Shown piece by piece: positions 1 to 45,773 of a DNA stretch of 45,773 nucleotides (its first letter is position 1; each line of letters starts with the position of its first letter). Under the pieces are notes generated by a model. That model searched no databases. It worked only from the letters and a program-made list of their open reading frames with translations, and was not told the origin of the DNA. The DNA is taken from NCBI RefSeq assembly GCF_000633415.1, contig NZ_AYMV01000050.1, positions 1 to 45,773 on the forward strand, in the 5' to 3' direction. The position numbers were made by a program, and so were the translations under genes. The stretch comes from Leucobacter sp. PH1c. GTDB lineage: Bacteria > Actinomycetota > Actinomycetes > Actinomycetales > Microbacteriaceae.

Positions 1-46
1 GGGGCAGGGGCAGGGGCAGGGGGGCAGCGGGGCAGGGGCAGGGGGG
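1..46. repeat. G-rich GGGGCA iterations
   Basis: Seven runs of four or more G (1-4, 7-10, 13-16, 19-24, 29-32, 35-38, 41-46) are separated by CA or CAGC. This pattern can form a G-quadruplex on the plus strand. It lies just beyond the stop codon of the minus-strand AhpD-like gene, so a transcript of that gene would be C-rich here. The repeat may continue upstream of the window. Confidence 0.85.
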
Positions 47-63
47 CCGAGCCGGTGCCCGGG

Positions 64-501
64 CTAGGGCGCGACCCGGTAGCCGCTGCGGATCGCCACG
101 CGGTTCCACGCGTTCATCACGACCGCGAGCCACGTCACCGCCGAGACCTGCGCGTCGGTGAGCACACCGGTGTCCCATGCCTCGCGCGCGGGGGCGGAGA
201 GCTCAGTGACCTCCTCGGCGAGCGCGAGAGCAGCGCGCTCCGCCTCCGAGAAGTACTGCGACTCCCACCAGGCCGCGAGCACGGCGAGCCGGTCGGCGGT
301 CTCCCCCGCCGCGACGGCATCTCGGGCGTGCAGGCGGCAGCAGAACGCGCAGCCATTGATCTGGGAGACGCGCAAGCGCACAAGTTCGAGGAGCTTCGGA
401 TCGAGGTCCGCGGCGATCGCCGCCTCCCCCGCAGCCTGGCTCAGGCCGGCAAGCTGCTGGTAGGTGGCGGGGTGCTGCTTGCTGATATTGACGCGCGACA
501 T
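64..501 (-). CDS. AhpD/carboxymuconolactone decarboxylase family protein
   Basis: The 145-residue product fits the CMD/AhpD-like fold, cytoplasmic all-helical proteins that often act as thiol peroxidases. The family signature is visible: QINGCAFCCRLHARDA contains C51-x2-C54-x3-H58, the redox pair and proton-relay His of AhpD-type enzymes, followed by a helix rich in Ala/Glu and the typical NAWNRVAIRSGY tail. The ATG at 501 has a GGAG-type ribosome site about 8 bases upstream. The gene stands alone on the minus strand and diverges from the Rossmann protein gene. Peroxidase activity is a family-level inference; the true substrate is unknown. Confidence 0.85.
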   Translation of the reverse strand: MSRVNISKQHPATYQQLAGLSQAAGEAAIAADLDPKLLELVRLRVSQINGCAFCCRLHARDAVAAGETADRLAVLAAWWESQYFSEAERAALALAEEVTELSAPAREAWDTGVLTDAQVSAVTWLAVVMNAWNRVAIRSGYRVAP

Positions 502-641
502 CTGGGGCTCCGATCTCGGGGGGGTCTTCCGGCTACCGTCTCACGCTCACCCGGGAGGAGGGTGGCAGCGGCGGCCCTTGAAGGCACCCCGCCCGCCTAG
601 GTGGCGGTGCCCGGCCATACGGAGTTCCGCGTCCGCACGCA

Positions 642-647
642 TAGCCT
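642..647 (+). promoter_or_regulatory. -10 box of a probably leaderless transcript
   Basis: TAGCCT ends 7 bases before the ATG at 655 and there is no ribosome-binding site, which fits a leaderless start. No convincing -35 hexamer is visible. Confidence 0.5.
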
Positions 648-654
648 GCTCCGC

Positions 655-1554
655 ATGTCACTGCTCCTCGTCGGCCGCGGGCCGGTCGCCACCGTACTGT
701 CCGGGCTGATCCGGCCAGGGGTGGGCGTCGGCGTGCTCTCGCGAGGTACCGAGCGCAGCGTGCGCCTCCTCGCCGCCCGGTCCGGCGCACCGGAGACGGA
801 ATCCGGGCGGGCGTTCCCGGCATTCTCCTGGGACGAGGCGCTCGCGCACGGGCGCTGGGATGCAATCGTCTGCGCGGCTCCCCTCTCCCCCGGCGCGATC
901 CGCGAACTCGCCGCCGCCGCACCCGATGCGCCGTTCGCGCTCACCTCGCACACCCCCTCCGAGGTACGCACGTTTCGATCGCTCGTCCGGCGCGGCCGCT
1001 GGGCACTCGCCACCCCGGGGTTCCTGGCCGCCCAGGGTCAGCCCGTGACCTGGTGGCAGCCCGGAGGCGCGCGCGTCGCGTTCGCCGGCCCCGGATCCCG
1101 CGCGATCAGCACTTTCTTCCTCCCGCGCGCCGTGAGCGAGGTGCAGCTCACCGAGACGCGGGCACTCGTGCGCGCCGCGACGACGGTGCCGTTCGCTGCT
1201 GCGCTCGATGTCGTCCGCGGCGACTGGGCAGAGCTCCTGCGCTGGGATCTGCCCCGGCGAGCGGCCAATGAGGCGCGGATCACGCTGTGCCCGAGCGCGC
1301 GCCGCCACCCGCTCCGCCGTCTCCCCACCCGCGCGGCGCTGAGCATGCTCCCGCGGCTCGCGGGGTTTCCCGCCGACGCCGCGCTGCGCGCCCACGTGGG
1401 ATCCCGCCGCGCGCAGTCGCTGCGCATGCTCGACGACTGGATCGCACTCGGCGAGGCGGGCGGAACCGGTGTCGCAGCGCTTCGCGAACTCCGCGAGCAC
1501 CTGGCACCCAGCGCCCGGCGCCCGCGACACTCAGCCGAGCCCAAAGGGCACTGA
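655..1554 (+). CDS. Ketopantoate-reductase-like NAD(P)-binding protein
   Basis: The product has 299 residues. It opens with a Rossmann nucleotide-binding loop (LLLVGRGPVATVL) and continues with a strand/helix pattern like PanE/ApbA ketopantoate reductases, including a segment (WDAIVCAAPLSPGAI) in the place where those enzymes contact the cofactor. The C-terminal half is helical and Arg/Ala-rich, and I do not see a clear copy of the family's catalytic Lys/Glu pattern, so a divergent oxidoreductase or a non-catalytic relative is possible. The ATG at 655 is preferred over the upstream GTG at 601 because the Rossmann strand starts there and a -10 box lies 7 bases upstream. It is convergent with the SDR gene. 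Confidence 0.6.
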   Translation: MSLLLVGRGPVATVLSGLIRPGVGVGVLSRGTERSVRLLAARSGAPETESGRAFPAFSWDEALAHGRWDAIVCAAPLSPGAIRELAAAAPDAPFALTSHTPSEVRTFRSLVRRGRWALATPGFLAAQGQPVTWWQPGGARVAFAGPGSRAISTFFLPRAVSEVQLTETRALVRAATTVPFAAALDVVRGDWAELLRWDLPRRAANEARITLCPSARRHPLRRLPTRAALSMLPRLAGFPADAALRAHVGSRRAQSLRMLDDWIALGEAGGTGVAALRELREHLAPSARRPRHSAEPKGH

Positions 1555-1597
1555 TTTCCGTGACGACGGCACCTACCGCCGGACACCGCGCTGGCCG

Positions 1598-2329
1598 TTA
1601 GAGGCCGCCGGCAACCCGCAGCACTGCGCCCGTCGCGTACGCGGCGTCCTCGGAGATGAGCCAGGCCACCGCCCCCGCGATCTCGTCCGGCTGCCCGGCC
1701 CGGCCGAGCGGGATCGCCGCGGCGACCTTGGCCGGCCGATCCGGATCGAGATGGAAATCAGTCCACACCGTGCCCGGCTCGACGCAATTGACGCGAACAC
1801 CGGAGGGCGCGAGCTCCTTGGCGAGCCCGACCGCGAGCGTGGCGACCGCCGCCTTCGCCGCGGCGTAGTGTACGTAGCTCCCGGGGCTGCCACTCGCTGT
1901 GGCGGCAGAGCCGAGCAGAACGATCGACCCGCCCGTGCGGGCAAGCCGGGGCGCCGCGGCGCGGCAGCTGAGCACCGCACCGAGCACGTTCACGTCGAGG
2001 TCGCGCCGGATCGCCTCGGGTTCGAGAGTCGCGAGCGCCCCGACCGCGGTGACGGCGCCCGCGCTCGCCACGAGCCCGCCGAGCGGGCCCAGCGCTTCGG
2101 CGGCGTCGAGGAAGGACTCGAGCGAGGTTGCGTCGGTGATCTCGACGCGCCGGGCTGCGGCGACACGGCCCGCGGCCCGCAGCTCACGAACGAGCGCTTC
2201 CGCAGCGGCCTCGTCGGAGCGGTAGCCGACGAGGACCCCGAAGCCGTCGTGCGCAAGACGCCGCACGATCGCGGCACCGATTCCGCGAGACCCGCCAGTG
2301 ACGGCAATGATTCGAGCGCTTCGTTCCAT
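1598..2329 (-). CDS. SDR family NAD(P)-dependent oxidoreductase
   Basis: This is a classical short-chain dehydrogenase/reductase of 243 residues, the usual length. TGGSRGIG (residues 11-18) is the cofactor loop, SAG (89-91) stands in the NAG position, N114 is the structural Asn, and S141, Y155 and K159 (YAAAK) form the catalytic set. The C-terminal PLGRAGQPDEIAGAVAWLISEDAAYATGAVLRVAGG block is the standard FabG-like ending. The start ATG has AGAGG seven bases upstream. It resembles 3-oxoacyl-ACP reductase or glucose-dehydrogenase-type SDRs; the substrate cannot be read from sequence. Cytoplasmic, apparently a single-gene unit. Confidence 0.92.
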   Translation of the reverse strand: MERSARIIAVTGGSRGIGAAIVRRLAHDGFGVLVGYRSDEAAAEALVRELRAAGRVAAARRVEITDATSLESFLDAAEALGPLGGLVASAGAVTAVGALATLEPEAIRRDLDVNVLGAVLSCRAAAPRLARTGGSIVLLGSAATASGSPGSYVHYAAAKAAVATLAVGLAKELAPSGVRVNCVEPGTVWTDFHLDPDRPAKVAAAIPLGRAGQPDEIAGAVAWLISEDAAYATGAVLRVAGGL

Positions 2330-2581
2330 GCATCGATCCTCTCAGCTCCCAGCGACACTCAGCCGCGACTCACCCGCGGTTGGGGATCAGCCGCCTGGCG
2401 ATGGGCTCGGGACCGCGGAAGCGCATTCGGCGGCTGCGCATTTCCACCTAATTCCGTTCGCGCAGCCACCTGCACCACCTAGACGCGGTGTTTTTTCATC
2501 TGGGTGCAACATTTCTGCTGGTGGACTGAACGGGTTCGCGCGACGCCACCGTTCATCACTGAGGAAGTCCGAGGTACACAC

Positions 2582-2917
2582 ATGACACGACGAAGTTCAC
2601 GATTCTGGGGAGCTGGTGTGCTCTCGGCGGCGCTGCTCGCCGCAGCGATCGTTCCCGTAAGCGCCGCCCACGCATCGGCGGGCAACCAGCAGGGCGCGCA
2701 GTATCTTCACGGCGGCTACTGGGACTACGGCGTGAGCTCGACCGTGGTCTGGTCTCGCTACCATCACAGCTGGTTCACGCACTACGTAGGCGTGCAGGCC
2801 GGCGAGCGTGTGGTGTGGGCCAAGACCAAACCAGGTTGGAGAATCTATCTTGAGATCCCCCGCGTCGCCTACGAGAACTATCAGTTCGCCGGCCTCGGAG
2901 ATCCGCCCCGGGTCTAA
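2582..2917 (+). CDS. Lactococcin-972-like bacteriocin precursor
   Basis: A 111-residue secreted peptide. Residues 1-33 form a Sec signal peptide (RR, then a hydrophobic stretch, with AHA and ASA cleavage options at 29-33). The mature part contains GGYWDYGV (44-51) followed by SSTVVWSRYHHSWFTHYVGV, which matches the layout of lactococcin 972 (G-x-W-x-x-G...SS..YSNYHH..KTH) and the aromatic C-terminal region of that family. Lactococcin 972 binds lipid II and blocks septum formation in Lactococcus; the same target here is only inferred. Chosen start: the ATG at 2582, which directly precedes the signal peptide. A strong hairpin follows the stop and the self-protection/export genes follow it, the usual family context. 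Aromatic residues replace several residues of the reference peptide, so it is a divergent member. Confidence 0.8.
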   Translation: MTRRSSRFWGAGVLSAALLAAAIVPVSAAHASAGNQQGAQYLHGGYWDYGVSSTVVWSRYHHSWFTHYVGVQAGERVVWAKTKPGWRIYLEIPRVAYENYQFAGLGDPPRV

Positions 2918-2931
2918 TTGGCGCGTGCCGA

Positions 2932-2980
2932 CCGCGGGTGCGACGGGGTCGCGACATACGCGCCCCCGTCGCACCCGCGG
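2932..2980 (+). terminator. Strong hairpin after the bacteriocin gene (attenuator)
   Basis: The arms 2932-2948 and 2964-2980 are perfectly complementary over 17 bp around a 15-base loop, starting 14 bases after the bacteriocin stop codon. There is no T-run. It probably ends or protects most transcripts, so that the peptide is made in excess over the downstream export/immunity genes. Confidence 0.8.
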
Positions 2981-3053
2981 GCCGTCTCAGCAACGTCACG
3001 AGCGAACCGCCGTGTGGGACCCCGCACGAGAGCACAGCAGCAACGGAGACCAC

Positions 3054-3671
3054 ATGAGAAAACAGACCATCGTGCCGCTCATCGCGGCACTCCTCCTCGC
3101 GGGCGCCACCGCGGGGTGCGCCCCGGCAGAACCGAGCCCGCGGAAGGACGGGACACCGGAGTTCTCGGGCCCTTACGCCGAGGAGTTCCGCAAGACGTAC
3201 GAGAAGACCACCGACCCCGAGCTCCGCGCATTCCTCGAGGACGGCAAGATCACGGAGGCCGAGTCACAGGCCGTGGTGGAGCGGCTGCGCACCTGCCTCG
3301 CGGAGCACGGGATCACGCTCGTAAGGAGCGATGAGAACAGCAGCGAGGCCACCCTCCCGGAAGCTGGGCCCGCACGTGAGAACGCCGGTGAGCTGCTCCA
3401 AGAGTGCGGTACGCAATCCGGAGAGTTCTCGGTGCTCCCTCTGTACTACTCGATGAAGCAGGACCCGCAGAAGCAGATCACCACCGAAACTCTCGTCGCG
3501 TGCCTCGTCCGAGCCGGGGTCGTCCCCGAGGGCTTCACCGTCAAGGACTACGAGAGCGGAGGCATCGACGCCTACCACCCGCCCGAGGTGCTCTACGAGC
3601 CCGCAGGCGCGGAGACCCTGGAGCGCATCAAGACGTGCCACAGCGATCCACTGGGCTCCTATGTCGACTAG
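3054..3671 (+). CDS. Bacteriocin-locus lipoprotein
   Basis: A 205-residue predicted lipoprotein. The first 22 residues form a lipoprotein signal ending in TAGC (Cys22). The mature part is hydrophilic, with four further cysteines in RTCLAEHG, QECGT, VACLVRAG and KTCHS contexts that could pair as disulfides outside the membrane. I do not recognise a named domain. Its last 11 bases overlap the next gene, so it is translationally coupled to the transporter genes. Lipoproteins in bacteriocin loci often give self-immunity, which is a reasonable but untested role here. The ATG at 3054 has a GGAG-type ribosome site. Confidence 0.75.
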   Translation: MRKQTIVPLIAALLLAGATAGCAPAEPSPRKDGTPEFSGPYAEEFRKTYEKTTDPELRAFLEDGKITEAESQAVVERLRTCLAEHGITLVRSDENSSEATLPEAGPARENAGELLQECGTQSGEFSVLPLYYSMKQDPQKQITTETLVACLVRAGVVPEGFTVKDYESGGIDAYHPPEVLYEPAGAETLERIKTCHSDPLGSYVD

Positions 3672-4746
3672 GCGGAAGAGCGCAATGGTGTCCGTCTCTG
3701 CCGTCGCGGCGGTCGTACTCATCACGGGCGGCGCGGTCGCGGGGCAGCGGCTCCTCCCGGTTTCGGAGCCCGCGGCGCTCAGCCCCGCAAGCGCGCGCAC
3801 GGAGTTCGACGTGGAGCCCATCACCCACGACGACGCACGCACTGTGCAGGTCGGCATCACCCGTGGGGAGGATCACTCGCTCAGCGCGAAGATCGAGGGC
3901 CGGCTCACCCGGTCCGCCTGCGCCGCCGGGGAGCCCATCGTCTCCGGCGGCGTCGTGGCGCAGGTCGACGACAAGAGCGTGCTCGCCCTCCACACCACGC
4001 TTCCACTGTGGGAGCCGCTCGAGATGGGAGCCACCGGGGAAGAGGTGAACGGGCTCCGACAGGAACTCGCCCGCATGGGCGCCGACCTCCTCCCCGAAGG
4101 GCCGGTCAATCAGGCGGTGGTGTCCGTCGTGGCGTCGCTCCTCGCGGGCGAGGACGCCACCCCCGAACGCCTCACCGAGATCCCCTCCGACCGCATCCTG
4201 TGGATCCCTGAACGATCCGTCACGGTGCTGAAGTGCTCTGCCAGAGTCGGCCAGACGCTCTCCGCCAACGATCCGCTCGGCGTTGTCTCCGGCACGCTGC
4301 AGTCCGTGCAGGTCCGCGCGCTCCCCACGGACCTCGCCCCCGGGGCTCGACAGCTGAGCATCGGCGGGGTGTCGGTCGAGGTCGACGAGGCCGGATCCGT
4401 CACCTCCGCGGAGGGGCTCGCCGCGCTCGCGGCAACACCCGAGGTCGCGGCGAGCCGCAGCGATCCAGACGCGAAGGGCGGGGGCGAGGCGCCCACGGTC
4501 ACCGGACGACTGGCGCTGAGCGAGAACGTGGAGGCCTGGGCGGTGCCGGCCGGCGCCGTCTTCGAGGTTCGCGACGCGGCCGGCTGCGTGCTGGGCCCGG
4601 ACGGCGCCCTGCCCGTGCAGATCGTCGGATCGCGTCTCGGGAAGACGTTCGTCGTCCCCGCCGAGGCGGGAGCCTCGTTCCCGGGCAGCGTGCGCACCCC
4701 CGAGGCCGGGACCGCTTCCTGCTGGGACGACGAGGCAGCCGAGTGA
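3661..4746 (+). CDS. Membrane-fusion-like adaptor with peptidoglycan-binding-like segment
   Basis: The 361-residue product has an N-terminal membrane anchor (residues 8-28) and a long exported part. Residues about 60-105 and 195-240 look like the two halves of a lipoyl/barrel-sandwich fold found in HlyD/MacA-type adaptors. Between them, LWEPLEMGATGEEVNGLRQ (117-135) looks like the start of a PG_binding_1 domain. Such adaptors pair with an ABC ATPase and a MacB-type permease, and both follow at once. The start codon overlaps the lipoprotein gene by 11 bases and its stop overlaps the ATPase start by four. Likely role: linking the export machine to the cell wall in a bacterium without outer membrane. 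The domain assignment is by eye. Confidence 0.7.
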   Translation: MSTRRKSAMVSVSAVAAVVLITGGAVAGQRLLPVSEPAALSPASARTEFDVEPITHDDARTVQVGITRGEDHSLSAKIEGRLTRSACAAGEPIVSGGVVAQVDDKSVLALHTTLPLWEPLEMGATGEEVNGLRQELARMGADLLPEGPVNQAVVSVVASLLAGEDATPERLTEIPSDRILWIPERSVTVLKCSARVGQTLSANDPLGVVSGTLQSVQVRALPTDLAPGARQLSIGGVSVEVDEAGSVTSAEGLAALAATPEVAASRSDPDAKGGGEAPTVTGRLALSENVEAWAVPAGAVFEVRDAAGCVLGPDGALPVQIVGSRLGKTFVVPAEAGASFPGSVRTPEAGTASCWDDEAAE

Positions 4747-5444
4747 GGCTGCGGCTCTCGGCGCTCGGCCACCGCTTCGGGCAGCAGGCCCCGTGGCTGT
4801 TCCGCGGACTCTCCGCGAACCTCAGCCCGGGCGAACGCTGCGCGCTCGTCGGGCCGAGCGGCAGCGGGAAGAGCACGCTGCTCTCGCTCGTCGCCGGCTG
4901 GTCGGCTCCCGCGGAGGGCACGATCCTCCTGGAAGGGATCGAGCGGATTCACTGGGTGTTCCAGAACCCGCACGGCGTGCCGCGGCGCGCGGCGATCGAC
5001 CACGTGGCGTTCCCGCTCCTCGCCCAGGGCGCGGGCCTCGCGGAGGCCGACACCGAAGCCCTCGCGCTCTGCTCCCGAGTGGGCCTCGGCGAGCTCGCAG
5101 ACCGGCGCCCGTTCTCCATGCTCTCGGGCGGCGAGGCGCAGCGCCTCATGCTCGCCCGGGCCATTGCGAGCAAGCCCGATCTGCTCCTCGTCGACGAGCC
5201 CACCGCGCAGCTCGACCGGCGGAGCGCGGTGCTCGTGAATGAGGCGATCGCATCGATCGGCACGGATGGCGGGATCGTGCTGATCGCCACGCACGATGAA
5301 CTCACCGCGGCCGCCTGCGATCGCGAGATCTCGCTCGCGGAGTACACCGATCCCGGAGTGGGCGCGGAGCCACCGGAGCACGCGCCCCGCACCGGGCGCA
5401 CGCGGCGCACGAAACGCACCGAGCGCGCGGAGCTCGAGCAGTGA
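4743..5444 (+). CDS. ABC transporter ATP-binding protein (bacteriocin locus)
   Basis: The 233-residue ATPase has all the motifs: Walker A GPSGSGKST (37-45), Q-loop Q74, signature LSGGE (128-132), Walker B LLLVDEP (147-153) and switch H184. The protein is of the short MacB/LolD type that drives MacB-like permeases, like the ATPase group found beside lactococcin-972 peptides. The GTG start lies in a GTGA overlap with the adaptor stop, and the stop again overlaps the permease start in GTGA, so the three genes are coupled. The C-terminal 35 residues are Arg/Thr/Glu-rich and look disordered. Confidence 0.9.
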   Translation: MRLRLSALGHRFGQQAPWLFRGLSANLSPGERCALVGPSGSGKSTLLSLVAGWSAPAEGTILLEGIERIHWVFQNPHGVPRRAAIDHVAFPLLAQGAGLAEADTEALALCSRVGLGELADRRPFSMLSGGEAQRLMLARAIASKPDLLLVDEPTAQLDRRSAVLVNEAIASIGTDGGIVLIATHDELTAAACDREISLAEYTDPGVGAEPPEHAPRTGRTRRTKRTERAELEQ

Positions 5445-6526
5445 GGCCGTCCGCGATCGCCCGCGAGGTGCGGCGCGACATCGTTTCGGGCGCGACCCGC
5501 GCAGCCTCCACCTGGATCGTGTTCACGGCGCTCCTCCTCGTGCTCGTGCTCCACGAGTCGCTGACGCTGACCGGGATCCTGCGTGCGGCGGAGGCGTACC
5601 AGACCGCGGGTGCGAACATTCGCCTCGTCGTCGCCGACGGGCGCGTCGACGGCGCGGCCTGCGCTGCGCTCGCCGACGAGTACGGGGTGGCGAGCGCAGC
5701 GCTCCGCGTGCTCAACGAGCCCGCGCGCGCCGAGGTCATGCGCGCCGCCCCGCTGAACCAGGTCACCGCGACACCCGGAATCGGGGAGATGCTCGACGCG
5801 ACCGGAACGGGCGGTGGGCCCGTCGATCGTGCCGGTGTGCTGGTGAGCGAGCAGGTAACCGAGCACCTCGGCTCACCCGATCGACCGTGGCCGAGCGACG
5901 CGGGCCCTCTCGATGTGGCGGGGGTCTTCCCCTACCCCGAGGACGGGCGGCGCACGGGCCTCGGCTTCGCCGTGATCTCCCCCGAGCTCCCCGGGGAAGA
6001 GCCCTACGACGAGTGCTGGATCCGGTCGTGGCCGGAGTACCCTGACTTCGGCAGCCTGCTCAGCTCGGTCGTGCTCCCCGCGACGAGCCCCGACACTCCG
6101 GCGCCCGAGATCACCCAGCTCAACACGTCGCTCGGGGCGGGATTCGACGGGGCGGCGCTCTTCCGCGACCGTGCCAGCCGTTTCAATGCCTACGCCGCGC
6201 TCGGGATCGGTGCGGTCGTCGGGGTGGTGGCGGCGCGACGCCGCAGGCTCGAGATTGCGTCGGCACGGCACGCTGGCGCGTCGCCGGGCGACGTGCTGCT
6301 GATCCACACGCTGCAGCACGCGTCATGGATCGCTGCGGGCTGCGCCGTGGCGTTCTCTGCGGGAGCCCTCAGCTCGGCAGCGGCGCCCGGCGCGGTCGGC
6401 ACGCTCACCGAGCTCACCCTGCGCACGGTCAGCCTCGGCGGCGTCGGGGCGCTCCTCGGGGTCGTCGTCACGGTGTGCGCGATCCCCGAGCGCTCGCTGT
6501 TCGACTACTTCAAGCAGCGGGAGTAG
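5441..6526 (+). CDS. MacB/FtsX-like ABC permease (bacteriocin locus)
   Basis: The 361-residue membrane protein has one N-terminal membrane segment (about 22-45), a large extracellular domain of about 200 residues, and three C-terminal membrane segments (about 248-264, 295-315, 329-348). This is the MacB/FtsX topology, and corresponds to half or a reduced form of the large 'bacteriocin-associated integral membrane protein' of lactococcin-972 loci. Its GTG start overlaps the ATPase stop by four bases. Together with the ATPase and adaptor it probably expels or removes the peptide from the producer's membrane. It ends 9 bases from the convergent MarR gene. Confidence 0.8.
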   Translation: MRPSAIAREVRRDIVSGATRAASTWIVFTALLLVLVLHESLTLTGILRAAEAYQTAGANIRLVVADGRVDGAACAALADEYGVASAALRVLNEPARAEVMRAAPLNQVTATPGIGEMLDATGTGGGPVDRAGVLVSEQVTEHLGSPDRPWPSDAGPLDVAGVFPYPEDGRRTGLGFAVISPELPGEEPYDECWIRSWPEYPDFGSLLSSVVLPATSPDTPAPEITQLNTSLGAGFDGAALFRDRASRFNAYAALGIGAVVGVVAARRRRLEIASARHAGASPGDVLLIHTLQHASWIAAGCAVAFSAGALSSAAAPGAVGTLTELTLRTVSLGGVGALLGVVVTVCAIPERSLFDYFKQRE

Positions 6527-6535
6527 CGGGCCGAG

Positions 6536-7018
6536 CTACGCAGGCTCGGGCGAGCGTTCCGGCTGCTCGCCCGAGCCGTCGGCGATCCGCTGGAACATCG
6601 CGGAGAGCTGCTCGATCTCGTCCTGGGCGAGGCGGCCGAAGACCCGTTCGCGCACGAACTCGAAGTGCCGCTCCTGCAGACCGAGGATGTGTGCTCGGCC
6701 GGCGTCGGTGAGCACTGCGATCACGGCGCGAGATCCGGCGGCTCCCCCGGTGCCGCCCTCGCGCTGCACCCAGCCGGCCTTCTCGAGCTGCCCCACCTGA
6801 TAGGTCAGCCCGCTGCGCGAGATCCCCACGGCGTCGGCGAGCTCGTGCATGCGCAGCCCGCGCTCCGACTGCTCGAGCATGAGCAGGATCTCGAACTGCA
6901 CGAGCGAGATCCCCCCGAGTTCCTGCGCCTGCTTGCCGAGACTCAAGCGGATCGACACGATCGCGCGCTTCATCGTTGCGTATGCGGCGAGCTCGACGGG
7001 AGTGATCTGTGCGGACAC
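6536..7018 (-). CDS. MarR family transcriptional regulator
   Basis: A winged-helix repressor of 160 residues. ISLVQFEILLMLEQSERGLRMHELADAVGISRSGLTYQVGQLEKAGWVQRE is the recognition-helix region and the wing follows with GGAAGSRAVIAVLTDAGR. I place the start at the GTG at 7018 because TATGCT (minus strand, 7025-7030) lies 6 bases upstream, giving a leaderless mRNA; a longer GTG start at 7039 adds 7 residues and cannot be excluded. A -35 TTGAAC (minus, 7050-7055) overlaps operator 1, so the gene is probably autoregulated. It is divergent from the membrane exporter gene, its most likely target. Confidence 0.88.
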   Translation of the reverse strand: MSAQITPVELAAYATMKRAIVSIRLSLGKQAQELGGISLVQFEILLMLEQSERGLRMHELADAVGISRSGLTYQVGQLEKAGWVQREGGTGGAAGSRAVIAVLTDAGRAHILGLQERHFEFVRERVFGRLAQDEIEQLSAMFQRIADGSGEQPERSPEPA

Positions 7019-7045
7019 CCCCTCAGCATACCTACCCACTACGGA

Positions 7046-7074
7046 TTGAGTTCAAATTCGAACACTGCTAGCCT
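7046..7074 (+). promoter_or_regulatory. Promoter of the exporter gene
   Basis: TTGAGT (7046-7051) and TAGCCT (7069-7074) are 17 bases apart on the plus strand. Operator 1 of the MarR pair lies inside this promoter, and operator 2 lies just downstream of the expected transcription start. Confidence 0.6.
7048..7065. promoter_or_regulatory. MarR operator 1 (palindrome)
   Basis: GTTCAAATTCGAAC (7050-7063) is a 14-bp palindrome with one mismatched pair centred on AATT. It overlaps the plus-strand -35/-10 spacer and the minus-strand -35 box of the marR-type gene. Confidence 0.6.
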
Positions 7075-7084
7075 GCGAGCGATT

Positions 7085-7104
7085 CGAGTGCGAATTCGAA
7101 CTCG
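7085..7104. promoter_or_regulatory. MarR operator 2 (palindrome)
   Basis: A 20-bp near-perfect palindrome with CGAATTCG at its centre and GAGT/ACTC flanks; only one symmetric pair is mismatched. It shares the TTCGAAC half-site with operator 1, as expected for two sites of one MarR dimer. Confidence 0.6.
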
Positions 7105-7142
7105 CATCGCTTCCCCGCCTCCGCTCCCCCGAAAGGCACCCC

Positions 7143-8339
7143 ATGTCCAGAGCAGCTCTCCTCACCGATGCCGCCGAGTCAGAACTCCCCCTCTCCACCG
7201 CCTCATCTGTCCAGCCTGTTTCCCCCTCATCGTTCGGCCGGGCCATCGGCCTCGCCATCGCCGCGGCCGCGGTCGTCTGCCTGGTCCTCCTCGCCTTCGC
7301 CTGGCCAGCCATCACCTCGACGCCCCACGACATCCCCGTCGGCGTTGTGGGGTCGACCGAACAGGTCGAGCAGCTCGAATCGCGCCTCGCCGAGCAGTCG
7401 GACGGCGCTCTCGCCCTCGAACGCTTCGACGACCGCGAGGACGCCGTCACCGCCATCACCGAGCGCCGGGCCTACGGCGCAATCGTGCTCGATGCGACAA
7501 CGCCCACGGCACCGCCCGAGATGCTCATCGCGACCGCGGCGAACACCGCAGTCGCGCAACTCTTGCAGGGCCTCGCAACCGGAATGCAGGCGCAGCTCAC
7601 CGAGCAGGTGAACGCGGGCGTCGAGGAGCGCGTGCAGCAGCTCATCGACACGCTCTCCGCGCTCCAGGCCGGGCAGCTGCCGCCGGGCGCCGGCGCCGCG
7701 AACGCGGGCGCCCCGGGAACCGCGCTGCCCACCGAGTTCTCGATGCCGGACACCCGCATCACCGTGACCGACGTCGTCCCGCTCTCCGCAGATGACCCCC
7801 GCGGCGCGGGCCTCTCGGCCGCAGCGCTCCCCCTCGTGATGGGCGGCATGATCGGCGCCATGATCATCTCGACCGCGATCCACGGCAGCCGCCGCCGGGC
7901 GGTCGCCCTGCTCGTCTACACCGTGGCCGCCGGACTCGCGCTCACCGCGATTCTCGAGGGCTGGTTCGGCGCGCTGCAGAACAACTATTGGCTCAACGCG
8001 CTCGCGATCACGCTCGCGATCGGCGCCATCTCCGCAACGATCGTCGGCCTGCGCAGCGTGCTCGGCTACGCCGGGCTCGGGATCGGGGCCGTGCTCATGT
8101 TCTTCTTCGCGAACCCGATCTCCGGCGCGGCGCTGCCACCGGAGTTCCTCGTCGGATCCTGGGGCGCCATCGGCCAGTGGTTCCCGCCGGGCGCGGGTCA
8201 GACGCTGATTCGCACGCTCTCCTACTTCCCCGAGGCGGACCAGGTCTTCCCCTGGACCGTACTCGGAGCGTGGACGGCGCTCGGGCTCGTGCTCATCTGG
8301 ATCGGCTCGCTCCGCAAGACGGCACCGAAGACGGCCTAG
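7143..8339 (+). CDS. ABC-2/YhgE-Pip-like membrane exporter
   Basis: The 398-residue product has one N-terminal membrane segment (about 33-54), an extracellular region of about 160 residues (ending near LPTEFSMPDTRITVTDVVPLSADDPRGAG), and about five C-terminal membrane segments. This is the topology of YhgE/Pip and DUF3533-type proteins, relatives of ABC-2 permeases that lack their own ATPase. No ATPase gene is adjacent. Control by the divergent MarR protein through two operators suggests an inducible efflux or stress function; the substrate is unknown. The reading frame ends in a four-base convergent overlap with the DapA-like gene. Confidence 0.75.
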   Translation: MSRAALLTDAAESELPLSTASSVQPVSPSSFGRAIGLAIAAAAVVCLVLLAFAWPAITSTPHDIPVGVVGSTEQVEQLESRLAEQSDGALALERFDDREDAVTAITERRAYGAIVLDATTPTAPPEMLIATAANTAVAQLLQGLATGMQAQLTEQVNAGVEERVQQLIDTLSALQAGQLPPGAGAANAGAPGTALPTEFSMPDTRITVTDVVPLSADDPRGAGLSAAALPLVMGGMIGAMIISTAIHGSRRRAVALLVYTVAAGLALTAILEGWFGALQNNYWLNALAITLAIGAISATIVGLRSVLGYAGLGIGAVLMFFFANPISGAALPPEFLVGSWGAIGQWFPPGAGQTLIRTLSYFPEADQVFPWTVLGAWTALGLVLIWIGSLRKTAPKTA

Positions 8340-9286
8340 ACCCCGACGTCGCCGAGCTCGCGGTCGCGATCCAGCCCGAGCTCGGCGATGACGGCCGCCA
8401 CTCGCTCACGCTGCTCCGCCGTGAGTCCCTGGATGGGCAGCGGCAGGCAGCGCGCAGGGGCGAGCCCCCGGTGTTCGGCGATCGCCGCGATCACACGGAA
8501 GCTCCCGCCCAGCTCGGCGAACAGCGCCCAGAGCGGGGCAAGGCGATCCGAGGCGGCACGGGCGTCGGCGAAGCGGCCCGCCCGCGCGGCTCGCGCGATC
8601 TCGAGCGCCGGCTCGGGCAGCGTGCCCGCGATGACCGAGTACCAGGCGTCGCAGCCCGCGGCGAGCGCGCTCGCCGCGCTCGCGTCCCCCGAGACTCCGA
8701 TCGTCACGTGCGCGGGCACTGCGGCCCGCACCTCGGCCACGCGCTGCTCCGCGGCGCCCGGCTCCAGAGGGACGCTCGGGATCTTGATCGACGCGATCCC
8801 GGGCAGCGCCGCGATGCGCGCCACGAGCTCGGTGGAGAACGAGAAGTGCGTGGTGGTGGGGTTGTCGTACACGATGACGGGCAGCGCCGTGCGCTCCGTG
8901 ACCGTGCGGAACAGCTCGAAGACATCGTGCTCGGTGAGCGGCTGATAGGTCATGGGCGCGAGCAGCAGCCCGGCCGCGCCGGCGGCCTCCGCCGCCTCGA
9001 CGTGAGCAAGCACCTGCGACGTGCTCAGCGCGCTCACCCCGACGAACACGGGAGTCGCCCCCGCGTGCTCGACCGCGATGCGGGCCACCCGCGCACGCTC
9101 CTCCGCGCCGAGGTACGCGAACGCGCCCGTCGAACCGAGCGCGGTGATCGAATCCACCCCGGCGCGCTGCAGCCGGTCGACGAGACCCGCGAACGCGGCC
9201 TCGTCGACGCGATCGTCGCGGAGCGGGGTGAGCGGGAAGGCGCTCAGGCCGGTGAAGCGGGTGCGCGTGTCGTCGGTGATCGCCAT
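8336..9286 (-). CDS. DapA/DHDPS-family lyase or aldolase
   Basis: A 316-residue class I aldolase of the dihydrodipicolinate synthase/N-acetylneuraminate lyase family. GSTGA (51-55) is the carboxylate-binding loop (often GTTGE), Y140 in VIVYDNP is the proton relay and K168 in SIKIPSVP forms the Schiff base. The E usually following GSTG is replaced by A and the protein has no lysine-pathway neighbours, so I do not call it DapA proper; a paralogue acting on another 2-oxo acid is likely. The start is the ATG at 9286 because TAGGCT (minus, 9294-9299) lies 7 bases upstream (leaderless). Confidence 0.85.
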   Translation of the reverse strand: MAITDDTRTRFTGLSAFPLTPLRDDRVDEAAFAGLVDRLQRAGVDSITALGSTGAFAYLGAEERARVARIAVEHAGATPVFVGVSALSTSQVLAHVEAAEAAGAAGLLLAPMTYQPLTEHDVFELFRTVTERTALPVIVYDNPTTTHFSFSTELVARIAALPGIASIKIPSVPLEPGAAEQRVAEVRAAVPAHVTIGVSGDASAASALAAGCDAWYSVIAGTLPEPALEIARAARAGRFADARAASDRLAPLWALFAELGGSFRVIAAIAEHRGLAPARCLPLPIQGLTAEQRERVAAVIAELGLDRDRELGDVGV

Positions 9287-9293
9287 GCTGCGC

Positions 9294-9299
9294 AGCCTA
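9294..9299 (-). promoter_or_regulatory. -10 box of a leaderless transcript
   Basis: TAGGCT on the minus strand ends 7 bases before the ATG of the DapA-family gene, with no ribosome-binding site between them. Confidence 0.5.
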
Positions 9300-9339
9300 G
9301 TGCAGTCCACGCGCTCAGGCCCGGTGCTCGCGTTGACAG

Positions 9340-9771
9340 ATGCCCTTCCCTGCCTTCGACGCCTACGCCGCGGCGCTCGGAATCACCGCCGAGATCACGC
9401 CGGAGCCGCAGAACAGCGACTACGAGTCCGGGGCCGCACTCATCGACGGCGAGCTCTGGCATCTCCGCACGGCGCGCACCACTCCGACGAAGCCCGGCGC
9501 GTTCCTCGCGTTCTGGCGCCGCGACAGCTCAGGGCAGACCGCGCCCTTCCCGGACGACGATGCCGCCGCGGGTCTGCTCGTCTTTGTCGAGCAGCACGGA
9601 CGGCGCGGATGCTTCCGCTTGACGCGGGAGCACCTCGCCGAACTCGGGATCACGGCGGGGCGGAGGCCAGGCAAGCGCGGCTTCCGCGTCTACCCGAGCT
9701 GGTGCGAGGCGCTGAACGCGCAGGCAACGCGCACACAGAAAGCGCAAGCCGCCGCCTTCGAGGAGTTCTAA
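9340..9771 (+). CDS. MepB family protein
   Basis: A 143-residue cytoplasmic protein. The segment SDYESGAALIDGELWHLRTARTTPTKPGAFLAFWRRD (27-62) follows the MepB pattern (Y-ES..Y.A..F.. R.AK.TP.K.G.FV..W.R), and FRVYPSWCEALNAQATRTQKAQAAAF near the C terminus is the second conserved block. MepB was first described next to the mepR/mepA efflux genes of Staphylococcus; its biochemical role is unknown. There is no MATE exporter here, so the gene travels alone. No clear ribosome-binding site precedes the ATG. Confidence 0.8.
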   Translation: MPFPAFDAYAAALGITAEITPEPQNSDYESGAALIDGELWHLRTARTTPTKPGAFLAFWRRDSSGQTAPFPDDDAAAGLLVFVEQHGRRGCFRLTREHLAELGITAGRRPGKRGFRVYPSWCEALNAQATRTQKAQAAAFEEF

Positions 9772-9864
9772 GGAACCCCCGGTCACCTCCAGATCTACAC
9801 CGAGTTCGCTCTTTCGCTGCTTCCCGCGCGGCCACTATTCTGGACCTCATCGCGGCCGCGTGAC

Positions 9865-9883
9865 CGCGCGCCGCGGGCGCGCG
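9865..9883 (+). terminator. GC hairpin between the MepB gene and the PrsW operon
   Basis: The arms 9865-9872 and 9876-9883 (CGCGCGCC/GGCGCGCG) pair over 8 bp around a 3-base loop. It lies about 95 bases after the MepB-family stop and just before the AAAGGGGG ribosome site of the next gene, so it may be a terminator or a leader hairpin. No T-run. Confidence 0.4.
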
Positions 9884-9906
9884 CTCGGGGCGCCAAAGGG
9901 GGCACG

Positions 9907-10527
9907 ATGCATGATCAGCGAGCAGACCACGTCGCCGTCGACGAGCGCTGGCTCGGCTTCGACCGGAGGAGCGTGCCTCCCGCCCTCATCGTCGTCGCCG
10001 TCTTCCTCCTCTCGGTCGTGGTGATCCCGCTCGTGGACCGGCTGGTCCCCTGGGACGACCCGGTGGGCGCCGGCGACGTGCTCGCGCTCTCCGACTCCGT
10101 CGTGTTCTCACCTGAGCCCGGCTGGAACATCGAGGCCGGCTTCCGGACCGACGGCAGCCCGATCACGGACAGCGGGGACGCGACGCTCACGAGCTCCGGG
10201 GTCGTGATCCAGCTGACGGCGGACGTCTTCCACGGGACGCCCGCAGAGCTCCTCGCGCAGATCGACCGGGTCACTGCCGCGACAGAGGACCCGTCGTTCC
10301 GCGGCCGGGGTGAACCGAGCACCGTGACCACCGCGGCCGGGGCCGCGGGCGTGCAGCAGCGCACGAGCGGCCTCCAGGGCGACGGTGTGCTCGCTGCCTT
10401 CGTGCTCGGCGACACGGGCGTGCAGGTCTCCGCGCAGGGAACGCCCGCGCAGCTGCGCGTGGAGGCCGCCGCGATCGAGCGCATGATCGCGAGCATCCGC
10501 GAGGTCTCGACGGGAGCGGCACGATGA
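9907..10527 (+). CDS. Single-pass membrane protein coupled to the PrsW protease
   Basis: The 206-residue product has one membrane segment (about 26-48) after a short charged N-terminus; the remaining 155 residues are predicted outside the membrane. That domain (EPGWNIEAGF... VIQLTADVF...PAELLAQIDRV...) looks like a small mixed alpha/beta fold and I do not recognise the family. AAAGGGGG precedes the ATG at a good distance. Its stop overlaps the start of the PrsW-family gene in ATGA, so the two are made together; it may be a partner or a substrate of the protease. Confidence 0.7.
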   Translation: MHDQRADHVAVDERWLGFDRRSVPPALIVVAVFLLSVVVIPLVDRLVPWDDPVGAGDVLALSDSVVFSPEPGWNIEAGFRTDGSPITDSGDATLTSSGVVIQLTADVFHGTPAELLAQIDRVTAATEDPSFRGRGEPSTVTTAAGAAGVQQRTSGLQGDGVLAAFVLGDTGVQVSAQGTPAQLRVEAAAIERMIASIREVSTGAAR

Positions 10528-11732
10528 ATCGGGATCTTTCCGCGGGCGCGGTGCCGTTCGACGGCGCGGACCTCCCCGTCTCGCGCACCCCGGGCGAGCA
10601 GCGCCGCGCCGCCGCGCTCCGCGTCTCGGGCTGGGGCGCGCCGTTCCGGTTCGTGCAGCCGCGCAACCTCGCGTTCTGGGTGTACCTCGCGCTCACGGGC
10701 GTCGGCGTCTTCAACATTTGGCAGTACTTCGGCCCACGGGTGGAGTTCTACGCCGAGAGCTTCGCGATCGGCGCGGTGCTCTGCGTGCTCTGCGGTGCCG
10801 CCTGGGCGTGGTGGTTCCACCGTATCGACCGCTGGGAGCGGCAGCCCGCTGGCCTCATTATCACGGCGCTCGTCTGGGGCGCTGTCCCGGCGACGTTCGC
10901 GTTCGCGTTGACGGTGAATGGCGCGATGCTGAGCCTCTACGCGAAGCTCTTCGGGCAGGAGTGGAGCTCGCACTGGGCGGCGGGCTTCACTGCACCGTTC
11001 ACCGAGGAGGCCGCGAAGCTCTGCGGGTTCGTGCTCATCATGGCGCTTGCGCCGCGCCTCGTCCGCACCGCGAACGACGGCCTCATCATCGGCGCCTTCA
11101 TCGGGCTCGGCTTCGCCGTCTTCGAGGATTTCCTCTACTCGGCGAACGCCACGGTCGCCGGGTTCAGCGTCTCCCCCGATGTCGGGGCCATGAACGTGGC
11201 GGTGACCCGCATCGCGGTGAGCGCCGTCTCCCACCCGCTGTTCAGCGCGCTCGTGTGCTCGGGGCTCGTGTTCCTCCTCGGCACCGTGGCTCAGCCGCGG
11301 CGCGTCGGCCGCGGCATCGCGCTCATCCTCGCGGGCATGTTCCTCCACTTCACCTGGGACAACGCGAACGGCCTCGGCGCGGGCAACGGCCTTCTCACGC
11401 TCGGGGTGATGGCCGGGTCGATCGTGCTCGCCATGATCGTGCTCTCGCGCGCCTTCGCACTCGCGGCGCCCGTCGAGTACGGAATCCTGGAGGATCTGCT
11501 CGCTCCCGAGGTCGAATCGGGATTCCTGTCCGAGGAGGAGGTCTCCGCCGTGCTCGGCCGGCGCAATCGGCGCGCGTTCCTCGCGCAGGCGCCCACGCAT
11601 CGCGCGCGACGGGCGCGGAAGCACTGGCGCAGCGCGATCCTCGATCTCGCGCACGCGATCGCGCGGGAGGGCGACGACACGGCGCACGCGCGCTCGGAGG
11701 TGTCGCGCCTCCGATCCCGCGCTAGTGCGTGA
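10524..11732 (+). CDS. PrsW family intramembrane metalloprotease
   Basis: A 402-residue multi-pass membrane protein. The PrsW/CAAX-type metal motifs are present in order: EEAAK (161-165), E201 in GFAVFED, H237 in SHPLF, and H275 with D279 in HFTWD. Hydrophobic segments start near 50 and run to about 310, followed by a charged cytoplasmic tail of about 90 residues rich in Arg/Glu. PrsW proteases cleave membrane proteins such as anti-sigma factors; no anti-sigma factor is visible here, so the coupled upstream membrane protein is the nearest candidate partner. The stop is 11 bases inside the convergent neighbour. Confidence 0.88.
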   Translation: MNRDLSAGAVPFDGADLPVSRTPGEQRRAAALRVSGWGAPFRFVQPRNLAFWVYLALTGVGVFNIWQYFGPRVEFYAESFAIGAVLCVLCGAAWAWWFHRIDRWERQPAGLIITALVWGAVPATFAFALTVNGAMLSLYAKLFGQEWSSHWAAGFTAPFTEEAAKLCGFVLIMALAPRLVRTANDGLIIGAFIGLGFAVFEDFLYSANATVAGFSVSPDVGAMNVAVTRIAVSAVSHPLFSALVCSGLVFLLGTVAQPRRVGRGIALILAGMFLHFTWDNANGLGAGNGLLTLGVMAGSIVLAMIVLSRAFALAAPVEYGILEDLLAPEVESGFLSEEEVSAVLGRRNRRAFLAQAPTHRARRARKHWRSAILDLAHAIAREGDDTAHARSEVSRLRSRASA

Positions 11733-12252
11733 CGATCGCCTTCGCGATGATGATGATGAGCCCGAACGAGGCCGTGGCGAGCGCGCCGCCGATGCGCGCG
11801 ATGAGCCGCACTCCGAGCCGCTGATAGGCGAGATAGCCGAGGCAGGCGAGCGCGCCCACGCACACCCACATGGCGAGCCAGTTCGCCGCCCGGTCGGGCA
11901 GCACGCCGAACACGCCGAGCAGCAGGGCGGCCGAGGGAAACACCGTCGCGACGACCATGCCGCGGGCCTCGCGAACGGCATGCCGGATCATGTGCCGCAG
12001 CGGGCGCGGATCGCCCGCCTCATCCGCGCGGCCGTGTCCCGCGACGATGTTCGAGTAGACGTGCGCGAGCCAGAAGACCGAAACCGTCACCACGATGAGC
12101 ACGAACAGCCGGAGCGAATTCGTGCCCGCACTCCCCGCACCCGGATTGCTCGCGGTCGCGATGAGGCCCGAGACGAGGATGAGTCCGTAGACGCCCTGCT
12201 CCGTTGCGATGTGGCGGGCGAACTCCATCGTCCCGTTCTGCGGTGCTGCCAT
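11722..12252 (-). CDS. Small multi-pass membrane protein
   Basis: The 176-residue product has about four hydrophobic segments (near 20-34, 48-66, 98-116 and 120-172) separated by a short charged loop (HGRADEAGDPRPLRHMIRHAVREAR). I do not recognise the family. The ATG at 12252 has TATACT on the minus strand (12259-12264) six bases upstream, so the mRNA is probably leaderless. The gene converges on the PrsW-family gene and overlaps it by 11 bases. No function can be assigned. Confidence 0.7.
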   Translation of the reverse strand: MAAPQNGTMEFARHIATEQGVYGLILVSGLIATASNPGAGSAGTNSLRLFVLIVVTVSVFWLAHVYSNIVAGHGRADEAGDPRPLRHMIRHAVREARGMVVATVFPSAALLLGVFGVLPDRAANWLAMWVCVGALACLGYLAYQRLGVRLIARIGGALATASFGLIIIIAKAIVTH

Positions 12253-12258
12253 GGCGCC

Positions 12259-12264
12259 AGTATA
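12259..12264 (-). promoter_or_regulatory. -10 box of a leaderless transcript
   Basis: TATACT on the minus strand ends 6 bases before the ATG at 12252; no ribosome-binding site is present. Confidence 0.55.
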
Positions 12265-12274
12265 TTGCCGCGCG

Positions 12275-14929
12275 TCAGTCCTCGATGCGGTGGCGGATCG
12301 CCTCGCGGCGCGAGGCCACCCCGAGCTTCCGGTAGATCGCGCGCTGGTGCGAGCGCACGGTGTTCACTGAGAGGTGCAGTTCCGCGGCGATCTCCTCCGC
12401 GGTGAGCCGCGTGGAGAGATAGCCGAACACCTCGCGCTCGCGGCGGGAGAGCGCGGCAGACGCGCCATCGCTCGCGCCGCCGGGTGTGCTCGCTGCGGCC
12501 AGCATTTCGGCGAGCAGCACCTCGTGCGCGCTCCCCCAGGCCGCGTGCTGCGCGAGCAGTTCCCGGGTCGCAGCGGTCGGCGTGTGGAACGGGCGGAGGA
12601 TCCGCTCGGGCGCGGCGCCGGTGAGCGCCCGCTCGAGCATTCGGTGGGCGACCTCGCGGCGGCCCCGTTCGGCGGCGATCGTGGCGACGATGACCTGCGA
12701 CCAGGCGTGCACAGGCGGGATCAGCTCGGCGCGGCCGATGCCGCGCAGCAGTTCGAGCGCTTCCTCGGCGTGCCCGAGCCGCGCGGAGAGGTCGGCGGCG
12801 ATCACCCGGGTCACGGGCAGGCTGTCGAAGTCGCGCACCGGGCGCAGTTCGCGGAGCGTGCCCTCGCGGTCGCCGAGCAGGTGGCGGAGCCCGGCCCGGG
12901 CCACGCCGAGGTACGCGGGCCAGGGCACGCCGTGCCGTTCGACGCGGCTGACCCCCGCGAGCATCGCTTCCGCCTCGGGCACGAGGGCGCGCTCGCCGAG
13001 CGCGGCCACCGCGAGCGCGAAGTACACGCGGGCGAGCGCCGCGTAGGAGGAGTCGTGCCCGCCCTGCGCGTGCAGCTCGCGCGCGAGGCGCAGCACCTCC
13101 GCGAGCTCCGCGCGCCAGTACGCCACGAGGATCGCCGCCATCGCGTCGATCCCGCCGTCGTAGACCCCCCACTCGCTGAGCGCGGCACCGATCCGGCTCT
13201 CAGATTCGAGGGCGAGCGGCGCGGCCGAGCCCGTGAGCACCTGCTCCGCCGCGGCAAGCCGCCCAGCGAACGCGAGCGCGAACGCGAGGTTCGCTGCTGC
13301 GCGGCCCGCGAGCACCTCGGCACCCGCACGGCGCGCGAGCACGAGGGCGGTGCGGAGCAGTTCGACCGCCCGCACGGGATCCCGCCGGAGCCGCAGCTCG
13401 GTCCAACCGAGCAGGAACGCGCCGTGCGCGTACGCGTCGGGCCCGAGCTCCGCGAGGTCGAGCACCTCGGCAACGGCATCCGCCGCGGCTCGCACTTCTG
13501 CGGGGTCCTCGGCGAGGAAGAGACGAGCGAACGCGCGCGTCGGCGCGGTGCGGTCGCGCTCCGCCGCGTCGAGCCGTTCCCAGCGCGCCTCGGCGTAGGC
13601 CGCGAGGCGCATGGCGCCCGCGCGGTCGCCCTCCACATCGAGGCACGCGGCGCGGATGCTCAGCAGGGAGGGACGATCGCCCCACTCCCCGGGGAGGCGC
13701 GCGCAGCGCTCGGCGAGGAGCCCGGCCTGCCCGCCGATAATGAGCTGCAGCCAGTGCGACTCGATGATCTCGGCGGCGCGGTCGGGCCGTTCGGCGGCGA
13801 GCGCGTGCCGGGCGGCCTCCGCGGGGAAGGTGTCAGCGAGCGCCGCCGCGGCCGCGAGCTGGCAGCGGATCGCCTCCGCGGGGTCGGTGCGCCGCAGGAT
13901 TCCGCGGCACAGTCGGGCGAAGAGCGCGTGCCAGCGGTAGATCACGGGAGCGTCGTCGCGCTCGTACGCGTCGAGGAACAGCCCGAGTGAGCGGCACTCC
14001 TCGAGCAGCGCGTGCGCGTCGTCGCGCCCGCTCAGCTCCCCGGCGAGCCGGGCGGTGCTGCGCTCGCAGGTCGCGGCGCGCAGCACGAACGCCCGCAGCT
14101 CGGGGCGCAGCCCGGCGAGCACCCGGTGCTCCACGTAGTCGCCGAGTAGCCGATCCGATGCGCCCGGGTGCGGGCTCGCCGCGCCGAAGCGGGGGCCGCG
14201 CTGCTGCAGCGCGAAGCCGAGGGCCACGGGCCACCCCTCGGTCTCACGCCACGCCTGTTCGAGCGCCGCATCCGCCGCGTCGCGCGGGCGATCGGAGAGA
14301 GCAGCGAGCTGGCGCGCTTCCTCCGCCGTGAACGCGAGCGACTCGGGCGGCACGCGCTCTGCGCGGCGCGTGGCGAGGTCCGCGGCGAACAGTTCGCTCA
14401 GGCCGTGGGAACCGGCGAGCACGAGGCGCAGCTTGCCATTGGCCCCGACGAGGAGCGTGCGGAGCACGCCGACGCAGGCCTCAGCTCGGAGATGATGCGC
14501 GTCGTCGATCACGAGTGTCGTCGGCCCGGGCGCCTCGGCGACGACCGCCAGGATCGCGCGCTGCACGAGTTCCGGATCGGCCGTTCCCGCGGGTCCCGGT
14601 GTGCGCGGGGTGGCGGTGGGGACGGCTCCGCTCGTGCTCTGCATCACGGCGGCGAGCACGCCCGTGAGGAGAGCCGCGGGCGCGCGCTCGTCGCCCGTGA
14701 GCGCGAGCCAGGCGGTGCGCTGGGGCCTCCGTGCGTGCACCCAGGCGCTCAGCGCGGTGGTCTTGCCGTAGCCCGCGGGCGCCTCGACGATCGTCAGCTC
14801 GCTGCTCGCCGCGCAGCGCTCGAGTTCAGCGCCCAGCTGCGGCCGCCCGAGCATGCCGTCGCGCGGGCTCGGCGGCGCCGTGAGGAACCACGGTGCGACG
14901 AGTTCGGCGAATGCAGGAACGGCCCCCAT
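12275..14929 (-). CDS. MalT/LAL-type LuxR transcriptional regulator
   Basis: A very large regulator (884 residues). The N-terminal STAND ATPase has Walker A EAPAGYGKTT (49-58) and Walker B TTLVIDDAHHL. The middle 500 residues are Ala/Leu/Glu/Arg-rich helical repeats like the TPR-type sensor region of MalT. The C-terminal LuxR helix-turn-helix starts at LSRREREVFGYL and includes TAEEIAAELHLSVNTVRSHQ. Such proteins bind a small ligand and ATP to become active; ligand and targets are unknown. The ATG at 14929 has TAGGAT (minus, 14937-14942) 7 bases upstream, indicating a leaderless mRNA. Nothing nearby is an obvious catabolic operon. Confidence 0.9.
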   Translation of the reverse strand: MGAVPAFAELVAPWFLTAPPSPRDGMLGRPQLGAELERCAASSELTIVEAPAGYGKTTALSAWVHARRPQRTAWLALTGDERAPAALLTGVLAAVMQSTSGAVPTATPRTPGPAGTADPELVQRAILAVVAEAPGPTTLVIDDAHHLRAEACVGVLRTLLVGANGKLRLVLAGSHGLSELFAADLATRRAERVPPESLAFTAEEARQLAALSDRPRDAADAALEQAWRETEGWPVALGFALQQRGPRFGAASPHPGASDRLLGDYVEHRVLAGLRPELRAFVLRAATCERSTARLAGELSGRDDAHALLEECRSLGLFLDAYERDDAPVIYRWHALFARLCRGILRRTDPAEAIRCQLAAAAALADTFPAEAARHALAAERPDRAAEIIESHWLQLIIGGQAGLLAERCARLPGEWGDRPSLLSIRAACLDVEGDRAGAMRLAAYAEARWERLDAAERDRTAPTRAFARLFLAEDPAEVRAAADAVAEVLDLAELGPDAYAHGAFLLGWTELRLRRDPVRAVELLRTALVLARRAGAEVLAGRAAANLAFALAFAGRLAAAEQVLTGSAAPLALESESRIGAALSEWGVYDGGIDAMAAILVAYWRAELAEVLRLARELHAQGGHDSSYAALARVYFALAVAALGERALVPEAEAMLAGVSRVERHGVPWPAYLGVARAGLRHLLGDREGTLRELRPVRDFDSLPVTRVIAADLSARLGHAEEALELLRGIGRAELIPPVHAWSQVIVATIAAERGRREVAHRMLERALTGAAPERILRPFHTPTAATRELLAQHAAWGSAHEVLLAEMLAAASTPGGASDGASAALSRREREVFGYLSTRLTAEEIAAELHLSVNTVRSHQRAIYRKLGVASRREAIRHRIED

Positions 14930-14936
14930 GGGCTGA

Positions 14937-14942
14937 ATCCTA
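14937..14942 (-). promoter_or_regulatory. -10 box of the LuxR gene (leaderless)
   Basis: TAGGAT on the minus strand lies 7 bases before the ATG at 14929. Confidence 0.5.
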
Positions 14943-14962
14943 GCAACGTCATGGGCGTTGCT
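14942..14962. promoter_or_regulatory. Inverted repeat at the LuxR promoter
   Basis: AGCAACG and CGTTGCT are perfectly complementary 7-bp arms around a 7-base centre. It touches the -10 box and fills the spacer of the LuxR-gene promoter, as an autoregulatory operator would. It could also form part of a weak terminator for the lipoprotein gene ending at 14997. Confidence 0.45.
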
Positions 14963-14996
14963 CAGCGCGCACGGGGGCCGTTCGCAGCGGCGTGTT

Positions 14997-15434
14997 CTAC
15001 TCGCAGGCGAGCGCCTCGTCGAGCTGCGTCTGGGCCGCCTCCACCTTCGTGAAGTCCGGCTGGAGCGAACGGATCGCCTCGGGAACCGTGAGCTCGGGAT
15101 CGACGCCCTCGACGGCGGAGGCGAAGGTGTCGACGGCGCTCTCGACGGCGCTCACGCGATCGGTGGCGACGGATTCGAGGGCGGCGGCGAGATCCTGGGC
15201 GCTCTGCTGCACCCGATCCCGCGCGTCGGTGATCTCGCCGATCGTGGAGTCGGCGTTGAGCGTGCCCTTCGCCGCCGAGACGGAGTCGGAGAACTCGGCG
15301 AAGGCGGAGCAGGCCGCGGCCTCGTTCTCCGCCGGATCGGCGCTGCACCCCGCGAGGAGGAGCGCGGCGGCTGCGGCGAGCGCGAGGGCGGGGGTGCGAA
15401 GGGAGCTGGTGCGAAGGGAGCTGGTGCGGCGCAT
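14997..15434 (-). CDS. Small helical lipoprotein
   Basis: The 145-residue product has a lipoprotein signal ending in LLLAGC (Cys30). The mature part is Ala/Glu/Asp/Ser-rich and mostly helical, with heptad-like spacing (FAEFSDSVSAAKGTL...ARDRVQQSAQDLAAALESV) suggesting a coiled coil. Two more cysteines are at the start (AAACSAF) and the very end (ALACE) and could form a disulfide closing the bundle. The start is the ATG at 15434, where the signal peptide begins. A tandem 15-bp repeat within the signal region encodes SSLRT twice. Function unknown. Confidence 0.75.
   Translation of the reverse strand: MRRTSSLRTSSLRTPALALAAAAALLLAGCSADPAENEAAACSAFAEFSDSVSAAKGTLNADSTIGEITDARDRVQQSAQDLAAALESVATDRVSAVESAVDTFASAVEGVDPELTVPEAIRSLQPDFTKVEAAQTQLDEALACE
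15394..15423. repeat. Two tandem copies of a 15-bp unit
   Basis: GTGCGAAGGGAGCTG occurs at 15394-15408 and again at 15409-15423. It lengthens the n-region of the lipoprotein signal peptide by five residues without changing the frame. Confidence 0.85.
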
Positions 15435-15644
15435 GGCGGGTGCTTTCTCTCGGGGAACACGACGTTGTGCCGATCCTCCGCGAGCCACGGACCCGACGCC
15501 ACCCCAGTCCGCGGGTCGGCCCCGAAAATCACCCGCAGTGGATGAACCACGCCTGCGGCTGCGGACGATCCCCGCTCACCAATCGCTGGTGAATTCCCTC
15601 CCGGCCGCTCGCTCCGGCGCGGCCGCTCGGGAAGAGTCGAGCGC

Positions 15645-17381
15645 GTGGACACTTCGGCCGACCCTGCACGCACCCGCCTCCGGCGGGCGCTGACCCGGTA
15701 CCGGCGGCGCTTCGGTTCGCGGCAGACGGTGCGCCGCGATCTCACGGCGGGGCTCGTCGCGGGCGTGGAGAGCGTCCCCGACGGCCTCGCCGCCGGGCTC
15801 CTCGCCGGGGTCAACCCCCTGTACGGGCTGTACGGGTACCTCTTCGGCACCCTCGGCGGCGCGCTCGCGACAGGTTCCGTCTTCATGAGCGTGCAGGCGA
15901 CGGGCGCCATGGCCGTGATCATCTCGGACGTTCCCGAGACGCAGTCGGGTGCGGGAGCGGGCGCCGCACTCACCACGCTCGCCGTGCTCACGGGGATCGT
16001 GATGCTCGCGCTCGGGCTCGCGGGGGCCGGGCGCCTCGTGCGCTTCATCCCCACGGCCGTGCTCGTCGGCTTCATCAACGCGGTCGCAGTGAACATCATC
16101 CTTGGGCAGCTGGCGACGTTCACGGGGTACGCCGGGGAGGGCACCAACCGGCTCGCCTCCGCGGTCGACACCGTGCTGAACGTCGCCAGCTTCGACGGGT
16201 GGGCCGTGCTGATCGGCGCCCTCACGATCCTGCTCATCCTGCTGCTCGAACGCACCCGCCTCGGCCCGCTCGGCATGGTGGTGGCGATCGTGCTGACCTC
16301 GCTCCTCACCGCGGTGCTCCCCGGAGCGAGGGTCGAACTCGTCGCCGACGTCGCGCAGATCCCCGCGGCGCTCCCCGCACCCACGCCCCCGGACTTCACG
16401 CTCCTCCGAGCACTCGCGGTGCCCGCCGTGTCGCTCGCGCTCGTCGGCCTCGTGCAGGGGGCGGCCATCAGCGGATCGATCCCGAATCCGGGCGGCCGCC
16501 TGCCCGACCCCTCCGCGGACTTCCGCGGCCAGGGCATCGCGAACCTCGCCGCGGGACTCTTCCACGGCATGCCGGTGGGCGGCTCGATGTCGGGCACCGC
16601 CATGGTGCGCGCCGCTGGCGCACGCAGCGCGCTCGCGAACGTCGTCGCCGCCGTGGTGATGCTCATCACCATCCTCGTGCTCGCCCCCGCGATCGGCACG
16701 ATCGCCATGCCGGCTCTCGCGGGACTCCTCATCCTCGTCGGCGTGCGCACCATGAAGCCCGGCGATCTCCTCCTCGTGTGGCGCACGGGTCCCGTGCAGG
16801 CCGCCGTGCTCGTCGTCACCTTCGCGCTCACGCTGCTGATCCCGCTCCAGTACGCCGTGCTCGCGGGCGTCGGCCTCGCGATCGTGCTGCACGTCTCGCG
16901 CCAGTCGAGCCGTGTGCGCGTGCGCGCCTGGCACTTCGGCGCGACCGCGACGCTCCCCGAGGAAGCCGATCCGCCCGCCCGCGTTCCCGCCGAGGAGACG
17001 GTGGTGCTCGTCGTCTACGGCAGCCTGTTCTTCGCGGCCGCGCCCGTGTTCGCCGCGCAGCTGCCCGCACCGGGGTCCGAGAGCGGCGGCGGCGTCGTGG
17101 TGCTCCGGCTCCGCGGCACCGACGAGTTCGGCAGCACATTCCTCCGCGTGATCGAGCGCTACGCCGCCGAGCTCGCCGCCGACGGCGCCCTGCTCGTGCT
17201 CTGCGGAATCGGCCCACGCGCCGAAGCCCAGCTCCGCAGCACGGGGCTGCTCCGCACACTCGGGCCGGAGCACGTCTTCCCCGAGACCAGCCGACTGGGC
17301 GAGTCCCTCGAGCGGGCGCGCACGCACGCCGCGGAGTGGCGCGCCGCGCAGAGCGACCCCGGGATCACCAACCACGGATGA
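15645..17381 (+). CDS. SulP family anion transporter with STAS domain
   Basis: A 578-residue transporter. Residues about 30-430 hold ten or more membrane segments with SulP features: PDGLAAGLLAGVNPLYGLYG at the first helices and HGMPVGGSMSGTAMVRAAGARS in the second half. Residues about 440-560 (ETVVLVVYGSLFFAAAPVFAAQL...VVVLRLRGTDEFGSTFLRVIERYAAEL) form a cytoplasmic STAS domain. SulP proteins carry sulfate, bicarbonate or other anions; no carbonic anhydrase or sulfur-assimilation gene is adjacent to choose between them. The start is a GTG with a weak GAAGAG site. A 12-bp hairpin follows the stop. Confidence 0.9.
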   Translation: MDTSADPARTRLRRALTRYRRRFGSRQTVRRDLTAGLVAGVESVPDGLAAGLLAGVNPLYGLYGYLFGTLGGALATGSVFMSVQATGAMAVIISDVPETQSGAGAGAALTTLAVLTGIVMLALGLAGAGRLVRFIPTAVLVGFINAVAVNIILGQLATFTGYAGEGTNRLASAVDTVLNVASFDGWAVLIGALTILLILLLERTRLGPLGMVVAIVLTSLLTAVLPGARVELVADVAQIPAALPAPTPPDFTLLRALAVPAVSLALVGLVQGAAISGSIPNPGGRLPDPSADFRGQGIANLAAGLFHGMPVGGSMSGTAMVRAAGARSALANVVAAVVMLITILVLAPAIGTIAMPALAGLLILVGVRTMKPGDLLLVWRTGPVQAAVLVVTFALTLLIPLQYAVLAGVGLAIVLHVSRQSSRVRVRAWHFGATATLPEEADPPARVPAEETVVLVVYGSLFFAAAPVFAAQLPAPGSESGGGVVVLRLRGTDEFGSTFLRVIERYAAELAADGALLVLCGIGPRAEAQLRSTGLLRTLGPEHVFPETSRLGESLERARTHAAEWRAAQSDPGITNHG

Positions 17382-17387
17382 ATTCCG

Positions 17388-17417
17388 CGTGCGCGCGGGC
17401 CGTTTCCCGCGCGCACG
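17388..17417 (+). terminator. Hairpin terminator after the SulP gene
   Basis: CGTGCGCGCGGG (17388-17399) and CCCGCGCGCACG (17406-17417) pair perfectly over 12 bp around a 6-base loop, starting 7 bases after the stop codon. No T-run follows. Confidence 0.75.
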
Positions 17418-17511
17418 GGGATCCGGGCAGGGAAGATCGACACGACGGTCGCTGTCTGCCCGTCGTCCGTCCCGCTGCCCCTCGCAGCGCCCCACCGCAA
17501 GGAGTCCGCAC

Positions 17512-17901
17512 ATGGAATTCTGGTCCTCGATCTGGAACGTGATCACCGTGTTCTTCTGGGCCTTCGTGTTCATCGCGTCGATCTACGCCCTCGTCGCCAT
17601 CGCGACCGACCTGTTCCGCGACCGGAACCTCCCGGGCTGGGGCAAAGCCATCTGGCTCGTCTGCCTCGTGTTCCTCCCGCTCCTCACCGTCCTCGTCTAC
17701 CTCATCGCGCGCGGCGACGGCATGGCCCGCCGCGCCGCCAAGGAAGGCGAGGAGGCCCGGCAGGCCGCAGAGGACTACATCCGCTCGGTCGCTGCGCCCA
17801 CACCGGCCGCCGATATCGCTCAGGCGAAGCAGCTCCTCGACGCGGGCACCATCACGGCCGACGAGTTCGCGCAGCTCAAGCAGCGCGCCCTGCAGGGCTG
17901 A
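17512..17901 (+). CDS. SHOCT-domain membrane protein
   Basis: The 129-residue protein has two membrane segments (8-32 and 46-66) in the arrangement of the PLD N-terminal-like family (LPGWGKAIWLVCLVFLPLLTVLVYLIARGDGM), a charged Ala/Glu linker, and a C-terminal SHOCT motif (DIAQAKQLLDAGTITADEF at 101-119). SHOCT motifs are short helical pairs common in small membrane or stress proteins, thought to mediate oligomerisation. The ATG at 17512 has AAGGAG seven bases upstream. The next gene begins 3 bases after the stop, so both are likely on one mRNA. Confidence 0.85.
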   Translation: MEFWSSIWNVITVFFWAFVFIASIYALVAIATDLFRDRNLPGWGKAIWLVCLVFLPLLTVLVYLIARGDGMARRAAKEGEEARQAAEDYIRSVAAPTPAADIAQAKQLLDAGTITADEFAQLKQRALQG

Positions 17902-17904
17902 GCC

Positions 17905-18573
17905 GTGCTCGAGATCCTCGGCGAGACGCTCCCCCTCGCGATCGGCGTCGCGATCAGCCCCGTGCCGATCATCGCGACGATCCTCATGCTGCTCTCCGCC
18001 TCCGCGGGGCGCACCGGCCTCGGCTTCCTCGCCGGCTGGGTGCTCGGCATCACCGCGGCGCTCACCGCGTTCATCCTGCTCAGCTCCCTCCTCGGCGAGG
18101 CCGGGACGGACGGCCCCCGGCCCATCGCCGGCGCGGTGAAGCTCGTGATCGGCCTCCTCCTCGTGCTCCTCGCCGTGCGCCAGTGGCGCAGCCGCCCGCG
18201 TCCCGGCGACACCCCGGAACTGCCCAAGTGGATGTCCGCCGTCGACACCATGACGCCGCTCCGCGCTGCCGGGCTCGGCGCCGCACTCGCCGCGGCAAAC
18301 CCGAAGAACCTCCTGCTCGCGGCCTCGGCCGGACTCGTCATCGGCGCGGGATCCGGCGCCGCGACGATCGTGGGCGCCGCGGCCTGCTTCGTCGTGATCG
18401 CGGGAGCCTCCGTCGCGTTCCCCGTGCTCGCCTACCTCGCCGCACCCGCACGGATCTCCGGCTGGCTCGACGCCCTGAAGGAGTGGCTCGTCGCGAACAA
18501 CGCGACGATCATGGCCGTGCTGCTCCTCGTGATCGGAGTCGCGGTGCTCGGCAAGGGGCTCGCGAGCTTCTGA
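17905..18573 (+). CDS. GAP family membrane protein (Sap-like)
   Basis: The 222-residue, six-span membrane protein has PLAIGVAISPVPIIATILMLLS at the start and a central AANPKNLLLAASAGLVIGAG, features of the GAP family that includes mycobacterial Sap (sulfolipid-1-addressing protein); the fold is LysE-like. Mycobacterial members are linked to export of cell-envelope glycolipids; the cargo in this organism is unknown. The GTG start lies three bases after the SHOCT gene's stop, so the two are probably co-transcribed. Confidence 0.8.
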   Translation: MLEILGETLPLAIGVAISPVPIIATILMLLSASAGRTGLGFLAGWVLGITAALTAFILLSSLLGEAGTDGPRPIAGAVKLVIGLLLVLLAVRQWRSRPRPGDTPELPKWMSAVDTMTPLRAAGLGAALAAANPKNLLLAASAGLVIGAGSGAATIVGAAACFVVIAGASVAFPVLAYLAAPARISGWLDALKEWLVANNATIMAVLLLVIGVAVLGKGLASF

Positions 18574-18630
18574 GCGCCGCGGCTCGCCGCTCCCCCGATC
18601 TGGCTCCGCACTCTCCCGGTGTGACCTCGA

Positions 18631-19734
18631 TCAGAGCAGGCCGTTCTCCGTCTCCTCGCGGAGGGGCACGCGGACATCGCCGCCGTGCTCCTCCGTGAGG
18701 CGCGCGCTCACCTGCACCACGGCGGCCCGGTCGACGAAGCCGCCCGCGAAGAGCGCCTGGCCCTGCGCGAACTCCGGTGACCGCTCGACGAGCTCTTCCG
18801 GGGCGAAGCCGAACACCGCACCGAGCTCGGCGAGGTCGCGCGGCGCGTTCACCCGCATGAGGCCGAGGTTGTCGCACTGCGACAGCACGTTCGGGTGGAT
18901 CTTTGTGGGGCGCTGCGTGGAGAGGAACAGCCAGAGGCCAAACTTCCGCCCCTCCGCCGCGATCTGGATGAGCTGCTCCGTGAGCGCCCGCTCCACCCCG
19001 GTCGTCGGATCCGGCGGGCACAGGTTGTGCGCCTCGTCGATCACGATCAGCATGGGCTTGCGCTCCTCGCGCCGCGCCCAGAGTTCCTCCAGCACGGCGA
19101 GCGCCGCGACCTTCCCCTCCGCGGGGTACACGCCGCCGCCGATGTCGAGCACGGTGGCGCGGGGCCGCTCCGCCACGTGATCGAGTACTGAGCCGCTGCC
19201 GCGCGACCACAGCGGCCAGTCGAGCACCTGCAGGTTCTCCATCCGGTACGCGAGGCGCTCCTGCATCGGGTCGCCGGAGGCGCGCAACCGCCGCATGAGC
19301 TCGTCGGTATCGAAGCGCTCCGGAGTGCCCTCGAGGTGGAGCAGGATGTTGTACTCTTCCGCGTCCCGGATCGGGTCGAGGCGCAGCACGGCCGCCTTCG
19401 TCGCCGGGGACAGGTCCACGTACCGCACGTGCAGCGCGCCATCGCCCTGAGCGCCCGAGCGGAACACCCGGATGTCGGATCCCGCGATCTCATCGCGAAC
19501 GACCGCGGGCACCTCCGCCCGCGGCTCCCCGAAGCGCACGAAGTCGGCGTTCGGGTCGAGGATCAGCATGGGCATGCGCGTGCGGAGGAGCAGCTGTTCG
19601 AGTACGACGCCGAGCGCGTAGGTCTTCCCGCTGCCGCTCTGCCCGCACCAGAAGGTGTGCCGGTTGAAACGGCGGGCGTCGAGCGCCACGGGCGCTCCCC
19701 CCTCGACCGCGGTCCCGATCATCAGCTCGTTCAT
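18631..19734 (-). CDS. HerA/DUF87-like P-loop ATPase
   Basis: The 367-residue ATPase has Walker A GQSGSGKT (31-38), Walker B LIVIDEAHNL and a STQRPTKIHPNVLSQCDNL block typical of HerA/FtsK-like hexameric motors, with an arginine-finger-like R in TQR. HerA proteins translocate or unwind DNA and usually pair with the nuclease NurA or a defence effector; no partner gene is adjacent. The start is the ATG at 19734, which has GGGAG five bases upstream; an ATG six codons earlier lacks this. Either housekeeping or an orphan defence-type ATPase is possible. Confidence 0.85.
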   Translation of the reverse strand: MNELMIGTAVEGGAPVALDARRFNRHTFWCGQSGSGKTYALGVVLEQLLLRTRMPMLILDPNADFVRFGEPRAEVPAVVRDEIAGSDIRVFRSGAQGDGALHVRYVDLSPATKAAVLRLDPIRDAEEYNILLHLEGTPERFDTDELMRRLRASGDPMQERLAYRMENLQVLDWPLWSRGSGSVLDHVAERPRATVLDIGGGVYPAEGKVAALAVLEELWARREERKPMLIVIDEAHNLCPPDPTTGVERALTEQLIQIAAEGRKFGLWLFLSTQRPTKIHPNVLSQCDNLGLMRVNAPRDLAELGAVFGFAPEELVERSPEFAQGQALFAGGFVDRAAVVQVSARLTEEHGGDVRVPLREETENGLL

Positions 19735-19932
19735 CCGTGCTCCCTCGTTCACGGCCCCATGGGCCCCGCTCAGCGTGCCAGCCCGCGCGCAGGCTGCTCA
19801 CGGGTGACCCCAGAATTCACCAGTGGCGGATGATGCGCAAGCGCGCGCTGCCCCGCACACTGGAATCGGCGGGGACTCGGGGTGGGTCCCCGGCCACCAT
19901 CTCCCCGAAACGAACACGAAGGAGCCCCGCGC

Positions 19933-21249
19933 ATGACCGCAGAGCACGAAGCGTCGGTGCAGTCGTACCTGTACGCGTTCCCCCTGGTCTTCAATCTGGA
20001 TCAGGTCGCACGCTACGTGTCGGAGGGCATCGGCGCGAATCCAGCGGCCCCCTGGAACACCTTCAGCCACGCGCGCACGCTCGCGGGCCCCGAGGACACC
20101 TTCGTCACGATCAACAACGACACGGTCTACTCGATGTCCCAGCTCGACCTCAGCGCGGGACCCGTCCTCCTCGAGGTGCCCGAGACGGGCGGCCGCTACT
20201 ACGTGCTCCAGTTCGTGAGCGCGTGGACCGACAACTTCGCCTACATCGGGCACCGCGCCACCGGCTCCGGCCCGGGCCGTTTCCTGCTCGTCCCCGCCGA
20301 CTGGGAGGGAACAGCCCCCGAGGGTGCGACCGTAGTGCGCGTGCCCACACGCATCGCCTCGATCGTGGGCCGGTGGGCCGTCTCCGGCCCGGAGGATCTC
20401 CCCGCCGTGCACGCACTGCAGGACGCGACAACGCTCACGCAGCTCGATCCCGCGCAGCGTCCCATCGGACTGCCGGAGGTCGCCGCGGAGGAGACCGACG
20501 CCGAGACGTTCTGGGCGAAGTTCCGTGCGTGGAGCGCCGCGTTCCCGCCCGCCCCGCGCGATCGCGAGCTCCTGGAAGGCGCCGAGGCGCTGAGCGCACG
20601 CGTCGGCGATCCAGGCGCCCGCGCCGAGCTCGTCGCGAGTGTCGCCGAGGGCTTCGACACCCTGACGGCCGTGCTCGCGAGCGGCGGCGGCAACGCCATG
20701 GTGAATGGCTGGAACATCACCTACCACTCCTTCGACTACAACCTCGACTACTTCGAGGTGGGCGTCGTCGCGGAACCGCGCTTCATGATCGCCGACCCGG
20801 CGCGACGCATCGTGCAGCGCGCGGGCGCGGCGCTCGGCGGCCTCTGGGGCAACCAGTCGTTCGAAGCGGCCTACGTTGCGACGTACGTCGACGCCGCGGG
20901 TGAGCCGCTGAGCGGCGAGCACGACTACGAGCTGCGACTCAGCCCCATGCCGCCCGTCGGCGCGTTCTGGTCGCTCACCATGTACGACGTGCCGAACTCG
21001 TTCCTCGTGGCGAACCCGGCCGAGCGCTACTCGATCGGCGATCGCACACCCGGGCTCGTGTTCGAAGACGACGGCGCGCTCGTGATCACGATCTCCGCCG
21101 CCGAGCCGAGCGATCCGAAGCGCCGCGCGAACTGGCTGCCCGCACCGGCGGAGCGCTTCCGTCCCGTGCTGCGCATGTACGAGCCCGACGAAGCCGTGCT
21201 CGACGGCAGCTACGAGATCCCCGCGATCGCGCGCATCGACGCCGCCTGA
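19933..21249 (+). CDS. DUF1254/DUF1214 domain protein
   Basis: The 438-residue protein has an N-terminal DUF1254 region (YLYAFPLVFNLDQVARY ... DTFVTINNDTVYSMSQLDL) and a C-terminal DUF1214 region (GAFWSLTMYDVPNSFLVANP ... YSIGDRTPGL). The order and length are those of the family, a two-domain beta-rich protein of unknown biochemical role. There is no signal peptide, so it is probably cytoplasmic. The ATG at 19933 has AAGGAG about eight bases upstream. A strong hairpin follows the stop. It is a monocistronic gene, divergent from the HerA-like ATPase. Confidence 0.88.
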   Translation: MTAEHEASVQSYLYAFPLVFNLDQVARYVSEGIGANPAAPWNTFSHARTLAGPEDTFVTINNDTVYSMSQLDLSAGPVLLEVPETGGRYYVLQFVSAWTDNFAYIGHRATGSGPGRFLLVPADWEGTAPEGATVVRVPTRIASIVGRWAVSGPEDLPAVHALQDATTLTQLDPAQRPIGLPEVAAEETDAETFWAKFRAWSAAFPPAPRDRELLEGAEALSARVGDPGARAELVASVAEGFDTLTAVLASGGGNAMVNGWNITYHSFDYNLDYFEVGVVAEPRFMIADPARRIVQRAGAALGGLWGNQSFEAAYVATYVDAAGEPLSGEHDYELRLSPMPPVGAFWSLTMYDVPNSFLVANPAERYSIGDRTPGLVFEDDGALVITISAAEPSDPKRRANWLPAPAERFRPVLRMYEPDEAVLDGSYEIPAIARIDAA

Positions 21250-21256
21250 GCCGAAC

Positions 21257-21302
21257 CGCTCTGCGCGTACGCGCACGCGCACGCACGCGCACGCGCAGAG
21301 CG
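21257..21302 (+). terminator. Hairpin after the DUF1254 gene
   Basis: CGCTCTGCGCGT (21257-21268) pairs perfectly with ACGCGCAGAGCG (21291-21302), a 12-bp stem starting 8 bases after the stop. The 22-base loop is an alternating purine-pyrimidine CGCACG run. No T-run. Confidence 0.75.
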
Positions 21303-21390
21303 AGGCCGCGTACCCCGTACATCCGGTCGGGCGGTCTGAGCGGGGAGCCGCCGCGGGGTTGACTCGAGGAGCAACCGAAAGGCGACTCCC

Positions 21391-23937
21391 ATGCCCCAGC
21401 ACTCCCCGCTCGTCCGCTCCGCGCTCCGGCGCCTGCCCGCCGCTCGGATCTGGGCCGCCATCGGCGCCGCCCTCGTCGTCGTCGCAATGGGCGTGACCAC
21501 GAGCCTCGTCGGCGCCATCAGCACCGACCGCTCCGCCGTCCGCGGCAACTCGTTCGCGCAGGCGGTTCGCACCGACCTCGGTGTGCACGACCTCGTGGTC
21601 GCTCCCGACGGGAGCGACCACTTCGGCCCGGGGGTCTCGAGCGGCAGCGTGCAGCTCGATCTGCTTTCCGAGTCGGCGACGGAGACCAGTCTTCCCTCGG
21701 GTGAGACCGCCACGGTGGTGTTCGCACTCCCACGCGGCATGCGAGCGTCCGAGCTCCCCGCGCCGAGCACCGCACCGGGCTCCACGCTGAGCTGGTCGGA
21801 GACCGAGCACGACGGCGCCTGGGAGGTGCGCGCGGAATTCCTCGTACAGGGCGACACCCCCTTCCGCCCGGATCCCCTCGTATTCACCGTCTCCGCGGAG
21901 TTCCCCGAGGTTGTCGCGGCCGAGCAGCTCGCGCTCACCGCGACGGTGGAGCTTCCGGAGGCCTACACGAGCGCGCAGCCCGCAGGATCCGTCGCGGTCC
22001 CCGCGCGCTGGGAGGTCGCCGCGGGCGTCACCGAGCTCGACTTCGCGCGCGGCGCATCGGCCACAACGGGCACGGTCGCGTTCGCGAGCCACTCGGGGGC
22101 GGCCGGCGAGACGTTGCACGTGGCCCCAGGGGACGCGCTCGCGACGAGTGTGCGGCTGCCGGAGGGCGTGACCCCGGGCCCCCTCCCCGCGGCCGAGCGC
22201 ACGGAGGCGCGCGAGATCGTGTGGACCAGCCGGGCGGACGGCTCGGAGACGATCGTGACGCGCACCGAAACCGTGCTCGCACCGACAGCGGTGTACGGTC
22301 CGGCCCGGGCCAGCTTCCCCGTCGAGCTCACGCACGCCTCGGCGCGGGCCGGCTTCGTGCTCACCGCCGCAGCCGAGCTCCCCGCGCGCTTCGTCAGCGC
22401 ACACCCGAGTGCGTCCGTCGAGGTGCCGCCCGGCTTCGGACCGCCCGCTCCGTCGCGCATCGCGGCGGGATCGGAGCACTCCCTCGCCGTGAACTCGCGC
22501 GGCACGCTGCTCGGATGGGGGCGGGGACTCGAGGGACAGGTGGGCCAGGGCGAGCGCCACGGATCGGATGTGCCCGTCGCGGCCGTGCTGCCGAACGGCG
22601 AGACGTTCACGAACGTCTCCGCGGGCGAGCAGTTCTCCGTCGGGCTCGCGAGTGACGGCACGATCTGGGCGTGGGGCGAGAACGCCTCGGCGCAGGCCGG
22701 CGGCACGACACCGTACGTCACCGAGCCGCTCAAACTCACACCCGCGGGCGCTCGGGTGCACTTCACCGAGGTCTCCGCTGGCGCGCATCACGCGGCGGCG
22801 CTGAGCAGCGACGGCCGGGTTTACACCTGGGGGACGTACACGGCCGGGGCGCAGGGAAACGGCTATCTTTCGGGTAAGAACCGCATCCCGACGGTCATGT
22901 CTTCCATGTCTTCAAAGCGCGTCGTCGCGATCGACGCCGGCAACGATCGCACCTTCATGCTCACGGACACTGGAGAGGTCTGGGCCACGGGCTCGAACAG
23001 CGAGGGCCTGCTCGGCACGGGGTCCAGCGAGGGGCAGTACCGGAGGCCCGTGCGCATCGCGATGCCCGTCGACGAGCCGATCGTGCAGATCTCGTCCGGT
23101 ATCGAGTGGTGGGACGGCCACGTGCTCGCGCTCACCGAGAGCGGACGGCTCATCGGCTGGGGCCGGAACCATGACAGACAGCTCGGCTTCACCCCCGACG
23201 GCTGGTGGAGCACGAGCTACCCGGACCCGACTGAGCTGCTGGTCCCCGAGGGCATCCGCTTCGTGAAGATCGATGTGGGTCTCGCGTACTCCGTCGGGCT
23301 CGGAGCAGATGGTCGGGTGTACACCTGGGGCATGAATGCGCCGGGAACCGGGATCGGCGCGGGAAACGAGCGCCCCACACCGATCGCGGTCCCTGCCGAT
23401 CGACGCTTCGTGGACATCGCCGCGGGCAGCGAGCACGCCTTCGCGCTCGACGCGGACGGCACGCTCTTCGCCTGGGGGCGCGGCAACCACGGTCGCCTGG
23501 GCACCGGCGACGACACGTACCTGCTGACGCCCGCGCCGGTCACGCTGCCCGACAGCGATCCGGCCACGCCCGCGAAGCGCGCAAGCGAACCGGAGCATGC
23601 GGCGCCTGCGAAACCGACGCCGAGGCCCCAGCCCGATGCGGGCGGATCCGGCACCGCGGACTCCGGCGCTGCAGACTCGGGCACCGCGGATACAGGGACC
23701 GCCGATTCCCACGCCGCAGACTCCGACGCCGCAGACTCCGACACCACAGCCTCCGAGGCCGCCGAATCGGATGCCACCGACGCGAAACCCGCCGACCCCG
23801 GCACGACGTCAGCGGGTTCGGAGCACACGGGGACCGATTCGGCTGCGGCTGCCCCTGGACAGACGACGCTGAATCCGGAGCGCGGGCACGCCCGGAGCAC
23901 GGCGGCGCCGGCGCGGGAGAACGCCGCCCTCCGCTAG
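21391..23937 (+). CDS. Secreted RCC1-repeat (seven-blade propeller) protein
   Basis: The 848-residue protein has an N-terminal signal/anchor (about 20-46). Residues about 50-350 hold beta-rich Ig-like segments, with two copies of a unit ending in VELP/AELP-x-x-[YF]-x-SA(Q/H)P. Residues about 355-725 hold seven RCC1 repeats, each with the pattern ..AG..H..AL..DG.l..WG.n..GqlG.G; seven repeats make one complete seven-bladed propeller. The last 120 residues are low-complexity Ala/Asp/Thr/Ser/Pro. There is no LPxTG or C-terminal anchor. RCC1 propellers bind proteins; a surface-exposed or secreted binding role is likely. The gene is convergent with a LuxR regulator and overlaps its stop by four bases. 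Confidence 0.85.
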   Translation: MPQHSPLVRSALRRLPAARIWAAIGAALVVVAMGVTTSLVGAISTDRSAVRGNSFAQAVRTDLGVHDLVVAPDGSDHFGPGVSSGSVQLDLLSESATETSLPSGETATVVFALPRGMRASELPAPSTAPGSTLSWSETEHDGAWEVRAEFLVQGDTPFRPDPLVFTVSAEFPEVVAAEQLALTATVELPEAYTSAQPAGSVAVPARWEVAAGVTELDFARGASATTGTVAFASHSGAAGETLHVAPGDALATSVRLPEGVTPGPLPAAERTEAREIVWTSRADGSETIVTRTETVLAPTAVYGPARASFPVELTHASARAGFVLTAAAELPARFVSAHPSASVEVPPGFGPPAPSRIAAGSEHSLAVNSRGTLLGWGRGLEGQVGQGERHGSDVPVAAVLPNGETFTNVSAGEQFSVGLASDGTIWAWGENASAQAGGTTPYVTEPLKLTPAGARVHFTEVSAGAHHAAALSSDGRVYTWGTYTAGAQGNGYLSGKNRIPTVMSSMSSKRVVAIDAGNDRTFMLTDTGEVWATGSNSEGLLGTGSSEGQYRRPVRIAMPVDEPIVQISSGIEWWDGHVLALTESGRLIGWGRNHDRQLGFTPDGWWSTSYPDPTELLVPEGIRFVKIDVGLAYSVGLGADGRVYTWGMNAPGTGIGAGNERPTPIAVPADRRFVDIAAGSEHAFALDADGTLFAWGRGNHGRLGTGDDTYLLTPAPVTLPDSDPATPAKRASEPEHAAPAKPTPRPQPDAGGSGTADSGAADSGTADTGTADSHAADSDAADSDTTASEAAESDATDAKPADPGTTSAGSEHTGTDSAAAAPGQTTLNPERGHARSTAAPARENAALR

Positions 23938-26486
23938 CGGTTGCCTGAGAAGCCGCCGATCTCGTCGCGGTCGAGCGCTCCCGATTTCCGCCGGATGTTG
24001 CGCAGGTGGGTCTCGACCGTCCGCACGGAGAGGCTCAGCTCGGCCGCGATCTCGGGGTTGTTCATCCCCTCGGCGACGAGGTCAATGATCTCGCGCTCGC
24101 GCTGGGTGAAGCCGAGGCTCGACTCGAGCTCGGACAGCGCCGAGGGCGTTGCGGGATCCTCCGAGGCCATGAGCGCGGCGATCTCCTCGCGCACCTCCCC
24201 CGCGGCGTCCTCGCGCCCGTGCTCGCGGAACAGCCGCACGGCCGCCGTGAAGTACTTCAGCGCGGAGTCGTTCGCGTGCTCGGCCTGCAGCCGGCGCGCG
24301 GCGCCGACGAGCGCGATCGGATCTTCCGCGTGGTGCGCGAGCCGCGCGTCGAGGTAGGCGAGGAACACGGCGCTCCCCATCCCGGCGACGCGGTCCCGCT
24401 TCGCGGCGGCCGCCTCGGGATCGAAATCGACGAGGAGCGCGAGGATCGTGGAGCCCGCGGCGGAGAAGGTGTACCCGCGCGCGCGAAGCTCCTCGGCGAG
24501 CGCGCGATACGCCGCGCCGATCTCCTCCGGGCTGCCCTCGAGCTCGGTGACCATCGCAGCGGGGAACCCCGCGGCCCCCATGGGCAGTGCGTCGCTCCGC
24601 CCGCGGTAGCCCTCGCCGCGATCGATGAGCGTCGCGACGGCGCCGCTCCGACCGCTCCGGCGGGCCGCGAGCGCGAGCGCGTTCATGAGTGCGCGATCCG
24701 GCCCGAACGGGAGGTTCGCCGCCTGGAACCGGCCGCTCGCCACGAGGCTCCCTGCCGCCGTCGCGTCGGCGTACCGGCTCATCGTGAGGAGCGCCATGAC
24801 GGCGATGTAGGCATCGGCGACGATCGCCGAGCGGTCGAAGCGCTCGCGCGCGATCGTGAGCTGGGCGGACGCCCACTCGAGGGCCCGTTGCGGTTGCCCC
24901 GCCGTGATGAGGGCGAGGCCGCGCAGGGGCGACGCGAAGCGCGCGACCCAGCCCGAATCGTCGAGGCGTTCGAACTCTTCGAGCGCGCGGGCGGAGCTGC
25001 CGCCGAGTGCGTGCATCGCGATGAGGATGAGCCCCGCGATCTGTCCGTCGACGCCCCGCATGGCCGCAAGCTCCTCGATCCGGTCGAGCGCGTCGGAGCC
25101 GATCGCGTCGCGCTCGGCGTGGAGCCCGAGGATAAGCGCCTCGATCGCCGCGGGGTGGCCGAGGTCGCCGTCGCCGTGCAGCGCAGCCTCGATCTCCGCG
25201 AGCGGCGCCTCCTGCGTGACGAGCCAGCGCGAGTGCAGGTAACGGAAGAAGAGCTGTTCTTCCACCGAGCCGCCACTCGAAGGGGTCTCGGCAAGGATCG
25301 CGCGCACCTCCTCCGGATCCGCGGGCCCCGTGAGCCGCAGCTCGAGCGCGCGGATGCCGGTGCGAAGCGCGGGCTCCGCACGCCACGCCTCCCAGCTGCG
25401 CACGAGGTCTGCATCGAAGCGATCGCTGAACGCCCGGGCGAGGAACGGCACCTCCGACTGCGCGACCACATCGGCGAACTGGCGCGGCAGCACGGGCGGC
25501 TCCGCGAGCCCGAAGGTGGCCTCCTGCCCCAGCCGCTCCTCCAGCTGCTCGCGGAGGCGGAGGCTGCGCACCGTCTCCGGCCGATGGCGGAAGTAATCGC
25601 TGATGCCCGGCGGGTTGACCGTCACCCGCGGGCTCGCGCCCACGCGAAAGAGCCGCACGAGGCCCCGCCCTTCGAGCCCTTCGAGTTCCTCCTGACCGAT
25701 GAGGCTCGCGGCCTGCGCCACGGGGATCGGGCCGGCCAGCACGAGCAGTTCGAGCGATTCGCGTACGTTCTCGGGATAGCGGAAGATCAGCGATTCGAAG
25801 GCGCCCTCCAGTTCGTCGCTCCAGAGCTCCGTGCCGTCGTGCCAGGTCTCACCGTTCCGGTGGATGCGCCCGCGGCGGCGGCCCGTGTCGGCGAAGGCCA
25901 CCGCGAAGCCGGGCAAGCCGCCCGATTTCATGTGAATCCTGCCGCTCAAAGACGGCGAGACCTGCCCGCCCAGTCGCGCATCGAGCAGATCGTGCACCGC
26001 ATCGAGCGGCAGCTCGTCGAGCGTCAGCTTCACGACGGGCTCCGCGCGACGGATGAGGATCTTCTCCTCCGGGTCGATCCCGCCGCGCGCCTCGGCCGTG
26101 GCGATGATGGGTGTGCCGAGGCTCTTGTGCATCTGCTCGAGCAGCACCCAGGAGGCCTCGTCGAGCCGATCGATGTCGTCGACGAGCACCGCGGCGGGCC
26201 CCTCGCCGAGCAGTTCAGCCACGACGCGCGTCACGTCGGCAGGCCCCTCGGACTCGCCGCGCCGCGCGTGGGGCACAGCGGGGAGCGCGAGCCGGAACGC
26301 TTCGAACGGCCGGGCGTGCTCGATGCCGCGCAGTTGCAGCGTCGCGAGCCCGATGCCGCGGAGCGCCGCATTGACGTGCTTCAGTAGCTCCGTGCGGCCG
26401 CTCCAGTGCTGGCCCACGACGGACACCGAGGTTCCGTCGACGACGTAGCGCACGATGCGCTGCACGAGTGCGTTCCTCGTGTACAT
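23934..26486 (-). CDS. Large LuxR regulator with degenerate Walker A
   Basis: The 850-residue regulator has an N-terminal P-loop domain, a long helical middle and a C-terminal LuxR helix-turn-helix (FTQREREIIDLVAEGMNNPEIAAELSLSVRTVETHL). The Walker A position reads GQHWSGRT (25-32), so the usual GKT/GKS lysine is replaced by Arg; Walker B AAVLVDDIDRLD is intact. ATP binding may be lost or changed. The start is the ATG at 26486, preceded by AAAGGGGG, a near-ideal ribosome site; a longer frame extends upstream but has no such support. It converges on the RCC1 gene and ends in its stop codon region. Confidence 0.88.
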   Translation of the reverse strand: MYTRNALVQRIVRYVVDGTSVSVVGQHWSGRTELLKHVNAALRGIGLATLQLRGIEHARPFEAFRLALPAVPHARRGESEGPADVTRVVAELLGEGPAAVLVDDIDRLDEASWVLLEQMHKSLGTPIIATAEARGGIDPEEKILIRRAEPVVKLTLDELPLDAVHDLLDARLGGQVSPSLSGRIHMKSGGLPGFAVAFADTGRRRGRIHRNGETWHDGTELWSDELEGAFESLIFRYPENVRESLELLVLAGPIPVAQAASLIGQEELEGLEGRGLVRLFRVGASPRVTVNPPGISDYFRHRPETVRSLRLREQLEERLGQEATFGLAEPPVLPRQFADVVAQSEVPFLARAFSDRFDADLVRSWEAWRAEPALRTGIRALELRLTGPADPEEVRAILAETPSSGGSVEEQLFFRYLHSRWLVTQEAPLAEIEAALHGDGDLGHPAAIEALILGLHAERDAIGSDALDRIEELAAMRGVDGQIAGLILIAMHALGGSSARALEEFERLDDSGWVARFASPLRGLALITAGQPQRALEWASAQLTIARERFDRSAIVADAYIAVMALLTMSRYADATAAGSLVASGRFQAANLPFGPDRALMNALALAARRSGRSGAVATLIDRGEGYRGRSDALPMGAAGFPAAMVTELEGSPEEIGAAYRALAEELRARGYTFSAAGSTILALLVDFDPEAAAAKRDRVAGMGSAVFLAYLDARLAHHAEDPIALVGAARRLQAEHANDSALKYFTAAVRLFREHGREDAAGEVREEIAALMASEDPATPSALSELESSLGFTQREREIIDLVAEGMNNPEIAAELSLSVRTVETHLRNIRRKSGALDRDEIGGFSGNR

Positions 26487-26565
26487 GTTTCCCCCTTTGC
26501 GCGCGGTTCCCGAGTGCGCGCACCGTTCCGTGGGGAGGCCAAGGCCACCCCGCCTGCTGCCTAGA

Positions 26566-27267
26566 CTAATGCGCGGAGCGCGCGGAATGACGGCGGTGCG
26601 CGATGAGCGTCGCGCCGAGCCCGGCAAGCGCCCCGCCGAGCAGGATCCCGCCGAGCAGGGTGTCCGCTCCGGTGAGCGGCAACGCGGGGTCGGGATCGCG
26701 GAGCGCGGCCGCCTCACTCGCTGAGAACGCGAGGTCGACCCGGGCCGTGTCGGGGGCATCGAGCGCGCGCGGGGCGTCGTAGTCCACGCGCACGCACAGT
26801 TCGAGGGCCTCCCCCGGACCCAGCAGGCCCTGGTCAAGCGCCTGGGCCGCGGGGAACGGGGTGCCCGGAGTCGCCGCCATCGCGGCGACCGAGCACTCGG
26901 GAAGCCGCGCGGTCGCGAGCGAGAGCGCGGAGAACGCGCCGTGCGAAGCCGAGGCCTCGATCGGGGTGAGCCGCACGCGGAGCTCCGCGGCGGAGTGGTT
27001 GACCAGCGTCGCGGGTGCCACCACGCTGTCGCCGGGGTGCAGGGTCACGTCGAACAGCCGGTCCGCGGGCGAGACGACGAGCGCCGCGGAGTCCTCCGAG
27101 CGCAGTGCGACCGGAGAGTCCGGGCCGAGCGCGTCGGGGCTCGCCGCCGCCGGCCCGGCGACACCGAGGAGCCCCGCGAGCGGGAGCAGCGCGAGGAGCG
27201 CGCCGCGGCCGGTGCGGCTCGCGCGGTTCTCACGGCGGGCTGCGCCACGTACCGCTGGATCAGGCAC
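26566..27267 (-). CDS. LPLTG sortase-anchored surface protein
   Basis: The 233-residue exported protein has an N-terminal signal with Arg-rich n-region and GLLGVAGPAAAS as the cleavage region. The middle has a beta-sandwich-like stretch (FDVTLHPGDSVVAPATLVNHSAAELRVRLTP) of the kind seen in Ig-like surface proteins. LPLTG (196-200) followed by a hydrophobic span and HRRHSAR makes a complete sortase sorting signal. The GTG at 27267 has GGGGGA six bases upstream and overlaps the signal peptidase gene by 8 bases, so the two are coupled. No sortase gene is in the window. Confidence 0.82.
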   Translation of the reverse strand: MPDPAVRGAARRENRASRTGRGALLALLPLAGLLGVAGPAAASPDALGPDSPVALRSEDSAALVVSPADRLFDVTLHPGDSVVAPATLVNHSAAELRVRLTPIEASASHGAFSALSLATARLPECSVAAMAATPGTPFPAAQALDQGLLGPGEALELCVRVDYDAPRALDAPDTARVDLAFSASEAAALRDPDPALPLTGADTLLGGILLGGALAGLGATLIAHRRHSARSAH

Positions 27268-27892
27268 GGTGTTCCCCCGACGCGCCGCCCGCGAGCGCCG
27301 GGACGCGAGCCTCGGCACGAACAGCGGGCTCCGCGGTACCGGTGCCGGGCTCCGCCGTGTCGATACCGGTGCCGGAACCGGTGCCGGAACCGGTGCCGGG
27401 CTCCGCCGTGTCACGGGGGCGCGTGCGCCCGCGGCTGGGCACGAAGAGCGCGACGAGGAACACCGCGCCTACGAGCCCGCGAGCCGCCCACGACTCGGAG
27501 ACCCGGAACAGTGTGGCGAGGCCGCCCTGCAGCACCCAGCGGGGCGTGCCGAGCACCTGATCCTGCGTGACCGGCACGGGGTCGACGACCTCGTTGCCGT
27601 CGCCCTTCAGCACGGCGCCCTCGGGCACCAGCTCGTGCACGCGGTGCACGTACTGCTCCTCCCGGTTCCCCGGAGTGAAGGACACGATCACGGGCTCGCC
27701 CACTCGGCTCAGCTCCTCGCCCGTCGGCTGCTGCACGACGAGCACGTCCCCCACCTGATAGGTGGGCTTCATCGACACCCCCGTGACCGTCATGTAGTAG
27801 TCCCCGCTCACGGTGGCCCAGAGGAAGGGGACGGCGAGGGCGACGAGCGCGAGGCTCGCGATGGTCCGCAGGGTGAGGATGAGGGCGCGCAT
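27260..27892 (-). CDS. sipW: SipW-type (ER-type) signal peptidase I
   Basis: The 210-residue membrane protease has an N-terminal membrane segment (5-27) and a second near 138-151. GVSMKPTY places the nucleophile at S40. The general-base position is H83 in YVHRVHEL rather than Lys, and KGDGNEVVDP (96-105) gives the conserved Asp box. Ser/His is the hallmark of SipW and eukaryotic/archaeal signal peptidases. In Bacillus, SipW processes TasA and TapA, and here the gene follows a SipW-type substrate. The start ATG at 27892 has a GGAG site. The C-terminal 60 residues are repeat-rich (TAEPGTG) and probably disordered. Confidence 0.85.
   Translation of the reverse strand: MRALILTLRTIASLALVALAVPFLWATVSGDYYMTVTGVSMKPTYQVGDVLVVQQPTGEELSRVGEPVIVSFTPGNREEQYVHRVHELVPEGAVLKGDGNEVVDPVPVTQDQVLGTPRWVLQGGLATLFRVSESWAARGLVGAVFLVALFVPSRGRTRPRDTAEPGTGSGTGSGTGIDTAEPGTGTAEPAVRAEARVPALAGGASGEHRA
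27338..27412. repeat. Short repeats in the signal peptidase C-terminal tail
   Basis: A 24-bp sequence beginning ACCGGTGCCGGG occurs at 27338-27361 and 27389-27412, with 12-bp GGAACCGGTGCC-type units between them. They encode the TAEPGTG/GSGTG tail and keep the frame, so the tail length could vary between strains. Confidence 0.75.
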
Positions 27893-27967
27893 ATCGGTCT
27901 CCGGGAGGGCCGCCCCCTGGAGCGAGCGGGCGGCGGCTGGACGGACGGGGGTGGAAGCGGAACGGGG

Positions 27968-27989
27968 CGCCCGCCCCGAGGGGCGGGCG
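27968..27989 (-). terminator. Hairpin between the TasA-like gene and sipW
   Basis: CGCCCGCCCC (27968-27977) and GGGGCGGGCG (27980-27989) pair perfectly over 10 bp with a 2-base centre, starting 9 bases after the stop of the upstream gene. It likely reduces read-through, so that the substrate exceeds the peptidase. Confidence 0.7.
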
Positions 27990-27998
27990 ACCGGCCGC

Positions 27999-28547
27999 CT
28001 ACTTCGCGATGCTCGTGAAGAGGTAATCGGCGGTGACGGTCGCACCGTCGAGGCCCAGACCGCGGAACGCGTCGGCGTCATCGACGAACACGTCGACGCG
28101 CACCTTCGCACTCGCACCGGGCGCGAGCTCGAAGGTCTCGCCGGCGCCGAGGCGCATGTCGCTGAGCGAGCCCGTGGACACGAGCGCACCGTCGTCGACC
28201 GAGACGCGCGTGTCGAGGGCCCCCGCGAGCGCCGCGGACTGCACGCCGCCGGGCTGCAGCTGCGATCCGAGGCCGACCGTGAGCGTCGAGGTGGCGGAGG
28301 TGTTCGTCGCGGTGTAGTAGCCCGTGATCACTTCGCCGTCCATGGCGCCCGTGAAGGTGTTGCTCATCGGAGCACCGGTCACGGTGAGCTCGCCGTCGGC
28401 GGGCGTCTCCGTGATCTCGGCGTTGAACACGTTGTTGAAGATCGTGCTGTTCGCGGTGACGAGCGCGCCACCGACCGTCACGCCGGCAATGAGGAGCAGC
28501 GAACCGCCTGCGATCGCGAACTTCTTCTTCGTCGACTGGGAAGCCAT
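27999..28547 (-). CDS. SipW-dependent TasA/CalY-like secreted protein
   Basis: The 182-residue product begins with KKK and a long hydrophobic stretch (FAIAGGSLLLIAGVTVGGALVTAN), the SipW-type signal form. The mature part is beta-rich and starts with TIFNNVFNAEI, with later VTGYYTATNTSATSTLTV-like strands, as in the TasA/camelysin fold. There are no cysteines. TasA-family proteins build extracellular fibres in Bacillus; fibre formation here is an inference. The ATG at 28547 has AGGAAAGG upstream. The signal peptidase and LPLTG protein lie downstream on the same strand. Confidence 0.75.
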   Translation of the reverse strand: MASQSTKKKFAIAGGSLLLIAGVTVGGALVTANSTIFNNVFNAEITETPADGELTVTGAPMSNTFTGAMDGEVITGYYTATNTSATSTLTVGLGSQLQPGGVQSAALAGALDTRVSVDDGALVSTGSLSDMRLGAGETFELAPGASAKVRVDVFVDDADAFRGLGLDGATVTADYLFTSIAK

Positions 28548-28851
28548 GTGGCAGACCTTTCCTAGGGGATTGAGGGAGTGAGCTCGATGCCGCCGGAGTG
28601 GTGCCGCCGGGTGCGCTGCTCGATGTCGAGTCAACCGGCGCAGCACCCCGTCCCCAGCGCTCCACCGAGGATCTGCGGGGCCCGCACCCGTGATCTACGC
28701 GTGCGGTACCGCGCACGTACGCGGCACCGCGCCGCGCCGTACTGGCCACGGAGCGCTGCGGTCGGGCAATATGGGGATCACGGCTCCGCTGGGCGCCGCG
28801 AGCGCCGTTCCCGCTGGCGCGTCCCGATCACCGTCGCCGAGGAGCCCCGCT
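28548..28851. other. Divergent intergenic region (304 bases)
   Basis: This is the promoter region for the TasA-like gene (leftward) and the membrane protein (rightward). A 10-bp palindrome GCGGTACCGC sits at 28703-28712 among other CG-rich short inverted repeats. I see no convincing paired -35/-10 boxes and no gene. Confidence 0.5.
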
Positions 28852-30270
28852 GTGACCCAGACTCCCGTCTCCCCCGATTCCGTGCCCCGCGCGGACACCG
28901 CCGCGAGCGAGCGCTCCGACCGCGAGCTCGATCGACGTCTTCGGGCGCTCGAAGCGGAGAACGCCGCGCTCCGCGCAGGGCAATCGGGTCGCCGTCCCCG
29001 CGGGATCCTCCGCAGCCTCCTCGCCGCGGTGGCGCTCACCCTCGCTGTGCTGCTCGCCCCGCTCGCCGTGCTCGCGTCCTGGGTGCGGATCGAGCTGGTC
29101 GACACCGACCGCTTCGTCGCTACCCTCGCACCGCTCGCGGAGGATCCCGCGGTGCAGAGCTTCTTGGGCGACCAGGTGATGGCGGCCGTCGACGAGCAGG
29201 TCGACTTCGACGCGATCGTCGGCTCGCTCGCGTCGGGGCTCACTAGCCTCGAGCTGCCGTCGGAGGCGGACGCCGCCATCACGCTGCTCCGCGGGCCCGC
29301 GGCCCAGGGGATGCGCTCCGTCGTCGCGTCGACGGTCGAGGAGACGATCGCCTCGGACGCGTTCGCCGGTACCTGGCAGCTCGCGCTCACGAACACGCAC
29401 CGGGCCACGATCGCCCTCATGCGCGGCGACACGAACGGCATGCTCACGCTCGACCGCGACACGGGCGAGCTGGCGATCGACGCGGGCGTCATCGTCGCGC
29501 AGGTGAAGGATCAGCTGGAGGCCCGCGGCTTCGGCCTGGCGTCGATGATCCCGAACGTCACGGCGTCGATCCCGCTCACCACCGCCGAGGGGCTCGTCGG
29601 TGCGCAGCTCGGCTACGCCGCGGCCGTCGCCCTCGGCACGTGGCTGCCGTGGCTCGTGCTCGCGCTGCTCGTCGCAGGCGTGGCGCTCGCCCGCCGCCGC
29701 ACCCGTGCGCTCGCGCGCACCGGCTTCGGCCTCACGCTCGGCTTCCTGCTGCTGCTCGGCGGGCTGAGCGTCGGCGCGGCGCTCTTCGAGCAGGCCGTGA
29801 GCCCGGGCGTCATGCCCGGCTCGACCGCCGCCGCGCTCACCACCCAGCTCACCGAATCGCTGCGCTCCACGAGCGCCGCCCTCGCCTTCGCCGCGGCACT
29901 GATCGCGCTCGCGGCACTGCTGCTCGGGCCCTCGCGGGGCGCAGTGGCGCTGCGCAGCGCGCTCACGTCGGGCTTCGCGCGGGCGCGCGCCGCGTACTCC
30001 GCGCACGGGGTGACGACGGGCGCGGTCGGCACGGCGATCGAGCGCTTCCGCTCGGCACTCGCGCTGATCGTCGCCGTCGGCGGGGTGCTGATCATCTTCC
30101 TCGCCCGCCCGGTGAACGCACCGACGATCGCCTGGACCACGGTCGGGGTGCTCGGCGCGCTCGCCCTGATCGAGCTGCTCCGCCGTCCGGAGGCCGAGGA
30201 GCACCGCGCTGAGGCCGAGGAGCACCGCGCTGAGGCCGAGGAGCACCGCCCGGCGGCCGAGAGCGCGTAG
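28852..30270 (+). CDS. Multi-pass membrane protein with N-terminal coiled coil
   Basis: The 472-residue product has a short coiled coil (about 20-43, DRELDRRLRALEAENAALRAG), a membrane segment (52-77), and then WVRIELVDTDRFVATLAPLAEDPAVQ, a block I recognise from a family of uncharacterised actinobacterial membrane proteins. An exported domain follows to about 250, then five more membrane segments up to about 441. The C-terminus has three tandem EAEEHRA-type heptads. The GTG start at 28852 has GAGGAG upstream. No function is known. It is divergent from the TasA-like gene. Confidence 0.7.
   Translation: MTQTPVSPDSVPRADTAASERSDRELDRRLRALEAENAALRAGQSGRRPRGILRSLLAAVALTLAVLLAPLAVLASWVRIELVDTDRFVATLAPLAEDPAVQSFLGDQVMAAVDEQVDFDAIVGSLASGLTSLELPSEADAAITLLRGPAAQGMRSVVASTVEETIASDAFAGTWQLALTNTHRATIALMRGDTNGMLTLDRDTGELAIDAGVIVAQVKDQLEARGFGLASMIPNVTASIPLTTAEGLVGAQLGYAAAVALGTWLPWLVLALLVAGVALARRRTRALARTGFGLTLGFLLLLGGLSVGAALFEQAVSPGVMPGSTAAALTTQLTESLRSTSAALAFAAALIALAALLLGPSRGAVALRSALTSGFARARAAYSAHGVTTGAVGTAIERFRSALALIVAVGGVLIIFLARPVNAPTIAWTTVGVLGALALIELLRRPEAEEHRAEAEEHRAEAEEHRPAAESA
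30190..30252. repeat. Three tandem 21-bp units
   Basis: The 21-bp unit starting GAGGCCGAGGAGCACCGC occurs at 30190-30210, 30211-30231 and 30232-30252 (last copy diverged at its final bases). It encodes EAEEHRA repeats, a charged helical tail at the end of the membrane protein. Confidence 0.88.
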
Positions 30271-30297
30271 CAGGGGTCCCGGCGCCGGGCGCGACAC

Positions 30298-31461
30298 TCA
30301 GCACCAGCTTGGGGCCGCCCCGATCACGCTGCGCACCGGGCGCCCTGTCGCGGCGTCGAGCAGCACCGTCGTGGTGCGCCTCCAGCCGGGGCGCACCGCG
30401 CGCCCGTCGGGCTCCGCGTCCGCCGAGACCACCTCGACCGCGAGCAGCCGACCGTTCGGCGCCGCGCACACCGCGGCGATCCGGCTGCCCGGCGCGGCGG
30501 GGGTGAAGCGCACGCCCCGAGCGTCGAGCGTCACCGCCTGCAGCAGCGCACCCTCCTCCGCGTCGGCGGCGAGCGGCTCGGCGGCCGCGCCGAGGAGTGG
30601 GTCGGCGCGCCAGAGCGTGCCGTCGTCCGCGCGGACCACCACGGCGCTCGACCCCGGCACGAAGCGCCACTCGGCCACGCGGAGCGCGGCGCCGTCCGCC
30701 CGGGCGACGACGAGCGGCGCGGCGAGCGGGCCGCTCGCGTCGAAGAGCAGGAGCGTGCGGTCCGCGTGCTCGGAGCCGAGCGGGGTGCCGCTCGCCACGA
30801 CCCCGGCGGCGAGCACGGTCGGCTCCGCGCGGAGCTGTTCGAGCACGGCCGGCGCGTCGGCGATCACGTCGCTCGCGTCGCCGCCGGCGAGCGGGGCGAC
30901 GCGGAGCGCAGCCCGGCCCGACCCCGTCTCGGCGATGACGAGCGCCCGGTCGGGAAGCACCGCGAACTCCTGGATGCGCGGTGCTGGCGTGAGTTCGACG
31001 GGCGGGCCGTCGGCCACGACGCCGGAGCCGAGCAAGCGGTCTCCCCGCGGGTCGCGCACGAGCGTGAACACCCGCGTGTCCGGCGCGCGCAGCACGGCCT
31101 CGACCGTGCTCGCCGTCCCCGTGCCCGCGCTGCGCACGTCCGCGAGGATCCGGAGCTCGCTCCCGTAGTCGAGGCGCTCCCCGAGGGTGACCACGAGATC
31201 CGATCCCGAGCTTGTCACCTCGACGGGCAGCGCGGGGTCGGTGCGCACGTGCCGGGCGTCGACCGGGTCAACGGGCTGGCTCAGCCGGATCGAGACGCGA
31301 GCACCGTTCTGCTCCGTCAACGCGACAGGCCGCACCTCCACCGAGACGAGGCGAGGCGGCTGCAAGACGTTGGCCGCACCGAGCCCAGCAGCGAGGACTC
31401 CGAGGCCGACCATGAGCGCGGCTGTGCGCGCGGCGAAGCGCCGGTTTCGGCTAGCCGACAT
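30298..31461 (-). CDS. Secreted propeller-like protein of the zinc locus
   Basis: The 387-residue protein has an N-terminal signal/anchor (about 10-33). Residues about 38-125 look like a bacterial Ig-like (Big_5) domain (SVEVRPVALTEQNGARVSIRLS ... GSELRILADV). The rest repeats short beta segments (RALVIAETGSGRAALRVAPL; RTLLLFDASGPLAAPLVVA; TTTVLLDAATGRPVRSV) like propeller blades. It is the last gene of the leftward zinc operon: its ATG overlaps the DUF1980 gene by 11 bases and has GGAGG upstream. Role unknown; the context suggests an extracytoplasmic metal-related function. Confidence 0.65.
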   Translation of the reverse strand: MSASRNRRFAARTAALMVGLGVLAAGLGAANVLQPPRLVSVEVRPVALTEQNGARVSIRLSQPVDPVDARHVRTDPALPVEVTSSGSDLVVTLGERLDYGSELRILADVRSAGTGTASTVEAVLRAPDTRVFTLVRDPRGDRLLGSGVVADGPPVELTPAPRIQEFAVLPDRALVIAETGSGRAALRVAPLAGGDASDVIADAPAVLEQLRAEPTVLAAGVVASGTPLGSEHADRTLLLFDASGPLAAPLVVARADGAALRVAEWRFVPGSSAVVVRADDGTLWRADPLLGAAAEPLAADAEEGALLQAVTLDARGVRFTPAAPGSRIAAVCAAPNGRLLAVEVVSADAEPDGRAVRPGWRRTTTVLLDAATGRPVRSVIGAAPSWC

Positions 31462-32266
31462 AGGGATCCTCCGGTTCGTCCGCGGGGGTGAGCGCTTCGG
31501 GGAGCAGCACCGAGACCCACCCGCTCCCGGCGCTGGGGTTCGGCGCGAAGGCGCCGCGCGCCACGAGCCAGTCGCCCGCGGTGAACCGGCTCTGCCATCC
31601 CGGGGCGTACACGGGAACGCCGACCGCCTGCGCGTCCACGGCGCAGCAGGTGATGGCGAAGCGGGTCACCACGAGCACGTTCTCCGGGTCGTCGCGATCG
31701 GGGGCCGCGAAGCCCAGCAGCTCGGCGGTGCGGCCGTCGACGGCGGCGGCGTGCGGGTGGCGGGTGAGCACCGACCAGTCGCGCACCGTGAGCTCGGCGT
31801 CCGCGCGCCCGGCGAGGGCCGCGAGCTCGCGATCCGCGCCGGGATCCGCGCCCGGTTCGGAGGCGCGCACGGGCATCGCCTGCTGCGCGGCCCGCTCGGC
31901 GCTCAGGGTCGCGGGCGGGAGGAGGATGAGCAGCGCGACCGCGAGCGCAGCGATCGCCCCGCCTCCGAGCCGCCGGAGCGCGCGCCGCAGCCGGGTCTCC
32001 GTCCCCGCACGGGCGGGCGGGTGCCCCGCGTGCGGAGCGTCCGCCTCGCCGATGCGCCCGGCTCGCTTCCAGGCTCGCGTCCGGGCCGCGTGCACGGCGC
32101 AGCCCGCGGTGAGGAGCACGGCCGCGATCCCGCCCATGAGCACCGTGAACCAGGCGGAGCGCGGATGGATGTACCAGGCGAGCCGCCCGCTCAGCGCGAG
32201 CGAGAGCGTCGCCGCGATCCCGCAGGCGAGGAGCACGAGGCCCGGCCAGCGCCGCTCAGGCCGCAA
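31451..32266 (-). CDS. YcgQ-like (TIGR03943/DUF1980) putative permease subunit
   Basis: A 271-residue protein with two N-terminal membrane spans plus one near 105-125, and a C-terminal extracellular domain carrying the family signature TRFAITCCAVDAQAVGVPVYAP. It pairs with the next-upstream permease, as YcgQ pairs with YcgR in Bacillus, where the pair is under Zur control. The start is a TTG with GGGGGA upstream, overlapping the permease stop by 11 bases. Likely part of a two-part transport complex in the cell membrane for zinc or a zinc-linked molecule. Substrate not proven. Confidence 0.82.
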   Translation of the reverse strand: MRPERRWPGLVLLACGIAATLSLALSGRLAWYIHPRSAWFTVLMGGIAAVLLTAGCAVHAARTRAWKRAGRIGEADAPHAGHPPARAGTETRLRRALRRLGGGAIAALAVALLILLPPATLSAERAAQQAMPVRASEPGADPGADRELAALAGRADAELTVRDWSVLTRHPHAAAVDGRTAELLGFAAPDRDDPENVLVVTRFAITCCAVDAQAVGVPVYAPGWQSRFTAGDWLVARGAFAPNPSAGSGWVSVLLPEALTPADEPEDPYVG

Positions 32267-33383
32267 GGTTCATCCCCCAGGCGATCGCCGCGACGCAGAG
32301 CGCCGTGAGGAACGCGAGCTGCGCCACCGCCCGCCCCGTGAAGGTGGTGCGCAGGAGCACGATCATCTTCACGTCCATGAGCGCGCCGAAGAGGAGGAAC
32401 GCGACGACGCTGCCGGGCAGGAATGCCGCGCTCACCGAGAGGATGAAGAAGGCGTCGACCGTTGCGCAGAGCGAGATGATCGCGGCGAGCACGAGGAGCG
32501 CGATGACCGACCAGAGCGGATCGGCGCCGAGCGCGAGGAGCGCCCCGCGCGGCACGCCCACCTGGATGGCGCCCGCGAGCACCGCGCCGAGCGCCAGGGC
32601 GGGCATGAGCTGGGACGTCTCGGCGAGGAACGCGTCGGCGCTCCGCGCCAGCCGCCCGCCCGCGTCCCCGGGCGGGTGCGCGCAGCTCGCCCGGAACTCG
32701 GGGGTCAGCAGGGCCTCGGGGCGGGGGTGCGTGCTGAGCCACCAGCCGAGCAGGTTGGCGATCACGAAGCCGCCCAGCACACGCGCCCAGAGGATCTCGG
32801 AGCCCCAGCCGAAGGCGTGCGCCGTCGTGAGGATCGTGACGGGGTTCAGGATCGGCGCGGCGAGGAGAAACGTGACCGCCTCGGCGGGCGAGCAGCCGCG
32901 CTGCAGCAGTCCGCGCGCGAGCGGCACGTTGCCGCACTCGCAGACGGGGAGCACGATGCCGAAGAGGGAGAGCGCGAGCCGGCGCAGGGCGGGGCGCCGG
33001 GGCAGGGCCCGCTCGAGCACGCCGCTCGGCACCCAGATGCGCACGGCGATCGAGATGAGCGTGCCGAGCACGACGAAGGGCAGGGACTCGAGGAACACCG
33101 CGAGCGCGAGCGTCACGAAGTCTTGCGCGGCGGCGGGAAGCGCGGCGACTGCGGCGGAGCCCCCCGCGCCCCCGCCGGAGGGTCCGGGGCGGAGCACGAT
33201 CGCCGCGATCAGTGCGGCCGAGACGAGCCCGGCCGCAAGCCACCCGGCGGTGCTCCCCCGCGGTCGCACGGCGCTCCGGGGTGGGACCGCGCTCCGCGGG
33301 TGCACCGCGTTCCGCGCACGCGGGGCGCGGTGCGACGGCGCGGGATCCCGCTCCGGCGCCGCTGGCTGCCCGGTCCCGCTCAC
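32256..33383 (-). CDS. YcgR-like permease (ArsP_1/DUF318 family)
   Basis: A 375-residue permease with about eight membrane segments. CECGNVPLARGL (148-159) and APILNPVTI (176-184) are the conserved loops of this family; a mirrored set appears in the second half (CATVDAFFILSVS; LLFGALMDVKM). The first 45 residues are a Pro/Arg-rich extension that looks unstructured. The GTG start lies in a four-base GTGA overlap with aztA. It sits in the Zur-box-controlled operon, consistent with Bacillus YcgR and with low-zinc induction. Confidence 0.85.
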   Translation of the reverse strand: MSGTGQPAAPERDPAPSHRAPRARNAVHPRSAVPPRSAVRPRGSTAGWLAAGLVSAALIAAIVLRPGPSGGGAGGSAAVAALPAAAQDFVTLALAVFLESLPFVVLGTLISIAVRIWVPSGVLERALPRRPALRRLALSLFGIVLPVCECGNVPLARGLLQRGCSPAEAVTFLLAAPILNPVTILTTAHAFGWGSEILWARVLGGFVIANLLGWWLSTHPRPEALLTPEFRASCAHPPGDAGGRLARSADAFLAETSQLMPALALGAVLAGAIQVGVPRGALLALGADPLWSVIALLVLAAIISLCATVDAFFILSVSAAFLPGSVVAFLLFGALMDVKMIVLLRTTFTGRAVAQLAFLTALCVAAIAWGMNLAA

Positions 33384-34036
33384 GCGCAGACTCCCCGGGG
33401 CACGTCGGCGACGATGCGCCCCGCGTCGAGCCGGATCACCCGGTCGGCGACGGCCCGGTCTTCCGGGTCGTGGCTCACCGCGCAGACGGTCGCGCCCCGC
33501 GCGGCGCGGTCCACGAGGATCTCCCGTGTGCGGGAGCGGCTCTCGGCGTCGAGGCCGGCGGCGGCCTCGTCGAGGAAGAGGATCGCGGCCCCGCTCGCGA
33601 GGCCCTGGGCGAGAAGCGCGCGCTGGCGCTGGCCGCCGGAGAGCTCGTGCAGCGAGCGCTCGGCGTGCGCGGTGAGCCCCACGGCGGCGAGCGCGTCCGA
33701 GATCGCCCGGCTGCGCGCCGCGCCCCGGAGCCGCGACGCCGCGCGCGGCCCCGAGACGCCGATCGCGACGGTGTCGGCGACGGTGAGCGGCAGCGCGGTC
33801 GGCACGGCGGGGCGCTGTACGACGAGCGCGGTGGGCCCGGTGCGGATCACGCGGCCGGCGCTCGGCCGCGCGGCGCCAGCGAGGATCTCGAGCAGCGTCG
33901 ATTTCCCGGCCCCGTTGGGCCCCATGATCAGGGAGAACGTGCCCGGGCGCAGGGAGAGATCGATGCCGTGCAGCACGGCTGAGCGACCGAACGCCGCGTG
34001 GATCCCCTCCGCCCGGATCGCGGGGTCATGTGTCAT
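33380..34036 (-). CDS. aztA: Zinc ABC transporter ATP-binding protein AztA
   Basis: The 218-residue ATPase has Walker A GPNGAGKST (39-47), Q-loop Q74, signature LSGGQ (132-136), Walker B AILFLDEA (151-158) and switch H189. It pairs with AztB across a 55-bp divergent promoter, and with AztC and AztD further right, the AztABCD zinc importer described in Paracoccus. The ATG at 34036 is the first codon after TAGCGT (minus, 34044-34049), seven bases upstream, so the mRNA is probably leaderless. Its stop overlaps the permease start. Confidence 0.88.
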   Translation of the reverse strand: MTHDPAIRAEGIHAAFGRSAVLHGIDLSLRPGTFSLIMGPNGAGKSTLLEILAGAARPSAGRVIRTGPTALVVQRPAVPTALPLTVADTVAIGVSGPRAASRLRGAARSRAISDALAAVGLTAHAERSLHELSGGQRQRALLAQGLASGAAILFLDEAAAGLDAESRSRTREILVDRAARGATVCAVSHDPEDRAVADRVIRLDAGRIVADVPRGVCA

Positions 34037-34043
34037 GACACCC

Positions 34044-34049
34044 ACGCTA
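34044..34049 (-). promoter_or_regulatory. -10 box of aztA (leaderless)
   Basis: TAGCGT on the minus strand lies 7 bases before the aztA ATG. The Zur-like box occupies the region immediately upstream. Confidence 0.5.
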
Positions 34050-34054
34050 CCATG

Positions 34055-34083
34055 TTGAGAATGGTTCTCGTTATCTGTATGGT
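34055..34083 (+). promoter_or_regulatory. aztB promoter (leaderless)
   Basis: TTGAGA (34055-34060) and TATGGT (34078-34083) are 17 bases apart on the plus strand. The aztB ATG begins 8 bases after the -10 box and no ribosome site is present. Confidence 0.6.
34056..34070. promoter_or_regulatory. Zur-like box between aztA and aztB
   Basis: TGAGAATGGTTCTCG fits the Zur consensus TGAnAATnATTnTCA, with GAGAA/TTCTC arms in perfect symmetry. It covers the aztB -35 box and the region upstream of the aztA -10 box, so one repressor dimer could silence both operons when zinc is plentiful. The Zur gene itself is not in the window. Confidence 0.75.
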
Positions 34084-34091
34084 CGTGTCCC

Positions 34092-34979
34092 ATGCACTGG
34101 ATCATCGATGCGCTCGGAACCGAGTTCTTCCTCCGCGCGCTCACCGGCGGCGCCCTTGTCGCCGTCATCTGCGGCGTCGTCGGCACCTGGGTCGTCATCC
34201 GCGGCATGGCGTTCCTCGGCGAGGCCGTGGGCCACGGCATGCTGCCCGGCGTCGCCCTCGCGACGGTGCTCGGCCTGCCGCCAATGCTCGGCGGCGCGGT
34301 CTCGGCGGCGCTCATGAGCGCGCTGATCGGAGCCCTCCAGCGGCGCGGCCGGCTCTCCTACGACACGAGCATCGGCCTGCTCTTCGTCGCAATGCTCGCC
34401 GTCGGCATCATCATCGTGTCCCACTCCGGCTCCTTCGCCACGGACGCGACCGCGCTGCTCTTCGGCGATGTGCTCGCGATCACCGGAGCCGATCTGGCCG
34501 CACTCGCGATCGCCGCGGCCGTCGCCCTCGCGATCGCCGCGGCCGGGCACCGCGCGTTCATCGCCCTCGCGTTCGACCCGCGCATCGCGCGCACGCTCGG
34601 CTACCGCACCGGCCTCGCGGCGGCCGGCCTCACCGGCCTCGTCACCCTCGCCGTGGTCGCCTCCGCGCAGGCCGTCGGCACCCTCCTCGTCGTCGCGCTG
34701 CTCCTCGGGCCCGCGGTCGCGGCTCTCCCCTGGAGCAGCCGGATCCCCCAGCGCATGCTGCTCGCGGCCGGCTTCGGGATCGGCGCCGTCGGGATCGGGC
34801 TCGCCGTCTCCTGGCTGCACGCGACCGCCGCGGGAGCCACGATCGCCGCCGCAGCCGTCGGCCTCGCGGCCCTCTCCCACCTCGCCCGCGCGGGCCTCAC
34901 CCGCGCCGCGCCGTCCGCCCCTCACACCACCGCCCGTCGCACCACCACCCCCGCCACTCCCTTGGAAAGTCACGCATGA
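34092..34979 (+). CDS. aztB: Zinc ABC transporter permease AztB
   Basis: The 295-residue permease has eight or nine membrane segments of the ZnuB/AztB family, with GEAVGHGMLPGVALATVLGLPPM in the early loop and AQAVGTLLVVALLLGPAVAALPW near the end. It forms the membrane channel with AztA. The ATG at 34092 is used without a ribosome site. The last 25 residues are Thr/Ala/Pro-rich and probably unstructured. The stop overlaps the next start in ATGA. Confidence 0.88.
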   Translation: MHWIIDALGTEFFLRALTGGALVAVICGVVGTWVVIRGMAFLGEAVGHGMLPGVALATVLGLPPMLGGAVSAALMSALIGALQRRGRLSYDTSIGLLFVAMLAVGIIIVSHSGSFATDATALLFGDVLAITGADLAALAIAAAVALAIAAAGHRAFIALAFDPRIARTLGYRTGLAAAGLTGLVTLAVVASAQAVGTLLVVALLLGPAVAALPWSSRIPQRMLLAAGFGIGAVGIGLAVSWLHATAAGATIAAAAVGLAALSHLARAGLTRAAPSAPHTTARRTTTPATPLESHA

Positions 34980-36316
34980 CCCGCTCCCCCGCGCTCACCG
35001 CCGCGAGCACGCTCCTCACCCTCGCCCTCATCGGCTGCTCGGCAGCCCCCGACCCCGGCGCCGCAACCACCCCGCCCCCCGGACCCACCACGGACTCGGA
35101 TGCCTCGGAGGCTTCGGGCGGGCACGGCGCCGTCGCCGGAGCATCGGAGGCCGCCGAAGCGCAACTCCACCTCGTCACGGTGGACGCTGCGGGCGCCGTC
35201 GGCCTCCTCGATCTGCTGAGCGGCGACGAATCGTCACTCGGCACGATCACGGCCCCCGACCGCGTCGAGAGCGACGGGCGCTACGTCTTCGCCGCGCACG
35301 AAGCGGGGCTCGAGATCATCGACAGCGGCGCCTGGACCTGGGACCACGGAGACCACTTCCACTACTACCGCGGCACACCGCGGCTCGTCGGCTCGGTCCC
35401 GGGATCCGGCCCCGCCCGAGTCGTCGGCGGCCCGCTCGCGACCGCGGGAGGCACGGGCGTCTTCTTCCCGGGCTCCGGCGAGGCCGTACTGCTCGACAAC
35501 GCCGCGCTCGCCGCAGGCACCCCCGACGAGCTCTTCCGGGTCTCGGGCACCCCGCACGCCGGGCTGCTCGCCCCGCTCGGCGCTGGGGCGATCATCACCG
35601 AGGCCGACGACTCGGGCCGGATCACCCAGTTGCGCGCCCTCGCGGCGGACGGCACGCCGAGCGAGACAACGGCCCCCTGCCCCGACGCATCGAGTGCGCT
35701 CACGACGCGCAGCGGCACGGTGTTCGCCTGCGCGGACGGCGCCGTGCTCGGCACCGTCGACGCGGACGAGCAGGCGGTGCTCGAGCGCATCCCGCTCTCG
35801 GAGACCAGCGGGGCCGAGGCCGGTGCCGAGGCTGGTGCCGGCGCCGACGCCGGTGCCGCCGGGTTCGGCACAGCGCCGACGGAACTCGCGGGCCGGAAGG
35901 GCCGCCCCACGGTCGCCGGTATCAGCGCGGCATCCGGCAGCGGTGCGAGTCCCGGGTTCTGGCGTCTCGACACGCGTGCGCGGAGCTGGCACTGGACCCC
36001 GAGCGCCGTGCCGCTGCTGCACGCCATCGCGGTCGACGACGCCGAGGATCACGTCGTCGTGCTCGATGCAGCGGGCAGTGTGCGCGTGTTCCGCGGCGAC
36101 ACCGAGATCGGTGCGACGGATCCGCTCCTCAGCGCGGCCGAGCTCGCCCCCGAGGCCCGCGACCGGATCACCCTCTCCGTCGACGCGCAGCGCGCGTACC
36201 TCGGGGCGGCGGATTCCGGCGTGGTCGCCGAGATCGACTTCGCCGACGGCGCCCGGATCGCCCGCGAGCTGCGCCCCGCGGTGGCCCCGGTGCACCTCAC
36301 GGAGACGGGCCGATGA
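34976..36316 (+). CDS. Extra AztD-like propeller lipoprotein with His motif
   Basis: The 446-residue lipoprotein (signal ending LALIGC, Cys21) has a Pro/Thr/Ser linker and then propeller-like repeats (LHLVTVDAAGAVGLLDLLSG; HEAGLEIIDSGAW; DHVVVLDAAGSVRVFRGD). DHGDHFHYYRG (123-133) holds H124, H127 and H129, a likely metal site. The repeat style resembles AztD, which is encoded further right, so this is probably a paralogue or second zinc chaperone. The ATG sits in ATGA overlap with aztB and its stop overlaps aztC. It was not part of the original four-gene azt system. Confidence 0.75.
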   Translation: MTRSPALTAASTLLTLALIGCSAAPDPGAATTPPPGPTTDSDASEASGGHGAVAGASEAAEAQLHLVTVDAAGAVGLLDLLSGDESSLGTITAPDRVESDGRYVFAAHEAGLEIIDSGAWTWDHGDHFHYYRGTPRLVGSVPGSGPARVVGGPLATAGGTGVFFPGSGEAVLLDNAALAAGTPDELFRVSGTPHAGLLAPLGAGAIITEADDSGRITQLRALAADGTPSETTAPCPDASSALTTRSGTVFACADGAVLGTVDADEQAVLERIPLSETSGAEAGAEAGAGADAGAAGFGTAPTELAGRKGRPTVAGISAASGSGASPGFWRLDTRARSWHWTPSAVPLLHAIAVDDAEDHVVVLDAAGSVRVFRGDTEIGATDPLLSAAELAPEARDRITLSVDAQRAYLGAADSGVVAEIDFADGARIARELRPAVAPVHLTETGR

Positions 36317-37350
36317 GCGCGGCCCCCCGCCGCGGCCGAGCATCCGCGACTCGCGTCCAGGCGGACCGAACGCCCGGGATCCGGACCCCACGGACCCGGA
36401 CCCCGGGGATCCGCGCGCTGCTGGCTGCCGCACTGCTCGCGGCGACCGCGCTCGGCGCCACCGCGTGCGCGCCATCCGGCGGCTCGCCGGGCGGCGGCTC
36501 GCCGCCGTCGATCGTCGTGACGACGAACATCCTCGGCGATGTGGTCGAGGAACTCGTCGGCGACACCGCGGACGTCACGACGCTCATGCGCCCGAACGCC
36601 GATCCCCACTCCTTCGAGATCTCGGCCCAGGAGGCCGCGGCGCTCGACCGCGCCGACCTCGTCGTGTCGAACGGGCTCGGGCTCGAGGAGGGCCTCCAGC
36701 ACCACCTCGACCGGGTCGAGGCCGCGGGCGGCGCCCAGTTCGTGGCAGGCGCGCACATCACCCCGCTCAGCGGCCAGGAGGGCGCGGCGACCGCCGACCC
36801 GCACTTCTGGACCGACCCCACGCGCATGATCGAGGTCGTCGACGCACTCGGCGCGCTCCTCGCGAGCGGCGAGCTGCCCGGCTTCGACGGCGCGGCGCGC
36901 GCGGAGATCGGCGAACGCACCGCGAGCTACGCCGCACGGCTCACGGCGCTCGACGCGGAGATCGAGGATCGCTTCGCCGCGATCCCGCCCGCCCAGCGCG
37001 CGCTCGTCACGAACCACCACGTCTTCGCGTACCTCGCCGAGCGCTACGGCTTCCGCGTGCTCGGCACCGCGATCCCGGGCGGCACCACTCTCGCCGCGCC
37101 GAGCGCCGCGGACCTCCGCTCGCTCGTCACCGCGATCGGCGAAGCGGGCGTCCCCGCCATCTTCGCCGAGACCTCTGCCCCGGACCGGCTCATGCAGGTG
37201 CTCGCGGAGGAGGCCGACATCGAGGTGCGGGTCGTTCCGCTCTTCACCGAATCGCTCTCCGAACCTGGCGCAGGAGCGGAGAGCTACACGGAGATGCTCG
37301 CCACGAACGCCGAGCGGATCGCCTCGGGGCTCGCCCCCACCGACCACTAG
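36313..37350 (+). CDS. aztC: Zinc ABC transporter substrate-binding protein AztC
   Basis: A 345-residue cluster A-I metal-binding lipoprotein. ADPHSFE places metal ligand H99, ADPHFWTD gives H164, TNHHVFAYLAERYGF gives H235/H236, and ETSAPD later supplies the Asp. There is no long His-rich loop of the ZnuA kind, as in AztC. The first 35 residues are an Arg/Thr-rich extension before the hydrophobic signal ending ATAC (Cys52); the ATGA overlap and a GGAG site support this start. It captures zinc outside the membrane for AztAB. Confidence 0.88.
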   Translation: MSAAPRRGRASATRVQADRTPGIRTPRTRTPGIRALLAAALLAATALGATACAPSGGSPGGGSPPSIVVTTNILGDVVEELVGDTADVTTLMRPNADPHSFEISAQEAAALDRADLVVSNGLGLEEGLQHHLDRVEAAGGAQFVAGAHITPLSGQEGAATADPHFWTDPTRMIEVVDALGALLASGELPGFDGAARAEIGERTASYAARLTALDAEIEDRFAAIPPAQRALVTNHHVFAYLAERYGFRVLGTAIPGGTTLAAPSAADLRSLVTAIGEAGVPAIFAETSAPDRLMQVLAEEADIEVRVVPLFTESLSEPGAGAESYTEMLATNAERIASGLAPTDH

Positions 37351-37410
37351 CCCGGCCGTGCGCTCAGCCGAGCGCCGGCTACCCACCCCAACACCCCAGA
37401 AAGGGAACCC

Positions 37411-38679
37411 ATGACCCAGACCGAACGCGCACGCCCCCGAGCGTCGCGCCATTCCCGCCTGCTCCTCACCGTGGCGGCGAGCGCGGGCCTCGCGCTCCTC
37501 GCGAGCGGCTGCACCGCGCAGGCTGGCGCCACCGACGAGTCGGGCGAGCAGAACCACGCGGGACACTCGCACGCGGATCATGACCACTCGGCGCACGCGG
37601 ACCGTCTCGCGGTGACCACCGCCGGCGGGATCACGGTGCTCGACGCCAGCGCGCTCGACGCGGGCACCCTCAGCGAGGCCGGCCAGCTCGACACCGAGGA
37701 GTTCACCCGCCTCAACAGCTTCGGCGACGGCAAGCACCTCCTCGTCACGACGTCCCGCGGCTTCGAGGTGCTCGACACCGACTCGGCGAAGCTCACGGGG
37801 CTCGTGTTCCCGGCGACCGCGGCGGGCCACGTCGTGCGGCACGCCGACCGGACCGTGCTCTACGACGACGGTACGGGGCGCACGACGATCCTCGACACCG
37901 CGGCGCTCGACCGAGACAACACGACGGCGCCGAAGCAGCGCGAGTACACCGCGGAGGCCCCGCATCACGGGGTCTCGATCGAGCTCGGCGACGGGACGCT
38001 CCTCACCACCGTGGGCACCGCGGACGGCCGCACCGGCGCCGTCGCGCTCGCGCCGCACGACGACCACTGGCACGAGCACGCAGTCTCGGCGGACTGCCCC
38101 GGGATCCACGGCGAGGGCACCGCGAAGGACGAGGCCGTCGTCTTCGGCTGCGAGGACGGCGCGCTGCTGTTCCAGGACGGAGAGTTCACGAAGCTGAGCG
38201 CGCCCGACGCGTACGGCCGCATGGGCAATGCGTTCGTCTCCGAGGACAGCCCGCTCGTGGTGGGCGACTACAAGAACGATCCGGACGCGGAGGGCTACCT
38301 CCTCAGCGCCGTGACGCTCATCGACACGGCCGCGGGCACGCTGCGCGTGGCCGAACTGCCCGAGAACGTGCGGTACACCTACCGCGACGTGGTGCGCGGC
38401 CCGGAGGGGCACGCCTACATCCTGTCGACGGACGGATCGATCCACGTGCTCGACGCCGCCACCGGCAAGATCGTGAACGAGTTCCCCGTGATCGCGGCGT
38501 GGGAGGGCCCCGCCAACTGGCAGGATCCGCACCCGACGATCGTGACCGACGGCTCGACCGCGTACGTTACCGAACCGGCTGCCAAGACCGTGCACGCCGT
38601 TGACCTCGAGAGCGGCAAAACTCTTGCGAGCGCGAAGCTCGCGGGCGTTCCCAACGAGATCGCGATCGCGCGCGGCTAA
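37411..38679 (+). CDS. aztD: Zinc metallochaperone AztD
   Basis: A 422-residue beta-propeller lipoprotein (signal ending LLASGC, Cys34). After the lipid anchor comes a His-rich segment, HAGHSHADHDHSAH (49-62), with six His alternating with Asp, the N-terminal zinc-binding region of AztD. The rest has repeated blade-like segments (AVTTAGGITVLDASAL; VTTSRGFEVLDTDSAKL; ILSTDGSIHVLDAATGKIV). In Paracoccus, AztD stores zinc and passes it to AztC. AAAGGGAACCC precedes the ATG. A 19-bp hairpin ends the operon. Confidence 0.85.
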   Translation: MTQTERARPRASRHSRLLLTVAASAGLALLASGCTAQAGATDESGEQNHAGHSHADHDHSAHADRLAVTTAGGITVLDASALDAGTLSEAGQLDTEEFTRLNSFGDGKHLLVTTSRGFEVLDTDSAKLTGLVFPATAAGHVVRHADRTVLYDDGTGRTTILDTAALDRDNTTAPKQREYTAEAPHHGVSIELGDGTLLTTVGTADGRTGAVALAPHDDHWHEHAVSADCPGIHGEGTAKDEAVVFGCEDGALLFQDGEFTKLSAPDAYGRMGNAFVSEDSPLVVGDYKNDPDAEGYLLSAVTLIDTAAGTLRVAELPENVRYTYRDVVRGPEGHAYILSTDGSIHVLDAATGKIVNEFPVIAAWEGPANWQDPHPTIVTDGSTAYVTEPAAKTVHAVDLESGKTLASAKLAGVPNEIAIARG

Positions 38680-38683
38680 CGCC

Positions 38684-38725
38684 ACCCGTGGGTGGCCGGG
38701 GCGTCTGCCCCGGCCACCCACGGGT
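38684..38725 (+). terminator. 19-bp hairpin terminator of the azt operon
   Basis: The arms 38684-38702 and 38707-38725 are perfectly complementary over 19 bp with a GTCT loop, starting 5 bases after the aztD stop. It lacks a T-run, as usual in high-GC actinobacteria, but is the strongest hairpin in the window. It may also serve the convergent YdeI-like gene. Confidence 0.9.
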
Positions 38726-38774
38726 CAGCGCAGGTCCGCACTCACATGCGGAGTCCGGCAGCGCATCGCGCGGG

Positions 38775-39359
38775 TCACGAAGCGGGCCCCGTTGGTGCAC
38801 GGAAGGCAGGGACTCGATGCCCTGCAGCCGACGAGGCAATCAGAAGTTCCAGCCGTCTCACCCGGGTCTCTTCTCTCTTCGCGCTCATCACCCACCAGAC
38901 GGCGTCACGTCGGTACGACGGCGCGAACTTCCCGAAGTTCTCCCAGGCCACCACGCTGTCAGCAAATCGCCGTGCGTAGTCGGGGTGCAGCTCGACGTTT
39001 CGCGATGCAGACGAATAGCCTGAAATGTCCTTTCGGTTCTCGAACAGCTGCAGCCCTTCCGGCCGCATCTTTCCGAGTCGAATCAACGTTTCAGCCTTGC
39101 TCACGTTGACGGCGCTCCACACGCTGTCTCGCTTGCGGGGCGTGAATCGCACGGTGTAGCTGTCGCTGTCGACGCGTTTCCTGAGTCCGTCGATCCACCC
39201 AAAGCACAGAGCGACGTCGACCGCTTCAGACCAGGTCTGACTCGCTACTCCTGAGCTCTTCTTCTGGAACAGAACCCACACCTCACGCCGGTGGGAGTGA
39301 TGCTCGTCGAGCCATGCGCTGAACGCAGCAGCATCGCTGAAGAAGAGTGCTTCGTCCAT
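38775..39359 (-). CDS. YdeI/OmdA family protein
   Basis: The 194-residue protein follows the YdeI pattern: SAWLDEHHSHRREVWVLFQKKSSG at the start, DVALCFGWIDGLRKRVDSDSYTVRFTPRKRDSVWS in the middle, and APSYRRDAVWWVMSAKREETRVRRLELL (the OmdA-type helical end). In Bacillus and E. coli family members are linked to stress or antimicrobial-peptide response, without a known reaction. It starts 8 bases after the hydrolase stop, so both form one operon. The start is the ATG at 39359. Base composition is lower in GC than the flanks. Confidence 0.85.
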   Translation of the reverse strand: MDEALFFSDAAAFSAWLDEHHSHRREVWVLFQKKSSGVASQTWSEAVDVALCFGWIDGLRKRVDSDSYTVRFTPRKRDSVWSAVNVSKAETLIRLGKMRPEGLQLFENRKDISGYSSASRNVELHPDYARRFADSVVAWENFGKFAPSYRRDAVWWVMSAKREETRVRRLELLIASSAAGHRVPAFRAPTGPAS

Positions 39360-39367
39360 GGCGCTCC

Positions 39368-40321
39368 CTACCGAGTCGGGTTTCGTGCCAACCATTTCAG
39401 GATCGCACGTGTGGTCTCACTGGGACGCTCCTGGTGCACCCAATGCCCGCTATCCACGCTGAATTCTTCAACGTTGGGGACGAACGTCGACAGGGATTCC
39501 GATCGGGCGACTGCGTCGCGAAGACCGTACATCATGAGCGCGGGCTGGTGGATGATCGGATCGGCTTCCGCCAAGAGATGCCAGTTCCGGTTCAGATTGC
39601 GATACCAGTTGATCCCACCAGTAAACCCCGAGTGCGTGAATGCGGCGTCGTACACGGCGAGTTCCTCCTCGCTGAGGAGCGGCTCGCCCAGCGGAGCATC
39701 GCTCTGGGCGGTCTCGATGAGCACCATGCCCGGCGCGGGGGGCTTCAGTGGCTCGTTCCGACGGTACAAGTTGTTGATGAAGCGTGCGGGGTTCGCGTCA
39801 AACACCGCATCTGCGACGCCCGGTTGCTTATTGAAGTGGACGAAATAGTAGTCATCGCCGAGCACTGCCTCCATGAAATCGAGCCACGGCATCTCCCCAC
39901 GGGCGAGGTACGGCAGACTGAGCGCCACCACTCGGTCAACCCGATCCGGGTACAGCAGCGTGAAGCTCCAGACGACGAAGGCCCCCCAGTCGTGCCCCAT
40001 GAACGTTGCGCTCGTGTAGCCGAAGTGATCGAGCAGCGCGGCGAGGTCTCCCGTGAGATGCTCAATGTCGTACTCAGCGATATCCGCAGGCCTGGCCGAG
40101 TGCCCAAACCCTCGCTGGTTGGGTGCGATCACATGGTAGCCCGCCGCGACAAGAGCTGGGATCTGAAAGCGCCAGGTGAACGCGAGATCGGGCCAGCCGT
40201 GGCAGAGCACAATCGGATTTCCTGCGTTCTCTTGGCCGGCTTCGAATACTTCGAGGTCAACACCGTTCACGGAGATGATGGTGGCGTCGGGGAAGGCAAA
40301 GTCATGGGTTCGAATCTTCAT
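39368..40321 (-). CDS. Epoxide-hydrolase-like alpha/beta hydrolase
   Basis: The 317-residue enzyme has HGWP (41-44) as oxyanion-hole motif, D111 in GHDWG as nucleophile and H293 in DSGHWVHQERP as general base, the set found in epoxide hydrolases and haloalkane dehalogenases. WYRNLNRNW in the cap domain resembles the NWYR region where cap Tyr residues activate the epoxide, favouring epoxide hydrolase. The ATG at 40321 follows TTGAG. A 25-bp operator for the divergent WYL regulator lies upstream. Likely function: detoxifying an epoxide or xenobiotic, induced through the regulator. Confidence 0.88.
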   Translation of the reverse strand: MKIRTHDFAFPDATIISVNGVDLEVFEAGQENAGNPIVLCHGWPDLAFTWRFQIPALVAAGYHVIAPNQRGFGHSARPADIAEYDIEHLTGDLAALLDHFGYTSATFMGHDWGAFVVWSFTLLYPDRVDRVVALSLPYLARGEMPWLDFMEAVLGDDYYFVHFNKQPGVADAVFDANPARFINNLYRRNEPLKPPAPGMVLIETAQSDAPLGEPLLSEEELAVYDAAFTHSGFTGGINWYRNLNRNWHLLAEADPIIHQPALMMYGLRDAVARSESLSTFVPNVEEFSVDSGHWVHQERPSETTRAILKWLARNPTR

Positions 40322-40340
40322 TTTCTCAAGGTAATCCAGT

Positions 40341-40365
40341 AAACAGGACACCTTTTGACCGGTTT
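40341..40365. promoter_or_regulatory. 25-bp operator between hydrolase and WYL regulator
   Basis: AAACAGGACA, a 5-base spacer, then TGACCGGTTT: eight of ten symmetric pairs match. It lies 20 bases from each start codon and should bind the dimeric YafY-type regulator, controlling both directions. Confidence 0.6.
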
Positions 40366-40384
40366 TTCTGGAAGTATGAAAATC

Positions 40385-41389
40385 ATGAAATCGGATCGCC
40401 TGGTCGCCATCCTCCTGCTGCTGCAGCGGCGTGAACAGGTCACTGCCGCAGAGATCGCACAAGAACTCGAGGTGTCCGAACGCACCGCACGGAGGGACCT
40501 CGATGCGCTCGGCATGGCCGGAATTCCCATCTATTCGGTCCGAGGGAGATCCGGCGGCTGGCGGCTCCTCGGCGGCGGTCGCATTGATCTGTCGGGACTG
40601 ACCGAGAGCGAAGCGCGCGCACTCTTCGTCGCTACGGCGCCAGTTGCAACAGCCGACACCGCGACACCAGAACTCCGAGCCTCCCTGCGGAAGCTCGTTC
40701 GAGCCCTCCCCGAGACCTTTCGGACCGGGGCCGAAGCTGCTGCGTCTTCCCTCTTCGTCGATTCACGCCCCTGGGGTATGGCTGACGCTCCGAGCAGTCC
40801 ACCCCCGTTTCTCGAAGCCCTGCAGGATGCGGTCATCCGCGGGGTGCAGGCGCGGCTCGGCTACGTCGACAGCGCGGGCGCCGAGTCAGATCGGATCGTG
40901 CACCCGCTGGGCTTGGTATCGAAGAGACCGCACTGGTACCTCGTGGCGCACACCGCACACGGCCAGCGGACGTTTCGCCTCGACCGCGTCACCGCTGTCG
41001 TCCCCAGCGATGAACCCGCACTTCGCTTCGCGGACTTCGACCTCACAACCACCTGGCGCGCCCTCGCCGACGATGTCGAGCGCCTCCGAGAGGGCGTCGA
41101 GGTGCACGCGATCTGTGCGCCTGAGGGGCTCGGATTTCTCCGAACAGCAGTGGGCGACAATCTCCACATCGGTCAGGCAGCGAGCGATGGTCGCATCCCG
41201 GTCGTGATCCATGCACCGAGCGAGTACGGGATTGCGGGTCACCTCGCCGGCCTCGTCGAGTGGCTGGACATCATCAGCCCACCAGGAGTGCGAGACCATC
41301 TGGGAAGAATCGGTGCGGCGCTGACGCGCCGCTATTCCCTCCCCCGAGATGCGCCCGTGGAGTGGACGCCAGCAACCGCGGACGAATGA
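40385..41389 (+). CDS. YafY/WYL-domain transcriptional regulator
   Basis: A 334-residue regulator. Residues 1-60 form a DeoR/HTH_11 helix-turn-helix (MKSDRLVAILLLLQRREQVTAAEIAQELEVSERTARRDLDAL). Residues about 130-330 form a WYL domain (LGYVDSAGAESDRIVHPLGLVSKRPHWYLVAHT), which senses ligands in the WYL family. The start at 40385 is favoured because GGAAG lies 10 bases upstream; the frame opens earlier but would run through the operator. It likely represses or activates the divergent hydrolase operon. Confidence 0.88.
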   Translation: MKSDRLVAILLLLQRREQVTAAEIAQELEVSERTARRDLDALGMAGIPIYSVRGRSGGWRLLGGGRIDLSGLTESEARALFVATAPVATADTATPELRASLRKLVRALPETFRTGAEAAASSLFVDSRPWGMADAPSSPPPFLEALQDAVIRGVQARLGYVDSAGAESDRIVHPLGLVSKRPHWYLVAHTAHGQRTFRLDRVTAVVPSDEPALRFADFDLTTTWRALADDVERLREGVEVHAICAPEGLGFLRTAVGDNLHIGQAASDGRIPVVIHAPSEYGIAGHLAGLVEWLDIISPPGVRDHLGRIGAALTRRYSLPRDAPVEWTPATADE

Positions 41390-41447
41390 TCGGGAAGAGC
41401 GGACGCACGGTCGGGCATCCGACGCCGCGCACCGCCACGCTGGAATC

Positions 41448-42671
41448 ATGACCACGACTGCCCCCATCACGCTCCCCCGAACATCACCACCCGGCCGCAT
41501 GCGCTACGGCGGCCTCATCGCACTCATGGCGATGAGCTTCTTGCTCGTCACAGCCGAGTTCCTCCCGAACGGCGTGCTCACCGAGATGGCCGAGAGCCTC
41601 GGGGTGACCCCCGGTCAGGCCGGGCAAACCGTCAGCATCACCGCGCTCGCCGGACTCATCGCGGCCCCGACCATTGGTCTGGTCTTTCCCCGGCTCGATC
41701 GGCGCGTACTCCTCGCCGGGATGGCCGCGCTCGGCGCGGTGTCGAACCTCGTGGTCGCGCTCGCCCCGTCGTTCCCGCTCATTCTCGCCTCGCGGTTCCT
41801 CCTCGGCGTCGCGATCAGCACGTTCTGGGCGATGTCGATCAGCGTCGCGGCGCGGCTCGCCGGGCCCGAACGGCTCGGGCGGGCGATCATGTTCACGTCC
41901 GCGGGGATGTCACTCGCCACGGTCGCGGGCGTTCCGCTCGGCGTCGTGGTGTCCGAGCTCGCCGACTGGCACCTCGCGTTCGCCGGCCTGAGCGCCGCCA
42001 TGGCCGTGCTCGCCGTCGTCGTGCGCGTCGTGCTGCCGCCTGTCCCCGCCGCGCGCACCAGCAGTCTCGCCGCGCTCGGCCGCACCCTCGTGCGCCCCGG
42101 CATCGCCCTCGGGCTCACGGGCCACACGCTCGTCGTGCTGGGACACTTCCTCGCCTACACGTACATCCGGCTCGCGCTCGAGCGCGTCACCGTCGGCCCC
42201 GATGCGGTTCCCGTGGACGCGGGCACCATCGTGCTACTCCTCGCCCTGTTCGGCGCGGGCGGGCTCATCGGCAACGTCCTCGTCGGGCTGATCGTCGATC
42301 GCTCGTTCGCGACGCTGTCGGTGCTCGTCCCGCTCGCCATCGCGGTCGCGGTGCTCACCACACTCACCCTGCCCGGCGCGCTCTGGCTCGTCGCCGCGGC
42401 GGTATTCGTCTGGGGCTTCTGCTTCGCGTCGTGGCTCATCGTCGTGAACACGTGGGTGGGGCACCGCCTCCCCGACCGCCTGGAGGCCGGCGGCACGCTC
42501 GTCGTCATGGGCTTCCAGGCCGCCATCACGCTGGCCGCGGGGCTCGGCGGTCTCGTGATCGACGCGCTCGGCGTCGCCGTCGGCTACGGCGTGGGCGCGG
42601 CGCTCCTCGTCGCGGGGGCCGTCCTGTTCGGGCTGTCCCACCGCCAGCGCGAGGGCACGACCCCCGTGTGA
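41448..42671 (+). CDS. MFS efflux transporter (AraJ/DHA1-like)
   Basis: A 407-residue, twelve-span major facilitator. The first segment after a short N-terminus (MRYGGLIALMAMSFLLVTAEFLPNGVL) and the loop GLVFPRLDRRVLL fit the AraJ/DHA1 drug-efflux group. ASRFLLGVAISTFWAMSISVAARL is the usual fourth/fifth span region with a conserved Arg. The ATG at 41448 starts the family N-terminus; its ribosome site is weak. The last 88 bases overlap the 3' end of the convergent AraC gene. Likely exports sugars or drugs; substrate unknown. Confidence 0.88.
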   Translation: MTTTAPITLPRTSPPGRMRYGGLIALMAMSFLLVTAEFLPNGVLTEMAESLGVTPGQAGQTVSITALAGLIAAPTIGLVFPRLDRRVLLAGMAALGAVSNLVVALAPSFPLILASRFLLGVAISTFWAMSISVAARLAGPERLGRAIMFTSAGMSLATVAGVPLGVVVSELADWHLAFAGLSAAMAVLAVVVRVVLPPVPAARTSSLAALGRTLVRPGIALGLTGHTLVVLGHFLAYTYIRLALERVTVGPDAVPVDAGTIVLLLALFGAGGLIGNVLVGLIVDRSFATLSVLVPLAIAVAVLTTLTLPGALWLVAAAVFVWGFCFASWLIVVNTWVGHRLPDRLEAGGTLVVMGFQAAITLAAGLGGLVIDALGVAVGYGVGAALLVAGAVLFGLSHRQREGTTPV

Positions 42672-43531
42672 CGCCGGAAGGCCCGGCTGAAGCCGTCATC
42701 GGAGGCATAGCCGAGTTCACGTGACACCTGCGAGACCGGTGTGCCCGTCGCCAGGCGCCGCTTCGCATCCTCCATGCGAATCCGCGCGAGGTACTGGCCC
42801 GGCGTCGCCCCGAGGGTGTCACGGAACCGGCGCGCAAATACCGAGCGCGACATGGCGCCGAGCGCGGCGAGCGTCTCGAGCGACCAGTCCCGCCCGGGCT
42901 CGTGGTGGATGGCGCTCAGCACGCGGTCGAGCTGCGGATCGGCCGCCCGCGCGCTCCACCCGCGGGGCGCACAGCCCGCGCCATACCAGGAGCGCAGCAC
43001 CGCGAGCAGCACCGTCCGAGCCATGAGCCGGCAGACTACGCTACTGCCCGCGGGCGGCGGCGCTCCCCCGTCGGCGGAGGCGGAGGCCTCGGCGATCCCC
43101 ATGTGGCTCGCGAGCGCAGCGCCCGCCGGGTCGAGGGCCGGGAAGCCGAGCAGCGTGAGCGGCTCCGGCAGCAGCTCGTGGAGGCGCTGCGCCGTCTCGC
43201 TGAGGTCGAGCGTCACGATGAGGATGGCGCTGTCGCACGCCGCTTCGAGGGTGTGCGCGCCGCGGCCGAGCGTCAGCACGGCGGCGCCGGCCCCAAATCC
43301 GCCTGCGGGCCGGGCCGGTACAGCGGTCACGTGCGCACCGTCCCGCGCCACGGTGCACGCGGGCATCGTGGCTCCCCGAAGCTCTCCCGTCAGCACGTAG
43401 ATGAGGGTCGTCACACCGGCTGCGGCATGCACGCGCTGGCTGGCCGCGAGGTCTCGCCGTTCCGTGCGTCGCACGGTGAGGTCGACGTCCTCGAGGAGGC
43501 GGTCAAACACTGCAGATTCGGGCTCGGTCAC
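42584..43531 (-). CDS. AraC family regulator with cupin domain
   Basis: A 315-residue regulator. Residues about 10-130 form an AraC-type cupin (VTTLIYVLTGELRGATMPACTVARDGAHVTAVPARPAGGF), and 205-297 hold two helix-turn-helix units (WSLETLAALGAMSRSVFARRFRDTLGATPGQYL ... VSQVSRELGYASDDGFSRAFRRHTG). The GTG start follows GATGAAGG. Its 3' end overlaps the MFS gene by 88 bases on the opposite strand, so the two transcripts can interfere; a regulatory link is likely but unproven. Confidence 0.88.
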   Translation of the reverse strand: MTEPESAVFDRLLEDVDLTVRRTERRDLAASQRVHAAAGVTTLIYVLTGELRGATMPACTVARDGAHVTAVPARPAGGFGAGAAVLTLGRGAHTLEAACDSAILIVTLDLSETAQRLHELLPEPLTLLGFPALDPAGAALASHMGIAEASASADGGAPPPAGSSVVCRLMARTVLLAVLRSWYGAGCAPRGWSARAADPQLDRVLSAIHHEPGRDWSLETLAALGAMSRSVFARRFRDTLGATPGQYLARIRMEDAKRRLATGTPVSQVSRELGYASDDGFSRAFRRHTGVVPSRWRWDSPNRTAPATRSAAPTP

Positions 43532-43559
43532 CCTTCATCCAACGGAGAACGCGCGCCCG

Positions 43560-44045
43560 CTATTCCGCACCCGGAACCGCGCGTGTGCGCGGCACGGTCG
43601 TAGCGAACTCGATCATCTCGTCGCTGACCCCGCGGTTCTCCCAGCCGAGCGCCGTGAAGAACGCGTGCGCCTCGGGGTTGCCCAGGTCCACGTATGAGAC
43701 CCACGTCTCGCCTCCCGGGTGCCCGGCCCAGGTGAGCGCCGCGGCGAGCGCGCGGCGGCCCAGGCCCTGCCCGCGACGCGCGGGGTCGACTGCGAGGTCC
43801 GACACCGTGTGCGGGTGATCCGCGGCCTCCCAGACGCAGCCGATCAGCGCGATCGGCTGCTCCGGCTCGGCCGCGTCGCTGACGACGAGTTCCGCACCGC
43901 CCGCGTCGCTGAGCACGTGGGCGAGCCACTCCTCGTCGAGCGGGCCGAGCTCAGCGTCGAGCTTCGGGTCGGCGAACCAGTCCTGGATCCATGCCCAGTC
44001 CGCGCGCACCATGCGGCGCACGAGCGGGGCGTTCGGCGCGCTCAC
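43560..44045 (-). CDS. GNAT family N-acetyltransferase
   Basis: A 161-residue acetyltransferase. The acetyl-CoA loop is RRGQGLG (90-96), preceded by the beta-strand VSDLAVDPA and followed by ALAAALTWA; EAHAFFTALGWENRG is motif B. The substrate cannot be inferred. The GTG start overlaps the CstR stop in GTGA, so it is translated from the cstR mRNA and shares its control by sulfide/persulfide signals. That is an unusual partner for an acetyltransferase. Confidence 0.85.
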   Translation of the reverse strand: MSAPNAPLVRRMVRADWAWIQDWFADPKLDAELGPLDEEWLAHVLSDAGGAELVVSDAAEPEQPIALIGCVWEAADHPHTVSDLAVDPARRGQGLGRRALAAALTWAGHPGGETWVSYVDLGNPEAHAFFTALGWENRGVSDEMIEFATTVPRTRAVPGAE

Positions 44046-44323
44046 GCGAGCGAGAGGAAGAGCTTCTCGAGCTCCTCGGGCTGCGTGGCTCCCGGCGCGT
44101 CCGGATCCTCGAGGCAGTCGCGGAGCGCGCTCGAGATCACGAGGAAGCCGGCGCGGTCGAGCGCCTTCGAGACGGCGGAGAGCTGCTGCACCACATCCCG
44201 GCAGTGCGCGTCCTGCTCGACGGCGTCGATGACGGCGGCGAGCTGGCCGTGCGCACGGCGCAGGCGGTTCACCACCTTCCGCTTGGCCTCGGCGTCGTGG
44301 GTGACGGGGGTCTGCTCGGTCAT
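44042..44323 (-). CDS. cstR: CstR-type persulfide-sensing repressor (CsoR family)
   Basis: The 93-residue all-helical repressor has the two sensor cysteines C41 (AHCRD) and C70 (RDCLED) with the 29-residue spacing of the family. The copper-binding His of CsoR (four residues before the second Cys) is Ala here, so it is a thiol-persulfide sensor of the CstR type. Divergent from persulfide-detoxification genes. The ATG at 44323 has GAGGAG upstream. It should bind the two 16-bp palindromes upstream and release them when C41 and C70 form di- or polysulfide bridges. Confidence 0.85.
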   Translation of the reverse strand: MTEQTPVTHDAEAKRKVVNRLRRAHGQLAAVIDAVEQDAHCRDVVQQLSAVSKALDRAGFLVISSALRDCLEDPDAPGATQPEELEKLFLSLA

Positions 44324-44348
44324 TCCCGGGCTCCTCTCAGCGATCGAG

Positions 44349-44379
44349 TTGACATTCACTATACCCCCGGGGGTATCAT
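44349..44379 (+). promoter_or_regulatory. Promoter of the sulfide-detoxification genes
   Basis: TTGACA (44349-44354) and TATCAT (44374-44379) are 19 bases apart. On the minus strand TATAGT (44358-44363) is the likely -10 box of cstR. Operator 1 overlaps both -10 boxes. Confidence 0.65.
44361..44376. promoter_or_regulatory. CstR operator 1
   Basis: ATACCCCCGGGGGTAT is a perfect 16-bp palindrome of the GC-centred type bound by CsoR/CstR repressors. It sits on the divergent promoters. Confidence 0.8.
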
Positions 44380-44394
44380 CGCACCATCCCGGGA

Positions 44395-44410
44395 ATACCC
44401 CCGGGGGTAT
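44395..44410. promoter_or_regulatory. CstR operator 2
   Basis: A second identical copy of ATACCCCCGGGGGTAT, 34 bases (about three helical turns) from the first. It lies in the 5' leader of the Cys-rich protein gene. Confidence 0.8.
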
Positions 44411-44430
44411 CCTTCACGATTGGAACTCCC

Positions 44431-44619
44431 ATGTGCCGCCCCACCACCTGCTCCACCTGCCAGCGCACAACCTGGGCCGGCTGCGGCCAGCACGTCGACA
44501 TGGTGCGCGCGAGCGTCCCCCGCTCCGAATGGTGCAACGGCTCGCACACCCCCGAGGAGATCGCACAGGCCAAGGCCGCGCGCCCCGCGGGCTTCCTCGG
44601 CCGCCTGCTCGGGCGCTGA
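44431..44619 (+). CDS. 62-residue Cys-rich protein of the CstR regulon
   Basis: A small protein with C2, C7, C10, C18 and C35 plus H21 and H39. The spacing (C-x4-C-x2-C-x7-C-x2-H ... C-x3-H) suggests a zinc or iron-sulfur site, or a persulfide acceptor. MCRPTTCSTCQRTTWAGCGQ matches short conserved hypothetical proteins I associate with actinobacteria. It is the first gene after the CstR operators and precedes the persulfide dioxygenase by about 110 bases. A carrier or relay for sulfane sulfur is possible but inferred. It lacks a signal peptide and a strong ribosome site. Confidence 0.7.
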   Translation: MCRPTTCSTCQRTTWAGCGQHVDMVRASVPRSEWCNGSHTPEEIAQAKAARPAGFLGRLLGR

Positions 44620-44650
44620 TCCCGGCCGCTCACCGCGGACGCGAGCCCGC

Positions 44651-44722
44651 AGCCCCGCTCCTCTGTAGCCCCGCTCCTCTGTAGCCCCGCTCCCCCGTAG
44701 CCCCGTAGCCCCGTAGCCCCGA
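44651..44722. repeat. Tandem AGCCCC repeats before the persulfide dioxygenase gene
   Basis: Three 16-bp units starting AGCCCCGCTC (44651-44666, 44667-44682, 44683-44698) are followed by three 8-bp units AGCCCCGT/AGCCCCGA (44699-44722). The array ends 9 bases before the ATG, so copy-number change could alter the leader. On the minus strand it reads as G-rich units like the repeat at the window start. Confidence 0.88.
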
Positions 44723-44731
44723 AAGGACCCC

Positions 44732-45773
44732 ATGCTCCTCGAACGATTCTTCGACCCCGATCTCGCGCAGGCGAGCTACCTCGTCGGCTGCCAGGCCACG
44801 GGCGAGGCGCTGCTCGTCGATCCGCGCCGCGACACCGCCGAGGCGCTCGCGACCGCGGCCGCCCACGGCCTGCGCATCGTCGCGGTCGCCGAGACCCACA
44901 TCCACGCCGACTACCTCTCGGGCACCCGCGAGATCGCCGCGCGCACCGGGGCGCGCATGTACGTCTCGGACGAGGGCGGCCCGGAGTGGCGCTACGGCCC
45001 CGAGTTCGACGACGCGGTTCGGCTCCGGGACGGCGACGAGATCCGCATCGGCAATCTCACCGTGCGGGCGCTCCACACGCCGGGCCACACGCCGGAACAC
45101 CTCGCGTACCTCCTCACCGACGGCGCGCAGGCGACCGAGCCGGGCTACCTGCTGAGCGGAGACTTCGTGTTCGTCGGCGATGTGGGCCGCCCCGACCTCC
45201 TCGACGAGGTGCAGGCGACCACCGACTCGCGTTTCGCCGGCGCGCGCGAGCTGTTCGCGAGCCTGCGGGATCGATTCCTCACGCTGCCCGACTACGTGCA
45301 GGTGCTCCCGGGCCACGGCGCGGGCTCGGCCTGCGGAAAGGCGCTCGGCGCGGTGGCGAGCACCTCGGTCGGCTACGAGCGCCGCTTCGCCTGGTGGGCG
45401 CCGTTCCTCGCCGCGAACGACGAGGAGGGCTTCGTGTCCGAGCTCCTCAGCGGCCAGCCCGATGCGCACGCGTACTTCGCCCGGATGAAGCGAGAGAACC
45501 GGCTCGGGCCCGCCTTCCTCGCCGACCGGCCGCTGCTCGAGCGAAGCGCGGAGGAGCTACGCGCCGAGCTCGACGCCGACCGCGTGATCCTCATCGATAC
45601 GCGTCCCGCGGATCAGGTGCGGCTCGGCACCGTGCCGCGCAGCCTGAACATCCCGGGACCGGCGCAGGCCGCGAGCTTCGGGGCGTGGGCGATCGACCCG
45701 GAGCGGGAGACCCGGCCGCTCGTGGTGCTCGCCGCGGACGTCGCGGCGGCCGCCGAGCTGCGCGACCACCTCG
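44732..45773 (+). CDS. MBL-fold persulfide dioxygenase with rhodanese domain (partial)
   Basis: 347 codons are visible; the gene runs off the window. The MBL-fold part is ETHE1-like: H56, H58 and D60 in ETHIHAD, H119 in HTPGHTPEH, D144 in SGDFVF, GRPDL and LPGHGAGSACGK near 191-202. A rhodanese-like domain starts near 265 (LLERSAEELRAELDADRVILIDTRPADQVRLG). The layout fits CstB-type enzymes that oxidise glutathione or other persulfides and carry rhodanese activity; the catalytic rhodanese Cys would lie beyond the edge. AAAGGACCCC precedes the ATG. Part of the CstR-controlled set. Confidence 0.88.
   Translation, partial: MLLERFFDPDLAQASYLVGCQATGEALLVDPRRDTAEALATAAAHGLRIVAVAETHIHADYLSGTREIAARTGARMYVSDEGGPEWRYGPEFDDAVRLRDGDEIRIGNLTVRALHTPGHTPEHLAYLLTDGAQATEPGYLLSGDFVFVGDVGRPDLLDEVQATTDSRFAGARELFASLRDRFLTLPDYVQVLPGHGAGSACGKALGAVASTSVGYERRFAWWAPFLAANDEEGFVSELLSGQPDAHAYFARMKRENRLGPAFLADRPLLERSAEELRAELDADRVILIDTRPADQVRLGTVPRSLNIPGPAQAASFGAWAIDPERETRPLVVLAADVAAAAELRDHL

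Follow-up and report, generated by a model that had tools for sequence, protein, structure and literature searches.

A divergent peptide of the lactococcin-972 type is encoded in Leucobacter sp. PH1c at the head of five genes, and the lipoprotein-pump cassette that follows it is common to several families, distinct in sequence, of small secreted proteins, lactococcin 972 being one of them. The five genes are likely to form a bacteriocin operon, in which the lipoprotein would be the specific immunity partner of the peptide and the adaptor, ATPase and permease a clearing pump of the MacAB/YknXYZ type. The window, meaning the whole stretch of DNA that was analysed, is 45,773 nucleotides long (contig NZ_AYMV01000050.1 of assembly GCF_000633415.1, positions 1 to 45,773, forward strand).

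Gene layout and components of the locus

The five genes occupy 2582..6526, all on the forward strand, and encode a secreted peptide, a lipoprotein, an adaptor, an ABC ATPase and an FtsX/MacB-like permease (Table 1). A gap of 136 bases separates the peptide gene from the lipoprotein gene, and the later genes overlap by 11 (lipoprotein/adaptor), 4 (adaptor/ATPase) and 4 bases (ATPase/permease); the four-gene operon described in the original prediction was confirmed in both content and overlaps. No regulator was found among the five genes in Pfam and NCBIfam scans. A MarR gene lies after the set in convergent orientation. A plasmid link was considered and found unsupported, since a search of 72,556 plasmid records gave nothing that matched the window permease.

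Table 1. Position of each feature of the locus and the evidence for its assignment.
Feature	Position	Strand	Evidence and remarks
Secreted peptide gene	2582..2917	+	111 aa; PF09683 match
RNA hairpin between peptide and lipoprotein genes	2932..2980	+	RNA fold compared with shuffles
Lipoprotein gene	3054..3671	+	205 aa; lipobox; alignment of 94; structure model
Adaptor gene	3661..4746	+	PG_binding_1 in homologues; PDB profile matches; N-terminal membrane anchor
ABC ATPase gene	4743..5444	+	GTG start; ABC_tran match
Permease gene	5441..6526	+	Hydropathy; FtsX below cut-off; FtsX/MacB_PCD in some homologues

The peptide scores 26.2 bits against PF09683 (E 1.2e-5), and 27.5 bits in a second scan, above the gathering cut-off of 22, which bears out the lactococcin-972-type assignment first made for it. 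An NCBIfam scan at E<=1 gave no match, and the lactococcin_972 model TIGR01653 (cut-off 32.1 bits) was not reached. On these profile scores it belongs to the Pfam family as a divergent member and falls outside the TIGR01653 subfamily model. A Sec signal was placed by eye at about residues 1-33 (2582-2680), with a hydrophobic segment at 6-34 by hydropathy. It is followed by the core GG-W-YG ... S-Y-H ... H in a mature part that contains no cysteine. Among 18 relatives G45, S58, H62 and H67 are invariant, and G44, W47 and Y49 nearly so. A profile of these relatives, the window peptide included, matches the solved structure of lactococcin 972 (2LGN; E 2e-9), which a PDB search with the window peptide alone did not find; it also matches formosin D (9HKJ, released December 2025), listed as a lactococcin 972 family bacteriocin. 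The peptide had been thought to lack nameable relatives, but they exist, and the same genome encodes one of them (41% over 61 aa).

The lipobox cysteine of the lipoprotein, C22, is kept in at least 90% of 94 aligned homologues, and four further cysteines are conserved in this alignment (C81, C118, C150 and C195); the lipobox pattern is present in 88 of 98 lipoproteins. The protein would sit anchored at the membrane's outer surface and is probably stiffened by two disulfides. It has no Pfam match at E<=1, and a PDB sequence search with the lipoprotein profile returned no clear relative. Its structure model (pLDDT 89.9) gave no clear match to a solved structure in a fold search, an absence that does not amount to a new fold. 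The lipoprotein genes are lower in G+C than their own permease gene in 72 of 74 loci, and lower at third positions in 51 of 74, by 4.6 points on average. A separate origin of the lipoprotein genes was dropped as a reading of this gap, since amino-acid composition accounts for much of it.

The adaptor has an N-terminal membrane anchor (residues 6-32 by hydropathy) and is proposed, from sequence comparison, to be MacA/YknX-like with a degenerate peptidoglycan-binding-like segment. The segment named in the original prediction is partly borne out: a scan of 30 adaptors recognised PG_binding_1 (PF01471) in 18, and a search with the adaptor profile finds solved peptidoglycan-binding domains at the same place, but the domain is unrecognised in the window adaptor itself, which has no Pfam match at E<=1. 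HlyD_3 and HlyD_D23 were each found in one of the 30 adaptors, perhaps the same one, and matches of the profile to biotinyl domains in the PDB are weak (E 0.59 and 0.94). The window ATPase scores 99.5 bits against ABC_tran and 103.2 bits against L_ocin_972_ABC, the latter below its cut-off of 254.85. In the permease, hydropathy indicates an N-terminal hydrophobic segment, a large outer domain and C-terminal hydrophobic segments, a layout resembling that of FtsX and MacB. Its FtsX score (15.5 bits) falls below the cut-off of 25.5, and a PDB sequence search with the permease profile gave no clear relative; at E<=0.01, FtsX was matched by 4 of 30 homologues and MacB_PCD by 2 of 30.

The hairpin between the first two genes is strong, with a 17-bp outer stem and no T run after it. 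The fold of 2915-3053 has a z-score of -4.85, none of 200 shuffles being as stable. Among 28 further loci, 14 also had values below -3, three of them (L086, L098 and L100) being near-identical bifidobacteria; all these scores set the peptide-lipoprotein gap against shuffled sequence. The hairpin is possibly an attenuator or a transcript stabiliser, and would lead to more peptide being made than immunity protein.

Recurrence of the cassette and its peptide partners

Recurrence was assessed in 80 permease-anchored loci, the best 80 of 112 matches from one pattern-based scan. The lipoprotein is kept in 77 of these 80; the three pumps without it are at L048 and, where the contigs are cut, at L054 and L113. 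Beside the lipoprotein stands a lactococcin-972-type peptide in 18 loci, another small secreted ORF in 42 and neither in 20, four of which are on short or cut contigs. Two or three strong lipoprotein matches are present in 15 of the best 80 loci, owing in L063 and L073 to two cassettes each. The same gene order recurs in other Microbacteriaceae, where the original prediction had proposed a comparison, and beyond, so the five-gene order is not due to chance. Judging from the organism names attached to the 80 loci, all are presumably actinobacteria, which fits, for these best 80 of 112 matches, the suggestion that the arrangement is peculiar to that group. A literature search, with most subscription papers and all preprints outside its scope, turned up no recognised description of the cassette.

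That the four downstream genes commonly occur without any such peptide, which would count against the original prediction, is half borne out. In 62 of the 80 loci nothing next to the lipoprotein matches the lactococcin-972 profile, but 42 of these 62 carry another small secreted ORF there, one type of which has a lactococcin-972-like model. Ten examples of such other peptides were scanned, none of which exceeded any Pfam or NCBIfam cut-off. For type B, the only one of types B, C, D, D2, E and F included in the fold comparison, a confident model was matched best in the PDB by lactococcin 972 (2LGN) and also matched 9HKJ; one type-B homologue carries the UniRef name peptidase inhibitor family I36. 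On sequence grounds the types are treated as separate, and profile comparison, with groups and mature-part ends set by eye, detected no homology between them (best Lcn-F, E 0.005, 4.9% probability; C-D2a, E 0.002, 9.7% probability).

Peptide and lipoprotein vary together. Peptide divergence follows lipoprotein divergence (r 0.33, p 0.0035) and does not follow that of the permease (r 0.11) or the adaptor (r 0.19). Trees of 51 loci (L097, with no usable lipoprotein model, was left out) show 8 changes of peptide type for the lipoprotein and 10 each for permease and adaptor, a weak difference that is too small to use. The genome of strain PH1c holds two more peptide-lipoprotein pairs with no transporter gene nearby, and a lone lipoprotein on C18. 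Every genome with pump-less pairs (this one, G013, G044 and G085) has a pump at another place, so these pairs may borrow it.

Proposed mechanism and alternatives

After export by Sec and cleavage of its signal, the peptide is predicted to fold into a small beta-sandwich like that of lactococcin 972 and would act outside the membrane, where lipid II is the probable target to judge from the family. The lipoprotein would be its specific partner, intercepting it before the target is reached. The pump would push the peptide, whether alone or bound to the lipoprotein, off the membrane and outward across the wall, in which the peptidoglycan-binding-like segment of the adaptor may seat the machine. 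The original prediction had offered either a wall-spanning pump or lipid-II-linked self-protection; the evidence leans to self-protection, given the covariation of peptide with lipoprotein and the Sec signal.

An export machine is an unlikely but not negligible alternative. The lipoprotein would be a chaperone or holdase acting after Sec, the adaptor and pump would carry the peptide through the thick wall, in the way that MacAB has been implicated in enterotoxin secretion (PMC4887032), and protection would be secondary or come by another route. With Sec signals on the peptides, the pump need not take them across the membrane, and export by it is less likely; peptide divergence does not follow pump divergence, and the extra lipoprotein copies, L063 and L073 apart, resemble immunity arrays. 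A chaperone would also pair with its peptide, however, and the peptidoglycan-binding segment of many adaptors suits passage through the wall. The pumps found elsewhere in all genomes with pump-less pairs slightly strengthen export and slightly weaken the immunity reading. It is improbable that lipoprotein and pump serve detoxification or sensing of foreign cell-wall-active peptides, with the small protein as decoy, signal or inhibitor. The loci without a recognised peptide, the lone lipoprotein and several peptide types without known function would agree with this, whereas the absence of a regulator from the five genes, the bacteriocin family of the window peptide and the tracking of local peptides by the lipoproteins speak against it.

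A classical lactococcin-972 system with its large membrane protein split and rearranged is very unlikely, even though the peptide family is the same and the operon holds an ABC ATPase. Elsewhere in the order, four loci from other families (L020, L025, L033 and L034) do combine a large membrane protein with an ATPase, and scores against the classical-operon families TIGR01654 and TIGR03608 are below the cut-offs for L033 and L020 as for the window. The L020 ATPase reaches 102 bits against TIGR03608, the window ATPase 103, and the L020 large protein has no NCBIfam match at E<=1e-5. Nonetheless, the window permease has no TIGR01654 match at E<=1, against 67 bits for L033 (cut-off 189), the L033 ATPase attains 217 of 254.85 bits, and tblastn found no lipoprotein or adaptor homologue in the four loci. 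That the cassette serves general efflux and has small secreted neighbours by chance is scarcely credible: three pumps do lack the lipoprotein, but secreted ORFs accompany 67 of 132 lipoproteins, compared with 12 of 418 for ORFs of other kinds (p 2e-36).

Relation to known systems and significance

As far as the accessible part of the source describes them, lactococcin 972 and streptococcin B operons likewise have a peptide of the family first and then an ABC ATPase in the operon, whereas in the window one large membrane protein is replaced by three proteins, namely the lipoprotein, the adaptor and a permease of 361 aa (PMC11796350). Transport and immunity are ascribed to the lactococcin 972 partner genes in the available text of PMC4289311; in that of PMC11796350, partner genes are given as unverified in any lactococcin-972-type locus. 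Lactococcin-972-like clusters are recorded in P. acnes, where gene organisation differs, and B. longum infantis (PMC4289311), and in Frigoribacterium (PMC12823222), and the accessible parts of these two papers do not describe in them the lipoprotein-adaptor-pump cassette or unrelated peptide types.

The lipoprotein is probably the cognate immunity protein, protecting the producer in a role like that of NisI. In NisI and NisFEG, according to the available text, a lipoprotein of the producer also binds the peptide outside and an ABC pump expels it (PMC8538875). The window lipoprotein, in contrast, has no detected sequence relation or clear fold relation to NisI, and the window pump differs by its adaptor and its MacB-like permease. 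NisEG is another permease type. A further likeness is to YknWXYZ of Bacillus, which is not known to be encoded with the SDP toxin or to have a peptidoglycan-binding segment. It shares with the window an adaptor, an ATPase, a MacB-like permease, a monoderm host and, on the reading favoured here, protection against a secreted peptide toxin, and differs in its fourth part, the Yip1 protein YknW in place of a lipoprotein (PMC4887032, accessible part).

Self-protection of lactococcin-972 producers is unproven, and the cassette names one small lipoprotein, simple to express, as an immunity candidate. It also provides a handle for genome mining, given that a search with permease and lipoprotein led to small secreted proteins missed by Pfam and NCBIfam in 10 of 10 examples, and at least one peptide type reached by such mining has a lactococcin-972-like model. 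With the chances evenly balanced, the cassette may mark a large class of bacteriocins in actinobacteria, most of it lacking annotation, in which several peptide families of unrelated sequence would have the lactococcin-972 beta-sandwich in common, each family being paired with a particular version of one new lipoprotein immunity family while the pump stays generic, and in which peptide-lipoprotein pairs would move and diversify around a standing pump.

The peptide and its operon

The window makes up contig C50 in a genome of 3.1 Mb. The original prediction described a lactococcin-972-type peptide gene followed by four overlapping genes, and our reading agrees with it on the positions of all five and on the overlaps (11 bases for lipoprotein/adaptor, 4 for adaptor/ATPase and 4 for ATPase/permease). 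A probable site for the operon promoter is the stretch at 2330-2581, where the GC content is lower (62% G+C). The two genes beyond the permease are probably unrelated to the operon; the 398-aa product has no Pfam match.

Features of the window and further lipoprotein homologues in the same genome
Feature	Position	Strand	Remark
Short-chain dehydrogenase gene	1598-2329	-	divergent from operon
Peptide gene	2582-2917	+	
Hairpin	2932-2980		z -4.85; no T run
Lipoprotein gene	3054-3671	+	
Adaptor gene	3661-4746	+	
ATPase gene	4743-5444	+	
Permease gene	5441-6526	+	
MarR-type regulator	6536-7039	-	Pfam MarR_2; convergent with operon
398-aa gene	7143-8339	+	divergent from MarR-type gene
Lipoprotein homologue	contig C32, L019:6602-7623		second lactococcin-972-like peptide overlaps lipoprotein gene by 4 bases
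Lipoprotein homologue	contig C20 (L156)		108-aa secreted ORF of unknown type directly before lipoprotein gene
Lipoprotein homologue	contig C18 (L155)		no peptide detected

Family membership of the peptide was borne out by the Pfam lactococcin 972 model (PF09683), which it matched at 26.2 bits (curated cut-off 22). A profile of 18 relatives, the window peptide included, retrieved solved lactococcin 972 (2LGN, E 2e-9) and a lactococcin 972 family bacteriocin (9HKJ, 6e-6) from the PDB. By its sequence, the peptide is a divergent member of this family, called divergent because no NCBIfam model matched it at E≤1 and because, as a single query, it did not retrieve solved lactococcin 972.

The hairpin between the peptide and lipoprotein genes is very stable. 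The comparison covered peptide-lipoprotein gaps of 30-400 bases in 28 further loci where a peptide was detected; 14 of them had a fold z below -3, a number that includes three near-identical bifidobacteria. A putative role in partial termination or stabilisation, setting the peptide above the putative immunity protein, would fit.

Distribution of the cassette

PF09683 was present in 12 of 149 genomes (E≤0.01, own genome counted). Besides the window, 16 places were extended into loci (L013, a 1.7-kb piece, was omitted) and searched with the window proteins. Of the 16, 11 had a lipoprotein homologue close to the peptide (L019, L021-L024, L027-L032), and all 11 belong to the window's bacterial family; the five loci of other families (L020, L025, L026, L033, L034) had no such homologue there. 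The predicted order of lipoprotein, adaptor, ATPase and permease recurred in six of these 11 (L027-L032). Four of the five other-family loci show the classical lactococcin 972 layout, in which the peptide is accompanied by an ATPase and one or two large membrane proteins; the partner cassette of the window differs from it. Proteins of L033 outscored those of the window against the classical membrane protein and ATPase models (TIGR01654 and TIGR03608), yet stayed below both cut-offs; those of L020, also scanned, did no better than the window's. Some cassettes are in decay, with the permease split over two frames or carrying an internal stop: L158/L110 (Leucobacter coleopterorum) and L021, where an adaptor is present too.

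A census with the permease as sole anchor took the best 80 of 112 confirmed matches, giving 80 loci that we take, from organism names, to be all actinobacterial. They were read with profiles from the PF09683-anchored regions, then refined on the 80 loci themselves. Among these best 80 of 112, the lipoprotein was found in 77 (68 upstream of the adaptor, 8 only downstream of the permease), with one match in 55, two in 18 and three in 4; when at least 100 bits were required, 12 loci had two matches and 3 had three. Within the same best 80 of 112, a lactococcin-972-type peptide lay within 1.5 kb of a lipoprotein in 18, 42 had a small secreted ORF of another kind (nine assigned by hand; L073 and L082 doubtful), and 20 had neither, including the short or cut contigs L054, L085, L093 and L113. 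Thus the cassette's expected tie to a lactococcin-972-type peptide did not hold for 62 of the best 80; a tie to small secreted ORFs in a wider sense extends to 42 of these. In L044, L060, L081, L084 and L094, the permease precedes the peptide and lipoprotein genes instead of following them, as though both had been inserted or relocated together.

As a control, a fixed detector was applied, which required a length of 60-160 aa, a ribosome-binding site, a start both basic and hydrophobic, no membrane segment beyond it, and a stop at most 800 bases upstream. It was positive upstream of 67/132 lipoproteins versus 12/418 other long ORFs (p 2e-36), counts that include duplicates of some loci and a small number of ORFs that are probably not genes. 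It was also positive upstream of 40/95 adaptors, whose 800 bases often span the lipoprotein's peptide, of 1/95 ATPases and of 2/99 permeases; by locus, the result was 60/99.

Types B, D and D2 are sequence groups among the other small secreted proteins. Type B (L072:4220-4507 and nine further loci) has an AxHG...W motif, and the three members scanned matched no Pfam or NCBIfam family. Types D (L042, L045, L047, L078, L090, L097, L105, L157) and D2 (L083, L067, L071, L089, L114) mostly have at least two cysteines and adjoin lipoproteins of the cassette's family. The structure model of type B resembles lactococcin 972, and from this one modelled type the chances seem evenly balanced that several bacteriocin families with the lactococcin 972 fold share a single cassette.

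Pairing of peptide and lipoprotein

Distances were compared across 19 loci with lactococcin-972-type peptides, taking the first lipoprotein after the peptide. Peptide distance correlated with lipoprotein distance (Spearman 0.33, Mantel p 0.0035), and not with that of the permease (0.11, p 0.19) or adaptor (0.19, p 0.08). The lipoprotein correlation persisted with the permease (0.32, p 0.0035) or adaptor (0.28, p 0.009) held constant, whereas the peptide-permease correlation was -0.01 with the lipoprotein constant. After loci with permeases more than 60% identical were dropped, 17 remained, with a lipoprotein correlation of 0.31 (p 0.007), or 0.30 given the permease (p 0.013).

The window's genome has four lipoprotein homologues versus one permease, that of the window. 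On C32, C20 and C18, no permease homologue adjoins the lipoprotein; therefore the pair, as on C32 and C20, can occur away from the pump genes (adaptor, ATPase and permease). The C32 peptide scores slightly below the lactococcin 972 family cut-off (21.3 and 21.0 bits). Independence from the pump is not implied, because a pump is encoded at another place in this genome and in those of L022 (G044), L023 (G013) and L024 (G085). Lipoprotein and permease nevertheless show a strong tendency to occur in one genome. Among the 149 genomes, own counted, 24 had the lipoprotein, 18 the permease and 16 both (p 8e-14); omitting seven that supplied profile rows left 17, 11 and 9 of 142 (p 2e-8).

Candidate roles of the lipoprotein and pump

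An alignment of 94 lipoproteins revealed invariant C81, C118, C150, C195 and P138, and a nearly invariant lipobox C22. The lipoprotein model is confident (pLDDT 89.9, pTM 0.77), with mostly helices and a short strand pair, and fold searches returned no clear resemblance to solved structures. We think that the lipoprotein plays the part of NisI or SpaI without detected kinship, and among the genes of the operon it is the strongest candidate for the immunity role. In nisin producers, an ABC pump works together with a lipoprotein that binds the peptide (PMC8538875).

In the pump, PG_binding_1 was found in 18/30 adaptors, HlyD_3 and HlyD_D23 in one each, and adaptor profile positions 119-164 match solved peptidoglycan-binding domains (best E 2.8e-4). 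Permease homologues matched FtsX in 4/30 and MacB_PCD in 2/30. A similar machine, likewise in a monoderm, is YknWXYZ of Bacillus, which guards against SDP toxin (PMC4887032, in excerpt). The pump is the best candidate for clearance. Transport and immunity are ascribed to lactococcin 972 partner genes in a section of PMC4289311, and their functions are called unverified in a passage of PMC11796350. The system described here is real and conserved, and is known only in part.
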